From Labilibaculum manganireducens (GTDB lineage: Bacteria; Bacteroidota; Bacteroidia; Bacteroidales; Marinifilaceae), in the NCBI RefSeq assembly GCF_002843385.1, contig NZ_MVDE01000009.1:62001-126000 (forward strand): a DNA stretch of 64,000 nucleotides, read 5' to 3'. Under the pieces are notes generated by a model that was not told the DNA's origin, made no database searches, and was given only the letters and a program-made list of their open reading frames with translations. The stretch's first letter is position 1. Each line of letters starts with the position of its first letter. The translations under genes were made by a program, and so were the position numbers. This document shows, piece after piece, positions 1 through 64,000 of the stretch.

Positions 1-1
1 A

Positions 2-1063
2 AAGAATGGTCACGAAGAGCCATACAACATTAAATACTGGAGTCTGGGAAATGAAATGGATGGATTTTGGCAGATGGGTCATCTAAATGCTGAAGATTAC
101 AGCAAAAAAGCAAGAGAGGCAGCCAAATTGATGAAACTAACATCTCCGGAAATTAAGCTGATAGCAGCCGGTTCGTCAAATTACCGTCCCAATGCAGATC
201 CCAACGAATGGAACGAAAAAGTACTTCACGAATTGCGTGATGTTATTGATTATTTAGCCTTGCATATGTATGTTGGCAATGTTGAAAACAATTATTACAA
301 TTTCGTTTCCTCTCCTTTAGTTCTGGAAGAACGAACCCGTGTTGTAAAAGGTTTGATTGACCGCGAAATGGAAAATGCAGACCGGGGAAACCGCCCGCCA
401 ATTTATATCGCCTGGGATGAATACAACATTTGGTATCGTGCCCGAGGAGAAGAAACTATGGCAGGTACCAAAGCGCTCGAAGAACGCTACAATTTAGAAG
501 ATGCACTGGTAATTTCTGGCTTTTTAAATGCATTTATCCGGAATGCAGATATCGTGAAAATGGCGAATATGGCACAACTTGTGAACGTTATTGCGCCTAT
601 ATTCACATCCGAAAAAGGAATGTTTAAGCAAACCATCTTCTATCCTATTCAGTTATTTGCCAACAATGTAAAAGGAACCTCTCTGGATGTTCATGTTGAT
701 TGTGAGACGTATGATACCGGCGAATTTTTCATAGGATTGGGCGAATCAACAACCATTCAAAAAGACGTTCCATTTTTGGATGTTTCGGCTACCTATAATA
801 ACGGCGAAGTAATTGTTTGCGTAATGAACCGTAATAAAGACAAGGCAATTACAACAGACTTACTTTGTCAGGAAGGAATTTTTGACGGCGAATTTGAGGT
901 GTACGAAATAAATGGTTCTGACATTAAATCTGAAAATGACTTCGGGAAAACAAGTGTCGAGACAAAGAAAAAGTCTTCTTTAAAAGTGAAGAAAACAGAT
1001 AAAATCACTTACGATTTTCCGGCACATTCTTTTACCATGATAAAAGGCTCGATAGTTAAGTAA
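2..1063 (+). CDS. GH51 alpha-L-arabinofuranosidase, 5' end cut by window edge
   Basis: The reading frame is open from base 2, so only the C-terminal part (about 353 residues) is present; a methionine at base 56 is internal. Two GH51 active-site signatures are visible: the acid/base segment YWSLGNEMDG, with its Glu codon at 53-55, and the nucleophile segment AWDEYNIWYR, with its Glu codon at 419-421. The rest matches the (beta/alpha)8 barrel end and the C-terminal beta-sandwich of the family. GH51 enzymes remove alpha-L-arabinofuranosyl side chains from arabinan or arabinoxylan. Whether it has a signal peptide cannot be seen. A very strong terminator follows. It is clearly different in sequence from the second GH51 at 3087-4619, so the pair may differ in substrate or location. 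Confidence 0.9.
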   Translation, partial: KNGHEEPYNIKYWSLGNEMDGFWQMGHLNAEDYSKKAREAAKLMKLTSPEIKLIAAGSSNYRPNADPNEWNEKVLHELRDVIDYLALHMYVGNVENNYYNFVSSPLVLEERTRVVKGLIDREMENADRGNRPPIYIAWDEYNIWYRARGEETMAGTKALEERYNLEDALVISGFLNAFIRNADIVKMANMAQLVNVIAPIFTSEKGMFKQTIFYPIQLFANNVKGTSLDVHVDCETYDTGEFFIGLGESTTIQKDVPFLDVSATYNNGEVIVCVMNRNKDKAITTDLLCQEGIFDGEFEVYEINGSDIKSENDFGKTSVETKKKSSLKVKKTDKITYDFPAHSFTMIKGSIVK

Positions 1064-1383
1064 ATACATTTGTTCAAAGTTTGTAGTTAGAGATGAGAAT
1101 TAATTCTAATTCTCATCTCTTTTTTTTATGTGTATTTTTGCAACTAATCCTGAACACCGTTCTTTATTTTACATGCAGCAATTTGGCATGGAAAGAATTA
1201 AAAACGGGCATCAATATTTCTATAACAGAGAAGCAAATTCAATCTTTTTAATTAAAAAATTGAATTTGGAGTGCGATCATTGCACCAGCAAATGCAGCAT
1301 TTCCACAAATACAGACATTGAATACTTTAAGAAACCAACTTTAAAATAGAATGCGGAATTTTCTAAATCATTAAATTATAAAA
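1064..1383. other. Gene-free stretch between GH51 and carboxylesterase
   Basis: After the terminator there is an exact TAnnTTTG box (TATTTTTG, 1133-1140), a candidate -10 element for the esterase. This would give a leader of about 235 bases. An AT-rich hairpin lies at 1234-1268: ten outer base pairs and an inner seven, separated by one bulged C. An open frame of 73 codons from 1128 has no recognisable domain and no ribosome binding site, and I do not call it a gene. Confidence 0.5.
1089..1127 (+). terminator. Intrinsic terminator after the first GH51 gene
   Basis: A perfect 14-bp stem (1089-1102 with 1107-1120), a 4-base loop and a run of eight T. It lies 26 bases after the stop codon and ends the arabinofuranosidase transcript. 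Confidence 0.9.
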
Positions 1384-2940
1384 ATGAAAAACTTCAATTA
1401 TTTTACTGCTTTACTGCTCCTGTTTATTACAGGTGCCTGTTCCACACTTCCTCCGGAACAGGTAAAAGTTGAACAAGGTATTGTTCAAGGTACAATGGAA
1501 AACGGACTAAGAGTTTTTAAAGGAATCCCTTTTGCTACACCTCCTGTTGGCGAATTACGTTGGAAATCCCCTCAACCTGCAGAAAAGTGGAAAGGAATTA
1601 AACAAACAACAGAGTATGCACCTGCCCCGATGCAGGGAGTCACCCCAAGTTCAGGGATAAGTGAAGATTGTTTGTACTTAAATGTTTGGACACCCGCAAT
1701 GTCATCCGATGAAAAACTACCGGTATTGGTTTGGATTTATGGCGGCGGATTTAGTTTTGGCACCACCAATGATCCTGCTTGTAATGGTGAAAATCTGGCA
1801 AAAAAAGGTGTGATTGTCGTTAGCATCGCCTACCGTGTTGGCCAATTAGGTTTCTTGGCTCATCCTGAATTAAGTGCAGAGAGCCCTAATCATGTATCGG
1901 GGAATTATGGTTTATTCGATCAGATTGCCGGTTTGAAATGGATACAGAAGAATATAGCCAATTTTGGCGGCGATCCTCAAAAGGTAACCATATTTGGCGA
2001 ATCAGCCGGTGCTATTTCGGTGAGTATGTTGTGTGCTTCTCCATTGGCCAAAGGGCTTTTTAAAGGAGCCATTTCGCAGAGTGGCGGTTCCTTTGGTCCA
2101 AAACGATCAACGACTCAACCGGGAGAAAACATGAAATCACTTCAATTGGCTGAATCGGAAGGTGTTGAATATATGAAAAATATGGAAGCTTCCTCAATTT
2201 CAGACCTGCGCAAGCTACCTGCTGAAAAATTTATTCCAAAAACCTGGACTTTGCCGGGCAGTTGGCCCATTATAGATGGGTATGTAATTCCCGATGACCA
2301 ATACAAACTATACGAAGCGTACAAATACAACGATGTGCCTGTGCTTATTGGTTACAACTCGGACGAAGGTGCCAGCTTTTCTCCGGGAAGAACACCTGAA
2401 GAATATATAGCCAGTGTAAAAAACAGATTTGGACAATTTGCCGATACTTTACTGCAGGTTTATCCGGTAGGAGAACATACCGTTCCAAAATCGGCAAGAG
2501 ACATTTCGCGTGATGCCGCATTTGGGTGGCATACATGGAGTTGGGCACGTTTGCAATCGCAAACCGGAAAATCGAATGTGTATTACTATTATTTCGATCA
2601 GCACCCCAATTATCCAAAAGGTTCCCCCCAGTATGGTTATGGTTCCCCTCACGGACAAGATGTTCGTTACGCCTTTATGAATCTCGATTCTTTAAATCCA
2701 AATACAACCCCATCAGACTTTAAATTATCCGAAGTTATGGGTACTTATTGGACTAACTTTACTAAATATGGAAACCCTAATGGAAAAGGTGTCCCTGAAT
2801 GGCCAACATTCAGTAACGAGCATCCGAATGTGATGTATTTATCTGGATCAAAACCTTTTGTTGGTAATGTTCCCAGTGAAAAACCGCTGCAGGTATTAAA
2901 TGATTATTTTAAATGGCGACGAACCATAGAGTATAAATAG
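1384..2940 (+). CDS. Secreted type-B carboxylesterase (lipoprotein)
   Basis: An alpha/beta hydrolase of the carboxylesterase type B family (518 residues, normal length). The N-terminus is a lipoprotein signal with Cys19 in the sequence ITGACS, so it is probably anchored to the membrane facing the periplasm or cell surface. The catalytic triad is visible: Ser207 in FGESAGA, Glu328 in NSDEG and His423 in SPHGQD. The oxyanion-hole motif YGGGF lies near residues 119-123. Because it sits between two GH51 arabinofuranosidases, it may remove acyl groups (acetyl or feruloyl) from arabinose-substituted hemicellulose. That substrate is inferred from context; the family is broad. The GH51 gene downstream is convergent, with a shared terminator between them. 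Confidence 0.88.
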   Translation: MKNFNYFTALLLLFITGACSTLPPEQVKVEQGIVQGTMENGLRVFKGIPFATPPVGELRWKSPQPAEKWKGIKQTTEYAPAPMQGVTPSSGISEDCLYLNVWTPAMSSDEKLPVLVWIYGGGFSFGTTNDPACNGENLAKKGVIVVSIAYRVGQLGFLAHPELSAESPNHVSGNYGLFDQIAGLKWIQKNIANFGGDPQKVTIFGESAGAISVSMLCASPLAKGLFKGAISQSGGSFGPKRSTTQPGENMKSLQLAESEGVEYMKNMEASSISDLRKLPAEKFIPKTWTLPGSWPIIDGYVIPDDQYKLYEAYKYNDVPVLIGYNSDEGASFSPGRTPEEYIASVKNRFGQFADTLLQVYPVGEHTVPKSARDISRDAAFGWHTWSWARLQSQTGKSNVYYYYFDQHPNYPKGSPQYGYGSPHGQDVRYAFMNLDSLNPNTTPSDFKLSEVMGTYWTNFTKYGNPNGKGVPEWPTFSNEHPNVMYLSGSKPFVGNVPSEKPLQVLNDYFKWRRTIEYK

Positions 2941-3033
2941 CTGTGAAAAATTATTTCCTCAGCTTCGTTCAGAATCACAATTACCTAATCTTTCTGACAC
3001 ACGTTTTTATACACTGAAACAGCGATTCAACAA

Positions 3034-3069
3034 AAAAGGGTGCTGTCACAATTGTGACAGCACCCTTTT
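3034..3069. terminator. Bidirectional terminator between convergent esterase and GH51
   Basis: A perfect 36-base palindrome with GC-rich arms centred on AATT and flanked by A-run and T-run, so it works as an intrinsic terminator on both strands. Confidence 0.9.
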
Positions 3070-3086
3070 GGTATATTGAACTAATT

Positions 3087-4619
3087 CTATTTTAATTGTA
3101 TCAAAACAACTGATTTAGCAGGCAAATCAATGCTAAGTTTTCCATTTTTTGGTTTTTTTACCTCGAACGAATTAATCTTCACTATTTCATCTTTGCCAAA
3201 ATCATTACAATCATTCATATTTTTGCTGGTAATAATCTGTCCTGATGCACTTTTAAATTCTTGTCCGGCCAGTGTAAGATCGATACTTTCCTTCTTGTTT
3301 GGATTTAAATTACAAAAAGTAACAGACACAACACCATCTTTAGTCGAAGCCGAAGCATTTACTGCAGGAATTGACTTCCCGTTAAACTCATAATTTTCAC
3401 ATTTCAAATCTGTAGGAATCAAAGTAGCATCCTGATGCACACTGTACATTTTAAACACATAATAAGTAGGTGTTAACACCATTTCATCCTCTTTGGTTAA
3501 AATAACCGATTGCAGCACATTAACAGCCTGCGCAATATTAGCCATCGCAACACGATCGGCATGATTATTAAAAAGATTCAGGTTAATCCCGGCAACCAAT
3601 GCATCACGAAGCGTGTTTTGCTGATAAAGGAATCCTGGATTTGTACCAGGTTCAACATTAAACCAGTTTCCCCACTCATCTACAATCAATCCAATTTTTT
3701 TCTCAGGATCATATTTGTCCATGATTTTTGAATGTTCCTGAATCAGAGTTTCCATCTTCAAAGTGTTTTTCAAATCAGCAAACCAACCGCTTTCGTCAAA
3801 ATCAGTAGCTGATCCTTTATCTTCCCAACTTGTTGTAAATGTATAACTATGAAGCGAAACACCTTGAACCAAATGGCGGTGGCGGGTTGTTTTCTTCATC
3901 AATACATCCATCCAATTGTAATCATCAACATTAGGTCCGCCAGCAATACGATACAAATTACCACCACAATACGAAGCAAATCGATTGTACAAATCAGCAT
4001 AGTATTCCGGAGTCATATTACCACCGCAACCCCAATTTTCGTTGCCTATTCCCCAAAACTTAACATTCCAAGGCTCCTCTTGTCCGTTTTTCTTTCGTAG
4101 ATCAGTCATCGGACTAATGTTTTTCGAAGTAACATATTCAACCCACTCCGAAGCCTCCTGAACCGTTCCCGATCCAACATTCAAATTAATATATGGTTCC
4201 GCTTTAATCAATTTACAAAAATCAAGAAATTCATGAGTTCCGAAACTATTATCCTCAGTAACTCCTCCCCAATGAATATTCACCATAGAAGGTCTTTGCT
4301 GTCTGGGTCCGATACCGTCTTTCCAATGATATGTATCAGCAAAACAACCACCGGGCCAACGTAATAAAGGAATTTTCATATCCAGAAGCGCGCCAACTAC
4401 ATCTTCCCGAAATCCTTTTACATTCGGAATTTGAGAATCTTCACCAACATAAATCCCACCATAAATGCAATGCCCCAAATGTTCAGCAAAATGCCCGTAG
4501 ATTTCTTTGTTAATTTTTGTTTTTGCAAGATCGGTATGAACCGTCATTGTATTTTGCCCAATCGCACTGAAGCTGATTAAGGAAAAAAGCAAAATTGAAT
4601 AAATTGTATTTTTTTTCAT
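3087..4619 (-). CDS. Secreted GH51 alpha-L-arabinofuranosidase
   Basis: A full-length GH51 enzyme (510 residues). Residues 1-22 form a classical signal peptide ending near AIGQ, so the enzyme is exported, probably to the periplasm. The acid/base Glu194 lies in WGIGNENWG and the nucleophile Glu315 in LIVDEWGNW. The C-terminal part is the usual beta-sandwich. It releases L-arabinofuranose from arabino-oligosaccharides or arabinoxylan. It faces the esterase gene and is followed by a shared terminator. The 585-base region upstream should hold its promoter, but no exact TAnnTTTG box stands out. Confidence 0.93.
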
Positions 4620-5204
4620 ACGAAAAATATTTAATTAGATATTGGTTTTCAATTAAATAATGAGACTCCATGCATGAGATAAATGAGTTGACATATATTT
4701 TACTTACCACCTCATTTTCATCAGTCATAAAACGCTCATAAATATAATAAAAGTATTTTAGACTTTTTAATTGCAAACGGTAAAAAAACATGTATTATAA
4801 CTCATTAATAAAGCGGGTTACAAACTCTTTAAAAAAAATCTGTCTGCCTTCGTCCGGCATAGTGATAATTTTTATTTTTCATGAAATGATTACATATTCC
4901 GAAATTGATCCAATCCACTGAAAATTAGAAATAAGTATTTAGTTTCAAACTCCAAAAAATAAGAAATTGGTAACAATACAAACAAGAATTAAAATACGAA
5001 CTAAAAAAAATAGCAGGTAAATAAAAAATATCGGAATTATATTAAACCGATACAAAAACACGCTTCTCCCCCGCATCAGCCACAACAAAACATAAACAAC
5101 AACAAACAGCAACTCTTTTTCAATAACATCATCAGCAGCATATTAAAAAAAATGAATATCTTAGGTAGAATAATCAACAGCTGTATTAACACCAAACCAA
5201 TAAT
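4620..5204. other. AT-rich divergent intergenic region
   Basis: 585 bases between the divergent GH51 gene and the hybrid kinase. I see no coding frame worth calling, no strong hairpin and no clear consensus promoter. It is very AT-rich, including a CAACAACAAACAGCAAC-type low-complexity patch near 5090-5115, and presumably holds both promoters. Confidence 0.4.
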
Positions 5205-7601
5205 ATGGACAATTTTTTTAAATTTGCGACACCAATTACCTATTGGCTATTGGTACTAATCTGGTCTTACATCCTTATATTTTATGTCAGAAAAATAAGG
5301 TTACTTGGTAAGTCAGACAAATTATTGAAATTACTTCTTATTGTTTTATCGATTGATGCTTTCCGCACTCTTTTCGAAAGCATCTATTTTGGCGCCTGGT
5401 ATACTTCGCTTTCCGAAATAATTCCAATTGAAATATTCCACTATTTAGCCCAGGCTAAGGTTGTATTTATTCCAAAAATGATAAACCTTATTGCAGCCAT
5501 TGTAATTTTAACTATTCTGATCAAAAAATGGCTGTCGGCAGAAATTGCTTCAAAACAAAAAAATCAAGAAATAATAGCGGATCAATCAAAAAAATTACAC
5601 CAAAAACACGAGGAAACTACACGTGCGAAAGAGCAGTCTATCCAAAGTGAAAAATTCACTCAAATGCTTTTCAGCGAGTCTCCAATTGGTTTGGTGCTAA
5701 CCAAACTTACCGGCGAATTGGTAGAGGTTAATGCCGCATATGCAAATATCATTGGCCGCTCTATAGAAGAAACGCTAAAATTAACGTATTGGGATATTAC
5801 TCCTGAGAAATATACCAGGCAGGAAGAACTGCAATTAGCTTCGCTAGCTAATACCGGAGCTTATGGTCCTTACGAAAAAGAATACATTCACAAGTCGGGA
5901 AAATTAATTCCCATTCGATTGCATGGGAAAATGATTAAGAAAGGTGATCAGGAGCTTATATGGTCGAGTGTTGAAGATATTACCGATAAGAAAATTGCAG
6001 AGACTCTTCTTCAGGAACAAAATGAAGAATATCTGGTTCTTAACGAAGAATATCAAACCCAAAATGAAGAATTGTTATCAGCTATAGAAACAGCAGAAAA
6101 AAGTGAAAAACGTTTTAAAACACTGCACAATGCTTCCTTTGGAGGAATAACCATACACGATAAAGGAATAATTTTAGACTGCAATCAGGGACTTGCTGCC
6201 ATAACCGGCTACTCTACTGAAGAGCTAATTGGAATGAATGGATTGCTGCTGATCGCTGAGCAGGAACGTGAGCTTGTTATGGAAAATATCTTAAGCGAAT
6301 ACGAAACCCCGTATTATAGTATTGGCTTGCGGAAAAATGGAGATGAATACCCGATAAGATTAGAAGCCCGCCAAATTCCATATGGGGAAAAAAATGTTCG
6401 GGTTGTAGAATTTAGAGACATTACAGATCAGAAAAAAACCGAATACGAACTTAAAACAGCAAAAGAAAAGGCTGAAGAAAGTGACCGGCTAAAAACTGAA
6501 TTCATTAATAATATGTCGCATGAAATCCGAACACCGATGAATGGGATTCTCGGATTTTCAGATTTATTAAATGAACAGAATATTACAAATGCGAAAAGAC
6601 AATACTACATCCAAATCATTCAAAGCAGCGGAAATCAGTTACTTCACATTATCGATGATATTCTTGAAATTTCTGCACTTGGAACAAAACAAGTAAAACC
6701 TCAAATAGAGGCATTGTGCCTAAATGAATTCTTATCGGAATTATTCACAATATTCGAAAGAAAGGCAAAAAAAAACCAGACGCCGCTATCTCTAAAGATG
6801 GGACTTCCCAACAGCAAAAGCACCCTGCTCACCGATCCCTATAAACTGAACCGGATCGTTAGTAATTTATTGGAGAATGCATTAAAATTTACGCAAGACG
6901 GATTCATAGAACTGGGATATACTTTGCAGGATGATAAGATCGTAATCTATTTGAAAGATACAGGCATTGGAATACATCCCGAAAAACAAGAGCTTGTTTT
7001 TGAACGATTTTCGCAGGAAGATAAAGAAGTCTCTCAGAATGTTGGAGGTTTAGGGCTGGGTTTATCAATAGCCAAAGAAAACGCAGAACTTTTGGGTGGA
7101 AAAATCACTTTGGAATCGGAAAAAGGGAAAGGGACAACATTTTATGTGAGTCTGCCTTATAAGTCAATAAAACAAACCATAAGTCATACACCAAGCAGTC
7201 CTGTTCCCAACTCAGACAAAACAAGAAACTTTACCATTTTGGTTGCCGAAGACGAAGACGTTAATTTCCTGTTTTTAGAAATTCTTCTTTCCGAGTTTGA
7301 TGACAAATTAACAATCCTTCGCGCAAAAAATGGAAAAGAAGCCTTAGATATTTGTAAAACCAATAATCAGATTGACTTAATTCTTATGGACATTAAAATG
7401 CCGGTAATGAACGGTATCGATGCCACCAAAAAAATAAGACAATTGAAGTACAACCTACCCATTATTGCACAGACAGCATACACAACATCTCAGGAGAAAG
7501 AAGAAGCGATAGCCGCAGGCTGCAACGATTTTATTTCAAAACCGATAAAAAAAGAAAAATTGCTTACTTTAACGAGTAGTTATTTAATGCTAAAAAATTA
7601 A
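5205..7601 (+). CDS. Membrane-bound hybrid histidine kinase (2 PAS, HK, receiver)
   Basis: A 798-residue hybrid sensor kinase. Three hydrophobic segments lie near residues 8-28, 38-60 and 85-110, followed by a coiled coil (115-150). A first PAS domain spans about 150-265, a linker coiled coil 265-300 and a second PAS about 300-412. The HisKA domain has phospho-acceptor His439 in NNMSHEIRTP. The HATPase domain has an N-box (NLLENALKF) and a G-box (GGLGLGLSIA). A C-terminal receiver has phospho-acceptor Asp729 in ILMDIKMPVMNG. No DNA-binding output is present, so phosphate must be passed on or act by protein contacts. No histidine phosphotransfer protein or response regulator is adjacent. The signal is unknown. 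The architecture resembles the kinase at 16447-18402, which has a receiver at both ends. Confidence 0.93.
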   Translation: MDNFFKFATPITYWLLVLIWSYILIFYVRKIRLLGKSDKLLKLLLIVLSIDAFRTLFESIYFGAWYTSLSEIIPIEIFHYLAQAKVVFIPKMINLIAAIVILTILIKKWLSAEIASKQKNQEIIADQSKKLHQKHEETTRAKEQSIQSEKFTQMLFSESPIGLVLTKLTGELVEVNAAYANIIGRSIEETLKLTYWDITPEKYTRQEELQLASLANTGAYGPYEKEYIHKSGKLIPIRLHGKMIKKGDQELIWSSVEDITDKKIAETLLQEQNEEYLVLNEEYQTQNEELLSAIETAEKSEKRFKTLHNASFGGITIHDKGIILDCNQGLAAITGYSTEELIGMNGLLLIAEQERELVMENILSEYETPYYSIGLRKNGDEYPIRLEARQIPYGEKNVRVVEFRDITDQKKTEYELKTAKEKAEESDRLKTEFINNMSHEIRTPMNGILGFSDLLNEQNITNAKRQYYIQIIQSSGNQLLHIIDDILEISALGTKQVKPQIEALCLNEFLSELFTIFERKAKKNQTPLSLKMGLPNSKSTLLTDPYKLNRIVSNLLENALKFTQDGFIELGYTLQDDKIVIYLKDTGIGIHPEKQELVFERFSQEDKEVSQNVGGLGLGLSIAKENAELLGGKITLESEKGKGTTFYVSLPYKSIKQTISHTPSSPVPNSDKTRNFTILVAEDEDVNFLFLEILLSEFDDKLTILRAKNGKEALDICKTNNQIDLILMDIKMPVMNGIDATKKIRQLKYNLPIIAQTAYTTSQEKEEAIAAGCNDFISKPIKKEKLLTLTSSYLMLKN

Positions 7602-7610
7602 TCTTCGAGA

Positions 7611-8507
7611 TTACTCTTCTTCCATTCCCTGCATCATTTTCTGCATTTGGGTCATCATGTCTTTAAAAGAACCTCTCTCGAAGCCGACAGCCTCGGCAGG
7701 CAAAATAAATTTTTCGGCAGGCGGAGTTGTTTTCATAATCCGGGTAATTGCCTGAATCCCCATTTGAGCATCATCCATTGCATCGAGGCGAAAGGTTCTT
7801 ACTTCAACGGGTATTTTCCCTGCCACTAAATCCCATTCGTCCTGCTCGTCCTCATCCATCGAAGGAAAAATTTCAGCCAGTTTCTCCGACATGCTTTTTG
7901 CTTTTTTGGCCAAACCCATATTATCGTCCGAGGCCCAAATTACCATCATCTCCTGCTCATCTTCCAATAAATATTCGCTGCATCGCTGTCCGTATTTAAC
8001 CATCCCGCGTCCGGTTGCTGTAATTTGTTTTGCGGTTTGCGGCTGGTCCTTCATTTCGGGCGGCAAGTCTGCCATCATTTTTTGCATGGCATCACCAACA
8101 CCTTTCTGAATTTCTGCCATATCCTCAGCCGACATCTCGTAAATCTTCTTCTGCGACCATAAAACGTAGTAAATTAGGCCTTTGTTATGATTTAGAATCA
8201 CGGTGGTTTTTCCGTCCTCCTGTGAGGAAGATTCCACCGCAAAGTTATCGCCGTCGATATAAATTGTTGATTTAATAATCTCGATATCCCCGTACTCTTT
8301 TTGAGCCGCATCTCTCAATTTACTTTCGGAAAGCTGAAGAAAAAACCGGGCCTCATCGGCAATATCATCAAACTCCATATCCTCCGGAAGCAATTCGTAG
8401 TTAATGGGAATCTCATATTCTATCTGTTCGATGATGTATTGTGCCTGCAATTTAATGCTGTACAAGCACACAAATCCCATAAGTAAAATCATTTTCAACT
8501 TACTCAT
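7611..8507 (-). CDS. Secreted DUF4412-like protein
   Basis: 298 residues with a signal peptide (about 1-22, ending KLQAQ). The mature part is acidic and methionine-rich, ending in repeated Met/Gln residues (KMMQGMEEE). The layout (a periplasmic beta-rich protein with a YGQRCSEYLL-type segment and a Met-rich tail) resembles DUF4412 proteins of Bacteroidota, whose function is unknown. That family call is from memory and is moderate. The start has a strong Shine-Dalgarno sequence (AAAGGAGA about 6 bases upstream), which is unusual for this phylum. It converges with the hybrid kinase, with only 9 bases between the stops. Confidence 0.7.
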   Translation of the reverse strand: MSKLKMILLMGFVCLYSIKLQAQYIIEQIEYEIPINYELLPEDMEFDDIADEARFFLQLSESKLRDAAQKEYGDIEIIKSTIYIDGDNFAVESSSQEDGKTTVILNHNKGLIYYVLWSQKKIYEMSAEDMAEIQKGVGDAMQKMMADLPPEMKDQPQTAKQITATGRGMVKYGQRCSEYLLEDEQEMMVIWASDDNMGLAKKAKSMSEKLAEIFPSMDEDEQDEWDLVAGKIPVEVRTFRLDAMDDAQMGIQAITRIMKTTPPAEKFILPAEAVGFERGSFKDMMTQMQKMMQGMEEE

Positions 8508-8760
8508 ATCAATCTCCTTTGTATTTAATTTTACAATATTTTTCTTTCCTGATGACGGCTAAAACACTGTCTGCAGCCATTCTCAACAGCCTTGTAAAAG
8601 TAAATCTTATTCGTTGGCAAAACAAAAAAATAAATTGGTCAAAAAAACGCATCAACAACAAGCTGATTTCAAATATTTAAGGACTCCTAAAAATTAATAA
8701 TGCTTATGTTCGGCGGCTTTTGCATGGAGATGCAACAGTGCTTGCCTCTCTTAAGTCAGG

Positions 8761-8822
8761 ATGACATTTATTTCGAATCTGAAACGTCAAAATGACATTC
8801 ATTTCGAATCCTGAGCGCCAAA
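8761..8822. repeat. Two tandem 31-bp imperfect repeats
   Basis: The two units differ at only a few positions. The shared words are ATGACATT, ATTTCGAATC and CAAA. It looks like a relic of the intergenic ATGACATT/TGTCATTC-type repeats also seen in the palindromic element near 18.7 kb. Confidence 0.6.
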
Positions 8823-8966
8823 ATGTCAAGCAAAAAGACTGCCTGTACCATCAAAAAGTTTTTGCCTCAAACACTTGGTTTTATTACATTTACAAAAGAA
8901 TTACACTCCTAATCTTTTCTATCTTGGCATCTGTTTTGATTGGATTATAATGAATCACGATTCGAA

Positions 8967-8974
8967 TACTTTTG
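8967..8974 (+). promoter_or_regulatory. Putative -7 box for hsp20
   Basis: TACTTTTG matches the Bacteroidota TAnnTTTG -7 consensus exactly. Transcription would begin near 8981, leaving a leader of about 50 bases. No good TTTG -33 element lies at 19-20 bases; one occurs 28 bases upstream, so the assignment is tentative. Confidence 0.4.
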
Positions 8975-9030
8975 CAAGTACGTACTTATTTATTTTTGAA
9001 TTAAGAACTGTAAAATTAGGAGGATTTATC

Positions 9031-9474
9031 ATGACACTAGTAAAAAGAAATTCAGACAATCTCTTTCCATCTTTGTTCGACAACTTCTTCTCAAGAGACT
9101 GGATGGATTGGAACAATTCGAACTTTTCGAACACCAACACCACATTACCTGCAGTAAATGTTCGCGAAAACGATAATGAATACATTATTGAAGTAGCTGC
9201 TCCAGGAATGAAAAAGAGTGATTTCAAAATTAATGTGGACAACAATCTGCTTACTATTTCTTCGGAACTAAAAGAAGAAAAGGAAAACAAAGATGGAAAA
9301 TTCTCACGAAGGGAGTTTTGTTATCAGTCGTTTCACAGATCATTTCAATTACCTATCAATTTGGTAAACGGCGATAAAATTTCTGCCAAATACAACGATG
9401 GAATTCTTACCATTCGTCTGCCCAAAAAGGAAGAAGCAAAACCTAAACCTTCAAGAAGTATTTCTATTACCTAA
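9031..9474 (+). CDS. Hsp20-family small heat shock protein
   Basis: A 147-residue ATP-independent holdase chaperone. The N-terminal part is rich in Asn, Phe and Trp (FDNFFSRDWMDW). The alpha-crystallin domain runs from about residue 40 to 135 and includes the EVAAPGMKKSDF strand and the conserved YNDGILTIRLPK end, followed by a short Lys/Pro tail with SRSISIT. I chose the ATG at 9031 because AGGAGG lies 8 bases upstream and the family normally begins with such a segment; the frame is open further upstream but without support. Proteins of this family bind unfolding proteins in the cytoplasm under stress. A small gene follows 34 bases later and is probably cotranscribed. Confidence 0.92.
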   Translation: MTLVKRNSDNLFPSLFDNFFSRDWMDWNNSNFSNTNTTLPAVNVRENDNEYIIEVAAPGMKKSDFKINVDNNLLTISSELKEEKENKDGKFSRREFCYQSFHRSFQLPINLVNGDKISAKYNDGILTIRLPKKEEAKPKPSRSISIT

Positions 9475-9508
9475 AGACAAGAAAAGGAAGAACTAGTTTG
9501 CTTCCCTA

Positions 9509-9760
9509 ATGGAACTTAACTTGAAGAAAGTTACTGAAATCAAAAATAGTACCGCTATGTTAGAACATCAGAAATTTGTTTTACAATCGGTTTCAGATCA
9601 GAAACATTTGTTTCGAAAAGAACTTCTGAAATCATTCGAATGGTTAACCGAAAAGGAACAAGTAGAATTGTTTACCTGGTTAAAAAGTAATTTCTATTTT
9701 TCTCACAAAGATTGTGTTGAGCAGGCATTTAGACATTCGTTGATTCAGGAAGGAGCCTAA
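9509..9760 (+). CDS. Small protein downstream of hsp20, function unknown
   Basis: 83 residues, predicted helical, with alternating Lys/Glu and aromatic residues (SFEWLTEKEQVELFTWLKSN). I do not recognise a family. It starts 34 bases after the hsp20 stop, and a strong terminator follows about 50 bases after its own stop, so it is likely the second gene of a heat-shock transcript. No signal peptide or membrane segment is present. It may be a chaperone partner, but this is guesswork from position only. Confidence 0.6.
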   Translation: MELNLKKVTEIKNSTAMLEHQKFVLQSVSDQKHLFRKELLKSFEWLTEKEQVELFTWLKSNFYFSHKDCVEQAFRHSLIQEGA

Positions 9761-9810
9761 TGACATAAATGATTTCTTAAATTTAAAAAGTAAACAGAGA
9801 AACTAGTTTA

Positions 9811-9845
9811 AAAAGAGGCTGTCTCAAATGAGATAGTCTCTTTTT
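9811..9845 (+). terminator. Terminator after the hsp20 operon
   Basis: The arms AAAAGAGGCTGTCTC and GAGATAGTCTCTTTT pair through G-U wobbles around an AAAT loop and run into T. The A-rich left flank may let it work for both strands. Confidence 0.8.
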
Positions 9846-10004
9846 ATGCTTTTACCGATACTTATTGAAAGAAAAACCGAATCGACCAGAAACAATAATG
9901 CCACAAACAAAGAATTTTATCATCCAATAATTGCGGCATTACACCCTAACATTTATAAAAACCGGGCACTCTGTTAAGCCACCCTTCTCATGATTCTCAT
10001 CAAT

Positions 10005-11264
10005 TTACTTTTGCCATAATTTTACAGTTGCTTCCACATCCAATGCTTCGGCAAGAATAGAAATAGGATGTTCTACCTTTTTTGTGGTCGACATCTCAAT
10101 TTGCCACTTACAGGTTTCACAATCGGTAGCTACAAAATCGATATCTGAGCTCTCTATCTGATCGAAGAGCGGTTTCCCTACTCCCTGCGACGTTTTGTAA
10201 TTTTCTTTTTTGAAGCCATAAGTCCCCGCAATGCCGCAACACCGCGATTCAAGCGATACAAAATCAATTCCCGGAATCATTTTAAGTAAGGCGGTGGAAT
10301 AAACAGACCAACCAAGCTTCTCCATGTGACAAGGAGTATGGTAAGCTATACGTTTCCTGTAATCCTTCTTAAAAACCAATTTAAGCTTTCCTGAATCGAT
10401 TAAACGGAACAGGAAGCGGGTAGCCAGCTCGCTTTCGTTGCGAATTTCGTCGTTCTTCACCCCCAGTAAATGCGGATACTCATCGCGAATGGTGAATATG
10501 CAGGTTGAGGATGTGGATATTACCGGCATATTCTTGTCTACGATCGATTTTTTAAAGGCTTCCACATTGTGACGTGCTTGTTTTGTGGCTTGTTTAATAA
10601 GACCATTAGAAATCAAAGCTACCCCACAACATTTTTCCTTTTCGAGAAGATGAACACCATAACCTGCTGCATTCATAATTTTAATCAGGTCTTTGCCTTG
10701 CTTAGGGAAATTATAATTTACATAACAGCCATGAAAGTAGCTGACATGTTTTTTAAAATCAGTTTGCTTTGATGCAGCATATCTGCGGTACCAGGTTTCG
10801 AACCTCATCCCTGCATATTCAGGGAATATACGGTGATGATCTATTTTCAGCACACCATCCATCATAAGCCGAACAGGCTTTAGAGCAACAATAGGATTCA
10901 CAATAGGTGCAAACGTACTCGCCATAGTACCTACAATATCAGTATTTGCAAGAATCATATCCCTGACTTTCGGCTTTTTCTTACTGTATTTGATCCGCGC
11001 CAGCTGAATAATATCTCCAATTTTCACTCCGTGCGGGCAAGCTACCTCGCAACGCTTGCAGTTGAGGCACAACTTTAATGATTCATCGTAAAAATTTTGA
11101 TCCTTCAAGCGTAACCTTTCTCCATCTGGGCCTGACTGCTTTGGTCCCGGATAATCCGGATTCACTTCCAGAACAGGACAATAAACAGTACAAATCGTAC
11201 ACTTCACACACTGTTCAAAATTATTATCGCTGCTATTGAATGGTTCAAACATTTCCTTTTTCAT
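10005..11264 (-). CDS. glpC: Anaerobic glycerol-3-phosphate dehydrogenase subunit C
   Basis: The iron-sulfur membrane-anchoring subunit that passes electrons from the GlpAB dimer to menaquinone (419 residues; E. coli GlpC is 396). Two 4Fe-4S motifs are clear: Cys19, 22, 25, 29 and Cys66, 69, 72, 76. Two cysteine-rich CCG domains follow: HGCYVNY with CCG at 212-214, and YHTPCHM with SRCCGIAGTYG. A four-residue-spaced ligand set is intact in each. It is the last gene of a glpA-glpB-glpC operon, starting 7 bases after glpB. Like its E. coli counterpart it lacks long membrane helices. Confidence 0.93.
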   Translation of the reverse strand: MKKEMFEPFNSSDNNFEQCVKCTICTVYCPVLEVNPDYPGPKQSGPDGERLRLKDQNFYDESLKLCLNCKRCEVACPHGVKIGDIIQLARIKYSKKKPKVRDMILANTDIVGTMASTFAPIVNPIVALKPVRLMMDGVLKIDHHRIFPEYAGMRFETWYRRYAASKQTDFKKHVSYFHGCYVNYNFPKQGKDLIKIMNAAGYGVHLLEKEKCCGVALISNGLIKQATKQARHNVEAFKKSIVDKNMPVISTSSTCIFTIRDEYPHLLGVKNDEIRNESELATRFLFRLIDSGKLKLVFKKDYRKRIAYHTPCHMEKLGWSVYSTALLKMIPGIDFVSLESRCCGIAGTYGFKKENYKTSQGVGKPLFDQIESSDIDFVATDCETCKWQIEMSTTKKVEHPISILAEALDVEATVKLWQK

Positions 11265-11271
11265 CGTCCTG

Positions 11272-12513
11272 TTATTTTAAAATTTGCTCAGCTACATGCA
11301 GCGAAGTCAATAAACTGATGCCTGCTCCACTGCCTTCTTTAAGAGCATTAGCCCCTCCAAGCACAGAACCTGCCACAAATAAATTCTCAATTGGTTTCCC
11401 GTTTTTTAATGCACGAAAGCCACTGTCGGTTTTAACCCCATAATGCATATACGGCTGATCGTTAAAGAACTTCTCATCGAGCCATTTTTCACTATCGGTA
11501 TCTCCATCAATATCAAGCCCCAAAATAGGCTCGTATAACTTCTCACGCGTCGCCACAATACCTTTACTGTAGAAGCTTCCGCTGGCCAAAACAAATTGAT
11601 CAGCTTCCAGTTTAATATCTCCATGATTATTGGTTTGAACAGCAACCAGTCGGTTGTTTTTGAAAGTACCTTCTTCCACATTATCACCCAAAAAATAAGT
11701 CCCACCTAATTCTTCGAATCGTTTACGAAGCAATATCTGACTTCGGATACCAGGAACTGATGGTGGTATGGCCGGAAGGAGTACCACTGGTTTATTTACC
11801 TTTGCTTTAAGATTTAAAGCAACATTTTTAGTAAACAACCCGAATACTGCCGGCAAAAGGACTACTTCAAAACCTTCACTAAGCTGATTTACCTTTTGAG
11901 CAAATTCGTCAAGAGCATCTCCACTATCAAATACCTTCGCAATATTTGTAGATCTCATTTCACTCGGATTACGGCGGATTGCTTCAAATTCCTTCATGGC
12001 AAAGTTCTTAATTTGCGTATCCACGCCGTATTTCTTCAGTCCGTCCTGAACAAATAAAGTGTGGAAATCGAGGAATCCACTGAAATTTAGGATGACTGCT
12101 TTTTTCCAGGGAAATGCATCATTTTGTTCGAAACGGGTAAAATCATCAATAGTCAACCACGTCGGTTTCATAATTCCCATTGGGGTTAACACAAAATGAT
12201 TCTCGTCTGCCTTGCCAAAAAAATTTAAGCCGGCACGATCCAATAACCGGGGAGCTTCAACTACCAACCGGGATATATTTTCAATCCCAACACGTTGGTA
12301 TGGATGCGTATCGGGCAATATTTTTATCGCTTCCAGCGGATTTTTTACATCTTGTCCATCCATCTTTCCAAGCAAATCGAACGAACCGGAAAAAAAATGG
12401 ATGGCACTCTGTCCCGATGAAACTATTGCACATTTTTTTCCTTGCTCTGCCAATTTAATTCCACAAGTGAGTCCACTCAACCCACCTCCTATAATAATGT
12501 TATCGAATTTCAT
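11272..12513 (-). CDS. glpB: Anaerobic glycerol-3-phosphate dehydrogenase subunit B
   Basis: 413 residues, the usual length for GlpB. The N-terminal Rossmann motif DNIIIGGGLSGLTCGI binds a flavin nucleotide, and the following SGQSAIHFFSGSFDLLG is typical of GlpB. The C-terminus has the FAD-binding segment VAGSVLGGANALKEGSGAG. It pairs with GlpA to oxidise glycerol-3-phosphate to dihydroxyacetone phosphate during anaerobic respiration. It lies between glpA (12 bases upstream) and glpC (7 bases downstream) in one operon. Confidence 0.93.
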   Translation of the reverse strand: MKFDNIIIGGGLSGLTCGIKLAEQGKKCAIVSSGQSAIHFFSGSFDLLGKMDGQDVKNPLEAIKILPDTHPYQRVGIENISRLVVEAPRLLDRAGLNFFGKADENHFVLTPMGIMKPTWLTIDDFTRFEQNDAFPWKKAVILNFSGFLDFHTLFVQDGLKKYGVDTQIKNFAMKEFEAIRRNPSEMRSTNIAKVFDSGDALDEFAQKVNQLSEGFEVVLLPAVFGLFTKNVALNLKAKVNKPVVLLPAIPPSVPGIRSQILLRKRFEELGGTYFLGDNVEEGTFKNNRLVAVQTNNHGDIKLEADQFVLASGSFYSKGIVATREKLYEPILGLDIDGDTDSEKWLDEKFFNDQPYMHYGVKTDSGFRALKNGKPIENLFVAGSVLGGANALKEGSGAGISLLTSLHVAEQILK

Positions 12514-12525
12514 ACTAATCCCTGC

Positions 12526-14151
12526 TTAATTGTTATCTGGTTTCAAACCATAAATGCCTTCGTAAATCCAGGAAGTAAACTGAATCTCATTGATTCCCTC
12601 TCCCCAGGTAATTGGCAGCATTCCTTTCCATCGTTCCTGAAGAAAATTAGCCAAATCATCTTTTGCCTTGCCTGATTTTTCGGAAGATTCGCAAAGGAGA
12701 CCCGCCGCACGGCAGGCACACAATTCTCCCTGACATGTGCCCATACCTACACGTGTACGGCGACGTAAATCGATCAAATCATTAACATGCAATTCATTAA
12801 CCGCATATTTCACTTCGGCAATCGACACTCCCTCGCACTCACAAACCAATGAATCTTCGTAGTTGTCTCCATTCGAAATATTCTTCGCAAGTGTACCATG
12901 ACGATCCTTCGCTGACTTTTGAGAGATATTAGCCCCTGTATAAACTTTTTCCGTAGCAATACTTAGTGGATGCTCACTCTTTTCAGCTCCTGGCAATGAT
13001 TTTTCGGCTGTTTCACACTGCTTATCAACAGAAAGCTTTTTACAGATTAAATCAGTAGCTTCTTCAGCCATCAAACGGTATGTCATCAGCTTGCCGCCAG
13101 TAATCGTGATAAAACCTGAAAGCCCGTCCCGCTCCTGATGATCCAGAAGTACAATTCCGCGGCTAATGCTTCGTCCGCTTGGATCATTGTCTGCAGCAAC
13201 CAAAGGACGTACACCTGCATAAGCACGTAAAATACGAGTAGCTGCCAATGCCGGAGAAAGTTTCACCCCCTCACGTATCAAAACATCCACATCTTTTCTG
13301 GATACAAACATATTATCAATTTGGTCATAAGGAATACGTTCCGAAGTAGTTCCAATCAGACAAATTGTATCTCCAGGTACCAGAATATCAGCATTAGCTG
13401 GCTTTCTGCATCTGTTCAACACCATTTTATTAACGCGGTGTCCAAAAATAAGTAAGGAACCTTTTGCAGGAAACATATTGATACTGACACCGGCCAAATT
13501 AGCAATATGGTGCCCCCAAATTCCCCCGGCATTCACTATTATTTTCCCGTAATATTTTACTTTTTCTTTTATTTCATGATTGAACAATTCAACACCAGTC
13601 ACCCGATTCTGCTCTTTAACAACACCAGTCACCTCATGTTGTGTTAAAAGAACTGCTCCATGAATTCTGGCATCCAAAGCATTCGACATTGTCAGACGGA
13701 AAGGATCCACAGATCCGTCTGGCACCTTAACTGCTCCAATTAAATTTGGATTAACAGAAGGCTCAATGTGACGAGCGAAATCTGGATCAATAATCTCAGT
13801 TCCAATACCCGCAGTTTTACAGGCATCTACAAATTGAGACTGAAAAGAGATATCATCTTCCGGCAGAGTAATAAACAATCCATCATTTTCTTCCACGCAA
13901 TGATTCGCAATACGACGCAGAATCATATTCTCCTTAATACATTCTGCAGCTGATTCATGATCGGTCACAGCATATCGTGCACCACTATGCAGCAAACCAT
14001 GATTCCGTCCGGTAGCCCCGGCAGCAAAATCATGACGTTCAACAAGCAAAACACTTAGCCCGCGCATCGCACAATCTCGCGCTGTTCCTGCGCCGGTAGC
14101 TCCTCCTCCAATGATTATTACATCGTACTCTTTGGATATATTCTTGTTCAT
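12526..14151 (-). CDS. glpA: Anaerobic glycerol-3-phosphate dehydrogenase subunit A
   Basis: 541 residues, catalytic flavoprotein subunit. FAD-binding begins at DVIIIGGGATGAGTARD (residues 10-26), followed by the GATGRNHGLLHSGARY segment of the DAO family. The C-terminal part carries a BFD-like 2Fe-2S domain with CECEGV and TCQGELC, which distinguishes GlpA from the aerobic GlpD. It oxidises sn-glycerol-3-phosphate, with electrons leaving through GlpC. It is first in the glpABC operon. No glycerol kinase or facilitator gene is nearby, so substrate may come from lipid turnover or from genes elsewhere. Confidence 0.94.
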   Translation of the reverse strand: MNKNISKEYDVIIIGGGATGAGTARDCAMRGLSVLLVERHDFAAGATGRNHGLLHSGARYAVTDHESAAECIKENMILRRIANHCVEENDGLFITLPEDDISFQSQFVDACKTAGIGTEIIDPDFARHIEPSVNPNLIGAVKVPDGSVDPFRLTMSNALDARIHGAVLLTQHEVTGVVKEQNRVTGVELFNHEIKEKVKYYGKIIVNAGGIWGHHIANLAGVSINMFPAKGSLLIFGHRVNKMVLNRCRKPANADILVPGDTICLIGTTSERIPYDQIDNMFVSRKDVDVLIREGVKLSPALAATRILRAYAGVRPLVAADNDPSGRSISRGIVLLDHQERDGLSGFITITGGKLMTYRLMAEEATDLICKKLSVDKQCETAEKSLPGAEKSEHPLSIATEKVYTGANISQKSAKDRHGTLAKNISNGDNYEDSLVCECEGVSIAEVKYAVNELHVNDLIDLRRRTRVGMGTCQGELCACRAAGLLCESSEKSGKAKDDLANFLQERWKGMLPITWGEGINEIQFTSWIYEGIYGLKPDNN

Positions 14152-14490
14152 GATGAATTCTATTTTTTTAACATCTTCCTATACTCAATTGTATACATCT
14201 CAATAAAAGCTGTTATTCCTAACCTTTTATAAGACTCTTTCTGTTTTTATTTCAGTCAAACAACAATTACTGATTTCCACATGGCAAATATAAATAAATT
14301 ACCTAGTATTGCAAAGTACTTGCCGTATAGATGTATTCTGTATTATAAAGTTCTGATCCTAAATACTTAATAACACTACCAAAACAAGCGCTAAAAAAAC
14401 ACAATCTCCAACTAAAAATAATTTGAGGATATTCAAAAAAAAAGAGGCTGCATCATATACTGATACAGCCTCTTCTCAATTTATAGCTTC
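14152..14490. other. Region between glpA promoter side and the orphan membrane gene
   Basis: 339 bases. It should hold the glpABC promoter (reading leftward), but I find no exact consensus box. Its right end holds the terminator of the gene at 14491. No coding frame. Confidence 0.4.
14443..14475 (-). terminator. Terminator after the 487-aa membrane protein gene
   Basis: On the minus strand, GAGGCTGTATCA pairs with TGATGCAGCCTC (one G-U pair) around a short loop and is followed by nine T. It shares the AGGCTGT stem core with terminators near 9.8 and 44.5 kb. Confidence 0.85.
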
Positions 14491-15954
14491 TTATACTTTC
14501 TCTACTTTTTTTATCCCCCGCCGGTTAAAAATAATCCGGTAACGGCGGTAACTGGTTTGATTGTCGAGTTTAAAGCGGAATATCATATTAACGAAGTATA
14601 CCTTCTCTCCGGATATTTTTTCAAAATCATCGTCTTTTAAATAGTAAAGCGGTATTTCAGGATTATCCATTTTCTGAATAAACTTCGATACATTAAATCG
14701 AATAATATCAACTACTCCTGTAATGTTGTAATCTCCATACGAATTATCCAATGCCATCCTATCCAAACGAAGCAGTTTGCGATAAAAAATAATTTTCTCT
14801 CCAACTCCACGACTTTCAACATCAACAATTCTAGACCGGTCGCGGTGTTTCATCACCCGCAAAGGAACAGTATCTTCACGAACAAAGTCAAAACTCTCCT
14901 TGCACCAACCAATTTCCTCATTTCCTTTTACGCGAATAACGGTTTTATGATCGAAAAAGCGTTTGTTAATCTTCCCCACCAAATAAAGCCGGCTAAGATC
15001 CTTAATTCTATCTTTAAGCATATAAATAATCACCAGAGCCACAAACAAAGGCATGGTAAAAGTTCCTAAGCTTTTCTGAAAAAGAAAGGTAAGTGCTGCT
15101 CCAAAAATCATAGCCAAACCTGCAGCCAGACTGTACAATACCTGCATGGCCAAAACCCCCTCCTTTTTCTTACGGGAGTTGAGCAGCAACTGACCTTCAA
15201 AATATTTATTAAAGGCACCTCTTCGATGCACCAGCCAACGATTCTTATCATGTGCCTTGTCTTCAACTACCAAGTATCCCTTGCTTCTTTTGTAGGCTAC
15301 TTCTTCCCTAACTAAGCGTAGAATCTCATCTTTGCTCAGCTCAAAATCGGAATGGTGCATTTTCTGCAGTCCCCGATGCAAATAGTAGGAATGCTGCTCA
15401 AACTGATTGCTCATGAACTCATCGCCGAACAAATAGTAATCGAACATTTCCTTTTGAATTGTTGGCACATTCACAATTCTACGCAAATCGCGGTAATGTC
15501 GTCCAATTTTCCGAACATTCGAAATGTATTCATCAATAAGGTACTGTCGATCTTCAGGCAATTCGTTTTGAAGAATATGCTGAATTTCCCTTCGAAGCGC
15601 CGATCTGGTAATAATATGAAACATTCGAATATGGTACTCATAATTGGCCTCATTTTTAGAATTAGATTCATCAGCCAGCTTATGAAAGGCTTCCTCCAGA
15701 TACTGGAAAACTGAATGATCGCCTAAAGAAATATCCCTTAATAAATAGGTCGGTGTAATCAGACGAATGTTCGAATTAAAGTCATTGTAAAAGTCCTCTT
15801 TTGTATAAGTTGACGAATTAATATCCAAACCACTGGGTATAAAAAGCCAGGTTTTTATAGAAAACTCACTCACCTTTCGATCTTTACGAGGCTCATAGCC
15901 CAATTTAATCTCTACAGAAAATTTATCATGAACTTTTACAGTTTCATTTATCAT
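14491..15954 (-). CDS. Unrecognised membrane protein with two central helices
   Basis: 487 residues from the ATG at 15954; an upstream in-frame ATG at 16002 would add a short hydrophobic stretch and seems less likely. I do not recognise the family. The N-terminal 270 residues are soluble, charged and mainly helical, with an ordered beta start (KFSVEIKLGYEPR). Two adjacent hydrophobic segments lie near residues 265-310, and a basic C-terminal domain of about 170 residues ends in FRFKLDNQTSYRRYRIIFNRRG. This hairpin-anchored layout puts both soluble parts on the same side of the membrane, probably the cytoplasm. It is a monocistronic gene with its own terminator. No functional hint comes from its neighbours. 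Confidence 0.75.
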   Translation of the reverse strand: MINETVKVHDKFSVEIKLGYEPRKDRKVSEFSIKTWLFIPSGLDINSSTYTKEDFYNDFNSNIRLITPTYLLRDISLGDHSVFQYLEEAFHKLADESNSKNEANYEYHIRMFHIITRSALRREIQHILQNELPEDRQYLIDEYISNVRKIGRHYRDLRRIVNVPTIQKEMFDYYLFGDEFMSNQFEQHSYYLHRGLQKMHHSDFELSKDEILRLVREEVAYKRSKGYLVVEDKAHDKNRWLVHRRGAFNKYFEGQLLLNSRKKKEGVLAMQVLYSLAAGLAMIFGAALTFLFQKSLGTFTMPLFVALVIIYMLKDRIKDLSRLYLVGKINKRFFDHKTVIRVKGNEEIGWCKESFDFVREDTVPLRVMKHRDRSRIVDVESRGVGEKIIFYRKLLRLDRMALDNSYGDYNITGVVDIIRFNVSKFIQKMDNPEIPLYYLKDDDFEKISGEKVYFVNMIFRFKLDNQTSYRRYRIIFNRRGIKKVEKV

Positions 15955-16253
15955 ACGCGCTTTTATTTTGTCTTTATAGAATAATGTAATGAATAAAATC
16001 AAAGGTACTTATTTCCAACTTATCTTTCTCAAGATAAATACCCAATTTTAAAGGGATTATTCTAAAATCGTCAGCACTTACCATCTCTCTTTTTCATTCA
16101 TCACATATAAATATTTTATTTAACAAGATAGAATCTATTTATATTGATTATTTGCGTTATAATGAATATTTTTAGTAGCATTTCCGAAGTTTTTATTTTA
16201 CACAAATATTTTTTCTATGCTCGGGGAAAGTATCTGTTTTTCCTTAAAACATA
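15955..16253. other. AT-rich region upstream of the receiver remnant
   Basis: About 300 bases, extremely AT-rich, between the divergent orphan gene and the receiver-domain remnant. No gene, repeat or exact promoter consensus was seen. Confidence 0.35.
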
Positions 16254-16442
16254 GACATTATTGAAGCAGTAAGATAAATTAAGTCTGATATAAAAATACA
16301 ACACATTCCAGTTATTGCATTGACTGCAATGGCAATGACCGAAGACAAAGAAGCAATACTGCAAGCAGATTGCGACGCTTATGAAACAAAGCCGGTTGGG
16401 CATTTGGAAATTCTATCAAAAATTGAAAAATTCTTTATTTAA
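16254..16442 (+). pseudogene. Decayed C-terminal half of a response-regulator receiver domain
   Basis: Read in the frame starting at 16254 the translation is DIIEAVR, a TAA stop (16275-16277), then IKSDIKIQHIPVIALTAM followed by AMTEDKEAILQADCDAYETK, PVGHLEILSKIEKFFI and a stop at 16440-16442. This is the last alpha4-beta5-alpha5 part of a CheY-like receiver, including the conserved Thr of ALTAM and the Lys of the KP motif. The first half with the phosphorylated Asp is missing or unrecognisable, and stops occur at 16245 and 16275. It lies directly upstream of a kinase that itself begins with a receiver, so it is probably the relic of a lost response regulator or of a deleted kinase end. Confidence 0.72.
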
Positions 16443-16446
16443 TTCT

Positions 16447-18402
16447 ATGAGAAAAATTCTAGCAATTGACGACAATAACGATAATTTATTGGTTTATAAG
16501 ACAATAATTAAAAGGTACTATCCTACCTGTACAATTTTAACTTGCCAATCGGGTTCAGAAGGAATCGAAACAGCAATAAAAGAACGACCCGACACCATTC
16601 TTTTAGACATTATTATGCCAGGAATGGATGGGTTTGAAACCTCTGAAAAATTAAAACAAGAAGCAAAAACCAAACACATTCCCATAATTCTGGTTACAGC
16701 CATGCGCGACGATAAAAAAAGCAGAATTAAAGGATTAGAAATAGGAGCAGATGCATTCCTTTCCAAACCAATTGAGGAAGAAGAATTAATTCCTCAATTG
16801 AATGCTATGCTTCGTATTAAAGATGCGGAGGATAAATTGAGAAAAGAAAGCGAAGAAAAATTTCAAAAGATTTTTGAAGGAGCTCCTTTAGGCATTGCCC
16901 TGATCAATTCTGCTGACGGCCAATTTCTTCAAATGAATTCCAAATATTGCGAAATCACGGGATACTCCAAAGAGCATTTAAAAAAAATCAATTGGCAATC
17001 GATAACGCATTCTGATGATATACAGCAAGACCTGGATCAAATGAAATTGCTAAATACAGGAGAAATTACCGATTTTACATTGGAAAAAAGGCTGACAAGG
17101 CCTAACGGAGATTACGTATGGATCACTTTAACCGTTGCGAAAGTCGATGTACAGGTCAAAGGGGACTCATGCCATTTAGCTATGATAGAAGATATTACAC
17201 AAAGAAAAAACCTTACCGAAGCTTTAATTACAGCCAAGGAAGATGCTGAAAAAAGTGACCGGATAAAATCGACTTTTTTAGCAAGTATGTCGCATGAATT
17301 GAGAACTCCTTTGAATGCTGTAATAGGATTTTCAGAACTTATTAATGAGAATTCAAGCATGGAGGATATTCTCAGTTTTAATGACATAATAAACAAAAGT
17401 GGTAATAATTTATTAGCTCTTATCGAAGATCTTTTTGATATCTCTTTAATAGAAACAGGCGATATCAGAATTGAGAGTGAATTATTTTCAATCCAATCCA
17501 TGTTAGATGAAGTACAGTTCATCATTAAAAATGAGCAGCTAATTTTGGGGAAAGAAGAAATAGAACTTAAAATGTATGCTGACTTTGGAAACATAAATCC
17601 GATTCTAAATTCAGATCAAAATAGAATCAAACAGGTTTTACTTAATCTGTTAAAAAATGCATTAAAATTTACACATTGGGGAAGCGTTGAATTTGGCTGC
17701 CATGAATCTATCCAGAATCAAATTCCAATGCTGAAATTTTTTGTTATTGATTCTGGAATTGGTATTCCTCCTGATAAGCAGGAACTAATTTTCGAGGTAT
17801 TTAGACAAGTCGATGAATCTAAAACCAGAATATATGGCGGAACCGGCTTAGGATTAACTATATGCAAACGATTAATTAATTTATTAGGTGGTGAAATATG
17901 GGTTGAATCTGAAATAGGAAAAGGTGCTTCCTTCTTTTTTACGATTCCCATTTATGTGGACGATACAAAACACATCAATACCAATAGCACTTGTCAGCAA
18001 AAACTTAGTCTGAAAGGAAAAACGATTCTTATTGCCGAAGATGACGCTTCAAGTTATTCATATTTGGTAGAAATACTTGGCAGAGAAGGCGCCAAATGCG
18101 TTCATGCTAAAAATGGCAGGGAGGCAGTCAATTATTGCAAAACGATAGAAAAAATTGATTTACTGTTAATGGATATCAATATGCCTGTAATGAATGGGTA
18201 TGAAGCGACAAAACAAATAAAAAATATAAAACCGGAACTTCCAATTATTGCACAAACAGCATATGCAATGTCTGGTGATCGGGAAAAAATATTATCCACC
18301 GGCTGCGACCTCTATCTTTCAAAACCGGTAGGTAAAAAAACACTGTTGGATGCAATCAATAAATGTTTCAACAAAAATAACCAGCTAACTACAGTTCAAT
18401 AA
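16447..18402 (+). CDS. Soluble hybrid histidine kinase, REC-PAS-HK-REC
   Basis: 651 residues from the ATG at 16447. An upstream in-frame start at 16381 falls inside the receiver remnant, and the protein sensibly begins with the receiver strand MRKILAIDDNNDN. Domains: receiver 1 (about 1-120, Asp54 in ILLDIIMPGMDG), PAS (135-260), HisKA with His283 in ASMSHELRTP, HATPase with NLLKNALKF and GGTGLGLTICK, and receiver 2 with Asp576 in LLMDINMPVMNG. No membrane segment is visible, so it is cytoplasmic and probably responds to an upstream kinase through receiver 1. There is no DNA-binding domain and no partner next door. The small gene at 18482 follows after 79 bases. Confidence 0.92.
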   Translation: MRKILAIDDNNDNLLVYKTIIKRYYPTCTILTCQSGSEGIETAIKERPDTILLDIIMPGMDGFETSEKLKQEAKTKHIPIILVTAMRDDKKSRIKGLEIGADAFLSKPIEEEELIPQLNAMLRIKDAEDKLRKESEEKFQKIFEGAPLGIALINSADGQFLQMNSKYCEITGYSKEHLKKINWQSITHSDDIQQDLDQMKLLNTGEITDFTLEKRLTRPNGDYVWITLTVAKVDVQVKGDSCHLAMIEDITQRKNLTEALITAKEDAEKSDRIKSTFLASMSHELRTPLNAVIGFSELINENSSMEDILSFNDIINKSGNNLLALIEDLFDISLIETGDIRIESELFSIQSMLDEVQFIIKNEQLILGKEEIELKMYADFGNINPILNSDQNRIKQVLLNLLKNALKFTHWGSVEFGCHESIQNQIPMLKFFVIDSGIGIPPDKQELIFEVFRQVDESKTRIYGGTGLGLTICKRLINLLGGEIWVESEIGKGASFFFTIPIYVDDTKHINTNSTCQQKLSLKGKTILIAEDDASSYSYLVEILGREGAKCVHAKNGREAVNYCKTIEKIDLLLMDINMPVMNGYEATKQIKNIKPELPIIAQTAYAMSGDREKILSTGCDLYLSKPVGKKTLLDAINKCFNKNNQLTTVQ

Positions 18403-18481
18403 TGAAAAAATAAATTTTATTTTTACTATTCATCGGTTTCTCATTTTTGCCGGTGGATTTAAATGGTTTAAATTTGAAATA

Positions 18482-18679
18482 ATGTATCCCTATCATAACA
18501 AGATTAAACAACGGATTAATAACAATGAATTGATACGTTACGAATACGTTGAGAAATACAAAAACATTACTCCTTGTTTGTTACTTTATTTTTCAACAGA
18601 ACCAAAAATAAGGCCTGTTCGAGAACATAGATTCAAAGAATATGAAGAAATTCTCAATAGAATTTCAAAAAAAAGATAA
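18482..18679 (+). CDS. Small protein of unknown function, 65 aa
   Basis: 65 residues with even use of charged and aromatic residues (NKIKQRINNNELIRYEYVEK, then LLLYFSTEPKIRPVREHRF). The composition is protein-like rather than AT-random, and no cysteine pairs or signal peptide are present. I do not recognise a named family, although the layout looks like a conserved short hypothetical of Bacteroidota. It follows the hybrid kinase and is followed, 7 bases after its stop, by a large palindromic repeat that may act as its terminator. Confidence 0.55.
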   Translation: MYPYHNKIKQRINNNELIRYEYVEKYKNITPCLLLYFSTEPKIRPVREHRFKEYEEILNRISKKR

Positions 18680-18686
18680 CACACTT

Positions 18687-18846
18687 CAGCAAAGAGGGTG
18701 TCCAAAAAGTATTGTTCTATTGTCATTCTGAGCCTGTCGAAGAATCTTTCCCTTTGAAAAACAGATGTTTCGTCCCGATAGCCATCGGAATCGCTCAACA
18801 TGACAATCCAATACAAAATATTCCTTTTTGGACACCCTCTTTGCTG
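18687..18846. repeat. 160-bp palindromic intergenic repeat (MITE/REP-like)
   Basis: The two ends are a perfect 23-bp inverted repeat (18687-18709 and 18824-18846; GAGGGTGTCCAAAAAG core). Inside it the symmetry continues imperfectly: TTGTCATTCTGAGC near 18719 is mirrored by GCTCAACATGACAA near 18794-18807. The word TGTCATTCTGAGC with GAAGAATCT is a common intergenic repeat in Bacteroidota, as far as I remember. It has no coding capacity. It may fold as one long hairpin and serve as a terminator, or be a non-autonomous mobile element. Confidence 0.8.
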
Positions 18847-19217
18847 TTTTTATATGACTGACTAAAGACACATCTAAAATCTCATTTAATCTACACCACA
18901 CCTCCTCAACTTCATCCTAATGCACAGTTATTAACTATGCATGATTTTCCACGTCAATTCCTTCCTCCTCAATTTCAGATTAATTTTATTTATAATTATT
19001 ATAAATAACATTTTCTATAAAAGAGAATCAACATCCTGAAATCCCGAAAAACAGCCTAGCTTAGTGTACTTTATACAACCTACTCCGCATACGATTTCGA
19101 AAAAGACATAAATCATTTTTTGATTTTTCTAAAAAAGGATTTACATTAGCATTAAATATAGTTAGTGTTACTTTAACACTTAATTAAAAAAATAAGATAC
19201 AAACCTCAACTATAAAG
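18847..19217. other. Control region upstream of the glucan locus
   Basis: 371 bases without a gene, AT-rich, ending in the candidate operator at 19164-19180. The glucan-locus promoter must lie here, but no exact TAnnTTTG box was found. Confidence 0.45.
19164..19180. promoter_or_regulatory. Candidate operator of the Nudix-type regulator
   Basis: A perfect palindrome AGTGTTA-CTT-TAACACT, with 7-bp half-sites separated by 3 bases. It sits 37 bases before the start codon of the regulator gene. The position and symmetry suit an autoregulatory site for a dimeric winged-helix protein; binding is not shown. Confidence 0.5.
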
Positions 19218-19958
19218 ATGCCAAGCAGACCACTTAACGATTACATATCTGTAGATTGCGTAATATTCGGATACAATGGACAAGAACTACAAGTTTTACT
19301 TGTAGATAGAACACTTACTAATAATTCCACAGGACAGCCCGAGTTTACTGATTTAACATTAACAGGAAATCACATCTATGAAGATGAAACTATTGAGCAG
19401 GCAGCTTATCGTGTTTTATTTGACTTAACAGGTTTAAAAAATGTATTCCTTGATCAATTTAAAACATTTGCGCATCCCGACAGATTAAAAAAAGAGAATG
19501 ACAGAAGATGGTTAATTCACGATGGCAGAGACCCTGATAAAAGAATTGTATCAATTGGATATTTTGCCCTTCTGGCAACACAGAATATTACCTTAGAGTG
19601 GAAAGGCAGAAACGTGAAATGGGTTCCTGTATCAGAAGTTGGAGAACTGGCATTCGATCACAATCAAATTCTGGAGGAAGCTTTAATTGCATTACGAAAT
19701 AAAATTAAGCAAGAACCAATCGGCTTTGAATTGCTTCCTGAAAAATTTAGTCTGACACAACTACAAAACATATACGAGGTGATATTAAGCACTGAGTTGG
19801 ACAAGAGAAATTTCAGAAAAAAAATTGCCCGCATGAAATATTTGATTCCTACGGATGAAAAACAAACAGGAGTTGCTCATAAACCCGCACGCCTTTATGT
19901 ATTTAGCAGAGAGGTTTATGAAAAAACAAAAAAGGAATTATTTGATTTCACAGTCTAA
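19218..19958 (+). CDS. Nudix-type (NrtR/AraR-like) transcriptional regulator
   Basis: 246 residues: an N-terminal Nudix fold (about 8-150) and a C-terminal winged helix (about 165-246, with LTQLQNIYEVIL and NFRKKIARMKYLIPT). The Nudix box, residues 50-73, has lost its metal-binding glutamates: where REUxEExGU is expected it reads RVLFDLTGL. It is therefore very likely not a hydrolase but a sugar-sensing repressor or activator. Characterised relatives include NrtR and the Bacteroides AraR. It is the first gene of the glucan locus, 9 bases before the transporter, and a palindrome lies upstream of it. The effector is probably a glucan breakdown product or sugar phosphate (inference). Confidence 0.85.
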   Translation: MPSRPLNDYISVDCVIFGYNGQELQVLLVDRTLTNNSTGQPEFTDLTLTGNHIYEDETIEQAAYRVLFDLTGLKNVFLDQFKTFAHPDRLKKENDRRWLIHDGRDPDKRIVSIGYFALLATQNITLEWKGRNVKWVPVSEVGELAFDHNQILEEALIALRNKIKQEPIGFELLPEKFSLTQLQNIYEVILSTELDKRNFRKKIARMKYLIPTDEKQTGVAHKPARLYVFSREVYEKTKKELFDFTV

Positions 19959-19967
19959 AAAATAAAA

Positions 19968-21572
19968 ATGTCAGATTCAACTAAAATATCTTTTAAAGAA
20001 AAACTTGGCTACGCTCTTGGCGATGGCGCTGCTAATATAGCCTGGAGAGGTGTAGCAACTTTTCTATTCATATTCTACACTGATGTTTTTGGGATAAATC
20101 CAGCTGCTGTAGGTTTACTAATGTTAATTGCTCGTTTTTCAGATGGCATTAGTGATGTTCTAATGGGAATTGCCGGCGATAGAACAAATACGAAGTATGG
20201 TAAATTTCGACCTTGGATATTGTTTACAGCAATACCATTAGGCGTAATTCTTTCCCTTCTTTTCACTGCTCCAAATCTAGGTCCTACAGGCAAAATAATA
20301 TATGCCTATACAACTTATATTATTTTCACATTAGTTTATACCGCCAACAATATTCCCTACGGCGCATTAATGGCGGTAATGACAGGTGACGACAAAGAGA
20401 GAACTAGTATAGGATCGTACAGAATGGTAGGTGCTTTTGCCGGCGGAATGCTCGTACAAGGAGCTTTACTCTATTTGGTTGCACATTTTGGAAATATCAA
20501 TCCAACGGTTAGTGTAAGCGAGTTGGCTTCCGATAGATTTCAGGTGACTGTCTCTGCTCCTTCCGATGTAGAAAATGTAAACATTAAAACAAAAGATGGC
20601 ATTGCAAACTTTATTTGGGAAAACAATAACAATTCAACTAATTCTCCTACTACAGGAAAGAGTTTCTCAATGGAAGCCAACAAGCCATATTCATTTATCG
20701 TTTCAGGTGAAAAGAACCTAAACAAAGACAAAATAATTGTGATCGATCAGAAAAGTGGTTATAGCTATTCCATTTATCTGATGTCGGCTTTTTTAGCTCT
20801 TTTCATGTTTATCACCTTTTGGACTACCACAGAAAGAGTTCACCCCCCTAAAGAGCAGCAAAGCGATCTTTGGAGAGATTTAAAAGATTTAATCAATAAC
20901 AAACCTTGGGTAGTCTTATTAACAATCGGATTGTTATTCAGCATCTACAATTCAATTAAGCAGGGAATCGTAGTAATTTATTTCACTCATTATTTACACA
21001 ATCAGATTTTAGCTGCTTCTTTTATGGTTGCATTAATGTTTGCTTCTATTGCTGGCGCAATGATTACTGCACCCTTAAGCAAGAAATTAGGAAAGAAAAA
21101 GCTGTTCATCTACGCACTAATTTTCTCAGGAGTAGTGAATGCATCAATCATATTTTGCGGCCCGGGCGATATAAGCGCAATTTTTGCCTTAGGTATTATT
21201 TCTGAATTTGCTGCCGCAATATTCCCAACCTTATTCTTTGCCATGCTTGGGGATGCTGCCGATTATTCCGAATTTAAAAATGGCCGGCGCGCTACCGGAT
21301 TAATTTATTCCGCAGGTTCGTTTGCCACCAAATTTGGTGGTGGTATAGCAGGTGCAATAATCGGTTTTATTTTGGCTACTTTTCATTACAACGGGCAAGA
21401 TTATTCAGCCATTCAGGGAGCAATTCCAGGAATTACAATGCTGATGAGTTGGGTACCCGCGATCATTGCCATTTTAGGTGCAGTTTTCATGACAATATAT
21501 CCATTGAATCAAACGAAAATGAATGAAATAACTCTGGAACTTACAGACAGAAGAACAAGAGAAAAAAAATAG
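19968..21572 (+). CDS. GPH-family sugar:cation symporter with periplasmic insertion
   Basis: 534 residues, a major-facilitator transporter of the glycoside-pentoside-hexuronide family (MelB-like), with LGYALGDGAANIAW at the N-terminus and the conserved RFSDGISDVLMG near residues 56-67. Twelve helices can be placed. Between helix 5 (about 152-172) and helix 6 (about 266-287) lies an extra hydrophilic segment of about 90 residues (175-265), which by topology should be in the periplasm. Ordinary family members are about 450-470 residues. It probably imports a gluco-disaccharide for the GH94 enzyme encoded next. It lies 9 bases after the regulator gene in the same operon. Confidence 0.88.
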   Translation: MSDSTKISFKEKLGYALGDGAANIAWRGVATFLFIFYTDVFGINPAAVGLLMLIARFSDGISDVLMGIAGDRTNTKYGKFRPWILFTAIPLGVILSLLFTAPNLGPTGKIIYAYTTYIIFTLVYTANNIPYGALMAVMTGDDKERTSIGSYRMVGAFAGGMLVQGALLYLVAHFGNINPTVSVSELASDRFQVTVSAPSDVENVNIKTKDGIANFIWENNNNSTNSPTTGKSFSMEANKPYSFIVSGEKNLNKDKIIVIDQKSGYSYSIYLMSAFLALFMFITFWTTTERVHPPKEQQSDLWRDLKDLINNKPWVVLLTIGLLFSIYNSIKQGIVVIYFTHYLHNQILAASFMVALMFASIAGAMITAPLSKKLGKKKLFIYALIFSGVVNASIIFCGPGDISAIFALGIISEFAAAIFPTLFFAMLGDAADYSEFKNGRRATGLIYSAGSFATKFGGGIAGAIIGFILATFHYNGQDYSAIQGAIPGITMLMSWVPAIIAILGAVFMTIYPLNQTKMNEITLELTDRRTREKK

Positions 21573-21635
21573 AATATATAAGTATAATTAGGTACCAACA
21601 ACACCTAAAAGAGTAAACAATTTAATTTTAGTATT

Positions 21636-24068
21636 ATGAAGTACGGTTTCTTTGATGATGCCAACAAGGAGTATGTTATTACCTCACCAAAAACTCCGTT
21701 CCCTTGGATTAATTACCTTGGGAATAAAGATTTTTTTGGGTTAATATCAAACACAGCAGGAGGATATACTTTTTATAAAGACGCGAAATTTCGAAGATTA
21801 ACGAGATATCGTTACAATAACGTTCCTGTAGACATGGGCGGACGTTATTACTATATAAAAGATGAGGAGTGCACATGGAACCCAGGCTTTAAACCAACTC
21901 AAACAGAACTGGATAAATATGAATGCCGTCACGGACTTAGTTATACCCGTTTTTTAAGTAGTAAAAATGGACTTGCTTCAAATTTACTTTGCTTCATCCC
22001 ACTCGACTACATGGGAGAAGTGCATCTTTTGAGACTTAAAAATGAAACAGACAAAGCAAAAAAAGTAAAACTATTCTCATTTGCTGAATGGTGTTTGTGG
22101 AATGCTGAAGATGACATGACCAACTTTCAGCGCAACCTGTCGACAGGTGAAGTGGAAATAGAAGGTTCTGCTCTTTATCACAAAACAGAATACAAAGAGC
22201 GCAGAAATCATTATGCATTCTTTTCGGTAAATTCTGAAATTAACGGTTTTGATACCGATCGAGAAAGCTTTATTGGTATGCACAACGGATTCGACAAACC
22301 GCAGGCAATCGAAAATGGCAAAGCTGGAAACAGTGTTGCTCATGGATGGTCGCCAGTTGCATCGCATTACATCGAAGTTGAATTGCAGCCAGGTGAAGAA
22401 AAGGAATTTGTTTTCATTTTAGGTTACGTAGAAAACAAAGACGAAGAAAAATGGAGTTCAAAAGGAATCATCAATAAGGCGAAAGCCAAAGCCATGATGG
22501 CTCAATTTGACACTACCGCAAAAGTAAATGCTGCTTTCGCAGATTTAGAAAGTTATTGGTCCAAACTTCTTGACAAATTCAATTTAAAAAGTAAAGAAAC
22601 CGAGCTAAACAGAATGGTTAGCATCTGGAATCAATACCAATGCATGGTCACCTTTAACATGTCGCGAAGTGCAAGTTTCTTCGAAAGTGGAATTGGCCGA
22701 GGCATGGGATTCCGTGATTCCAATCAGGATATCATTGGTTTTGTTCATCAGATACCTGCCGAAGCACGACAACGAATTTTAGACATAGCGGCCACCCAAT
22801 TTGAGGACGGCGGATGTTATCACCAATACCAACCATTAACAAAAATGGGAAATCATGCCTTAGGCGGCGATTTTAATGATGATCCGCTATGGTTAATCTT
22901 ATCTGTAACATGTTACATCAAAGAAACTGGTGATTTCAGTATTCTGGATGAAATGGTTCCTTTTGATAATGATGAATCGAAAGCACAATCTTTATTCCAT
23001 CATTTAAAAGTATCATTCAATCACGTCATCAATAATTTAGGACCTCATCAACTGCCTTTAATCGGTCGTGCCGATTGGAATGATTGTTTGAACCTGAACT
23101 GCTTCTCAACAAATCCAAACGAATCATTCCAAACAACAGGGAATAAAAAAGGACGAACTGCTGAATCTGTTATGATTGCAGGATTGTTCGTGGTTTATGG
23201 GAAAGAATTCATAAAACTTTGCAATCGAATTGGTAATACCGAAGAGGCCGACAAAGCCACCAAGCATGTTGAGGCAATGACTCAAACAATTAAGGATCAT
23301 GCATGGGATGGTGAATGGTTCTTGAGAGCATATGATTACTACGGTAAAAAAGTGGGATCAGAAGAAAACAAAGAAGGTAAAATTTTCATTGAATCGCAAG
23401 GTTGGTGCACCATGGCCGAAATTGGCCGTGAGGAAGGCTTGATGGAAAAGGCTCTTGACAGTGTTAAGGAACGAATGGATACGCCTTACGGAATTGTTTT
23501 AAATAATCCAGCCTTCACCGAATACAAAATTGAGTATGGTGAAATCTCTACCTATCCTGCCGGATACAAAGAAAACGCAGGTATTTTCTGTCACAACAAT
23601 CCATGGATAATCATTGGTGAAGCCCTTTTAGGAAGAGGCGATCAAGCTTGGGATTATTTCCGTAAAATCTGTCCTTCTTACTTAGAAGAAATCAGTGAAT
23701 TACACAAAGTTGAACCCTACGTGTACTGCCAAATGGTAGCCGGGAAAGATGCTTTTAAACCAGGCGAAGGAAAAAACAGCTGGCTGACTGGAACTGCATC
23801 GTGGAATTTCTATGCCATCTCTCAATACATTTTAGGTATTCAACCAGATTACGATGGATTAAGAATTGATCCTTGTATTCCTAAAAAATGGAAAGAATAC
23901 ACCATAACCCGTCAATTTCGTGGAGTAAGTTATGAAATTAAGATCTTGAATCCTGATGGGAAAAACAAAGGAGTAAAATCAATGGAAATTGATGGAGCAC
24001 CAGTGAATGGCAACATAATTCCAATTTTAAAATCAGGAACTCATAAAGTAACGGTTATAATAGGATAA
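21636..24068 (+). CDS. GH94 cellobiose phosphorylase
   Basis: 810 residues, the normal length for GH94 cellobiose phosphorylase. The N-terminus ([20 protein letters not shown], then PFPWINYLG and [12 protein letters not shown]) closely follows the characterised Cellvibrio gilvus enzyme. The catalytic-acid motif [11 protein letters not shown] is intact, with Asp483 in WND. No signal peptide, so it is cytoplasmic. It converts cellobiose and phosphate to alpha-glucose-1-phosphate and glucose, conserving bond energy. Very similar enzymes act on laminaribiose or chitobiose, so substrate choice is likely but not proven. It sits between the importer and a secreted GH9 endoglucanase, which supports a role in cello-oligosaccharide or mixed-glucan use. 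Confidence 0.92.
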
Positions 24069-24081
24069 TAAATACATAGTG

Positions 24082-25815
24082 ATGAAGATCAAGAACTATA
24101 AAATATACGCATGCCTGCTTTCTGTATTATTTACAGCATTTGCTTGTACCCAAAAAATGGATGAACCTGTTCCGGCAAACGAACAACTCATACTTGCCAA
24201 TCAAGTTGGATATGAGAACAATGCTCCTAAAAAGGCAATGATCAGAACAAGTGCCGATCTGTTTCAAATTAAAAACAGCAATGGTAAAATCATACTTGAA
24301 AAAGCTGTTGGTTCGAAACAATATAGTTCATTATCAGGTGATACGATCCAATCAATAGATTTTTCGGAATTAACAGATAAGGGGGAGTATTATATTATAG
24401 CAAATGACAGCATCATCTCAAATAAAATCATCATATCAGAAAGACCTTACGCGGAACTTGCAAAAGCTTCGCTTAAGTCTTTCTATCTGAATCGATCAGG
24501 AATGAAAATTGACAGTTTGTATGGTGGAATTTGGGCTCGCCCGGAAGGTCACCCCGATACAATTGTATATTATCACTCTTCTGCTGCAGATAAAAATCAT
24601 CCCGAAAATAGTATTGTATCATCACCAAAAGGCTGGTACGATGCCGGGGATTACAACAAATACATCGTTAACAGCAGTATTTCAACCTACACTTTACTTT
24701 TTGCATATAAATCATTCCCAGCTTACTTCAATGAACTGAACGTGAACATTCCGGAATCAAATAACGAAATTCCTGATATTTTGGACGAAGCATTGTACAA
24801 TTTACGATGGATGATGACAATGCAGGATACTTTTGATGGTGGCGTTTATCACAAGCTAACCACTAAAAATTTTGAAGGTTTTGTAATGCCGCATGAAGCT
24901 GCCAATAAAAGATATTTGGTTCAGAAAAGTACGGCTGCAGCATTGGATTTTGCTGCAACAATGGCTTATGCTTCCCGGCTTTTTGCTGATTTTAGTTCGA
25001 GCTTGCCTGGTTTGGCTGATTCTTGCTTAATTCAATCAGAAAAAGCATGGAAATGGGCAGTTAAAAATCCAAATATCTTATACGAACAAGCCTCTGATAT
25101 AAATGCCGGAGCCTATGACGATACTAATTTAAGCGATGAATGGTACTGGGCATCTGCCGAATTATATCTGGCAACAGCCAACAATAAGTATAATAAGCAT
25201 CACAAAAACAATGATATTAATATTACAACTCCGGGATGGCAGGATGTAAATACCTTAGGCATAATTTCCTTACTAACTTCTGATATGAAGGGTGAATACA
25301 CCGAATTGAAAGATGTTTTTTTAAAGAACATCGATCAACTAATTGAGATTGAAAACAATTCACCATATAAAATCGCTGTTGAGAAATACGAATGGGGAAG
25401 TAATTCAGAATTTGCCAATCAAGGAATGATGAAATTACTTGCATACCAAATAACAAAGAATTCCAAATACCTGAACTCAGCAAGAGAGAGTTTAGACTAT
25501 TTGCTTGGCCGAAATGCAACTGCTTATTGCTTTGTAACAGGTTTTGGTTCTTTGAGCCCAATGAATATTCACCACCGACCTTCTGCTGCCGATTCTGTTC
25601 ATGAACCTGTGCCTGGCTTTTTGGTTGGCGGCCCCAATTTAATTGTTCCCAACGATTGTGGTTCTGATGTTATCAGATCTACTTACCCTGCTAAATCCTA
25701 TGCTGATGAGCAATGTAGTTATTCGACTAATGAAATTGCCATTAACTGGAATGCTCCGCTTGTTTATTTAACCTCAGGAATCGATGCTTATGGAAAAGGT
25801 CGTAAAGAAGAATAA
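24082..25815 (+). CDS. GH9 endoglucanase lipoprotein with N-terminal Ig-like domain
   Basis: 577 residues from the ATG at 24082 (a GTG three bases earlier is less likely). The lipoprotein signal has Cys22 in FACTQ. An N-terminal CelD_N Ig-like domain spans about 30-115 (ILANQVGYENNAPKKAMIR), followed by the GH9 (alpha/alpha)6 catalytic domain. Active-site motifs are visible: WYDAGDYNKY with Asp187 and Asp190 (base), HHRPSAAD, and the acid Glu551 in STNEIAINWNAPL. It hydrolyses beta-1,4 bonds in cellulose, mixed-linkage glucan or xyloglucan; the exact substrate is open. It probably faces the cell surface. It starts 13 bases after the GH94 stop, so both are cotranscribed. Confidence 0.92.
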   Translation: MKIKNYKIYACLLSVLFTAFACTQKMDEPVPANEQLILANQVGYENNAPKKAMIRTSADLFQIKNSNGKIILEKAVGSKQYSSLSGDTIQSIDFSELTDKGEYYIIANDSIISNKIIISERPYAELAKASLKSFYLNRSGMKIDSLYGGIWARPEGHPDTIVYYHSSAADKNHPENSIVSSPKGWYDAGDYNKYIVNSSISTYTLLFAYKSFPAYFNELNVNIPESNNEIPDILDEALYNLRWMMTMQDTFDGGVYHKLTTKNFEGFVMPHEAANKRYLVQKSTAAALDFAATMAYASRLFADFSSSLPGLADSCLIQSEKAWKWAVKNPNILYEQASDINAGAYDDTNLSDEWYWASAELYLATANNKYNKHHKNNDINITTPGWQDVNTLGIISLLTSDMKGEYTELKDVFLKNIDQLIEIENNSPYKIAVEKYEWGSNSEFANQGMMKLLAYQITKNSKYLNSARESLDYLLGRNATAYCFVTGFGSLSPMNIHHRPSAADSVHEPVPGFLVGGPNLIVPNDCGSDVIRSTYPAKSYADEQCSYSTNEIAINWNAPLVYLTSGIDAYGKGRKEE

Positions 25816-25834
25816 AAAAATGCCGGAAAGATTA

Positions 25835-25886
25835 GTTGGTCCTCTCCTTCCGACAAATAATTCATTTTATTAATACGCTAATGAAT
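25835..25886 (+). repeat. 52-bp leader element, copy 1
   Basis: Begins with GTTGGTCCTCTCCTT and ends with AATACGCTAATGAAT, both identical to copy 2; the 22 central bases are only partly conserved. It lies 20 bases after the GH9 stop codon. Confidence 0.85.
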
Positions 25887-26117
25887 CGGCGCAAATTTAT
25901 AAAAAAAAAGGGGAATTAGAAGAACACTAATTCTCTGATAAGCAATAGTGAAACAACTATTCACAAAAGACAATACTCTTATTTTCTCTTTTGTGAATAT
26001 CGAAAACGATGTAAATCTGATTTTCAGTAACTACACATAAATTTTAAAGTCTAAAAATACACATATGATAAAAAACAAAGATTAAAAAAAGTTTATATCA
26101 AAAACCCATTAGGATGT

Positions 26118-26169
26118 GTTGGTCCTCTCCTTTTGGGAAATAAATTGTAACCATAATACGCTAATGAAT
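26118..26169 (+). repeat. 52-bp leader element, copy 2, abutting the susC start
   Basis: Same 15-base arms as copy 1 in the same order and spacing, with different central bases. Its end lies 7 bases upstream of the susC ATG, so the right arm covers the ribosome-binding region. Confidence 0.85.
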
Positions 26170-26176
26170 TAATTTT

Positions 26177-29100
26177 ATGAAAAAATCTGAGATTTTTAAT
26201 GCTCCCACACATTGCCTTAAAACAGGGAAGCTAAACAACCGTAGATGGCTTTTGAAGTCATCCATGTTATTACTGATGGTATTTTGCAATGTATCCATCA
26301 TGTTTGGTCAAAGTACTAACAAGGAAATTATTGGTAAGATAACTGACTCCTCCGGTTTTGGTATACCTGGTGTTAATATTTCCTTAAAGGCAACTACAGT
26401 TGGAACAGTTTCCGATATTGATGGAAATTATTTTATTTCTGCCAATTCCGAAAACGTTATCGTTTATAGTTTTATTGGCTACACAAGCCAAGAAATTCTA
26501 GTTGGTAATCAAACTACAATCAATGTTCTTATGTCTGAAGATGCAATAGGCATGGATGAAGTTATTGTTGTTGGTTATGGTGTTCAGAAAAAGACACTTA
26601 ATACTGGATCAATTTCCAGCGTAAAAGGCGAAGATATTGCAAAAACATCAACCGGATTATTGCAACAAGCACTTCAGGGAAAATCTGCAGGAGTATCTAT
26701 TTTACCAACTTCTGGAGCTCCGGGTTCAGGTGTTAAAATACGTATTCGAGGTGTAGGTTCAAATGGAAACTCAAATCCATTATACATCGTCGATGGGATG
26801 AAAACAGGTGCTATTGATAACATTCAACCCGCTGATATTGCATCTGTTGAAATCCTTAAAGATGCTGCATCGGCAGCAATTTACGGAAACGAAGGAGCCA
26901 ATGGTGTATTAATTATTACAACCAAATCTGGTAAAGGAAAAAAGGGTGAAATTAACTACAACTTTTCCACAGGGATTCAGTCGATTTCAACCAAAGCTGA
27001 AATGATGAATGCTCAAGAATACATGCAATTTCAAACAGAGGCCGGAAACTCGATTAGCGATGATTCAGGAGTTGATACAGACTGGATTGATGAAGTTTCA
27101 GAAAATGCTTCTATTCAAAAGCATTATTTAAGCTTTGCAGGTGGAACAGATAAAACATCTTACATGCTTTCAGGATCTTATCTGAATCAAGATGGAGCTA
27201 TTGGAGGCAGTAATGCAAATTTTGAACGATTTACAACTCGTATCAACCTGAAAAGTGAAATGAAAGAATGGTTGGATGTTGGTGTAAATATGAGTTATTC
27301 ACATCATACCAGAAAAACCATTTCGGAAGATGATGAGTATAGAGGAATCATGAACAATGTTCTTTTAGCTGATCCTTTATCTCCTGTTTTTGACTCGAAC
27401 AATTCCGGTTGGATTTCTCCAAGTGGAAAAGCTTATGGAAAAGCAAACTATGTAACTGGTGAAATTCAAAATCCTGTCGCATTTATTGAAATGAGTAACA
27501 ATAAATATACTGTCGACAAAGTTTTGGGAATGGCTTTTGCGAGCATAAAACCATTAAAAGGTTTAACCTTTACCTCTCGTATTGGCTTAGACTTATCCTA
27601 CAACACCCAAAGTAGGTGGGCTCCTCTTTATAACTTTTCAACCGAGCAAAAAAATGAAACAACCAATGTCGAAGATAATATTGATAGATATTATACTTGG
27701 TTGTGGGAAAACTTTGCTTCATACAACACTACTTTTGGAGATCATGATTTTACGTTCCTTTTAGGTACAGCGGCTGAACAATATACTCATCCTAACTATT
27801 ATTTAAAATCAGGCCCAATGGTTAAAGAAGGCTCTAATTATGCCTATCATGATTATACCTTAGATGATACTCAGGACAGAACCGGAGGAAAACTTGAAGA
27901 AAATACTAAAAACTCTTATTTCGGTAGATTATCATATAACTACGCAGCGAAATACATGGTAGAAGCTACTTTAAGATATGATGGTCATTCTAACTTGGCA
28001 GAAGGAAATAAATGGGATACATTCCCTTCCATTTCAGCAGGATGGTTGATATCTGAAGAAGGTTTTTGGAAATCAGATGCTATCAACTATTTAAAACTGA
28101 GAACCAGTTGGGGACAAAATGGTAGTGTTGCAAACACCCCTGGTTTCGAAGATCGTGAGTTTTGGCAATCAGGTCTAAGATATCCTAATCCTACAGGAGG
28201 ACTATTTACCGGAGGTACTCGCGTAGAAAAAGCTGTAAATACAGATCTTCGATGGGAAAAATCAGAACAATCAAATATTGGGGTAGAATTGAGAGCTTTT
28301 AATAGTAAACTGACTTTCGCCGCTGACTATTACGAAAAAACAACTAAAGATCTGATTGTTGCCGGGGAAACTGCTCCTTCAGTTGGGAACAACGCAAATC
28401 CAATGATAAACGGAGGTAATGTTTCTAATAAAGGATTCGATTTTGAATTAGGTTACAGAGATAATTTTGATGGATTGGAATTCGGCATCAACTTGAACTT
28501 GGCAACAGTTAAAAATAAGGTTACCAGCTTAACTCGTAACACCCCGGTTCCTGGAGCTGAAGTTAGAAGTTCAAAGTTAACATGGTTTGAGCAAGGAGAA
28601 CCAATCTGGTACTACAAAGGATACAAAACCGATGGTATAAATTCTGCTGATGGATCAGTAAACATCGTTGATGTAAATGAAGATGGAGAAATAACTTCTG
28701 ATGACATGACTAACATTGGTAGTCCACATCCGGATTTAATCTTTGGTGCAAATCTTAATTTAGCCTATAAAGGATTCGATTTTGCTGTATTTATGCAAGG
28801 GACAGCTGGAAATGAGAATTATATGGCTTGGTTCAGAAACGACCGTACTTATTCTAACAAACCTAAGTATTTCTTTACCGATAGATGGACACAAGCTGGC
28901 GATATTGCTTCTATGCCTAAACCAGACAACAGTAGCGATAATTTATACCGTAGCGATTTAATGGTAAAAGATGCCTCTTATATAAGAATAAAGCAGATTC
29001 AATTAGGCTATAATGTTTCTCAAAAATACCTAGATAAACTTCACCTTTCAAAATTCAGAGCATTTGTATCATTAGACGACTTCTTTACATTTACGAAGTA

Positions 29101-29212
29101 TCCAGGATTAGATCCTGAAGCAGGTACAAATCGTAATGACTCACAGGGAATTGATAGAGGAGTATATCCTTCTATAAAGAAGGTAATGTTTGGATTTTCT
29201 GTAGGTCTTTAA
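26177..29212 (+). CDS. SusC-like TonB-dependent outer-membrane glycan transporter
   Basis: 1011 residues. After a 24-residue basic extension comes a signal sequence (about 25-45, ending IMFGQ). Then follow a carboxypeptidase-regulatory-like beta domain (about 50-120), the MDEVIVVGYG segment (126-135) typical of SusC proteins, a plug domain (about 140-255) and a 22-strand barrel ending in an aromatic-terminated strand. With the SusD next door it forms the lid-and-bin uptake complex for oligosaccharides, powered by TonB. The start is preceded by one of a pair of 52-base elements, which probably govern its expression. The specificity must come from the neighbouring beta-glucan enzymes. Confidence 0.95.
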   Translation: MKKSEIFNAPTHCLKTGKLNNRRWLLKSSMLLLMVFCNVSIMFGQSTNKEIIGKITDSSGFGIPGVNISLKATTVGTVSDIDGNYFISANSENVIVYSFIGYTSQEILVGNQTTINVLMSEDAIGMDEVIVVGYGVQKKTLNTGSISSVKGEDIAKTSTGLLQQALQGKSAGVSILPTSGAPGSGVKIRIRGVGSNGNSNPLYIVDGMKTGAIDNIQPADIASVEILKDAASAAIYGNEGANGVLIITTKSGKGKKGEINYNFSTGIQSISTKAEMMNAQEYMQFQTEAGNSISDDSGVDTDWIDEVSENASIQKHYLSFAGGTDKTSYMLSGSYLNQDGAIGGSNANFERFTTRINLKSEMKEWLDVGVNMSYSHHTRKTISEDDEYRGIMNNVLLADPLSPVFDSNNSGWISPSGKAYGKANYVTGEIQNPVAFIEMSNNKYTVDKVLGMAFASIKPLKGLTFTSRIGLDLSYNTQSRWAPLYNFSTEQKNETTNVEDNIDRYYTWLWENFASYNTTFGDHDFTFLLGTAAEQYTHPNYYLKSGPMVKEGSNYAYHDYTLDDTQDRTGGKLEENTKNSYFGRLSYNYAAKYMVEATLRYDGHSNLAEGNKWDTFPSISAGWLISEEGFWKSDAINYLKLRTSWGQNGSVANTPGFEDREFWQSGLRYPNPTGGLFTGGTRVEKAVNTDLRWEKSEQSNIGVELRAFNSKLTFAADYYEKTTKDLIVAGETAPSVGNNANPMINGGNVSNKGFDFELGYRDNFDGLEFGINLNLATVKNKVTSLTRNTPVPGAEVRSSKLTWFEQGEPIWYYKGYKTDGINSADGSVNIVDVNEDGEITSDDMTNIGSPHPDLIFGANLNLAYKGFDFAVFMQGTAGNENYMAWFRNDRTYSNKPKYFFTDRWTQAGDIASMPKPDNSSDNLYRSDLMVKDASYIRIKQIQLGYNVSQKYLDKLHLSKFRAFVSLDDFFTFTKYPGLDPEAGTNRNDSQGIDRGVYPSIKKVMFGFSVGL

Positions 29213-29231
29213 TCTATTAAAAAAAAATAAA

Positions 29232-30818
29232 ATGAAAAATAGAATATATAAAATAGCAATCGTTCTGTTTAGCCTTTTTACCTTTTTGGGGTGCAGTTCT
29301 GATTTTTTAGAACTAGAGCCAACGGGTAAATTGGCAAGTGAAGAATATTTAACTACCGAAAAAGAAGCATTTGATGCATTAATCGGTCTTTACGATCGCA
29401 TGCAGGTGAATAACAACAACCAAGAAGATTGGTCTAGTGTTTTTCTTACACGTGTTCTTTTATCAGATGATTCCAATGCCGGAGGTGGTAGCGCTACCGA
29501 TCAGCAAAAATTCCAAGAAATTGATGATTACACTCAGAGAGCAGACAATGCTGCTGTACAAAACGTATGGAAGGGGTATTACAAGGCTATTAATATGGCC
29601 AATAACATTATTGATAATGTACCTCCAGAACTAGCAAGTGCAGAAACTATAATTGCCGAAGCAAAATTTGTTAGAGCATACAACTATTTCGAATTAGTAA
29701 CCCTATTTGGTTCAATACCATTACGATTAGAAAATCCAAAAACAGAAGCAGACAATCATGTAGCTAAAAGTTCAGTTGAAGCGATTTATGCACAAATTGA
29801 ATTAGATCTTACTGCTGCTGTAGCCTCACTTCCACTAAAAAGTGCTTATAGCGCTGCTTACAAATTTAGAGCTTCAAAAGGTACTGCCCAAGCTCTTTTA
29901 GGAAAAGCACAGCTATTCCAGAAAAAATATGCTGAAGCAGCAACTAATTTTGCTGCCGTAATCTCAAGCGAAGAATACGATTTGGAAGATAATTATGGAG
30001 AAATATATGATGGAGTTGCTAAAGCTGGTAAGGAAGTTGTGTTTGAAATTCTTTATTCTAGTGAATCAGGTAACAATTGGGATACTTGGGACGGTACAGG
30101 TGAATCCAACTATATGACCCAGCTAATGGGAATTAGAGGAGATCATTCATTCAATAATCTTGACGTAGCACTTGGAAAAGAGTATATTAATGGATGGGGA
30201 ATGAATGTTCCTACTCGAGAAATTGGAGAACTATTAGAAGCATCTGCTGCAAATGGTGATGTTAGAGGTCCAGCTTCTGTAATTTCAGGAACAGATTTCA
30301 GTGCCGCAGGTGGATATATTAATTCCCCCGAAGCTGCAGCCATTTATACAGGCGACAACAAGGACTATGAGGGGCCTGGAACTTTCAACTGGGGTGATTA
30401 TGAAGGATATCTTCGTTTGAAATATACATGTGACACTCTCGAAACAGGCAAACCAGCTTTTGAAACGAACTGGCAATTCCCAGTTAAAGTAATCCGTTAT
30501 GCTGATGTTTTATTGATGGCTGCTGAAGCCTACCTTGAAAGCAGTCAAGCAGACAAAGCCTTAACCGAAATTAATAAAGTTAGAGTCAGGGCAGGCTTAT
30601 CTAATTTATCTTCTGTTAGTTTGCAAAATATTAAAGACGAAAGAAGACTTGAATTAGCTTTTGAAGGGCATCGTTTTTTCGACTGTGTTCGATGGGGGGA
30701 TACTTCTGAATTAGGTCCAAAATTTACAGCTGGAAAAAACGAATTACTTCCAATCCCACAAATCGAAATAGATCTTAATAATGAACTAAGTCAGGCAGAT
30801 CAAAACCCTGGATATTAA
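29232..30818 (+). CDS. SusD-like glycan-binding surface lipoprotein
   Basis: 528 residues with lipoprotein Cys21 (FLGCSSDFLELEPTGK), a typical SusD N-terminus. TPR-like helices follow (AEAKFVRAYNYFELVTLFG), and the C-terminal RagB/SusD segment has ADVLLMAAEAYLE, INKVRVRAGL and DERRLELAFEGHRFFD. It sits over the SusC channel and binds glycan at the cell surface. The start lies 19 bases after the susC stop, so the two are coupled. A terminator-like hairpin follows its stop, which may reduce transcription into the downstream hydrolase genes. Confidence 0.95.
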   Translation: MKNRIYKIAIVLFSLFTFLGCSSDFLELEPTGKLASEEYLTTEKEAFDALIGLYDRMQVNNNNQEDWSSVFLTRVLLSDDSNAGGGSATDQQKFQEIDDYTQRADNAAVQNVWKGYYKAINMANNIIDNVPPELASAETIIAEAKFVRAYNYFELVTLFGSIPLRLENPKTEADNHVAKSSVEAIYAQIELDLTAAVASLPLKSAYSAAYKFRASKGTAQALLGKAQLFQKKYAEAATNFAAVISSEEYDLEDNYGEIYDGVAKAGKEVVFEILYSSESGNNWDTWDGTGESNYMTQLMGIRGDHSFNNLDVALGKEYINGWGMNVPTREIGELLEASAANGDVRGPASVISGTDFSAAGGYINSPEAAAIYTGDNKDYEGPGTFNWGDYEGYLRLKYTCDTLETGKPAFETNWQFPVKVIRYADVLLMAAEAYLESSQADKALTEINKVRVRAGLSNLSSVSLQNIKDERRLELAFEGHRFFDCVRWGDTSELGPKFTAGKNELLPIPQIEIDLNNELSQADQNPGY

Positions 30819-30849
30819 TATATTATTATATCAAATTTGAATCATAGAG

Positions 30850-30880
30850 AAGACTACCCTTATTTTTAGGGTAGTCTTTT
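30850..30880 (+). terminator. Intrinsic hairpin between susD and GH30
   Basis: A perfect 11-bp stem (30850-30860 with 30868-30878) and a T run. The genes on both sides face the same way and belong together, so this is more likely a partial terminator that sets the SusCD-to-enzyme ratio than the end of the locus. Confidence 0.8.
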
Positions 30881-30910
30881 ACTAATTCATTAGAACATAG
30901 AAAAAAGACT

Positions 30911-32371
30911 ATGAAAAGATTTATCCCCATTATAGCAATTGCCTTAACAGCATGCTCACAACCAAATAAGAACGAGAAAACCAATTTTACTAAAGGATTT
31001 ATTGCTGAAGGAAAAACGGCAACTGTAATTACTACTGCCAAGGATACAGATCTTAGATTAACCAAAACAGGAGAAGTAGAATTTATTAAAACCAAACAAG
31101 CTCAGGAAACTGAGAATTCCGTTTTTGTTAATCCAAACAATACATTTCAAACATTTATCGGAATAGGTGGAGCCATTACCGATGCATCTGCCGAAGTATT
31201 TGCAAAACTTTCAGAAGAAAAACAAAAAGAACTGATTACAGCCTACTATGGCAAAGAAGGAAATGCTTATTCCTTAATTCGTACGTCTATTCACAGCTGC
31301 GATTTTAGTAGTGGCAGCTTCACATATATCGAAGAAGGAGACAAAAATTTAGAAACCTTCTCAATTGATCACGACAGACAATATCGTTTGCCAATGATTA
31401 AACAAGCAATTGCAAAAGCCGGAGGTTTTATTCTATTTTATGCAAGTCCATGGAGCCCGCCAGCATTCATGAAAGACAATAACAACATGCTTCAGGGAGG
31501 TAAATTGCTTCCTGAATATTACGATACCTGGGCCAGATACTACGCCAAATTCATTAATGCATACGAAAAGGAAGGCATTCCTGTTTGGGGAATAACAATC
31601 CAGAACGAACCCATGGCGGTTCAACGCTGGGAATCTTGCATTTACACTGCAGAAGAAGAAAGAGATTTCCTGAAAAACCATTTAGGTCCAATATTAGAAC
31701 AAGAAGGACTTGGTGATAAAAATATTGTAGTTTGGGATCACAACAGAGATTTAATCACACACAGGGCAAATACCATTTTCGATGATCCTGAAGCTGCAAA
31801 ATATGCTTGGGGAATCGGTTTTCATTGGTATGAAACCTGGAGAGGCGGCGAACCAATGTTCGACAACGTACAGAAAATACAAGAAGCCTATCCAGATAAA
31901 AAACTACTTTTTACCGAAGGTTGTAACGAAGCATTCGATTCTTCAAAATATCAGTATTGGCCAAATGCAGAACGATATGGTCGTTCAATAATTAATGACT
32001 TTAATCGTGGAACCGTTGGTTGGACTGACTGGAACATTCTATTGGATGAAACCGGAGGCCCAAATCATGTTGGAAATTTATGTTTCTCCCCTATTCATGC
32101 AGATACTAGAACAGACAGCTTAATTTACACCCCATCGTATTACTATTTGGGACATTTCTCAAAATATATCCGCCCGGGAGCAAAAAGAGTAAGTACTGTT
32201 ACAAGTTCCAGCTTTCTTCAAAGCACTTCATTTATAAATGAAAATGGTAAAATGGCAACAATTGTGATGAACAGTTCAGAAAAAACTATGAGTTACAAAT
32301 TATACATTGGAGCCAATATTGCAACATCAATTGAAATTCCGGCAAGAGCCATACAAACCATTATATTTTAA
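30911..32371 (+). CDS. GH30 family beta-glucanase lipoprotein (probably subfamily 3)
   Basis: 486 residues with lipoprotein Cys15 (ALTACSQPN). The GH30 catalytic barrel begins near FQTFIGIGGAITDASAEVFA. The acid/base Glu233 lies in TIQNEPMAVQRWESC and the nucleophile Glu336 in LLFTEGCNEAF. A C-terminal beta domain ends with PARAIQTIIF. The sequence resembles the endo- or exo-beta-1,6-glucanases of GH30_3, known from Bacteroidota loci for pustulan or laminarin. Glucosylceramidase-like activity is the alternative. In this locus it could cut beta-1,6 branches from a glucan. It starts 93 bases after susD, beyond a terminator-like hairpin, and 32 bases before the GH3 gene. Confidence 0.9.
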   Translation: MKRFIPIIAIALTACSQPNKNEKTNFTKGFIAEGKTATVITTAKDTDLRLTKTGEVEFIKTKQAQETENSVFVNPNNTFQTFIGIGGAITDASAEVFAKLSEEKQKELITAYYGKEGNAYSLIRTSIHSCDFSSGSFTYIEEGDKNLETFSIDHDRQYRLPMIKQAIAKAGGFILFYASPWSPPAFMKDNNNMLQGGKLLPEYYDTWARYYAKFINAYEKEGIPVWGITIQNEPMAVQRWESCIYTAEEERDFLKNHLGPILEQEGLGDKNIVVWDHNRDLITHRANTIFDDPEAAKYAWGIGFHWYETWRGGEPMFDNVQKIQEAYPDKKLLFTEGCNEAFDSSKYQYWPNAERYGRSIINDFNRGTVGWTDWNILLDETGGPNHVGNLCFSPIHADTRTDSLIYTPSYYYLGHFSKYIRPGAKRVSTVTSSSFLQSTSFINENGKMATIVMNSSEKTMSYKLYIGANIATSIEIPARAIQTIIF

Positions 32372-32403
32372 TCAAATAAAATTCCATATAAAATACTACA
32401 ATA

Positions 32404-34677
32404 ATGATTAAAAAAGTAAATCTGGTCATCATCTCATTACTTGTGCTTTTATCCTGTAATCAAGAGAAAAGCCCCGTATCTAAAGAAGATGAATTTGTGT
32501 CTGAACTTCTCGGTAAAATGACTCTTTCTGAGAAAATAGGACAATTAAACCAACACACAAGCCGGTGGGAAATGACAGGACCTGCTCCAAAAAATAATGA
32601 CTCTCAGGATCAACTGGAACAAATAAAGAATGGTGAAGTTGGATCCATGCTAAATGTTACTGGAGCAGAAGCTACTCTTAATGCCCAAAAATTAGCCGTT
32701 GAAAACAGCCGCTTAGGCATTCCTATGATTTTTGGTTACGATGTAATTCACGGTTATCAAACCATGTTCCCAATTCCTTTAGCTGAAGCCTCTTCCTGGG
32801 ATCCTGAAATCGTTAAACTATCAGCACAAGTTGCTGCGAAAGAAGCTTCTGCTGCCGGTTTACAATGGACTTTTGCCCCCATGATGGATGTGGGTAGAGA
32901 TGCACGTTGGGGAAGAGTAATGGAAGGCTGCGGAGAAGATCCTTATTTAGCAAGTGTTTTGTCTGTAGCTCGTATTAAAGGATTTCAAGGAACTGATTTA
33001 TCGGCAAACAATACCATTGCTGCTTGTGCAAAACACTTTGCCGGCTATGGATTCTCCGAATCCGGAAGAGACTACAATACTGTTGATATTGGATCCTATA
33101 CACTTCACAATATTGTTTTACCACCCTTTAAAGCGGTAGCTGAAGCCGATGTTTCTACTTTCATGAATTCATTCAATATTATAAATGGTACGCCCTCTAC
33201 AGCAAACCCATATCTGCAACGCAACTTACTAAAAAACAAATGGAATTTTAAAGGATTTGTTGTTTCTGACTGGGGAAGCATTGAGGAAATCTCGAATCAC
33301 GGAGCTGCCGAAAATCTAAAAGAGGCTGGCCTGCTTGCAATTAAAGCAGGTTCGGATATGGATATGGAATCCAATGCCTACAGCAAATATCTTAAAGAAT
33401 TGGTAGATGAAGGCAAAGTAGATGAAAAGTTGATTGATGATGCAGTTAAACGCATTTTAAAAATTAAGTACAAACTAGGCTTGTTCAATGATCCATATCA
33501 ATACTCTAATATTGAACGTGAGAAAAAAGAAATCTACAGCAAAGAAAATAGGACTGCTGCCCGAAACGTAGCCCGTCACTCAATGGTACTTCTTAAAAAT
33601 AAGGCTCAGTTACTTCCTTTATCTAAACAAATAAAGTCGATTGCCCTTATTGGCCCTTTGGCCGACAGTAAGGATATCCCTCTGGGAAGTTGGAGAGCAA
33701 AAGCTATTAAAAACTCGGCTGTATCCTTACTGGAAGGAATTCAGTCAGCCGTATCTGCAAAAACGAAAATAAACTACAGTAAAGGCTGTAATCTGACGAT
33801 TGGAGACAGAAGTTTTCTTCAGGAGCTCTCTTATGAACAAAATGACAAATCAGGATTTCAGGATGCAATAAAAGCGGCACAGAATTCAGAAGTCGTAATT
33901 ATGGCTCTTGGAGAAGATTGCTGGCAATCCGGCGAAGGCAGAAGTCAAACAGACATTCGTTTAAAAGGACAGCAACAGGACTTATTTAATGCAGTAAAAA
34001 AAGTAAACAAGAACATTGTTGTCGTATTAATGAATGGCCGGCCTCTTGCCATTCCCGAAATAGCTGAAAATGCAGCTGCTGTTCTGGAAACATGGTTTGG
34101 TGGTTCCGAAGCAGGAAATGCAATTGCAGATGTTCTTTTTGGAGATTACAATCCATCAGGTAAATTAACCATGTCTTTCCCAAGAAATGCAGGTCAATGT
34201 CCGATTTACTACAATCACATGAACACAGGCAGACCCACTTCTACGAACAATGTATTTTGGTCACACTATACCGATGCACCAAATACACCATTATATCCAT
34301 TCGGATATGGTTTAAGCTACACATCTTTTGCCTATGGGGAAGCAACAATCAATTCCAGTGCTATAAAAAAGGATGAAACCATTGAGATTAAAATCTCACT
34401 TGCCAATACAGGAAAATATGAAGGTGAAGAAGTTGTTCAGCTATACATTCAGGATCCTAAAGCAACCTATGCCCGTCCGGTTAAGGAACTAAAACAATTC
34501 AAAAAAATCAAGCTAAAACCAGACGAAAACATACAGGTATCATTCAAATTAAAACCTGAAGACCTGGGATATTATTCCCCGGAAGGAGAATTCCTGATAG
34601 AATCGGGAGAATATCACATTTATGTTGGAGGTAATTCACAGGAAGTTAAGCAAGTTAATTTTACGCTTATAGATTAG
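32404..34677 (+). CDS. GH3 beta-glucosidase lipoprotein
   Basis: 757 residues with lipoprotein Cys18 (VLLSCNQEKS). The layout is the GH3 N-terminal barrel (about 30-370), the (alpha/beta)6 sandwich (about 390-620) and a C-terminal fibronectin III-like domain (about 660-757). The nucleophile is Asp289 in GFVVSDWGSIEE; KHFAGYG and GRDYNTVDI are also typical. It removes terminal beta-linked glucose from oligosaccharides, probably in the periplasm. It is the last gene of the glucan locus and is followed by a terminator. Its closest relatives in PULs act on beta-1,3, beta-1,4 or beta-1,6 gluco-oligosaccharides, so it fits several substrate models. Confidence 0.93.
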   Translation: MIKKVNLVIISLLVLLSCNQEKSPVSKEDEFVSELLGKMTLSEKIGQLNQHTSRWEMTGPAPKNNDSQDQLEQIKNGEVGSMLNVTGAEATLNAQKLAVENSRLGIPMIFGYDVIHGYQTMFPIPLAEASSWDPEIVKLSAQVAAKEASAAGLQWTFAPMMDVGRDARWGRVMEGCGEDPYLASVLSVARIKGFQGTDLSANNTIAACAKHFAGYGFSESGRDYNTVDIGSYTLHNIVLPPFKAVAEADVSTFMNSFNIINGTPSTANPYLQRNLLKNKWNFKGFVVSDWGSIEEISNHGAAENLKEAGLLAIKAGSDMDMESNAYSKYLKELVDEGKVDEKLIDDAVKRILKIKYKLGLFNDPYQYSNIEREKKEIYSKENRTAARNVARHSMVLLKNKAQLLPLSKQIKSIALIGPLADSKDIPLGSWRAKAIKNSAVSLLEGIQSAVSAKTKINYSKGCNLTIGDRSFLQELSYEQNDKSGFQDAIKAAQNSEVVIMALGEDCWQSGEGRSQTDIRLKGQQQDLFNAVKKVNKNIVVVLMNGRPLAIPEIAENAAAVLETWFGGSEAGNAIADVLFGDYNPSGKLTMSFPRNAGQCPIYYNHMNTGRPTSTNNVFWSHYTDAPNTPLYPFGYGLSYTSFAYGEATINSSAIKKDETIEIKISLANTGKYEGEEVVQLYIQDPKATYARPVKELKQFKKIKLKPDENIQVSFKLKPEDLGYYSPEGEFLIESGEYHIYVGGNSQEVKQVNFTLID

Positions 34678-34695
34678 TTAATATTAGTTGATTTG

Positions 34696-34730
34696 AAAAG
34701 GGCGGAAAACAGTATTGTTTTTCGCCTTTT
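34696..34730 (+). terminator. Terminator ending the glucan locus
   Basis: AAAAGGGCGGAAAAC pairs with GTTTTTCGCCTTTT through one G-U, with a T tail. It lies about 20 bases after the GH3 stop. Confidence 0.8.
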
Positions 34731-35026
34731 TCTGTAAAAAACCAACCCCTTTTGGTAAATTGAAACAATAGAATTTTAAAAGTTAAATTTTCAATAAAAA
34801 TTATACACCTTATCCTTAAGCTCTTGTGAAATTAAAATTGTTAAAGACATTTAAATTCATCTTTTTCATTTCTTTTCCTTAGTTTTTTTGCGTATTTTCA
34901 ATCTAGAAAGATTAATCATTTATGGCTTTAAAAGTCATTAGCGCGCGAATAACAAGAACCGGTTTATATTTAACAGAATATTAACTTGTGCAATAAGTTG
35001 CATATTAAAATATAGGAGGAATTGTG
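34731..35026. other. Leader and promoter region of hpf
   Basis: About 300 bases, AT-rich, without a called gene. It contains a 20-codon open frame (34922-34984, ATG to TAA, MALKVISARITRTGLYLTEY) that ends 42 bases before hpf. It could be a leader peptide, but this is weak. A strong AGGAGG lies just before hpf. Confidence 0.4.
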
Positions 35027-35326
35027 ATGAACATGAAAATGCAATCCGTAGGTTTTAAGGCAGATAGCAAATTAGAAGCTTTTATTAACCAAAAATTTAA
35101 GAAACTTGAAAAGTTGGAAAGTACAATTACTGGTTACGATATAATACTTAATGTTGACAAATCAAGTACAAAAGACAATAAAGTAGTTGAAGTGAAAATT
35201 AAAGTTCCGGGAAGTGAGCTTTTTGCAAAAAAGAAAAGCACCTCTTTTGAAGAAGCTGCCGACCTAGTTTCAGAAGCTTTACGAACTCAAATATTAAAAT
35301 ACAAAGAAGTAAAAGCCAGCAAATAA
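35027..35326 (+). CDS. hpf: Short ribosome hibernation promoting factor
   Basis: 99 residues from the ATG at 35027, chosen because AGGAGG ends 7 bases upstream; a GTG at 35024 is the alternative. The sequence (FKADSKLEAFINQKFKKLEK, TGYDIILNVD, VVEVKIKVPGSELFAKKKS, FEEAADLVSEALRTQILKYK) is the beta-alpha-beta-beta-beta-alpha fold of the HPF/YfiA (RaiA) family. It is the short form without the C-terminal dimerisation domain. It binds the 30S decoding region in resting or stressed cells. It is a single gene with its own terminator. The strong Shine-Dalgarno site may allow translation when other mRNAs are poorly used. Confidence 0.92.
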   Translation: MNMKMQSVGFKADSKLEAFINQKFKKLEKLESTITGYDIILNVDKSSTKDNKVVEVKIKVPGSELFAKKKSTSFEEAADLVSEALRTQILKYKEVKASK

Positions 35327-35332
35327 AATATC

Positions 35333-35363
35333 AACCCTCTGCATTCGCAGGGGGTTTTCTTTT
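35333..35363 (+). terminator. Terminator after hpf
   Basis: AACCCTCTGC and GCAGGGGGTT pair (one G-U) around ATTC and run into a T-rich tract just after the hpf stop. Confidence 0.85.
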
Positions 35364-35440
35364 TCCCTTCCCTACTCTTATTCCATCTTCAATTATTTGT
35401 CAACGAAACAATAAAAGCCATTAATACAAGATTATTTTTC

Positions 35441-35448
35441 TATTTTTG
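35441..35448 (+). promoter_or_regulatory. Putative -7 box of the ECF sigma gene
   Basis: TATTTTTG fits the TAnnTTTG consensus exactly and lies 20 bases before the start codon, which would give a very short leader. No matching -33 box is evident. Confidence 0.4.
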
Positions 35449-35468
35449 ACTTTTAAAACGGAGATATT

Positions 35469-36017
35469 ATGCTTGCGCTTTCTAAAACAAAAACAAATCT
35501 TGATTTTGAAAAAACATTCAAAGAGTTATATTCTCCATTGTGCAATTTTGCATACTCCTTCCTTCCTGACCATGATTTATGTGAAGATCTGGTACAAGAT
35601 GTTTTCCTGAAAATATGGGATAAATCTCCTGATATTAACACTTCCATATCATCTTACCTATATCAAGCTGTTAAAAATTCCTGCTTTGACCATATGAGAA
35701 AAAGTTATAAGCAGTCGATTATTCCAATTGAAGAAATTGAAGATCCTATTGACTCCCCTTATGAATTAAACCGCGAAAAAGACCTGACAGCTTTAAACAA
35801 AAAGATTGAAAAAGCGATCAATTCACTACCTCCAAAATGCAAGGAAATTTTCTTGCTTCGTCGTAATTTTCAAATGTCTTATAATGAAATATCAATTGAA
35901 TTGAATATCTCGAAAAAGACCATTGAAAATCATATGAATTCAGCAATTAAAAAGTTGAGAACTCAATTAAGCAAGTCCGATTTTCTAATCTATTTTTTCT
36001 TTCTCGAAAAAAAATAA
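35469..36017 (+). CDS. ECF sigma factor (RpoE-like)
   Basis: 182 residues with sigma region 2 (about 12-78, with FKELYSPLCNFAYSFL, LVQDVFLKIW and SYLYQAVKNSCFDHMRK) and region 4 (about 115-168, with LPPKCKEIFLLRRNFQMSYN and ISKKTIENHMNSAIKKLR). There is no region 3, as usual for ECF factors. It belongs with the FecR-type anti-sigma gene 144 bases downstream and the TonB receptor after that: a cell-surface signalling cascade in which the occupied receptor signals through FecR to free the sigma factor. Targets probably include its own operon. Confidence 0.93.
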   Translation: MLALSKTKTNLDFEKTFKELYSPLCNFAYSFLPDHDLCEDLVQDVFLKIWDKSPDINTSISSYLYQAVKNSCFDHMRKSYKQSIIPIEEIEDPIDSPYELNREKDLTALNKKIEKAINSLPPKCKEIFLLRRNFQMSYNEISIELNISKKTIENHMNSAIKKLRTQLSKSDFLIYFFFLEKK

Positions 36018-36036
36018 AAAAAAATCACTTTTCAAC

Positions 36037-36109
36037 TAGGGGTAAAATGCATAATCATTGTCTTACCAATAGAGTTTAAACAAAACACCTCACATTTTGT
36101 AGAAACTCT
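36037..36109 (+). promoter_or_regulatory. Candidate ECF-type promoter and hairpin before the anti-sigma gene
   Basis: A TAGGGGTAA block (36037-36045) and GTCTTA (36060-36065), 14 bases apart, resemble a -35/-10 pair of an ECF promoter. I recall similar blocks between sigma and FecR genes in this phylum. Just downstream is a hairpin, AGAGTTT (36071-36077) with AAACTCT (36103-36109) and a nested ACAAAA/TTTTGT pair. Confidence 0.4.
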
Positions 36110-36161
36110 GACAACTAAAATTGCAATTTTTTTGTTTCGAATGCCAATAATATCATGCGCC

Positions 36162-37112
36162 ATGAAGGTAAACACCGAAATATTAACCGATTATTTAAAT
36201 GAAAAATGTGACGAGAAAACAAAGCAAAAGCTAGAAATATGGCTCGATAAAGATCCTGATAATCAGAAGTATCTTAATGAACTAAAGATATATTGGGATG
36301 CGAAAAAATCCATAACTGCAAAAATCGAATTCGATTCAGAAGCAGGATTTCAAAATTTATTAGCTAAAAAATCAAAAATAAAATCACAATATCTAAAAAG
36401 AACACTTCGGTATGCGGCCCTTATAGTTGCTTTTATTTCAACCAGCTTGTTCGGATATCTTTTTATTGCTCCTGAAAATTCAAACTTAATTGTTTCGAAC
36501 ATGGAACAAACTGAAAAAACTCTGGTACTTCCTGATGGTACATCCATTATTCTTGCAGAAGGATCCAGAATTGAATATCCAGATCATTTTTCGAAGAGAG
36601 AAAGACTGGTTACCTTAAAGGGAGAAGCTTTTTTTAATGTTGCCAAAAATAAAGAAAAACCTTTTGTTATTTTATCTGGGCAAACCCGAACAATGGTCGT
36701 TGGAACATCTTTTAGAATAAAAGAAGAAATTGACAGAACAACGATAACAGTTCGGACTGGAATTGTGGAGTTTATGGAAAAAGGAAATCCGAAAAATAAA
36801 ACCAGATTACTGAAAGGTGATTGTGCACAATTTGTAAACAATCAAAAAGTGGTTCTAAAAAGGGATTCTGAATCTAGTGAAATTGATTTTACTGTAAAGC
36901 TATTAAAATATAATAACGAGAGGTTAGAAGTTATTTGCAAAGATTTAAGCGAACTCTTTCATACTACAATTCAGACCCAAAATGTAGCAAAATCTCAACT
37001 TTCGCTTTCTGCGGTATTTGAGGATGAAAATCTGGAAAGCATAATAAAATCTCTTTGCTTCACTCTTAACCTCGAATCCGAACAAAAAGAAAATATAATC
37101 CTACTAAAATAA
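36162..37112 (+). CDS. FecR-type anti-sigma factor
   Basis: 316 residues from the ATG at 36162; a TTG 30 bases upstream is unlikely. The N-terminal part is cytoplasmic (about 1-80, sigma-binding). One membrane segment lies near 82-103 (LRYAALIVAFISTSLFGYLF). The FecR domain is periplasmic (about 110-215, with LPDGTSIILAEGSRIEYPD and VLSGQTRTMVVGTSF-like strands), and a DUF4974-type domain closes the protein. It holds the ECF sigma inactive until contacted by the STN domain of the TonB receptor encoded next, which starts 8 bases after its stop. Confidence 0.92.
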   Translation: MKVNTEILTDYLNEKCDEKTKQKLEIWLDKDPDNQKYLNELKIYWDAKKSITAKIEFDSEAGFQNLLAKKSKIKSQYLKRTLRYAALIVAFISTSLFGYLFIAPENSNLIVSNMEQTEKTLVLPDGTSIILAEGSRIEYPDHFSKRERLVTLKGEAFFNVAKNKEKPFVILSGQTRTMVVGTSFRIKEEIDRTTITVRTGIVEFMEKGNPKNKTRLLKGDCAQFVNNQKVVLKRDSESSEIDFTVKLLKYNNERLEVICKDLSELFHTTIQTQNVAKSQLSLSAVFEDENLESIIKSLCFTLNLESEQKENIILLK

Positions 37113-37120
37113 ATTAATAA

Positions 37121-39703
37121 ATGAAGCACATCATTCTTACTCTTAGCTGCATAATAATGTTGCTGGGGAGTACAAATCTATTGTCACAAAATAGAATCAA
37201 TAATATTATAAAAACAGAAAAGAATTCCTATACATTTAATGAATTAATGAACCTGATAAAGACTCAATCCGGATACAATTACACGTATCCAACAGATAGT
37301 GATCTCAGTCAAAAAACAATTAATCTGGGTAAAAAGGAATATGCACTGGATCTTCTGTTAGACAAAATATCTCTTCAACTGCAACTTAAATACAGGATAA
37401 TTGAGAAACAGATATCATTTAAAATCATACAAAAAAAAACAGTAACCATTAGTGGGTATATTCGTGATAAGAATACGGGTGAAGACTTAATTGGAGCGGC
37501 ATGTTACATTAAAGAATTGGCAAGGGGAACAGTTAGCAATGTGTACGGATTTTATTCGCTCAGTATACCTTCCGGGAAATACACTGTTAGCTATTCCTTT
37601 TTAGGCAACAAAACAAACGAATCGATTATTGAAATTGAAGAAGATAAAGTTTTAACTGTTGAATTAGACAATGAAAGTCAGCAAATAAATGAAGTTGTGG
37701 TAACCGGAGAAGGTGCTGCCAAAAACATCAAGCGAAATGAAATGAGTGTTGTAAAACTTCCTGTTTCAACGGTAAAAAAACTTCCTGCACTAATGGGTGA
37801 AGTTGATTTAATCAAGGCCATTCAAATGCTTCCCGGAGTAAAACCTGCTGCCGAAGGAGGAACCGGATTTAGCGTTCGTGGAGGAAATCCAGATCAAAAT
37901 TTAATTCTTTTGGATGAAGCTCCCGTTTACAATGCTTCTCATCTTTTAGGTTTCTTTTCCATTTTTAATAACGACGCCATCAGCGATTTAAAACTCTACA
38001 AGGGAGATATTCCTGCAAGCATAGGAGGCCGGTTATCCTCTTTTTTAGATATCAGAATGAAAAATGGAAATTCTAAAAAATTCTCTGGAAGCGGTGGAAT
38101 AGGAACCATTTCATCACGCTTAACTTTGGAAGGACCAATTGGAAAAAATGATAAAACCTCATTCATTTTAAGTGGCCGAAGAAGTTATTTGGATCTATTT
38201 CTTCGTCTTTCTTCAAATGAAGATGTAAAAGACAACATCGTGTATTTTTACGATTTAAACGCTAAAATTAATCATCGGATTAATGGTAAGAATCGAATAT
38301 TTATTTCGACCTATTTTGGGAAAGACAAGTTTAAAAACAACGACAACCAACTTTCGTTTGGAAATCAAACCTTAACTCTTAGATGGAATCATTTATTTTC
38401 AAACAAACTTTTCTCAAATACGTCTCTGCTTTGGAGCAAATACAATTATGAATTATCTAATAGCAGTGGAGCTAATGCCTTTATGTGGGATTCTAAACTT
38501 GAAGATTTGTCCGTAAAGCAAGATTTCAATTATTTTTTAAACTCAAATAACACAATCAAATTCGGAGGAATATTCACCTACCATAAATTTGAACCTGGTT
38601 ATGCACGCGGAATTGGTGAGGAATCCTTTATATCAGAATACAAGGTTAATAATTCGAATGCATTGGAAGAAGCCCTGTTTGTTTCCAACGAACAAAAAAT
38701 AGGAGAACGATTAACATTAAAATATGGAATACGTTTTTCGATGTTTAACAATATTGGAAAAGGTACCGTTTATGATTTTAATAACAATTATGAAGTTACT
38801 GATTCTACAATTTACAAATCAGGAAATATATATAACACATATACCAACTGGGAACCACGACTTGGAGCAAAATATTCCTTAAATGAGGTTTCTTCTGTTA
38901 AAATGAGCTATTCCAGAACCTCACAATACATGCAGCTTGCTCAGAATTCTTCAGGGGGAATGCCTTTGGATGTTTGGTTTCCCTCTTCGCCTAATGTTAA
39001 ACCACAAAAATCAGATCAATATGCCATAGGTTATTTCCGAAACTTCAAAGACAATGCAATAGAAACATCAGTGGAGCTGTACTATAAAAAAATGAAAAAC
39101 ACTGTTGATTTTAAAGATTTTGCCAATCTGCTTTTAAACAAAGAACTGGAAGGCGAATTACGATTTGGTTCCTCTGAAGCTTACGGTATAGAATTTATGG
39201 CACAGCTTAATTTAAATCGTCTGGAAGGATGGTTTGGGTATACCTATGCAAGCACCAAACGAACTGTTACAGGTATTAATAAGGGCAACACCTATCGCTC
39301 ACCTTACGACGTACCTCATGATGTTAAGGCTGCCCTAAGTTATCAATTAACGAAAAGAACAAGCATCTCTGCTAATTTTACCTATTCAACAGGGAAACCA
39401 ATAACCTTCCCAACTGGACGGGCAGAATATCAAGGTGCATTTATAAAAATATATTCGGATAGAAATTCCTACCGTTTGCCGGATTATCATCGAATGGATT
39501 TGGCTTTAACCGTTAAGAATAAGAAAAAACCAAATAGGAAATGGGAAGGAGAATGGAACTTTTCCTTATACAATGCCTACGGAAGAAAAAATCCTTGGGT
39601 CGTAAATTTCGTTCAGGATGAAAATGATCCTAAAAAGATTTATGCAGAAAAAACGTATCTGTTCACTTTTGTTCCTTCAGTGACCTATAATTTTAAATTT
39701 TAA
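37121..39703 (+). CDS. TonB-dependent receptor with STN signalling domain
   Basis: 860 residues. A signal peptide (about 1-23) is followed by an STN domain (about 30-105) that contacts the FecR protein, a carboxypeptidase-regulatory-like domain (about 108-185, with GYIRDKNTGEDLIGA), a plug (about 200-300, with GFSVRGGNPDQNLILLDEAP) and the barrel. It is shorter than SusC proteins and has no SusD partner. It is followed instead by a DUF4249 lipoprotein, a pairing common in Bacteroidota, where substrates are thought to be small molecules or peptides rather than glycans. The ligand is unknown. It is the fourth-component transducer of the sigma cascade starting at 35469. Confidence 0.93.
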   Translation: MKHIILTLSCIIMLLGSTNLLSQNRINNIIKTEKNSYTFNELMNLIKTQSGYNYTYPTDSDLSQKTINLGKKEYALDLLLDKISLQLQLKYRIIEKQISFKIIQKKTVTISGYIRDKNTGEDLIGAACYIKELARGTVSNVYGFYSLSIPSGKYTVSYSFLGNKTNESIIEIEEDKVLTVELDNESQQINEVVVTGEGAAKNIKRNEMSVVKLPVSTVKKLPALMGEVDLIKAIQMLPGVKPAAEGGTGFSVRGGNPDQNLILLDEAPVYNASHLLGFFSIFNNDAISDLKLYKGDIPASIGGRLSSFLDIRMKNGNSKKFSGSGGIGTISSRLTLEGPIGKNDKTSFILSGRRSYLDLFLRLSSNEDVKDNIVYFYDLNAKINHRINGKNRIFISTYFGKDKFKNNDNQLSFGNQTLTLRWNHLFSNKLFSNTSLLWSKYNYELSNSSGANAFMWDSKLEDLSVKQDFNYFLNSNNTIKFGGIFTYHKFEPGYARGIGEESFISEYKVNNSNALEEALFVSNEQKIGERLTLKYGIRFSMFNNIGKGTVYDFNNNYEVTDSTIYKSGNIYNTYTNWEPRLGAKYSLNEVSSVKMSYSRTSQYMQLAQNSSGGMPLDVWFPSSPNVKPQKSDQYAIGYFRNFKDNAIETSVELYYKKMKNTVDFKDFANLLLNKELEGELRFGSSEAYGIEFMAQLNLNRLEGWFGYTYASTKRTVTGINKGNTYRSPYDVPHDVKAALSYQLTKRTSISANFTYSTGKPITFPTGRAEYQGAFIKIYSDRNSYRLPDYHRMDLALTVKNKKKPNRKWEGEWNFSLYNAYGRKNPWVVNFVQDENDPKKIYAEKTYLFTFVPSVTYNFKF

Positions 39704-39707
39704 AATA

Positions 39708-40574
39708 ATGAAACGAATAATATATCTTATCACATCTATATTAATACTAAGCTCTTGCACCGAGAAGATGGATGTAGAATTAGACAGCTCTTCTACCCGC
39801 TTATGTGTTGAAGCCAAAATTACAAATGATTTCAAAAAGCATTTCGTAAAATTAAGTGAATCGAGCGACGTATTCTTTAACAAAGAAGCAATCCCTGTTA
39901 CTAAAGCGAATATAAAAGTCAGCGATGGCACATCCGATTATCTTTATGAAGAAACAAGCCAGGGATATTACGAAAGCGTTACCAAATTTTCGGGAATGCC
40001 AGGCACAACATACTCTTTATCAATCTCTGATGTTGATATCGATCAGAATGGTGAAAAGGAAATATACCAAGCTCAATCCGTGATGCCATTCCCATATGAT
40101 ATTGATTCAATTAAGATGAATTACGACAAAAGATACATGAATGACGATGGTGATAGAAAAGCATATTGGCTTCTTTCCTTGTATTTACAAGATGATATCG
40201 AAACAGAAAATTATTATGGTTTTGCCTGCCAAATTAATAATAAATTGGTACACGATACCATAACCGAAGTTGTGATAGCCGAAGACACTTTCTTTAATGG
40301 AGGAGATTCAAAAGGTGTTGACGTTGGATTTTTCGATCAGGAAAAACCCGACGAAATAATTTATGATAATGACAAAATTACTTTAGAAACTTATGCTATG
40401 ACTGAAGACTATTTTGACTTTGTTAACGAATTTCAAACTATGGATCAAACACAAACACCCATGTTTTCAGGTCCGCCCGCCAATATAAGAAGCAATATTT
40501 CGAATGATGCAGTTGGCTTTTTTGCAGTTTATGCCATCACACGCAACTCCATCACTGTTAACATTGAACAATAA
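39708..40574 (+). CDS. DUF4249 lipoprotein, partner of the TonB receptor
   Basis: 288 residues with lipoprotein Cys17 (LSSCTEKMDVEL). The first 100 residues match the DUF4249 layout (an early CVEAKITND strand, then VTKANIKVSDG and GMPGTTYSLSI). The family is usually encoded just after an STN-type TonB receptor and is presumed to act as its surface-exposed ligand-binding or lid protein, although biochemical proof is thin. It begins 4 bases after the receptor stop. At 288 residues it is a little short for the family (often 350-400), so the C-terminal part may be reduced. Confidence 0.83.
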   Translation: MKRIIYLITSILILSSCTEKMDVELDSSSTRLCVEAKITNDFKKHFVKLSESSDVFFNKEAIPVTKANIKVSDGTSDYLYEETSQGYYESVTKFSGMPGTTYSLSISDVDIDQNGEKEIYQAQSVMPFPYDIDSIKMNYDKRYMNDDGDRKAYWLLSLYLQDDIETENYYGFACQINNKLVHDTITEVVIAEDTFFNGGDSKGVDVGFFDQEKPDEIIYDNDKITLETYAMTEDYFDFVNEFQTMDQTQTPMFSGPPANIRSNISNDAVGFFAVYAITRNSITVNIEQ

Positions 40575-40579
40575 ATTTA

Positions 40580-40612
40580 AAGAGCACTTTTGGTGCTCTT
40601 TTCTTTTTTTAT
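40580..40612. terminator. Bidirectional terminator between DUF4249 and CDGSH genes
   Basis: AAGAGCAC (40580-40587) pairs with GTGCTCTT (40593-40600) followed by a T-rich run. The left flank is A-rich, so the convergent gene could use it too. Confidence 0.8.
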
Positions 40613-41052
40613 TCTTTAAACCCGATGTCCTTATGGGAACCATCACAAAATGGTTTACTTTTAGAAGAACCGCAACGGCAAAAATAGCAAGCATCTGCCA
40701 TTACTTTTCTCTGTCCATCTGAACCAACAAGAGTTATTGGTCCTTCCATCATAATAGGACCATCTTTAAGTACTTCTACTTTGTGCCCGGCTTCAATTGC
40801 TTTAACCGAACCTTTTTCGCCGTCTTCACGATCGGGACTATTCATATAAAAAGACAGTGCTCTGGACGGACATTTTTGCACCTGTTTAATGATCTCTTCA
40901 GTACCAGCTCCTTTTGCTTTTACCCAAGGTCTTGTTCCCGGCTGAAAAACATCTGGCAATCCTTTAGAACAAACACCGGAATGAATACATAAATCAGATT
41001 CGTACACTACTGTAACCACTCCATTGGAATATTCCTTTTTCGTTTTTATCAT
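40609..41052 (-). CDS. Fe-S protein: Fer4_19 domain fused to CDGSH domain
   Basis: 147 residues, two small iron-sulfur modules. The N-terminal half (about 8-70) resembles the divergent mono-cluster family Fer4_19, with Cys22, Cys28 and Cys61 (LCIHSGVC and KCPSRAL). The C-terminal half has the full CDGSH signature CRCGSSKSKPFCDGSH with ligands Cys125, Cys127, Cys136 and His140, which binds a redox-active 2Fe-2S cluster. The protein is cytoplasmic, with no signal. Such proteins are linked to redox or iron-sulfur handling, but no specific reaction is established. It is monocistronic. Confidence 0.9.
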   Translation of the reverse strand: MIKTKKEYSNGVVTVVYESDLCIHSGVCSKGLPDVFQPGTRPWVKAKGAGTEEIIKQVQKCPSRALSFYMNSPDREDGEKGSVKAIEAGHKVEVLKDGPIMMEGPITLVGSDGQRKVMADACYFCRCGSSKSKPFCDGSHKDIGFKE

Positions 41053-41234
41053 GGCTCATTATTTTTGATGTTTTTTACTTCACCTATTAATTTACTACAT
41101 TTTCATGAATATTATTAAATTATTTTCCAACAAATAAAATTACTCCTTCAACAGCAATCATCTCATTCTGAAACCCCTGCAAAACCAAAGGAAAGTTTCA
41201 TCTGTAAAAAAATAAATCCAGATAAAAAAAAGGA

Positions 41235-41265
41235 CTTGCACATCAAAAAAAATATCCTACTTTTG
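41235..41265 (+). promoter_or_regulatory. Promoter of tRNA-Trp
   Basis: A -33 like CTTG at 41235-41238 and an exact -7 TACTTTTG at 41258-41265, with a 19-base spacer, match the Bacteroidota housekeeping promoter. Transcription would start near 41272, about 38 bases before the tRNA. Confidence 0.65.
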
Positions 41266-41309
41266 TCGCAGACTTTTCAGGAAAATATTTTTGAAAAGGC
41301 TAATTACAG

Positions 41310-41382
41310 ACGGGTGTAGCTCAGTTGGTAGAGCACTGGTCTCCAAAACCAGGTGTCGGGAGTTCGAGTCTCTCCACCCGTG
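41310..41382 (+). tRNA. tRNA-Trp (anticodon CCA)
   Basis: A 73-base cloverleaf. The acceptor stem ACGGGTG pairs with CACCCGT, the D arm is GCTC-GAGC, the anticodon stem is CTGGT/ACCAG with loop CTCCAAA (anticodon 41343-41345), and the T arm contains GTTCGAGTC. The 3' CCA is not encoded. Promoter and terminator are both visible, so it is a single-gene unit. Confidence 0.96.
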
Positions 41383-41383
41383 C

Positions 41384-41420
41384 AAAAACCTTTCTAATTA
41401 TTTAGGAAGGTTTTTTATTT
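41384..41420 (+). terminator. Terminator after tRNA-Trp
   Basis: AAAACCTTTCTA pairs with TAGGAAGGTTTT (one G-U) and continues into T. It begins 2 bases after the tRNA. Confidence 0.85.
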
Positions 41421-41424
41421 TATA

Positions 41425-41453
41425 AAAAAAGCGACCATTTCTGATCGCTTTTC
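41425..41453 (-). terminator. Terminator of the 51-aa basic protein gene
   Basis: On the minus strand AAAAGCGATC pairs with GGTCGCTTTT (one wobble) around a 6-base loop and ends in seven T. It lies just after the stop of the gene at 41460. Confidence 0.8.
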
Positions 41454-41459
41454 ACTTTT

Positions 41460-41615
41460 TTATAAATTATCCTTTAAGTAGTACTTTTCATTTGCATCCA
41501 TCTCTACAATTCCTTCTCTCAATTTATAGTTTGGAATCTCTCTTTTTGATTTTTCCGAATGAAACCTTTTTTTCTTCTCTTTTTGGGGCTGAACTGATCT
41601 AATAGTTTTCGACAT
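41460..41615 (-). CDS. 51-aa highly basic protein of unknown function
   Basis: A short reading frame starting with ATG at 41615 and ending with TAA at 41460. The first half is very basic (SVQPQKEKKKRFHSEKSKRE) and the second half more mixed (PNYKLREGIVEMDANEKYYL). It has no cysteine, signal peptide or membrane segment. Support for a real gene comes from the protein-like composition and from the terminator placed a few bases after its stop on the same strand. It may bind nucleic acid or the ribosome, as many small basic proteins do, but no family is recognised. It lies convergent to tRNA-Trp. Confidence 0.6.
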   Translation of the reverse strand: MSKTIRSVQPQKEKKKRFHSEKSKREIPNYKLREGIVEMDANEKYYLKDNL

Positions 41616-41692
41616 AACTTTAAATTTTAAAAAAAACTAAGTGTACACTATCATTTATTTTCTACGTAAGTACTAAAAAAAAGTGACAAAAA

Positions 41693-41724
41693 AAATGATG
41701 AGCCAATTAACTGGCTCATCATTT
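41693..41724 (-). terminator. Terminator after the nitrilase-family gene
   Basis: A perfect 13-bp stem (41693-41705 with 41712-41724) followed on the minus strand by a run of T. It ends the transcript of the gene at 41806. Confidence 0.88.
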
Positions 41725-41805
41725 AGTATTAGAGTGGTAACCAATTTTGTCAGACAAAAGTTACAGCAACTCCATATCTATTTGATAGATATATCAAATT
41801 ATGGT

Positions 41806-42540
41806 TTATTTTATGCCTTTTTCGATCACTTCTTTCGTTTCTGTATCGAAAATTAAAAGCCCCTCGTTTTTATCATTTAATTGTCCAACTAATTTTCCTT
41901 CTTCATTCCATATCGAAGTTTTTCCAGCACATTCATATCCACCTGATTGTCCAATATAATTAGCCATAAACACAGTCATTTTAAACTCTTTTGCAATTTC
42001 AGACAACTTTTTAATATCGTCTTCAATACCATTTATAGAGTTCAATACGCTTGCAATATAAATGTTCGCATGATTTTTATGCGCAGTTTCTGAGTGTTCA
42101 GAAATTGATAATTCATAACAAATTGCAGGTGCTACAACATTTCCACCTTCAAAATTCAAATAAATTTGCTTCTGTCCTGGAGTAAAAACATCTATTTCAG
42201 TTGGATATAAATATTGCTTTGAATAAATAAGCCGTTCTTTGTTCGATTGAAAAATCACCATACTTATGAAAGTATCATCATTTTCTTTAGTTGGTAATCC
42301 AACTCCAATCACTATTTTATTCAAGTCAGAAATTTCCTGAAATACATCAAGTCTTGTGTCGTCTTGTGTCGTGGCTAAGATCTTTGCTAATTTCGGTTCA
42401 TAACCAGTCAACGACAATTCTGGAAAAATCATTATATCAGCATTTTCATGGACAGCAATGTCTAAAAATCTTTTGTGCTGATCAATATTTTTTTCAATGT
42501 CACCTTTTATCGGATTTGTTTGCCCTATACAAATTCTCAT
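41806..42540 (-). CDS. Nitrilase-superfamily C-N hydrolase
   Basis: 244 residues from the ATG at 42540 (MRICIGQTNP); an earlier start at 42573 adds only residues without family support. The Glu-Lys-Cys triad is visible: Glu41 in IFPELSLTGYEP, Lys108 in YSKQYLYP and Cys141 in PAICYELS. This is the short, single-domain amidase type of the superfamily, acting on a C-N bond of a small amide in the cytoplasm; the precise substrate cannot be told. It starts 55 bases downstream of the ABC exporter stop and may be cotranscribed with it. Confidence 0.88.
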   Translation of the reverse strand: MRICIGQTNPIKGDIEKNIDQHKRFLDIAVHENADIMIFPELSLTGYEPKLAKILATTQDDTRLDVFQEISDLNKIVIGVGLPTKENDDTFISMVIFQSNKERLIYSKQYLYPTEIDVFTPGQKQIYLNFEGGNVVAPAICYELSISEHSETAHKNHANIYIASVLNSINGIEDDIKKLSEIAKEFKMTVFMANYIGQSGGYECAGKTSIWNEEGKLVGQLNDKNEGLLIFDTETKEVIEKGIK

Positions 42541-42595
42541 ACTTAAGTTTCTATCCTGAAGTTCAAAGACCAATAACTACTTACTATATTGAATT

Positions 42596-44419
42596 TTATA
42601 GCAATTGCATGTCATACAATTTTTTATAAGTGCCATTTTTTGCAATAAGCTCTTCATGTTTGCCACGTTCAACAATTTCTCCCTCATGAAAGACACAAAT
42701 TAAATCGGCATTTTTAACTGTTGACAAGCGGTGAGCAATTACAACTGAAGTACGATTCTGCATCAATTTATCCAAAGCATCCTGCACCAATCGTTCCGAT
42801 TCCGTATCCAAAGCCGAAGTAGCTTCATCCAAAATCATAATAGGAGGATTTTTAAGAACTGCTCTGGCAATACTCAACCTCTGACGCTGACCTCCCGAAA
42901 GCTTACCTCCACGATCTCCAATATTAGTATAATAACCATCTTCTGTTGCAGAAATAAAGTCATGAGCATTGGCAATTTTTGCTGCTGCTTCAACTTCTTC
43001 CAGTGTAGCACTTTCTACACCAAATGCAATATTGTTGAAAATTGTATCATTAAACAGAATTGATTCCTGATTCACGTTCCCCATAAGATTCCGCACATCA
43101 GCAATTTTGAGATCACGAATATCCTGGCCATCAACAAAAATTCCACCTTCAATTACATCGTAAAATCTAGGTAATAAATCAACGAAAGTTGTTTTACCCG
43201 AACCAGATTCGCCTACTAAGGCAATCGTTTTCCCTTTCGGGATCTCAAGGTTTATATTTTTCAAAACTTGTTTCTCGCCATTGTACGAGAAACCTACATT
43301 TCGGTATTCAATTGCATTTTCAAATCGACCTATGTGTTTTGCATTTGGTTGATCTACGATTGTCGACTCAGCTCCTAAAATTTGATCGATACGCTCCATA
43401 GCAGCCAAACCTTTTTGTATGCTAAAGAAGGCTTTCGAAAAAGCCTTTGCTGGATTTATAATCGAGTAAAATAGCACCAAGTAAACCATGAAACTGGCAC
43501 CATTAAGACTTCCCTCTCCATTTAAAATTAAACGTCCACCATACCAAAGTACGATAACGATAACGATCGTTCCCAAGAATTCGCTAACAGGATGAGCCAA
43601 AACTCTTCTACGCATCAAACTATTCATGATACGACGATAATCATTATTTTCGGCGGAAAATTTTTCTGTTACTTTATCCTCTGCTGTAAAGGCTTTAATA
43701 ATTCGAAGACCTGAAAGGGTTTCTTCAATGGTAGATAAAAGTTCTCCCATCTTGTTTTGTCCCAAGCGTGACGTTTTTTTCAAGCTTCGACCAATTCGAC
43801 CAATAATAAAACCGGCCATAGGCAGAAGAACAAAACTAAAAAGAGTCAGTTGAGGACTCATAATAATCATTGCCGACAAGGATACAATAATTATAATCGG
43901 ATTCTTGATGAACATGTCCAATGAATCCATCACCGAATTTTCTACTTCCTGAACATCACCAGTTGAACGTGCTATAATATCACCTTTCTTTTCATCAGTA
44001 AAAAAAGGAATTGGTAAACTAACAATCTTGTTGTAGATCAGATTTCTCATATCACGAACCACTCCATTTCTCAATCCAACTGTGTGATATGATCCCAGAT
44101 AAGTAAACGCAACTTTAAAAAACACCGCAATCACAAGGAAGATCCCAACAAAAATAAGAGCTGAGTCGGAGCCATATTCCAATTTTACCTGTGATGTATA
44201 GAAATAAAAATTTGCCTTAATTGAACCAAATTTAAACTCCCATGGCACAAGTTCTACTACTGGCTCTGCAATATTGAAAAGTATTTCCAAAACAGGTTGC
44301 ATCATAGCAAAAGAGAATACTCCAAAAACTGCAGCTAGTAAATTATAAACGAAACTCATTATTAAATCACTCTTATAAGGAGGAAGGAATCGTCTAAGAA
44401 TCTTAATAAAATCTTTCAT
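42596..44419 (-). CDS. MsbA-like ABC exporter (permease fused to ATPase)
   Basis: 607 residues from the ATG at 44419 (the codon before it is TTG). An N-terminal six-helix export domain (about 20-330) is followed by the nucleotide-binding domain, with Walker A GESGSGKTT, signature LSGGQRQRLSIARA, Walker B IMILDEATSALD and the H-loop AHRLSTV. Half-transporters of this type move lipids such as lipid A across the inner membrane (MsbA) or export drugs. In a Gram-negative genome, MsbA-like lipid flipping is the best guess. The gene is followed by the nitrilase-family gene and preceded by purB. Confidence 0.9.
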   Translation of the reverse strand: MKDFIKILRRFLPPYKSDLIMSFVYNLLAAVFGVFSFAMMQPVLEILFNIAEPVVELVPWEFKFGSIKANFYFYTSQVKLEYGSDSALIFVGIFLVIAVFFKVAFTYLGSYHTVGLRNGVVRDMRNLIYNKIVSLPIPFFTDEKKGDIIARSTGDVQEVENSVMDSLDMFIKNPIIIIVSLSAMIIMSPQLTLFSFVLLPMAGFIIGRIGRSLKKTSRLGQNKMGELLSTIEETLSGLRIIKAFTAEDKVTEKFSAENNDYRRIMNSLMRRRVLAHPVSEFLGTIVIVIVLWYGGRLILNGEGSLNGASFMVYLVLFYSIINPAKAFSKAFFSIQKGLAAMERIDQILGAESTIVDQPNAKHIGRFENAIEYRNVGFSYNGEKQVLKNINLEIPKGKTIALVGESGSGKTTFVDLLPRFYDVIEGGIFVDGQDIRDLKIADVRNLMGNVNQESILFNDTIFNNIAFGVESATLEEVEAAAKIANAHDFISATEDGYYTNIGDRGGKLSGGQRQRLSIARAVLKNPPIMILDEATSALDTESERLVQDALDKLMQNRTSVVIAHRLSTVKNADLICVFHEGEIVERGKHEELIAKNGTYKKLYDMQLL

Positions 44420-44477
44420 CAAGTAATTAATGGGTGAAACAAAAGCTTACAATTCATCAATAAGCAGTAAAAAAATA

Positions 44478-44506
44478 AGGCTGTAAAAGTACAACTCTTA
44501 CAGCCT
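44478..44506 (-). terminator. Terminator after purB
   Basis: AGGCTGTAA pairs with TTACAGCCT and runs into T on the minus strand. It lies about 30 bases beyond the purB stop. Confidence 0.75.
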
Positions 44507-44536
44507 ATTTACAAAGTATTAACAAGATTTAATATT

Positions 44537-45874
44537 TTAGATTCCTGTATAATTAGCAGGACTAATTGCCTTTAATTCAACCTTTAAGACGTCATCAACT
44601 TCTAAAGTATCAATGAACTCAGCAATACTTTCTTTTGTGATGTGACTATTGGTACGAGTTAAAGCTTTTAATGCTTCATAAGGATTTGGATATCCTTCGC
44701 GGCGAAGAATGGTTTGAACTGCCTCGGCAACAACCGCCCAGTTCGCATCCAAATCGGCCTGAAACGCTTCTTTCGAAATAATTAATTTATCCAAACCTTT
44801 TAATAAAGATTTAAAAGCAATAATAGTATGAGCAAAAGGAACTCCAATGTTTCTTAAAACAGTAGAATCGGTTAAATCGCGTTGCAATCTGGATATAGGC
44901 AATTTTGCCGATAAATGCTCAAAAACAGCATTTGCCAATCCAAGATTTCCTTCTGAATTTTCAAAATCGATAGGATTAACCTTATGAGGCATTGCCGATG
45001 ATCCTACTTCGCCCTCTTTAATTTTTTGTTTGAAATAATTCATGGATACATAAGTCCAAAAATCACGATTCAAATCAATCAAAACCGTATTGATACGTTT
45101 TAGATTATCGAAAATAGCTCCCATGTTGTCGTAATTGGAAATCTGAGTGGTAAATTCCTCACGTTCCAATTTCAAAATATCATTTACAAAATGGTTCCCA
45201 AATTCTTTCCAGTCGGTTTTAGGATATGCTACATGATGAGCATTAAAGTTACCGGTAGCTCCACCAAATTTGGCCGAACATGGAACACTTTTTAAAAGAT
45301 CCAATTGCTTCTTTAAACGATATACGTATACCTGAATTTCTTTTCCTAAACGAGTTGGAGATGCTGGCTGACCATGCGTACGGGCCAACATTGAAATTTC
45401 TTTCCAATCCTCAGAAAGACTGTCCAGTTTATTAATCAATTCGTCTAAAAGCGGATAATAAACATCATGCACTGCATCGCGCAATGAATAGGGTGTTGCA
45501 GTATTATTAATATCCTGAGAAGTTAATCCGAAGTGAATAAACTCTTTGTATTTCTGAAGATTTAAAGTATCAAATTTTTCCTTAATAAAGTACTCAACTG
45601 CTTTAACATCATGATTTGTTACACTTTCAATATCTTTAACTTTTTGCGCATCTTCAACTGTAAAATCAAGATATAAACTACGCAAATCTGCAAATAAATC
45701 CTTATCGAAATCCTTTAGCTGTGGAAGAGGAACCTCACATAAAGCAATAAAATATTCTACTTCTACCAAAACTCTGTATCGCACCAAAGCATATTCCGAA
45801 AAATACTCTCCTAAAACGTTTACCTTATCACGGTAACGTCCGTCAATCGGCGAAATTGCTGTCAAACTCTGCAT
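44537..45874 (-). CDS. purB: Adenylosuccinate lyase
   Basis: 445 residues from the ATG at 45874, which matches the usual start (MQSLTAISPIDGRYRDKV); the frame extends 21 bases upstream to a less likely ATG. The fumarase/aspartase superfamily signature SSAMPHKVNPIDFEN lies near residue 290, and TSQDINNTATP is the conserved second region. The enzyme works twice in purine synthesis, releasing fumarate from SAICAR and from adenylosuccinate. It resembles the E. coli-type PurB (456 residues). It is monocistronic with a TACCTTTG promoter box just upstream and its own terminator. Confidence 0.95.
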   Translation of the reverse strand: MQSLTAISPIDGRYRDKVNVLGEYFSEYALVRYRVLVEVEYFIALCEVPLPQLKDFDKDLFADLRSLYLDFTVEDAQKVKDIESVTNHDVKAVEYFIKEKFDTLNLQKYKEFIHFGLTSQDINNTATPYSLRDAVHDVYYPLLDELINKLDSLSEDWKEISMLARTHGQPASPTRLGKEIQVYVYRLKKQLDLLKSVPCSAKFGGATGNFNAHHVAYPKTDWKEFGNHFVNDILKLEREEFTTQISNYDNMGAIFDNLKRINTVLIDLNRDFWTYVSMNYFKQKIKEGEVGSSAMPHKVNPIDFENSEGNLGLANAVFEHLSAKLPISRLQRDLTDSTVLRNIGVPFAHTIIAFKSLLKGLDKLIISKEAFQADLDANWAVVAEAVQTILRREGYPNPYEALKALTRTNSHITKESIAEFIDTLEVDDVLKVELKAISPANYTGI

Positions 45875-45914
45875 TTCAAAAAAATTAAATGTCAATAATG
45901 GTTATTTAGAAGCC

Positions 45915-45922
45915 CAAAGGTA
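45915..45922 (-). promoter_or_regulatory. Putative -7 box of purB
   Basis: CAAAGGTA reads TACCTTTG on the minus strand, an exact TAnnTTTG. GAAA at 45942-45945 gives a near-consensus -33 (TTTC) at 19 bases. The leader would be about 34 bases. Confidence 0.5.
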
Positions 45923-46004
45923 ATTAAAAGCGATGAGTCCCGAAAGCTTTCAGAGAATGATCTGCAATAAGAAAGCATTATCTAATCAAACATTGAACCT
46001 TATA

Positions 46005-46035
46005 TTTCGCATTTTATCGATAAATGTTATTTTTG
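46005..46035 (+). promoter_or_regulatory. Putative promoter of the EI24 gene
   Basis: TTTC (46005-46008) and TATTTTTG (46028-46035) with a 19-base spacer fit the -33/-7 pattern. The start codon follows 28 bases after the -7 box. Confidence 0.5.
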
Positions 46036-46063
46036 TTAAGTCACTTAACTTAAAAAAGAATCG

Positions 46064-46870
46064 ATGAAATTCATTAAAGATTTCAGCTTTGGCTTACGAA
46101 CTTACACCGAAGCCATTCAATATATTTTCAGAAAACGATTGGCTTGGTTTTTCATATTCCCAATTCTTCTCAATATCATTTTATTTTGGGTTGGCTGGGA
46201 TTACATTGGCGATTTGGCTCAGCAATCGCAAACCTGCCTTGAAGGATGGTTGGATTTAAAAAATGCTGAATTTTGGGGTTCCGGTTTCTTAAAAGCGACT
46301 CTTGGGGGATTTATTTGGGTGATATTCAAATTATTATTCTTTTTGATATTCGCCTACTTTGGTGGCTACATCATCCTCATCATTATGTCACCTGTATTCT
46401 CCTATTTATCAGAACGAACAGAAAAAATAAAAACAGGAAATGACTATCCATTTGAAATAAAACAATTTCTAAAAGACATTGTACGCGGTGTTTTTATTGC
46501 TGTTCGAAACTTGCTAATAGAACTGGCTTTAACGATACTCATGTTTATTTTAAGTTTTATCCCGATAATAGGTTGGATTGCCGCCATATTCCTGTTTTTC
46601 ATTTCAGCGTATTTCTACGGATTTTCATTTCTTGACTATGCAATTGAACGCAAAAAAATGAGCATTACACAAAGTGTTCTGTTCATGAGAGAAAACAAAG
46701 GAATCGTAATTGCCAATGGTTTTATTTTTTCACTCTGCCTGATCGTTCCATTTTGCGGCGTTTCTTTTTCAAGTTTTGCGGCTATTATTTCAGTTGTTGC
46801 AGGAACTTTAGCTGTAAACGAAATTTGGGATGATGACAAATACCTAAATAGAAAATCAAACAAAATTTAA
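46064..46870 (+). CDS. EI24-domain membrane protein (CysZ-like)
   Basis: 268 residues. The N-terminus (KFIKDFSFGLRTYTEAIQYI then RKRLAWFFIFPILLNIIL) is typical of EI24/CysZ proteins, with about six hydrophobic segments spread to residue 250. CysZ is a sulfate permease in proteobacteria, but EI24 proteins of Bacteroidota have no proven substrate. It lies 96 bases before an NfeD-type membrane protein and faces the same way, so the two may share a transcript. Confidence 0.85.
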   Translation: MKFIKDFSFGLRTYTEAIQYIFRKRLAWFFIFPILLNIILFWVGWDYIGDLAQQSQTCLEGWLDLKNAEFWGSGFLKATLGGFIWVIFKLLFFLIFAYFGGYIILIIMSPVFSYLSERTEKIKTGNDYPFEIKQFLKDIVRGVFIAVRNLLIELALTILMFILSFIPIIGWIAAIFLFFISAYFYGFSFLDYAIERKKMSITQSVLFMRENKGIVIANGFIFSLCLIVPFCGVSFSSFAAIISVVAGTLAVNEIWDDDKYLNRKSNKI

Positions 46871-46966
46871 ACTTAATTGCTATCTTACATATAAGTTCAA
46901 ATTCCTCCTGTGAATTATCAGGCTTAGGTTTTGAGTACAATCGGACACAGTAAAACAAATACAAAT

Positions 46967-48400
46967 ATGAATAACATTCGTCGCTTTCTTCTTATCATTT
47001 TTTCTATATCGCTGGCTTTCCAGCTCATGGCAAATCAGTCTGCTGACAGTATTCCCGAAATTAACAAAACACAGGTTTACAAGTTTGATATTAAACGGGA
47101 GATTGGGCCTGCAGTCTGGAGACAGACAAAAGATGCACTTCAGGAAGCCGTTGAATGGAATGCTGATATCATTCTTATTCATATGAATACCTACGGAGGT
47201 ACGGTGATTCATGCAGATTCAATTCGAACAGCCATTTTAAACAGCAAAATTCCTGTTTATGTTTTTATTGATAACAATGCAGCATCTGCCGGAGCTCTTA
47301 TTTCTATTGCCTGCGATAGTATTTACATGAGGACCGGAGCCAATATTGGAGCTGCAACCGTTGTAAATCAAACAGGTGCAGCAATGCCCGATAAATATCA
47401 ATCGTACATGCGATCGACAATGCGCGCAACAGCCGAATCGCATGGAAAGGACACATTGATTCAAAAAGGTGACACAATCTACAAATGGCGAAGAGATCCG
47501 TTAATTGCTGAAGCGATGGTTGATCCCCGTACCTATATTGAAAATGTGATTGACACAGGAAAAGTTTTAACTTTCACTCCGGCTGAAGCAATTAAAAACG
47601 GATACTGCGAAGGAATCGCAAACAGTGTGGAAGAAGTCCTTGCTAAGGCTGGGATAAAAGAATATACGATTAAAAAATATGAGCCAACGGGAATTGAAAA
47701 AATGATTGATTTCATGATTAATCCTATTTTACAAGGTATCTTAATCATGATTATTATTGGAGGAATTTATTTTGAATTACAAACTCCGGGAATCGGATTT
47801 CCGATACTGGCATCTGCGATTGCGGCGGTTCTCTACTTCTCGCCCCTTTATTTGGAAGGAATGGCCGAAAACTGGGAAATTCTTTTATTTGTGGCGGGTG
47901 TCATCCTCCTCGCGCTGGAAATATTTGTTATTCCAGGCTTTGGTGTTGCTGGTATTTCCGGAATCATTCTCATTATTACCGGTCTCGCTTTAAGTTTGGT
48001 TGACAATGTTGCTTTTGATTTTGAACCTCGTCACATAAGAGCTTTGCTTGGTGCAATTATGCTGGTTGTCTTTTCTATGTTAGCCTCCATACTGGGATCA
48101 ATTTATGCAAGCAAAAGGCTGTTTGCCACCAATTCATTTTTAGGGCATTTAGCTCTTGGCACAATCGAAAAATCAGAAGATGGTTACGTTAGTGTGGATA
48201 TGAAAGGCAAATCATTAATAGGGAAAACAGGAACCGTCCTTAGCGTTCTTCGTCCTTCGGGCAAGGTATTTATCGAAAACCAAATTTACGATGCTAAATC
48301 GGAGGATGGTTTTATAGACAAAGACACACTCATAGAAGTAATCCGTTTTGAATCCGGTCAGGTATATGTTATAAAAAAAGAAGATGATGAGCTCAATTAA
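46967..48400 (+). CDS. NfeD-family membrane serine protease (ClpP class)
   Basis: 477 residues from the ATG at 46967; an earlier start in this frame would add unlikely residues before the signal peptide. A signal peptide (about 1-23) is followed by a ClpP-like domain (about 35-230, with nucleophile Ser107 in NNAASAGALIS and the MNTYGGTV oxyanion strand). Four or so membrane helices follow (about 250-395), then a C-terminal NfeD OB-fold (about 405-477). The long NfeD1b form is a membrane protease often working with a stomatin-like protein, but no stomatin gene is adjacent here. Its stop overlaps the next gene by 17 bases. Confidence 0.9.
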   Translation: MNNIRRFLLIIFSISLAFQLMANQSADSIPEINKTQVYKFDIKREIGPAVWRQTKDALQEAVEWNADIILIHMNTYGGTVIHADSIRTAILNSKIPVYVFIDNNAASAGALISIACDSIYMRTGANIGAATVVNQTGAAMPDKYQSYMRSTMRATAESHGKDTLIQKGDTIYKWRRDPLIAEAMVDPRTYIENVIDTGKVLTFTPAEAIKNGYCEGIANSVEEVLAKAGIKEYTIKKYEPTGIEKMIDFMINPILQGILIMIIIGGIYFELQTPGIGFPILASAIAAVLYFSPLYLEGMAENWEILLFVAGVILLALEIFVIPGFGVAGISGIILIITGLALSLVDNVAFDFEPRHIRALLGAIMLVVFSMLASILGSIYASKRLFATNSFLGHLALGTIEKSEDGYVSVDMKGKSLIGKTGTVLSVLRPSGKVFIENQIYDAKSEDGFIDKDTLIEVIRFESGQVYVIKKEDDELN

Positions 48401-48812
48401 GCCTAGGAGTTATAAATCGGACGATTACCAGCACATTCTTAAATTATGGGAAATAACCAATTTGGGAGGTGAAGAACGTGGCGACAATGCAGAAACAATC
48501 GAGGTAAGCTTGTTGCACGGAGGCAAATTCTGGATTCTTGAAGATTCCAAAACCCGAAAACTGATTGGTTCTTGTTGGGTCACCAATGATTCCAGACGAC
48601 TGTATCTGCACCATTTGGGAATTCATCCTGAATATCAACACCAAGGATACGGAAAACTTCTCACAGAAACAGCATTGGCACATGCTAAAAGCTTAAACAT
48701 GCAAATTAAACTGGAGGTTCATCATTCAAACAAAACAGCACTAAATATTTATAAAGAACAAGGATTTAATATCCTTGAAGGATACGAAGTAATGATTAAA
48801 CGAAGGCATTAA
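48384..48812 (+). CDS. GNAT-family N-acetyltransferase
   Basis: 142 residues. The acetyl-CoA binding motif QHQGYGKLLTETAL lies near residues 92-105, and EVHHSNKTALNIYKEQGF is the typical motif B. It transfers an acetyl group to an amine, but the substrate is unknown. It starts within the end of the NfeD gene (overlap of 17 bases, with a second ATG 3 bases later), indicating translational coupling. Confidence 0.88.
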   Translation: MMSSIKPRSYKSDDYQHILKLWEITNLGGEERGDNAETIEVSLLHGGKFWILEDSKTRKLIGSCWVTNDSRRLYLHHLGIHPEYQHQGYGKLLTETALAHAKSLNMQIKLEVHHSNKTALNIYKEQGFNILEGYEVMIKRRH

Positions 48813-48929
48813 AAACAAAATCACGCATTACACTCTGTAAAATAAACTGATTTGACTTATGTTTCTAGTATTTCAGGAATTAAAAGAGTAAAATTGCAAC
48901 AAAATCAGTAATATATTTTTTAGAAAACT

Positions 48930-49799
48930 ATGACTTTAATTTCACCTAAGGGATTGCTCGACTTCTCCCTTCTTGAAAAAATTACCAAAAAGCCTAAATT
49001 GTTTGCAAAAGACGATGGGAATTTTTGGCAAGACCCGTACGTTTCAGAGCATCTGCTAAATGCTCATCTTGACGATGAATCGGATCAGGGTTCCAGAAAA
49101 TATCAGGACATACTGCAATCTGTACTTTGGCTGAGCGAATACCTGAAACTTCCGGAAGACAGTAAATTACTTGATTTGGGCTGTGGTCCCGGTTTGTACA
49201 GCGAAAATTTCTATGGTCAGGGTTTTGCTGTAACTGGAATTGATTTCTCGCAGAGTTCTATTGATTATGCCAAAGAGCAAGCTGAAGAATTTAACTATCG
49301 TATTAAATACATCTGCAAGGACTATATGGAAATGGATTACAAAGAAGAATTCGATGTAATCACTCTCATTTACGGCGATTTATGCGTGTTATCTCATGAT
49401 GACAGAACCTTACTTCTGCAAAAAGTAAAAAAAGCGTTAAAACCCAGAGGTTACTTGATTTTTGATGTATTCACAAAGCATTATTTCGAGAATGAAGAAC
49501 CAGACCAATCGTGGTACATTAGCAAAGAAGACGGATTTTGGAGTGAGGAAGAGCACCTTTTGTTACAATCTCATTACAAATACAAGAAAGATAAGGTTAG
49601 ACTGGATAAATACACGCTGATTTTAAAAAACGGCGAAATCCGGACTCATAATATATGGAAACATTATTTTTCGTTGGAACGAGCTGTCTCTACGATAAAA
49701 GAAAGCGGATTTAGTGTGAAAGACTATTGGTCGGATCTTCAAGGAAAACCTTTCGAGGAAAACAGTCCATGGATTGGATTTGTTGCACAAAAAACGTGA
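48930..49799 (+). CDS. Class I SAM-dependent methyltransferase
   Basis: 289 residues. Motif I LLDLGCGPGLY (about 80-90) and the following GIDFSQSSIDYAKEQA mark the SAM-binding fold; a post-motif YLIFDVFTKHYF lies near the centre. The 70 N-terminal residues are not of the core fold and may recognise the substrate, which is unknown. Single gene with a bidirectional terminator after it. Confidence 0.88.
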   Translation: MTLISPKGLLDFSLLEKITKKPKLFAKDDGNFWQDPYVSEHLLNAHLDDESDQGSRKYQDILQSVLWLSEYLKLPEDSKLLDLGCGPGLYSENFYGQGFAVTGIDFSQSSIDYAKEQAEEFNYRIKYICKDYMEMDYKEEFDVITLIYGDLCVLSHDDRTLLLQKVKKALKPRGYLIFDVFTKHYFENEEPDQSWYISKEDGFWSEEEHLLLQSHYKYKKDKVRLDKYTLILKNGEIRTHNIWKHYFSLERAVSTIKESGFSVKDYWSDLQGKPFEENSPWIGFVAQKT

Positions 49800-49812
49800 T
49801 GTGCAAAACAAA

Positions 49813-49846
49813 AAAACTCCGTCAGAAAATTAATTCTGCCGGAGTT
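49813..49846. terminator. Bidirectional terminator between methyltransferase and acyl-CoA synthetase
   Basis: AACTCCG at the left pairs with CGGAGTT at the right, with further pairing TCAGAA/TTCTG inside. It is flanked by an A run and a T run and so can serve both convergent genes. Confidence 0.82.
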
Positions 49847-49869
49847 TACTAAATAAACTGGTGGGTTTA

Positions 49870-51675
49870 TTATTCTTTATACATCTTATCAATAAGATGT
49901 TTGTATTTTTCCTGAATAACTTTTCTTTTCAATTTTAAAGTTGAAGTTATCTCGCCAGCCTCGATCGAAAACTCTTTCGGTAAAAGAGTAAATTTTTTAA
50001 TCTTCTCGAAACGCGAAAATTCTTTTTGCATTTCCTCAAAACGTTTTTCGAAAAACTCTATTATTTGAGAATTACCCAATAACTCTTCAATGGTTTCAAA
50101 ACCAATATTATTCTGTATTGCATATTTTTGGAGAGGTTCCATTGCCGGAACTGCCAAAGCCGTTACATACTGCCTGCAATCACCAATTACAGCTATTTGC
50201 TCAATAAACTGATCGTTAACCAAGGTTTTTTCCAACTTTTGAGGAGCAACATATTTTCCTCCCGAAGTTTTCATCAAATCTTTAATCCGATCGGTGATGG
50301 TTACAGCACCATTTTCATCAATTCTACCTGCATCACCAGTACAAAACCAACCATCCTTTATTACTTCAGCAGTAGCTTCAGGTTTCTTGTAATATCCCCG
50401 CATAACACCGGGTCCTTTCACTAAAATTTCATCGTTATCACCAATTTTAATCTCAGTTCCAACAATTATACGCCCTGTTGTGTTAAAATCTATGTACTTA
50501 TCACCGTACAAACATACAGTTGCCATGGTTTCGGTTAAGCCATATCCCATTTTTACATTTAAACCAGTGGCATGAAAATATTCAATAATATTTGAATCTA
50601 ACGGAGCTCCGCCACAAGGCATAAAATTTATTCTGCCACCAAATATATCACGAAGTTTACTCAGTACTAATTGATCAGCAAGCTTATGCCTGAAATTCAA
50701 ACCAGCAGGAACTTTCTTCTCAAACAGGAGGTATTCATTATAATATTTACCGCCAATTTTAATCGCCCAATTCATTAAAGATCTCTTTACAGCTGAAGCA
50801 CCTTTACTTTTTTCCTGAATGGCCGCATAAATTTTCTCGTAAATTCGGGGAACCGTACACATTAGGGTAGGTTTCACTTCTTTCATCGCATCACCAATCT
50901 TTTTAGGATCAAGATTGAAATAAATTTCTATTCCACGATGAAAACAGAAGAAACACCAAATTCGTTCATAAACATGGCTTAAAGGCAAAAAACTAAGAGA
51001 AACATCTTTATCAGATACATTCAATTCCTTATCATGTGAGACCAGTACACTTGAAATATTGTTGTGATCGATCATTACTCCCTTTGGTTCTCCTGTTGTT
51101 CCCGAAGTATATATCAGAGTAGCAAGATCATCTAATTCTGCTCTTCCAAACCGTTCTTCAAAAGCAGCACCATTCATAGCATTCTTTCCATAAATCAAGA
51201 ACTCATCCCAATGCATTGATCTTTCAAAATCGGACAATACAATATCCTTATCAAAAGCAACAATCATTTTAACATGAGGAACTGTCTTAATTAATTCCAC
51301 TGCGCGATCATACTGCTCTTGTTCTCCAACAAAAATAACCTGCGTTTCAGAATCTTCAATGATATATTTTGCTTCTGCTGTTGAATTCGTTGGATAGATT
51401 GGAACAGTTACACCCCGCACACACATAATCGCCAAATCGGCTGTAATCCACTCCGGCATATTTTGTGAGAATATAGCAACCATTTGCTTTTCCTCAACAC
51501 CTATTTTTATCAGCGCTTTTGATATTTGCCGAATTTCCAATCCAAATTCAGTCCAGGTTACACCAACCCATTCCCCACTTTTTTCATCCTTATAGTGCAT
51601 AGCAATTCGATCTGAATATTTTTCAATACGATCTCGAATTAATTTGCCCCAATGTTGATATTCCATAAAAGTCAT
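49870..51675 (-). CDS. Long-chain acyl-CoA synthetase (AMP-forming)
   Basis: 601 residues. The AMP-binding signature LIYTSGTTGEPKGVM lies near residues 187-201. FKIKKF-like C-terminal residues and GDAGRIDENGAVTITDRIKD complete the ANL-superfamily fold. It activates fatty acids to acyl-CoA with ATP, probably at the inner membrane. It is the FadD15-like type widespread in Bacteroidota. The ATG at 51666 (MEYQHWGK) is an equally possible start. A CAAAGATA (TATCTTTG) box lies at 51694-51701. Confidence 0.92.
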   Translation of the reverse strand: MTFMEYQHWGKLIRDRIEKYSDRIAMHYKDEKSGEWVGVTWTEFGLEIRQISKALIKIGVEEKQMVAIFSQNMPEWITADLAIMCVRGVTVPIYPTNSTAEAKYIIEDSETQVIFVGEQEQYDRAVELIKTVPHVKMIVAFDKDIVLSDFERSMHWDEFLIYGKNAMNGAAFEERFGRAELDDLATLIYTSGTTGEPKGVMIDHNNISSVLVSHDKELNVSDKDVSLSFLPLSHVYERIWCFFCFHRGIEIYFNLDPKKIGDAMKEVKPTLMCTVPRIYEKIYAAIQEKSKGASAVKRSLMNWAIKIGGKYYNEYLLFEKKVPAGLNFRHKLADQLVLSKLRDIFGGRINFMPCGGAPLDSNIIEYFHATGLNVKMGYGLTETMATVCLYGDKYIDFNTTGRIIVGTEIKIGDNDEILVKGPGVMRGYYKKPEATAEVIKDGWFCTGDAGRIDENGAVTITDRIKDLMKTSGGKYVAPQKLEKTLVNDQFIEQIAVIGDCRQYVTALAVPAMEPLQKYAIQNNIGFETIEELLGNSQIIEFFEKRFEEMQKEFSRFEKIKKFTLLPKEFSIEAGEITSTLKLKRKVIQEKYKHLIDKMYKE

Positions 51676-51693
51676 TTAGTTGTGATATTAGCG

Positions 51694-51701
51694 CAAAGAT
51701 A
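51694..51701 (-). promoter_or_regulatory. Putative -7 box of the acyl-CoA synthetase gene
   Basis: Reads TATCTTTG on the minus strand, an exact TAnnTTTG. It lies 18 bases upstream of the first ATG, so the leader would be very short. No clear -33 element. Confidence 0.35.
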
Positions 51702-51833
51702 GTGATGTTTCCTTACTATTAAAAGGTTTTCGAAAGCAAAGCCAATAAGCTAAAGTGTTAAATATCATAGAAATAGAACATCTCTCAAACAAAACATCAT
51801 CAAAGTAGTTACCTCTCAACAGGTTATAAAAAA

Positions 51834-51862
51834 ACGACCGTAAACATAAGTGTTTCGGTCGT
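51834..51862 (-). terminator. Terminator after the FAH-family gene
   Basis: ACGACCG (51834-51840) pairs with CGGTCGT (51856-51862), with extra TAAAC/GTTT pairing. It is followed on the minus strand by seven T. Confidence 0.85.
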
Positions 51863-51899
51863 TCCATATATTAAATAAAGAAATAATACAGTATTTTAC

Positions 51900-52511
51900 T
51901 TAGCGAATGCTAAAATCCATCATCTTCTCCCCTTCCAGTTTAGCAATCAGATGATCGCCGATTTTAACCGGCCCTACACCTTCCGGTGTTCCTGTATAAA
52001 TCAGATCTCCGATTTTCAGCGTGAAATATTGTGACAAATACGAGATCAGATAATCAATTGAAAAAATCATATTTGAAGTATTACCTGTCTGCACCCGATT
52101 TCCATTTATATCCAAATGAAAATTCAACTGATTAACATCCCTGAACTTATCTTTCGATATAAATTTACTGATTGGTGCAGCACCATCAAATGCCTTTGCT
52201 TTTTCCCATGGCAAGCCTTTCTTTTTACATTCAGCTTGAATATCCCGGGCGGTAAAATCAATGCCCAAACCGATTTCATCGTAATACCTGTGAGCAAATT
52301 CCAAAGGTATGTTCTTACCTACTCTACAAATTTTCACCACCACTTCCACCTCATGGTGAATGTCTTTTGAAAAGTCAGGATAGTAAAAATCATTATTGTT
52401 TTTTAGAAGTGCAGAGTCGGGCATTGAAAACACCACAGGCTCTTCAGGAACCGGATTATTAAGCTCCTTAGCATGATTTTCGTAATTTCTTCCTATTGCT
52501 AAAATTTTCAT
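51900..52511 (-). CDS. Fumarylacetoacetate hydrolase family protein
   Basis: 203 residues from the ATG at 52511. The metal-binding and active-site features of the FAH fold are visible: ILAIGRNYENHAKEL, IHHEVEVVVKI (the Glu ligands), GIDFTARDIQ and GDLIYTGTPEGVGPV. Members include fumarylpyruvate hydrolases and oxaloacetate decarboxylases acting on beta-diketo acids, and this short single-domain form is close to those. The exact substrate is not determined. It begins 10 bases after the exonuclease stop and appears cotranscribed with it. Confidence 0.9.
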   Translation of the reverse strand: MKILAIGRNYENHAKELNNPVPEEPVVFSMPDSALLKNNNDFYYPDFSKDIHHEVEVVVKICRVGKNIPLEFAHRYYDEIGLGIDFTARDIQAECKKKGLPWEKAKAFDGAAPISKFISKDKFRDVNQLNFHLDINGNRVQTGNTSNMIFSIDYLISYLSQYFTLKIGDLIYTGTPEGVGPVKIGDHLIAKLEGEKMMDFSIR

Positions 52512-52521
52512 CAATAATCTA

Positions 52522-53289
52522 TTACTTATTAAACCCTCTCAATTTAATCTCTGTAAGCACTTTTTTGGTGTACAATGGAAAATCACTGTTCATCACCCAA
52601 CCATAATAACCAGGTTGATCAGCCAATACTTTTTCTACAGCCACACCTTTATTTTTTCCAAAATTAAATGTTTCAATCCCATTTTCATCCTTGATAATAA
52701 AACCGGCGAAATCAACATTATTATTCTGAGATGAATACTTAGACAAATAATCGATATCATTTTCAAGATTGTCGTACTTGTCTAACTGTGATTTTAAAAC
52801 TTCATACGTCGCCTTTGTATCTGCCTCGGCACCATGAGCACCTTCTAGTTCTTTATTGCAATAAAACCTATAGGCTGCAACAAGTGTGCGCTGTTCCATT
52901 TTATGAAAAATAGTCTGCACATCCACAAACTTTCTTTTTTTCATGTCAAAATCAATATCCGCACGTAAGAACTCCTCTGCCAGTAAAGGGAAATCAAATC
53001 GGTTGGAATTATATCCGGCCAAATCGCACCCTTCCAAATATTTTGCAATAGTTTTACCTACTTCTTTAAACAATGGTTCGTTTTTAACATCCTCATCAGT
53101 TATGCCATGAATAGCACTTGACTGAGCCGGAATTGGCATTCCCGGATTTACCCGAAAGGTCTTCACCTCTTCACCACCATTAGGATTCACTTTTACAATA
53201 CACATTTCTACAATACGATCTTTCGCAACATTAATTCCTGTTGTTTCAAGGTCGATAAAGGCAATTGGATTCTTTAAATTCAAATTCAT
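52522..53289 (-). CDS. 3'-5' exonuclease (DnaQ-like)
   Basis: 255 residues from the ATG at 53289. DEDDh exonuclease motifs: Exo I FIDLETTG (Asp13, Glu15), Exo II GYNSNRFDFPLL and Exo III GAEADTKATYEV. A C-terminal part of about 70 residues (KGVAVEKVLADQPGYYGWVM) resembles the small domain seen in Bacteroidota DnaQ-type proteins. It probably acts as the proofreading subunit of DNA polymerase III or as a related repair exonuclease. It lies 100 bases downstream of dnaN, which supports a replication role. Confidence 0.9.
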   Translation of the reverse strand: MNLNLKNPIAFIDLETTGINVAKDRIVEMCIVKVNPNGGEEVKTFRVNPGMPIPAQSSAIHGITDEDVKNEPLFKEVGKTIAKYLEGCDLAGYNSNRFDFPLLAEEFLRADIDFDMKKRKFVDVQTIFHKMEQRTLVAAYRFYCNKELEGAHGAEADTKATYEVLKSQLDKYDNLENDIDYLSKYSSQNNNVDFAGFIIKDENGIETFNFGKNKGVAVEKVLADQPGYYGWVMNSDFPLYTKKVLTEIKLRGFNK

Positions 53290-53327
53290 GATATTCTTAT
53301 GAAATTTAGCTTGTGACAAAAATATAA

Positions 53328-53358
53328 AACCCAACAGAACTTTACGTTCTGCTGGGTT
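53328..53358 (-). terminator. Terminator after dnaN
   Basis: AACCCAACAGAAC (53328-53340) pairs with GTTCTGCTGGGTT (53346-53358) with one G-U. It lies 30 bases beyond the dnaN stop on the minus strand, so the exonuclease gene has its own promoter or depends on readthrough. Confidence 0.8.
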
Positions 53359-53388
53359 ATTTTATTTCGTAATCATATAAATCTTTGC

Positions 53389-54519
53389 TTACGCATTAAT
53401 CATCATTGGCATTAACAACATCAACACATCCTCGTCGGCATTATCATTGTCGTAAGGCAGGAAAATACCTGCTCTTGTTGGATCAGATAATTCGACCATA
53501 ACATTTGAGGACGAAATATTAGACAAAATCTCTAACAAAAATACCGATTTAAATCCGATTTCCAGATCCTGTCCTTCATACTGGCATTGTAATCTTTCTC
53601 TTGCTGATATTGAAAAATCAATATCCTGAGCAGAAACAACCAGTTCATTTGCTTTCAATTCAAATTTAATTAGGTTACTTGCCGGATTTGAAAATACAGA
53701 AACCCGTCTTAATGTATTATATAGTTCAACCCTGTCGATCGTTAATTTATTAGGATTGGTTTTAGGAATAACCGAGTTGTAACTTGGATAGTTTCCTTCA
53801 ACCAAACGACAAATCAACTTATAATTCGACAAAGTAAAAAAGGCATTTTTCTCATCAAACTCTACGCGAACAGGATTCGTTTCTTTCGGAAGAATATTAC
53901 GCAACAGCGATGCTGGTTTCTTTGGTAAAATAAACGATGATTCAACCTCTGATCTTCCGTCCAGTCTTTTGTAACGAACTAATTTATGAGCATCCGAAGC
54001 TACAAAAGTAAGGTCGTTATTTCCCAATTCTACAAAAATCCCGTTCATCACCGGACGAAGTTCATCATCAGCCGTTGCAAACAATGTTTTATTGATACCA
54101 GTTAACAGAACTGAACCTTCAACCGAAATATTCACCAAATTGGTTTCCTGTTTTACAGGAAGTTTTGGGAAATCTTCTCCGTTCTGTCCTACAATACTAA
54201 ACACCCCGTTTTCGGAAGTAATTTTTACTGCCAAAGAAGTCAGATCGATATCGAATGTAAGTGGTTGCTCTGGAAATTCTTTTAAAGTATCAGTCAAAAT
54301 TTTAGCTGGAAAAGCAATTACCCCTTCGCCTACCGAAGTCTCTAATGGAATTGTAGTAATTAAGGTAGATTCTAAATCCGAAGCAGTAGCTACCAATTTA
54401 TCATTTTTTAATTCAAACAAAAAATTGTCGAGAATAGGTAAGGTATTCTTACTACTAATAACACGACTAATTGCCTGTAAATGACTTAACAATTCTGTAC
54501 TTGATACTACAAATTTCAT
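53389..54519 (-). CDS. dnaN: DNA polymerase III sliding clamp (beta subunit)
   Basis: 376 residues from the ATG at 54519 (MKFVVSSTELLSHLQAISRV), the usual start; another ATG two codons earlier is possible. The three repeated clamp domains are in order, with the ending LMPMMINA typical of Bacteroidota clamps. The protein forms a ring around DNA and tethers polymerase. It is not beside dnaA here, unlike in many bacteria. Confidence 0.96.
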   Translation of the reverse strand: MKFVVSSTELLSHLQAISRVISSKNTLPILDNFLFELKNDKLVATASDLESTLITTIPLETSVGEGVIAFPAKILTDTLKEFPEQPLTFDIDLTSLAVKITSENGVFSIVGQNGEDFPKLPVKQETNLVNISVEGSVLLTGINKTLFATADDELRPVMNGIFVELGNNDLTFVASDAHKLVRYKRLDGRSEVESSFILPKKPASLLRNILPKETNPVRVEFDEKNAFFTLSNYKLICRLVEGNYPSYNSVIPKTNPNKLTIDRVELYNTLRRVSVFSNPASNLIKFELKANELVVSAQDIDFSISARERLQCQYEGQDLEIGFKSVFLLEILSNISSSNVMVELSDPTRAGIFLPYDNDNADEDVLMLLMPMMINA

Positions 54520-54819
54520 TTGCATAATATTTTAAAATTAACCAAAAATTCAAAATCAGTAACCCTTACACTGGAAATATTCAATTGTGGCAAAGGGCAA
54601 ATAATAAGTGGTGAATATACAAATTTATTAAGGAATCCTGACAATCTTCATTCAAAAAACAAAGCTGGTTCCAGTAAATAAAATCACTATTTGATTGAAT
54701 GGATGTTATTTACCATTATTACTCTTTATTGCACCACAATAAAAATCATAAAAAAATAAAACTCAGAATAAAAGAAGACCTTCTTAAACTTTATTTTAGT
54801 GGCGGCAAAAATAGTATTT
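54520..54819. other. Intergenic stretch between gldG and dnaN
   Basis: 300 bases, AT-rich. It should contain the dnaN promoter; CAAATTTA at 54620-54627 reads TAAATTTG on the minus strand, an exact TAnnTTTG, with no good -33. No coding frame. Confidence 0.4.
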
Positions 54820-56532
54820 CTAAGCAATATTTGAGTCAACCGATGACGCAAATTTTCGTTTTCTGATATAGAAACGAACAAGCCCAAAAACAAGAAGTAG
54901 AATTAAAGGCAGCAACAAATTCACAACCTGCCAAAACAATCTTTCCGATCTAATTTTGGTTTTGTTCAGCATTCTTAATTTCACCTCGCGCGACCGCAAT
55001 TCCATCCACCCATTATCATCACACAAATAATCAACACAATTAAGCAGAAAGCTCCTGTTGCCATATGTTGATTTACTATATCTATCGTATCCCAGAGCTT
55101 CAATCTGGCGATTATTCCCCACTCCTCTTACTCTGTTCTTAATTACATCACCATCCGATATTATAATCATTTTAGTTGGAACACTTTCCGTTTTAAAATC
55201 ATTTTTATTGATTCCTTTCCAGATTCTATTCTGAAAAACAGATGGAAATACCCCTTCTAATAAAACCGCAATATTTTTTGAGCCGGCAGGAAAATCGGCA
55301 GCCTCCATTTTTTGATTTACAATATTCAGGCTAATTGGCTTAGGAACTTTTTCAAGTCTTGTATATTCTGAACTGGCCAATAAAACCTGTTTTTTTATCT
55401 GTTTATTATCGCCTACAAAATCAATCGAGTTTGCAAACTCAGCTTTTATCACATTTAATTTTCGTGTAATTGGATGAGAATCGGGAGCTGCCAAAAGTGG
55501 TGAGTAATACCATGGTGCCGGTGTAAACTTGGCTGGCTGACCAGGCAAAGCTGTCTGCACAGGAATCAGCTGACTCTGAACATCCATCACCAAATCAGGA
55601 TTAATTCTTACACCATATTTAAACAATTGGTCTTCCATATTTAACGGCTGAAAAAAGGCCATTGTACTCTCCTTAGTCACCAAACTATCCATCGAAGCAA
55701 TCACCTCATCAACCAGCCACATCACACGTCCGCCATTCATCACGTACTGATCGATCTGATATTTATCTTCTTCGGAAAACTCCTTACGCGGCTGCGCAAT
55801 TACCAAGGCTGAATACCGATTTTTTTGAATATTTAAAGACTGAGCATGAATTCTTTTTACTTCATAACGCTGCAGAAGAGAAGCTGTAAAATCAGCAACT
55901 TCATACTCTCCCAATTCGCCATGTCCGGTAAGAAATGCTATTTCTTTTGGCTTATTATTCTGAAGCATCCTAATTGCCGAGGTCAGTTCAAACTCCAACT
56001 CTTCAATGGAATGATTTAAATTTTGGTCGGATGATAAACCAGCCACACTTTTTAATAAATGAACACTTGTCTCCTTCTCTCTGTCATGAACAATAATTCC
56101 CGGAACCACCAACTTCTGATTTAAGCTGCCATCAGTGGTTTTCTCCTGCAGATTAATTGGTTTCAAGCCTCTACTCACCAATTGATCAAGAAATTCTTTT
56201 CGCTTTTTCGGATTAGAAACATCATTAGGATTGATCAAAGAATACGATATATTAACATTGGAGCAGGACGAAAATTCATCAATCATTTCCAAACAGGCCT
56301 TTTGCAGTTTTGTGAATCCGTAGGGTAAATCTCCCGAGAGATATACTTCAAAATACAAGTCCTTCTCTAAATGAGACACCAACTCTTTTGTATTATCCGA
56401 TAAAGAATATCGTTTTTCGGAAGTCAAATCCAAACGGAAAAAATACACTTGTAAAACTTGAATAACAATTACTAAAGCCAACAGCGATATCAGTAATTGA
56501 AAAAGGTCTTTTAATTTTCTATTTTGTACCAT
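54820..56532 (-). CDS. gldG: Gliding-motility-type ABC auxiliary protein GldG
   Basis: 570 residues from the ATG at 56532 (MVQNRKLKD); a TTG 12 bases earlier abuts the gldF stop. A membrane segment lies near residues 14-33, a long extracytoplasmic part follows (FLTGHGELGEYEVADF is typical of GldG), and a second membrane segment lies near 540-560. It is an ABC-2-type auxiliary substrate-binding-like subunit found with GldF. The two were found in Flavobacterium gliding, but homologues occur in non-gliding Bacteroidota, so motility should not be assumed. The ATPase GldA is not encoded nearby. Confidence 0.9.
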   Translation of the reverse strand: MVQNRKLKDLFQLLISLLALVIVIQVLQVYFFRLDLTSEKRYSLSDNTKELVSHLEKDLYFEVYLSGDLPYGFTKLQKACLEMIDEFSSCSNVNISYSLINPNDVSNPKKRKEFLDQLVSRGLKPINLQEKTTDGSLNQKLVVPGIIVHDREKETSVHLLKSVAGLSSDQNLNHSIEELEFELTSAIRMLQNNKPKEIAFLTGHGELGEYEVADFTASLLQRYEVKRIHAQSLNIQKNRYSALVIAQPRKEFSEEDKYQIDQYVMNGGRVMWLVDEVIASMDSLVTKESTMAFFQPLNMEDQLFKYGVRINPDLVMDVQSQLIPVQTALPGQPAKFTPAPWYYSPLLAAPDSHPITRKLNVIKAEFANSIDFVGDNKQIKKQVLLASSEYTRLEKVPKPISLNIVNQKMEAADFPAGSKNIAVLLEGVFPSVFQNRIWKGINKNDFKTESVPTKMIIISDGDVIKNRVRGVGNNRQIEALGYDRYSKSTYGNRSFLLNCVDYLCDDNGWMELRSREVKLRMLNKTKIRSERLFWQVVNLLLPLILLLVFGLVRFYIRKRKFASSVDSNIA

Positions 56533-56544
56533 ATCTAAATTCAA

Positions 56545-57276
56545 TTACCATTTTCTACTCTTAAGAACTGTCCGTGTCAGCAAAAGAAAAGCCACTATAA
56601 TCCCTATAAAATACAGCAGGTCCCGGGAATCAACAATTCCTCTTGAAATGGATCTGTAATGTTCATTAATTCCCATCGAAACAATCAGGTTTTGCAAGTA
56701 TTGCATGCTGTTAATCTCACCTATATAATCGAAACCAATAAAGAAAATGAAACAAAACACCAAAGCCAATAAGAAAGCAACAATCTGATTATCTGTTAAT
56801 GAACTGGCAAACACACCTATCGAAACATAAACTCCTGCCAATAAGAACAGACCAATAAAAGATCCCCAAAATGCTCCGGAATCAATACTCCCAACAGGAC
56901 TGCCCAAATAATAAATGGAGTAGTAGTAAACCAGACAAAACAATAGAGAAAATGTAACAACAGCAAGACCTGCAAAATATTTTGCCAACACAACTCCCAT
57001 ATCGGATATTGGACGAGTCATTAAAAGTTCAATTGTACCCTGCTTTTTCTCTTCTGCGAAAAATCGCATGCATACTGCCGGTATCAAAAACAAATAAATC
57101 CAGGGTGCCATTTCAAAAAGAACATCCAAATTCGCATATCCTGAGTCCAAAGGATTTGAATTGCCTGGAAAAACCCAAACAAATAATCCTGTTGCAATTA
57201 AAAATATGGAGAGAATTAAGTACCCTGAAATTGAGCTGAAAAAAGTCCTGATTTCCTTGCTAAGCAGTGGCAACAT
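56545..57276 (-). CDS. gldF: ABC-2-type permease GldF
   Basis: 243 residues with about six membrane helices. The sequence (KEIRTFFSSISGYLILSIF, RFFAEEKKQGTIELLMTRP) is typical of GldF, with the conserved EEKKQGTIELLMTRPI loop. It forms the membrane part of the GldA-GldF-GldG transporter, whose cargo is unknown. It is followed directly by gldG. A CAAAATTA (TAATTTTG) box at 57317-57324 is a candidate -7 element. Confidence 0.92.
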   Translation of the reverse strand: MLPLLSKEIRTFFSSISGYLILSIFLIATGLFVWVFPGNSNPLDSGYANLDVLFEMAPWIYLFLIPAVCMRFFAEEKKQGTIELLMTRPISDMGVVLAKYFAGLAVVTFSLLFCLVYYYSIYYLGSPVGSIDSGAFWGSFIGLFLLAGVYVSIGVFASSLTDNQIVAFLLALVFCFIFFIGFDYIGEINSMQYLQNLIVSMGINEHYRSISRGIVDSRDLLYFIGIIVAFLLLTRTVLKSRKW

Positions 57277-57472
57277 ATATTTAAGTTCTGGTTAAAATTC
57301 TTATTCTACAAATTTGCAAAATTATTCCAGTTGAAAAAAACTCTTTGCGAAATCAATTTAACTTACATAAATTTGATCCGTGATTACAAAATTCAATTGA
57401 AAACGATACTTTTTCAGATAAATTCTAAGTTAACATTTTAACAATGAGCTTTGATGAAATCAATACCATAAA

Positions 57473-58582
57473 ATGAAAAACTACTTTCTCCTTTTTATAT
57501 TTTTTGTTTTCTGTAAAAGTGCATTTACTCAAGGAAAGAACAATAAGGACATATTCACAACTACTATTCGATATCATTACGGAGTGGTTATGCCTCATCA
57601 TAAATCCATCAGCTATTTAATAAATGATCAAATTTCTGCCGTAGAATTAAATATGGGTTACATACCATCGAATGAAAAAAACTGGGCTAAGTTGTACAAA
57701 CAACCTGAAATTGGCCTTGGATTGTATCATGGCAGTTTGGGCAACGATAAGGTACTGGGAAATGTAACCGCTATTTTTCCATACATAAACTTCCCCCTAT
57801 CACGAAGTAATAAATGGGAAATTAACGCACAATTGGGCATTGGGCTTGGTTATACAAAAAAACACTTCGATCCGGTTAGAAACTACACAAACCTGGCCAT
57901 CGGAACCAAATTCAATGCTTTTTTTAAATTAATTGCTCAGGGAAGTTATTCAATCAATTCTAAATGGGGAATTAATGCGGGACTTGGATTCAATCACATT
58001 TCAAATGGTTCAATTAGTGCTCCCAACAAAGGACTAAATATTTTAACAAGTAATTTTGGGGTAAAGTACTATTGGAATGAAAAAAGCAGAAAATCATTCA
58101 CCCCGGCAGTAAGAGAAGAGAAATTACCTAATGAATTTATATTGATTTATGGCAATGGAATTAAGCAGGCTTCGGAGAAAGATCATCATAAATATTACAC
58201 ATCCAGCGTAACAGGGAATTATTCTTTCGGAATTAATGCAAAACAAAAAATAGGCTTTGGAATTGATTTATTTTACAATAAAGCAGCCAACAGAGGAAAA
58301 TGGGATTTTGAACCTGAGACGGACTTTGAAAATCGTTTTAGTCAAGCAATTTTTATTTCTCATGATCTTGTTATAGAGAAATTTAGTATTATTGCCAACA
58401 TTGGCGTTTACACCTATTATAAAACTGAGCCTGAGAAACCTGTTTATACGCGACTTGGCATTCGCTACAGACTTAATAAGCATTTAGTAACCAGTTTGAG
58501 TTTAAAAGCACATATGGGAAAAGCCGATTATATAGAATGGGGAATCGGGTATCGAATCAAAAGAGATAAAAGTGAAAAATAA
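57473..58582 (+). CDS. PagL-like lipid A deacylase (acyloxyacyl hydrolase family)
   Basis: 369 residues with a signal peptide (about 1-20, ending SAFTQ). It is beta-rich with alternating hydrophobic strands that look like an outer-membrane barrel. The PagL catalytic motif HxSNG is present as NHISNGS, with His175 and Ser177. The family removes a 3-O-linked acyl chain from lipid A. At 369 residues it is about twice the size of PagL, as is usual for the Bacteroidota acyloxyacyl hydrolases. The next gene overlaps by 11 bases. lpxB nearby supports an outer-membrane lipid A role. Confidence 0.82.
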   Translation: MKNYFLLFIFFVFCKSAFTQGKNNKDIFTTTIRYHYGVVMPHHKSISYLINDQISAVELNMGYIPSNEKNWAKLYKQPEIGLGLYHGSLGNDKVLGNVTAIFPYINFPLSRSNKWEINAQLGIGLGYTKKHFDPVRNYTNLAIGTKFNAFFKLIAQGSYSINSKWGINAGLGFNHISNGSISAPNKGLNILTSNFGVKYYWNEKSRKSFTPAVREEKLPNEFILIYGNGIKQASEKDHHKYYTSSVTGNYSFGINAKQKIGFGIDLFYNKAANRGKWDFEPETDFENRFSQAIFISHDLVIEKFSIIANIGVYTYYKTEPEKPVYTRLGIRYRLNKHLVTSLSLKAHMGKADYIEWGIGYRIKRDKSEK

Positions 58583-59315
58583 AATTTACATATTCGTTTT
58601 ATTACTTCTCACACTAACATCTTGTGAAACTCTGAATCCTTTTGAAAATGAAGGAGAGTACATGGTAAAAAGGATTGATCTGCCTGAGATTTCCAGTATT
58701 AAAAATCTCAACACATTCAAAATAACATTAGTGAAAGATGAAGAAGAATTTCTTCTGTTAAAAGGTGGTAAGAACATTATTTCAAAAGCGTCTGTTGTTA
58801 TAAGCGATCAAAACCTTACTATTAATCATTCTCATAAAAACAATCTTAAAATTTTTGATTTAATCGAAGCTGAAATTCATTTAAAAGAACTCAAACTAAT
58901 TACAGCAGATGCTCCGGCTTCTTTTTCCAGCAAAGGAGTATTAAGTGGAAATCGATTGGATATCGACATCACTTCAGAAAGTGAATTGATAGAAATGAAG
59001 CTGGATTTAAAGTATGATTTCCTCGATTTTCATTCTTTTGGAACGGCAGCAGGAGGATATGAATTTAAAGGCATTTGCCCAACTTCAAATTATGTATTGA
59101 ACGGCATTATCAACATTAAAGCTTCTGAGTTACAAAGCAAGAAAGTAAATCTGGCACAAAATGGAATAGGCGAAGCGCATGTTTGGGCCGAAAATGAACT
59201 AAACGTAACCGTTTACAGCAGCGGAGATATTTATTACACTGGAAATCCGGACATTGAAATTAGTAGAGTTCAGGTAAACAACCAAAGTCCAACCGCAAAG
59301 ATATTGCCGGAATAG
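58572..59315 (+). CDS. GIN-domain (DUF2807) lipoprotein
   Basis: 247 residues starting with GTG at 58572, inside the end of the PagL-like gene. Lipoprotein Cys18 lies in TLTSCETLNPF. The repeated beta strands (ELKLITADAPASFSSKGVLS, then NIKASELQSKKVNLAQNGIG and NVTVYSSGDIYYTGNP) are typical of the head GIN beta-solenoid domain. Its function is unknown; such proteins are surface or periplasmic. The overlap suggests translational coupling with the deacylase. Confidence 0.85.
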   Translation: MKNKIYIFVLLLLTLTSCETLNPFENEGEYMVKRIDLPEISSIKNLNTFKITLVKDEEEFLLLKGGKNIISKASVVISDQNLTINHSHKNNLKIFDLIEAEIHLKELKLITADAPASFSSKGVLSGNRLDIDITSESELIEMKLDLKYDFLDFHSFGTAAGGYEFKGICPTSNYVLNGIINIKASELQSKKVNLAQNGIGEAHVWAENELNVTVYSSGDIYYTGNPDIEISRVQVNNQSPTAKILPE

Positions 59316-59338
59316 CATGCTGCAATTTGTCAGCTTTT

Positions 59339-60466
59339 CTACCGCTGCAAATCTTCGTAAATCATTTTAGCAAAGCGTGCAGATGCTCCTGCACCACCTA
59401 ATTTTTCGTTTAACAGCTGATAATCGTAGAGCATTTGAATGCGGTACTCTTTATCGAAAAGAATTTGATTTAGTTCCTGAGTAATCATCTCTTTATTGCA
59501 GGTATGCTGAATCAGCTCTTTTACAATTAAGCGATCCATAATTAAATTAACGAGCGAAATGTACTTCACCTTTAAAAGCCGCTTCCCGATTGTAAATAAC
59601 AGCTTCCCTCCTCCGGTTAAATAACAAACTACCTGAGGAATACGAAGCAATGCCGTTTCCAGAGTTGCAGTGCCCGAAGTAACAACAGCGGCTTTCGCTT
59701 GCTGCAGCAAATCATAGGTTTGCCCATAAACAAATTGCACATTTTGATCGCCAACCACAGAAGCATAAAATTCCGCATCAATTGATGGAGCGGCTGCAAC
59801 TACAAACTGATGATCAGGAAAAGAATCTGCACATTCCAACATTACAGGCAACACCCGCTCAATTTCCTGCTTACGCGATCCGGCAAGTAAAGCAATAATT
59901 GGTTTTTCACTCAGTTTGTTTCTTTTAATAAAATCAGGGAAACCTTCCTCTTTATTGTGGCGATTCTCAAGCGCATCCAAAAGTGGATTACCACCAAAAC
60001 TTACCTCAAAATTGTGCTTCTGATAAAATTCAGTCTCGAAAGGAAAAATGGTAAACATCCTATCTACATAGGCTTTAATCTTCTTCACCCGGGATTCTTT
60101 CCAAGCCCAGATTTTAGGCGAAATGTAGTAATGAACACGGAATCCATGCTTTTTGGCAAATTTTGCCATACGCAAATTAAATCCTGGGTAATCAACCAAA
60201 ATCAAAACATCCGGATTATATTTCAGCAAATCTGTTTCACAAAGAGAAAAATTCGCTTTTATCTTTCCCAGATTCTTCACCACAGTCAAAAAACCCATAA
60301 AAGCAGTTTCGCGATAATGCTTTACCAGTTCGCCCCCCTGTGCCAGCATTAAATCACCTCCCCAAAATCGAAATTCAGCTTCCGGATCCTGAATTTTCAA
60401 TTCTTTCATTAAATTCGATGCGTGAAGATCTCCTGATGCCTCCCCGGTGATGATATAGTATTTCAT
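59339..60466 (-). CDS. lpxB: Lipid-A-disaccharide synthase
   Basis: 375 residues, family GT19, with the expected N-terminus YYIITGEASGDLHASNLMKEL and the motifs FWGGDLMLAQGG, GFNLRMAKFAKKHG and TSGTATLETALL near the nucleotide-binding site. It joins UDP-2,3-diacylglucosamine and lipid X to form the lipid A disaccharide at the inner membrane. It is convergent with the GIN gene (24 bases between stops) and downstream of surE and the small membrane gene, after a 255-base gap. Confidence 0.95.
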   Translation of the reverse strand: MKYYIITGEASGDLHASNLMKELKIQDPEAEFRFWGGDLMLAQGGELVKHYRETAFMGFLTVVKNLGKIKANFSLCETDLLKYNPDVLILVDYPGFNLRMAKFAKKHGFRVHYYISPKIWAWKESRVKKIKAYVDRMFTIFPFETEFYQKHNFEVSFGGNPLLDALENRHNKEEGFPDFIKRNKLSEKPIIALLAGSRKQEIERVLPVMLECADSFPDHQFVVAAAPSIDAEFYASVVGDQNVQFVYGQTYDLLQQAKAAVVTSGTATLETALLRIPQVVCYLTGGGKLLFTIGKRLLKVKYISLVNLIMDRLIVKELIQHTCNKEMITQELNQILFDKEYRIQMLYDYQLLNEKLGGAGASARFAKMIYEDLQR

Positions 60467-60721
60467 GTGTTTATAATTTTAAGTTTTTGCCACATGGAAC
60501 TTACCATTATAATCATTTCCCTGTGTGTTGAACGCTTTCTACATGGACGTTTCATTTTTTTCAGCAATTAGTACAGAGTAAATAGTACTTAGATAATTTA
60601 CAGCCTTGAGTAGTAATTAAAGATTGTTTATAGTTTTATAATCTGGAGACTGAACAATTTACAAATTCAAGATCCTTCACAAAACTAATTACTAAAAACA
60701 AGTTACTAACTACTCCCCTTG

Positions 60722-61021
60722 TTACATTCCAAAACGGAACACCATGATCGCCAGAGAATATAATATTGTTGCCAGCAACACTCCTCTTGCTGCCTTCAAC
60801 AGATCTGTTTTTATAAAAAGGAAAAAGAAAACAATGTTCCCAAAATACACTCCAAGTGCCATTACCTTTGTGTAAATTTTATGAACCAGCAAACTGTCGA
60901 TAAACGTCTCTAAGCTCATCTCGGCTTTAAATCTGACAGCAAAGACAAGAAAAATTGAGAGAATAGGAACCAAAATCCCAATAATCAATCCCAAAGGAGT
61001 TGAATTAATCCTGGACTTCAT
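60722..61021 (-). CDS. Small inner-membrane protein, three helices
   Basis: 99 residues with hydrophobic segments near 9-28, 48-68 and 76-97. The start overlaps the surE stop region by 17 bases, as expected for a coupled downstream gene, and the composition is clearly membrane-protein-like. I do not recognise a family. Its position between surE and lpxB suggests a role in the cell envelope, without proof. Confidence 0.7.
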   Translation of the reverse strand: MKSRINSTPLGLIIGILVPILSIFLVFAVRFKAEMSLETFIDSLLVHKIYTKVMALGVYFGNIVFFFLFIKTDLLKAARGVLLATILYSLAIMVFRFGM

Positions 61022-61787
61022 AATTCCATTTTTTTAAATTCTCTAATAAATCGTGTGCTGTCATATCAATTTGAGTTGGAACCACCGATGCATATCCATT
61101 TTTAATGGCCCACTCATCGGTTTCCTCATTATGAGGTTCTGCATTCTTAAAATGTCCGGTCAACCAGTAATAATCTCCTCCAAAAGGATCTTGTCTGTGA
61201 TCAAATTCCTCATTCCATCTGCCGGCAGCCTGTCGGCACACACGAATGCCTTTGATCTCGTCTTTAGGGAAATTCACATTCAAACAAACACCGGTTGATA
61301 AGCCATGCTGCAACAAATTAGCGAATATTTTACGGCCATACTTTACTGATTGGGTAAAATCAGCATCAGCATCAAATACATTCAATGAAAATCCAATGGA
61401 TGGAATTCCATTGATGCAGCCTTCGATAGCAGCGCCCATTGTGCCGGAATATAAAACACTTACCGATGTATTTGCGCCATGATTAATCCCTGAAACCAGA
61501 AAATCCGGTTTTCCTGGTAATATCTTATTCAATGCGAGCTTAACACAATCAACAGGTGTTCCTTTACAACTGTAAATATGAAGATTCTCTTCATCCCGAA
61601 CCTTTTTAATTCGAATAGGAACCTCAACAGTTATGGAATTCGATTTACCGGAATTTGTTCGGTTTGGCGCTACCACATAAATATCTCCAAAATCTTTAAC
61701 CATAGCAACCAAAGCCTTTATCCCTTTGGCATTAAGTCCATCGTCATTCGTTACAAGTATGATTGGTTTCTCTTTAGCTTCGCTCAT
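61005..61787 (-). CDS. surE: 5'/3'-nucleotidase SurE
   Basis: 260 residues, the normal SurE length. The metal-binding start LVTNDDGLNAKGI (Asp15, Asp16), APNRTNSGKSNSIT and the SGINHGANTSVSVLYSGTM motif are all intact. SurE removes phosphate from nucleoside monophosphates and may act in stationary-phase survival. Its end overlaps the start of the small membrane protein gene. Confidence 0.95.
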   Translation of the reverse strand: MSEAKEKPIILVTNDDGLNAKGIKALVAMVKDFGDIYVVAPNRTNSGKSNSITVEVPIRIKKVRDEENLHIYSCKGTPVDCVKLALNKILPGKPDFLVSGINHGANTSVSVLYSGTMGAAIEGCINGIPSIGFSLNVFDADADFTQSVKYGRKIFANLLQHGLSTGVCLNVNFPKDEIKGIRVCRQAAGRWNEEFDHRQDPFGGDYYWLTGHFKNAEPHNEETDEWAIKNGYASVVPTQIDMTAHDLLENLKKWNYEVQD

Positions 61788-61863
61788 AATTCTGTTTTGA
61801 TAATTCTACAAATATATTCGAAATAGGGGCAATAATCAATTTCCTGGAACGATAAATATTTTA

Positions 61864-61960
61864 ACCACAAAGGAAACGCGAAGGATTTCACAAAGAAACA
61901 CAAAGAAGGTGTCAAATGTCTCAACTTATAAAAAGAAGAACCACAGAGGCACTGAGGAAA
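61864..61960. repeat. Degenerate CACAAAG/CACAGAG interspersed repeat
   Basis: Short units of the CACAAAG and CACAGAGGCACTGAGG kind, recurring at irregular spacing. Similar motifs are common between genes in Bacteroidota and some other Gram-negative genomes, as far as I recall. It has no coding capacity. Confidence 0.6.
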
Positions 61961-62103
61961 AACTTCATAAACCCCGGTGTGCTCAGTGTTTAGTTTTCTG
62001 TTAGATTTAAACTCCTTTATTCTTGGAGTTACCTGGTGCTGTACTTTTCTCTTTGTGCGTAATTCATTTTCTTAAAGCTTGCCAATTTTAAGCTTCTATC
62101 CTG

Positions 62104-62135
62104 CTTGTTACTTGAAGGTAAAATTTCTACTTTTG
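62104..62135 (+). promoter_or_regulatory. Promoter of pheT
   Basis: CTTG at 62104-62107 and TACTTTTG at 62128-62135 with a 20-base spacer, the same -33/-7 pair as upstream of tRNA-Trp. The leader would be about 72 bases. A second TAATTTTG box lies at 62179-62186. Confidence 0.55.
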
Positions 62136-62213
62136 TAAGCTTGCAGAATAAGGTGAAGCAAATGCATCACTTTATCCATAATTTTGAAAACTATCTGATA
62201 AAATACACATACA

Positions 62214-64000
62214 ATGAAGGTATCGTACAAATGGCTTAAAGATTACATTGATATTGATCTTACGCCTGCTGAAATGGATGACATTCTAACTCAAATTGGT
62301 TTGGAAGTTGGTGGAATCGAAAAAATCCAATCCATTAAAGGTGGCTTGGAAGGTTTGGTTATAGGTGAAGTGAAAACTTGTATTCCCCATCCAAATTCGG
62401 ATCATTTGAGCATAACAAGTGTTGATGTGAATGGCGAAGAATTATTACCAATTGTTTGTGGTGCATCCAACGTGGCAGCCGGACAAAAAGTGGTGGTAGC
62501 TACTGTTGGTACTGTTTTGTATGATGGAGACGAAAGCTTTACCATTAAAAAATCGAAGATAAGAGGCGAGGTTTCATTGGGTATGATTTGCGCCGAAGAC
62601 GAAATTGGTGTTGGCACAGGTCACGAGGGAATTATGGTTCTTCCTGCCGAAGCGGTTGTTGGTACTCCTGCCGCTAAATATTTCAATGTGGAAGATGATA
62701 TTGCCATAGAAATCGATTTGACTCCTAACCGAATTGACGGCGCATCTCACATTGGTGTTGCCAGAGATTTGGCTGCTTATTTAAAGCAACAAAAAGCAAT
62801 AGAATATAAAATGCCTTCGGTTGAAGCTTTTAAAGTTGAAAACAACAGTACTCCAATTGAAGTTGTGGTTCAAAACCCCGAAGCTTGTCACCGTTATTCA
62901 GGTGTTTGTGTAAACGGTATTACCATAGCAGAATCGCCGGAGTGGCTGCAAAACCGTTTGAAAGCAATTGGCTTAAAACCAATTAACAACGTAGTGGATA
63001 TCACCAATTTCGTATTGTTTGAAACAGGTCAGCCATTGCATGCTTTCGATTACTCGAAAATTGCAGGGAATAAAGTAATTGTAAAAACACTGGCTGGTGG
63101 AGCGCAATTCACAACTCTTGACGAAACAAAAAGGGAATTGAACGAAAACGACCTGATGATTTGCAACGCTGAAGAGCCAATGTGTATCGCAGGTGTATTC
63201 GGAGGATTAGAATCGGGTGTTAGCGCATCAACTACTTCTGTATTTCTTGAAAGTGCTTATTTCGATTCAGTATCTGTTCGTAAAACGGCCCGCCGTTATG
63301 GTTTAAATACCGATGCATCTTTCCGTTTTGAACGTGGAACTGATCCTAACAATACCATTTATGCTATGAAACGTGCAGCTCTTTTAATTAAAGAGATTGC
63401 AGGTGGCAGCATTTCATCAGAAGTGATTGATATTTATCCAAACCCGGTTGCCGATTTTAAAGTTGAGGTAAGCGTTGATCGTATTGAGCGTTTAATCGGT
63501 AAGAAAATTGGAAAGGAAACGATCAAAAACATTTTAACAGCTCTTGAAATCGGTATCGAAAAAGAAGATGGTGATACTTTGAACCTGTTGGTTCCTCCGT
63601 ACCGTGTGGATGTAAAACGTGAAGCCGATATTGTAGAAGAAGTATTGCGTATTTATGGTTTCAACAATGTTGAAGTTCCCGGTAAGGTAAATGCATCATT
63701 AAGCTATGCTCCAAAACCAGACGAGCACAAACTAAGAAATACCATTGCTGATCTGTTATCGTATTCTGGTTTCAACGAGATCATGAACAACTCGCTGACC
63801 AAAGCATCTTACTACGATAACCTGGAAAGCTTGAAACCAGAGAATACCGTTCGTATTTTCAACCCGCTTAGTTCCGATTTAAATGCGATGCGTCAGAGTC
63901 TCCTTTTTGGTGGACTGGAATGTATTGCTTACAATATCAACCGCCGAAATTCAGATTTAAAATTCTATGAGTTTGGTAAATCGTACCAGCACTTTAAGAA
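62214..64000 (+). CDS. pheT: Phenylalanyl-tRNA synthetase beta subunit, 3' end outside window
   Basis: The ATG at 62214 opens a frame that runs to the window end (about 595 codons of an expected 800 or so). The start MKVSYKWLKDYIDIDLTPAE is typical, followed by the tRNA-binding EMAP-like domain (about 40-150, with HPNSDHLSI and GASNVAAGQKVVVATVGT), the B3/4 domain with editing activity (about 210-370, with VNGITIAESP, VDITNFVLFETGQPLHAFDY) and the B5 domain (about 400-470). The remaining catalytic-like and FDX-ACB parts lie outside. It pairs with PheS to charge tRNA-Phe. A promoter is visible upstream. Confidence 0.96.
   Translation, partial: MKVSYKWLKDYIDIDLTPAEMDDILTQIGLEVGGIEKIQSIKGGLEGLVIGEVKTCIPHPNSDHLSITSVDVNGEELLPIVCGASNVAAGQKVVVATVGTVLYDGDESFTIKKSKIRGEVSLGMICAEDEIGVGTGHEGIMVLPAEAVVGTPAAKYFNVEDDIAIEIDLTPNRIDGASHIGVARDLAAYLKQQKAIEYKMPSVEAFKVENNSTPIEVVVQNPEACHRYSGVCVNGITIAESPEWLQNRLKAIGLKPINNVVDITNFVLFETGQPLHAFDYSKIAGNKVIVKTLAGGAQFTTLDETKRELNENDLMICNAEEPMCIAGVFGGLESGVSASTTSVFLESAYFDSVSVRKTARRYGLNTDASFRFERGTDPNNTIYAMKRAALLIKEIAGGSISSEVIDIYPNPVADFKVEVSVDRIERLIGKKIGKETIKNILTALEIGIEKEDGDTLNLLVPPYRVDVKREADIVEEVLRIYGFNNVEVPGKVNASLSYAPKPDEHKLRNTIADLLSYSGFNEIMNNSLTKASYYDNLESLKPENTVRIFNPLSSDLNAMRQSLLFGGLECIAYNINRRNSDLKFYEFGKSYQHFK

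Follow-up and report, generated by a model that had tools for sequence, protein, structure and literature searches.

A Probable DonS-like Antisense Small RNA Gene and Its Duplicated Copy Ahead of a susC Gene in Labilibaculum

We think it likely that the two similar elements ahead of a susC gene in Labilibaculum manganireducens represent a PUL antisense RNA of the DonS type that has been duplicated, the upstream copy (copy 1) being the gene of a 74-nt small RNA, here called sRNA-1, the susC-proximal copy (copy 2) being its target, and the RNA acting to lower SusC. The sequence itself displays the anatomy of the RNA gene, its strand, its conservation, its tie to the PUL and the one-sided decay of copy 2.

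Anatomy and strand of the sRNA-1 gene

The window, by which we mean the whole stretch of 64,000 nucleotides that was analysed, contains two 52-bp copies with identical 15-base arms and equal spacing, as a sequence-only reading of this DNA had reported. In window positions the arms GTTGGTCCTCTCCTT and AATACGCTAATGAAT stand at 25835-25849 and 25872-25886 in copy 1 (25835-25886, plus strand in the pattern scan and part of the sRNA-1 gene viewed from the opposite strand), and at 26118-26132 and 26155-26169 in copy 2. In both copies 22 bases separate the arms, and the full arm-N22-arm pattern gives two matches in the window against zero expected from 100 shuffles. For each arm there are exactly two perfect matches in the whole genome (5.3 Mb, 97 contigs), namely copies 1 and 2. 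At three mismatches or fewer the 5′ arm GTTGGTCCTCTCCTT finds 80 genome matches against 152 for a reversed-pattern control, and the 3′ arm AATACGCTAATGAAT finds 314 against 267, so near matches to the arms are roughly at background. Conserved sequence extends past the 52 bp on both sides, taking in a promoter box, a stem and an A-run. The exact spacing proposed for the pair holds for both window copies (N = 22) but is not rigid among relatives, where N is 15, 21, 22 or 23; such a range is a poor fit to a rigid DNA site.

This bears on whether the arms are the two halves of a DNA operator bound by a transcription factor, for example the NrtR/AraR-like regulator of the PUL. Two identical sites near promoters would fit such an arrangement in a cluster that opens with a Nudix-winged-helix regulator, but with spacings of 15, 21, 22 and 23, arms that are not palindromes, no further perfect arm copies in the genome, and the RNA signs of paired stem changes and a U-run, we regard an operator as extremely unlikely.

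Read on the minus strand, copy 1 looks like a compact small-RNA gene, with a promoter box, a 5′ hairpin, a terminator hairpin and a U-run. The order is TAAATTTG (25899-25892), four free bases, +1 at 25887, GAUUCAUU-loop-AAUGAAUU, a linker, the terminator hairpin and seven U; the predicted 74-nt antisense RNA thus occupies 25814-25887 of the minus strand, from +1 at 25887 to the end of the U-run at about 25814. The earlier suggestion that copy 1 might be the start of a small RNA is in this respect upheld, but on the minus strand. The stop codon of the GH9 gene (24079-25815, plus strand) overlaps the U-run. The -7 promoter box TAAATTTG (25892-25899, minus strand) covers positions -12 to -5, and in Flavobacterium psychrophilum the housekeeping box is described as TAnnTTTG at those same positions (PMC9723704); taking the box position as given in that description, the start of sRNA-1 falls exactly on the first conserved base, for the conserved block begins at the predicted start, 25887. 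TAnnTTTG stands at -12 to -5 in all 13 copy-1 or single elements, with the free positions nn varying between AA, CT and TT, which yields the variants TAAATTTG, TACTTTTG and TATTTTTG. The box of sRNA-1 is the only TAnnTTTG on the plus strand at 25701-26200 or the minus strand at 25701-26300, against a background of 0.00064 per position.

The 5′ hairpin (25859-25887, minus strand) pairs GAUUCAUU (25887-25880) with AAUGAAUU (25866-25859), carries AGCGUAUUA in its loop, and has 7-8 pairs in 13 of 13 copy-1 or single elements. The terminator hairpin (25821-25855, minus strand) pairs 25855-25846 with 25830-25821 around a loop of 15 that includes GGACCAAC; its predicted energy is -16.3 kcal/mol, and seven U follow (25820-25814). 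A standard terminator scan with a loop limit of 8, set against the sRNA-1 loop of 15, listed neither minus-strand hairpin, and its one plus-strand site, which lies inside susC, does not rise above background. In Rfam searches the gathering score was reached in the whole window only by one distant tRNA, and the eight matches at 25700-26300 were all below threshold (best E 0.22). We find it scarcely credible that copy 1 instead encodes a short peptide beginning at an ATG in the 3′ side of the 5′ hairpin: read by eye, a one-frame ATG does recur in the copy-1 and single elements, but sRNA-1 of the source genome contains no stop codon before the terminator, and many between-genus differences change the amino acid yet keep the stem pairs.

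The sequences on either side of the 5′ arm pair into a stem, which assigns the fold to a strand. Over 180 cells in 18 distinct rows, the minus-strand stem has 140 Watson-Crick pairs, 17 G-U, 23 other and no A-C; since each minus-strand G-U would be an A-C mismatch on the plus strand, the fold belongs to the minus strand. The two-hairpin fold of 18 pairs is paired in 193 of 198 cells across 11 copy-1 or single rows. The 74-nt minus strand of the source genome (G000) folds with z = -4.39, and 71 nt of G049 with z = -5.87, compared with -0.38 for the plus strand of G000. The expectation of a structured RNA in place of a simple duplication was accordingly a good one, whereas the plus-strand leader RNA, attenuator and decoy offered beside it do not agree with a minus-strand fold (17 G-U against 0 A-C; z -4.39 against -0.38).

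A leader element in the susC mRNA, whether riboswitch, attenuator or protein site on the plus strand, thus appears to us very unlikely. Copy 2 does lie within the presumed susC leader, counted over 11 rows on the plus strand the stem still reaches 77.3% pairing, and plus-strand folds of 107-109 nt round copy 1 reach z = -2.61 in G003 and -2.09 in G049; these last values we attribute to the strong hairpin, which leaves some pairing on either strand. Against this reading stand the 17 minus-strand G-U cells that become A-C mismatches, the z values of -0.38 for copy 1 and -0.40 for copy 2 of the source genome, the absence of any Rfam match at gathering score and, in a scan of 25600-26300 for a hairpin plus T-run, of any on the plus strand. 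R1, a covariance model of both copies (13 rows) in the plus-strand reading, had located relatives before that reading was overturned by the strand test (17 G-U, 0 A-C on the minus strand). A plus-strand pseudoknot of GUUGGU with GCUAAU, both sides of which are invariant in alignment A1, became moot once the strand was settled.

Covariation points the same way in part. The 87.2% of cells paired and the 18 cells changed on both sides were each reached by none of 500 shuffles, and the true stem stands well above six slid versions of itself (33.9-65.0% paired, 0-7 cells changed on both sides). The four pairs changed on both sides were matched by 289 of 500 shuffles and the 12 further pair types by 196; in the copy-1 and single rows the same two measures were reached by 227 and 288 of 500. 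Two of the five covariation measures are therefore not above shuffles, which themselves ignore the relatedness of the rows, and the G-U/A-C asymmetry is a stronger sign of strand than shuffle-based covariation. G050 and G038, whose elements match those of G049 and G035 exactly, were left out of the rows for stem and covariation, arm identity, promoter and 5′ hairpin, and two-hairpin fold, G050 also of those for duplex energy; G002 and G008 copy 1, the same as in G000, were left out of alignment A3. Ancylomarina rows are in the duplex-energy, promoter and 5′-hairpin, and two-hairpin sets and absent from A2, the alignment for stem, covariation and arm identity.

Decay of copy 2 and conservation of the arms

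The copy in the presumed susC leader, copy 2, seems to be retained chiefly as a pairing site for sRNA-1, and the two copies are not of equal standing: we read them as an RNA gene and a decayed gene with its pairing sites preserved. TAnnTTTG stands at -12 to -5 in none of 10 copy-2 elements; the decayed promoter (26170-26185, minus strand) reads TAAAATTA in most relatives and is shifted by a 5-base deletion in the source genome. Nor has any of the 10 kept the 5′ hairpin: the best partner gives 6 of 8 pairs, and no loop is left. A residual hairpin at 26105-26137 pairs CCCAAAAGG with CCTAATGGG on the minus strand and is followed by U5 at 26104-26100; it reaches -8.8 kcal/mol, against -16.3 in copy 1, and includes two A-A mismatches. 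The 70-nt minus strand of copy 2 folds with z = -1.22, and its plus strand with -0.40. Scored by R2, a minus-strand covariance model made from the copy-1 and single rows, copy 2 obtains 40-55 bits in all 10 two-copy family genomes against 93-111 for copy 1 or single elements, a comparison in which the model's own rows score high by construction and copy 2 is not among them.

Both copies might still be active antisense RNA genes producing sibling sRNAs, with copy 2 on another promoter type, and this we consider unlikely. In most genomes copy 2 retains a hairpin and a short U-run, the sequence TAAATTGA that most relatives have near its start is similar to the box TAnnTTGY described as SM5 (PMC9723704), and some of the copy-2 stem changes compensate; the persistence of these compensating changes suggests that copy 2 may not be purely a target. 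On the other side, TAnnTTTG and the 5′ hairpin are missing in 10 of 10 copy-2 elements, the terminator is about half as stable, and the source genome and G002 have suffered a further 5-base deletion at the predicted copy-2 start.

Our preferred reading, that of an RNA gene and its target, is also consistent with what has been kept. Between copy 1 and copy 2 of nine genomes, 134 of 135 bases are equal in the 3′ arm and 133 of 135 in the 5′ arm, against 77 of 198 in the linker, 36 of 90 in the 3′ stem and 3 of 36 in the promoter spacer, with gaps counted as differences; arms kept while linker, 3′ stem and promoter spacer diverge are what one would expect if the arms alone were needed for pairing. 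Among the arm exceptions, single copy-1 changes in G007 (3′ arm) and G004 (5′ arm) are tolerated by G-U pairing, and one copy-2 change in G007 breaks an edge pair; in Ancylomarina 2 of 15 bases differ in the 5′ arm. While four-fold sites of GH94 show 38-55% pairwise identity among five genomes, comparison with three single-copy genomes finds 39 of 39 positions unchanged in the 13-base 5′ seed and 22 of 24 in the loop core. In single-copy species full complementarity in cis requires no conserved sequence, and the conserved loops may thus also serve another target or a protein.

Distribution and association with the PUL

The order of the PUL is NrtR/AraR-like Nudix regulator, MFS_2, GH94, GH9, element pair, SusC, SusD, GH30 and GH3, the presumed target being susC (26177-29212, plus strand), which encodes a TonB-dependent SusC-like transporter. 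The regulator at its head (19218-19958) joins Nudix and NrtR/AraR-type winged-helix parts, and a similar one heads the PUL in three relatives checked (L208, L210, L211).

The exact pattern is present in six of nine genus genomes, always as two copies on the same strand 275-283 bp apart, and in 8 of 56 family genomes. Strong R1 matches (63-95 bits) were obtained in 14 of the 56, with two copies in G000-G005, G007, G008, G049 and G050 and one in G034, G035, G038 and G040; ten further genomes gave only weak matches (31 bits or less), for 24 of 56 in all at E up to 1. The weak R1 matches inspected were L089, L090 and a locus on contig C14 that is taken up below. R2 likewise matched strongly in 14 of 56 genomes, with weak matches in G001, G020 and G045. 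Two copies are found in Labilibaculum and Ancylomarina, and a single copy in Marinifilum and one further genus. A collection-wide pattern scan brought up 37 stretches, of which 11 are real by R1 (best per locus E < 1e-11) and 26 are not (best 0.32). Order-wide searches, each of 393 evenly drawn genomes, found no convincing member outside the family (best 8.8e-5 and 9.7e-5), and the four order-wide matches inspected (L105-L108, with L107 the best of the 9.7e-5 search) have a hairpin without both arms together.

A GH94 orthologue (at least 79% identity) occurs in 14 of 14 genomes with strong matches and in none of the 42 others, and in all 14, as well as in Ancylomarina, the element or pair is directly followed by a SusC-type receptor gene. 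By the ORFs of 150 aa or more, G035 and G040 have no GH9 between GH94 and the element, and G004 has none there either, its GH94 ending 25 bases before the element; since the element stands at susC whatever gene precedes it, it goes with susC. G006 has neither the element nor a GH94 orthologue, and the partial SusC there ends at the contig end. The link to susC that had been proposed was well founded: in the 56 family genomes every strong match lies directly before susC or in a tandem pair there, not at random intergenic sites.

The SusC of the source locus shares 51-59% identity with its counterparts in six genus members (91% with that of G008), and the GH94 is 93-98% identical. A SusC that has diverged behind leader arms that are the same or nearly so gives the impression that the transporter was exchanged while the leader stayed in place.

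Predicted pairing and comparison with known antisense RNAs

In the source genome 290 bp separate the start of copy 1 from the susC ATG (26177) downstream of it, and copy 2, as the earlier reading held, ends 7 bases before that ATG. The susC-proximal element likewise lies 7 bases before the ATG in G002 and 12 in the other relatives checked, and 12 is also the distance in single-copy species. The 5′ arm of copy 2 (26118-26132, plus strand), in the presumed susC leader, is the predicted pairing site for the sRNA-1 terminator loop, and its 3′ arm (26155-26169, plus strand), 8-22 nt upstream of the ATG, that for the sRNA-1 5′ end. The predicted duplex of sRNA-1 with its own susC leader has an energy of -68.9 kcal/mol, against a mean of -21.7 (sd 3.4, minimum -37.1) for 300 shuffled leaders, and lies between -50.6 and -73.9 kcal/mol in all 10 two-copy loci tested; with 13 other susC starts of the source genome, sRNA-1 gives -17.8 to -32.3 kcal/mol. 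With the 3′ arm ending 7 bases before the ATG, pairing would cover the susC start region, and the effect at the susC start that the sequence-only reading foresaw is supported to that extent.

A tentative susC promoter, TTTG-N18-TAAATCTG (25990-26019, plus strand; predicted start at about 26024), lies between the copies, so that copy 2 but not copy 1 would fall in the susC mRNA. It has one mismatch to TAnnTTTG and is not kept in G008 or G049. At 25958-26010 there is a 16-base inverted repeat, TATTCACAAAAGACAA/TTCTCTTTTGTGAATA, followed by ATCGAAAACGAT, and seven of eight aligned genomes, all but G003, have CGAAAACGAT; the inverted repeat may be an operator or part of a promoter for susC.

We propose that the housekeeping sigma factor would drive transcription of sRNA-1 from the minus strand, and that its intrinsic terminator would stop it. 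In the ancestral state a single sRNA gene would have lain opposite the susC leader; the leader would then have been duplicated in the Labilibaculum/Ancylomarina lineage, the upstream copy remaining an RNA gene and the susC-proximal copy presumably losing its promoter and 5′ hairpin while keeping two sRNA-pairing stretches. First contact would most likely be loop to loop, between GGACCAAC of sRNA-1 and GUUGGUCC of the leader, after which the sRNA-1 5′ end would pair with 15-17 bases of the leader immediately before the susC ATG. Ribosome entry would be blocked, and SusC and the products of the downstream genes would be lowered separately from the upstream NrtR-MFS-GH94-GH9 genes. In this scheme we infer the direction of the duplication, the expression of sRNA-1, its pairing in the cell and the repression.

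A further intergenic element was seen in another PUL, between CE2 esterase and GH42 genes, on contig C14 of the source genome (95685-95780; L042, L161 and L207, at about 9690-9785). That PUL has its own hybrid two-component regulator, and the C14 stretch is kept in five genus members (G000, G002, G006, G007, G008), of which G006 is without the GH94 orthologue. In eight relatives the minus strand of copy 2 agrees with it at 25 of 26 positions (E 3.8e-4 to 7.3e-4); with copy 2 of the source genome, which bears the deletion, the longest exact common run is 15 bases. Both sRNA-1 pairing sequences are common to the C14 element, and AGGACCAA and a strong hairpin follow in it. In the same search two other matches (E 2.8e-4 and 3.1e-4, in G039 and G035, at 88% identity) were at least as good as those to the copy-2 region. 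The duplex of a C14 RNA with the susC leader comes to -44.1, within the range of 300 shuffles (minimum -46.2), and other susC starts reach -53.8; an energy so unexceptional does not support pairing between the two. A single match to the seed pattern in G024 is probably due to chance, the reversed control giving six matches in 56 genomes.

Other leaders were screened at 13 further susC matches (E < 1e-100) in the source genome, which are not all of its susC genes, and none of the 13 has a near-start hairpin as strong as that of copy 1 (-16.3). Minus-strand hairpins lie 296-473 bases upstream of the match start at L226, L227, L231 and L232, with one far out in L232 (about 790). At L224 (contig C8 of G000) a weak minus-strand hairpin with a T-run (-7.3 kcal/mol) lies about 124 bases upstream of the match start and so perhaps close to the real start codon; it could be the end of a second antisense RNA.

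To our knowledge, how trans-acting small RNAs originate from cis-antisense RNAs is an open question. This one locus displays a single-copy state (Marinifilum), a duplicated state with one-sided decay (Labilibaculum, Ancylomarina), and pairing sites that have been kept. We speculate, while holding it to be possible rather than probable, that tandem duplication turned a self-complementary antisense gene into a trans-acting sRNA and a target that are free to change except at two pairing sites, and that a C14 RNA could tie PULs together. Literature searches returned no paper on Labilibaculum with sRNA; among those combining the names of the group with antisense or small RNA, no title pointed to the present RNA.

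A 2016 study by Cao et al. reportedly dealt with DonS and the PUL-associated cis-antisense RNAs of Bacteroides. DonS-type antisense RNAs are described as lying opposite susC homologues, and the annotation of B. thetaiotaomicron counts 32 that are associated with PULs (PMC7366714, PMC10994844). Like DonS, sRNA-1 is a small RNA encoded divergently at the start of the susC homologue of a PUL, in all 14 of the genomes with strong matches among the 56, and by analogy it would be expected to lower SusC; we liken the two by position and description and not by sequence. It differs in being 74 nt between its predicted ends, where the DonS family is given as 78-128 nt (PMC7366714), in belonging to another family of the Bacteroidota, in the tandem duplication that has split the RNA gene from its target, and in loops that are kept across genera. 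FopS and GibS are Bacteroidaceae sRNAs of a family marked by the R1 seed and by RbpB binding, GibS carrying two seeds; the FopS RNAs, of about 65-70 nt and with housekeeping promoters, act through their 5′ ends at the start region of susC mRNA, binding near the start codon and stopping translation, according to the account in PMC11697453. By analogy with FopS and the DonS-type RNAs, sRNA-1 should lower SusC, although, comparing by description, FopS is a set of 14 paralogues on many PULs (as presented in PMC11697453) and sRNA-1 one RNA gene beside its own PUL. If our reading is true, antisense control of susC extends from gut Bacteroides to a marine-sediment group and a PUL with GH94, GH9, GH30 and GH3. 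PUL antisense RNAs are as a kind already known; the separation of an RNA gene from a kept target after tandem duplication is the new part.
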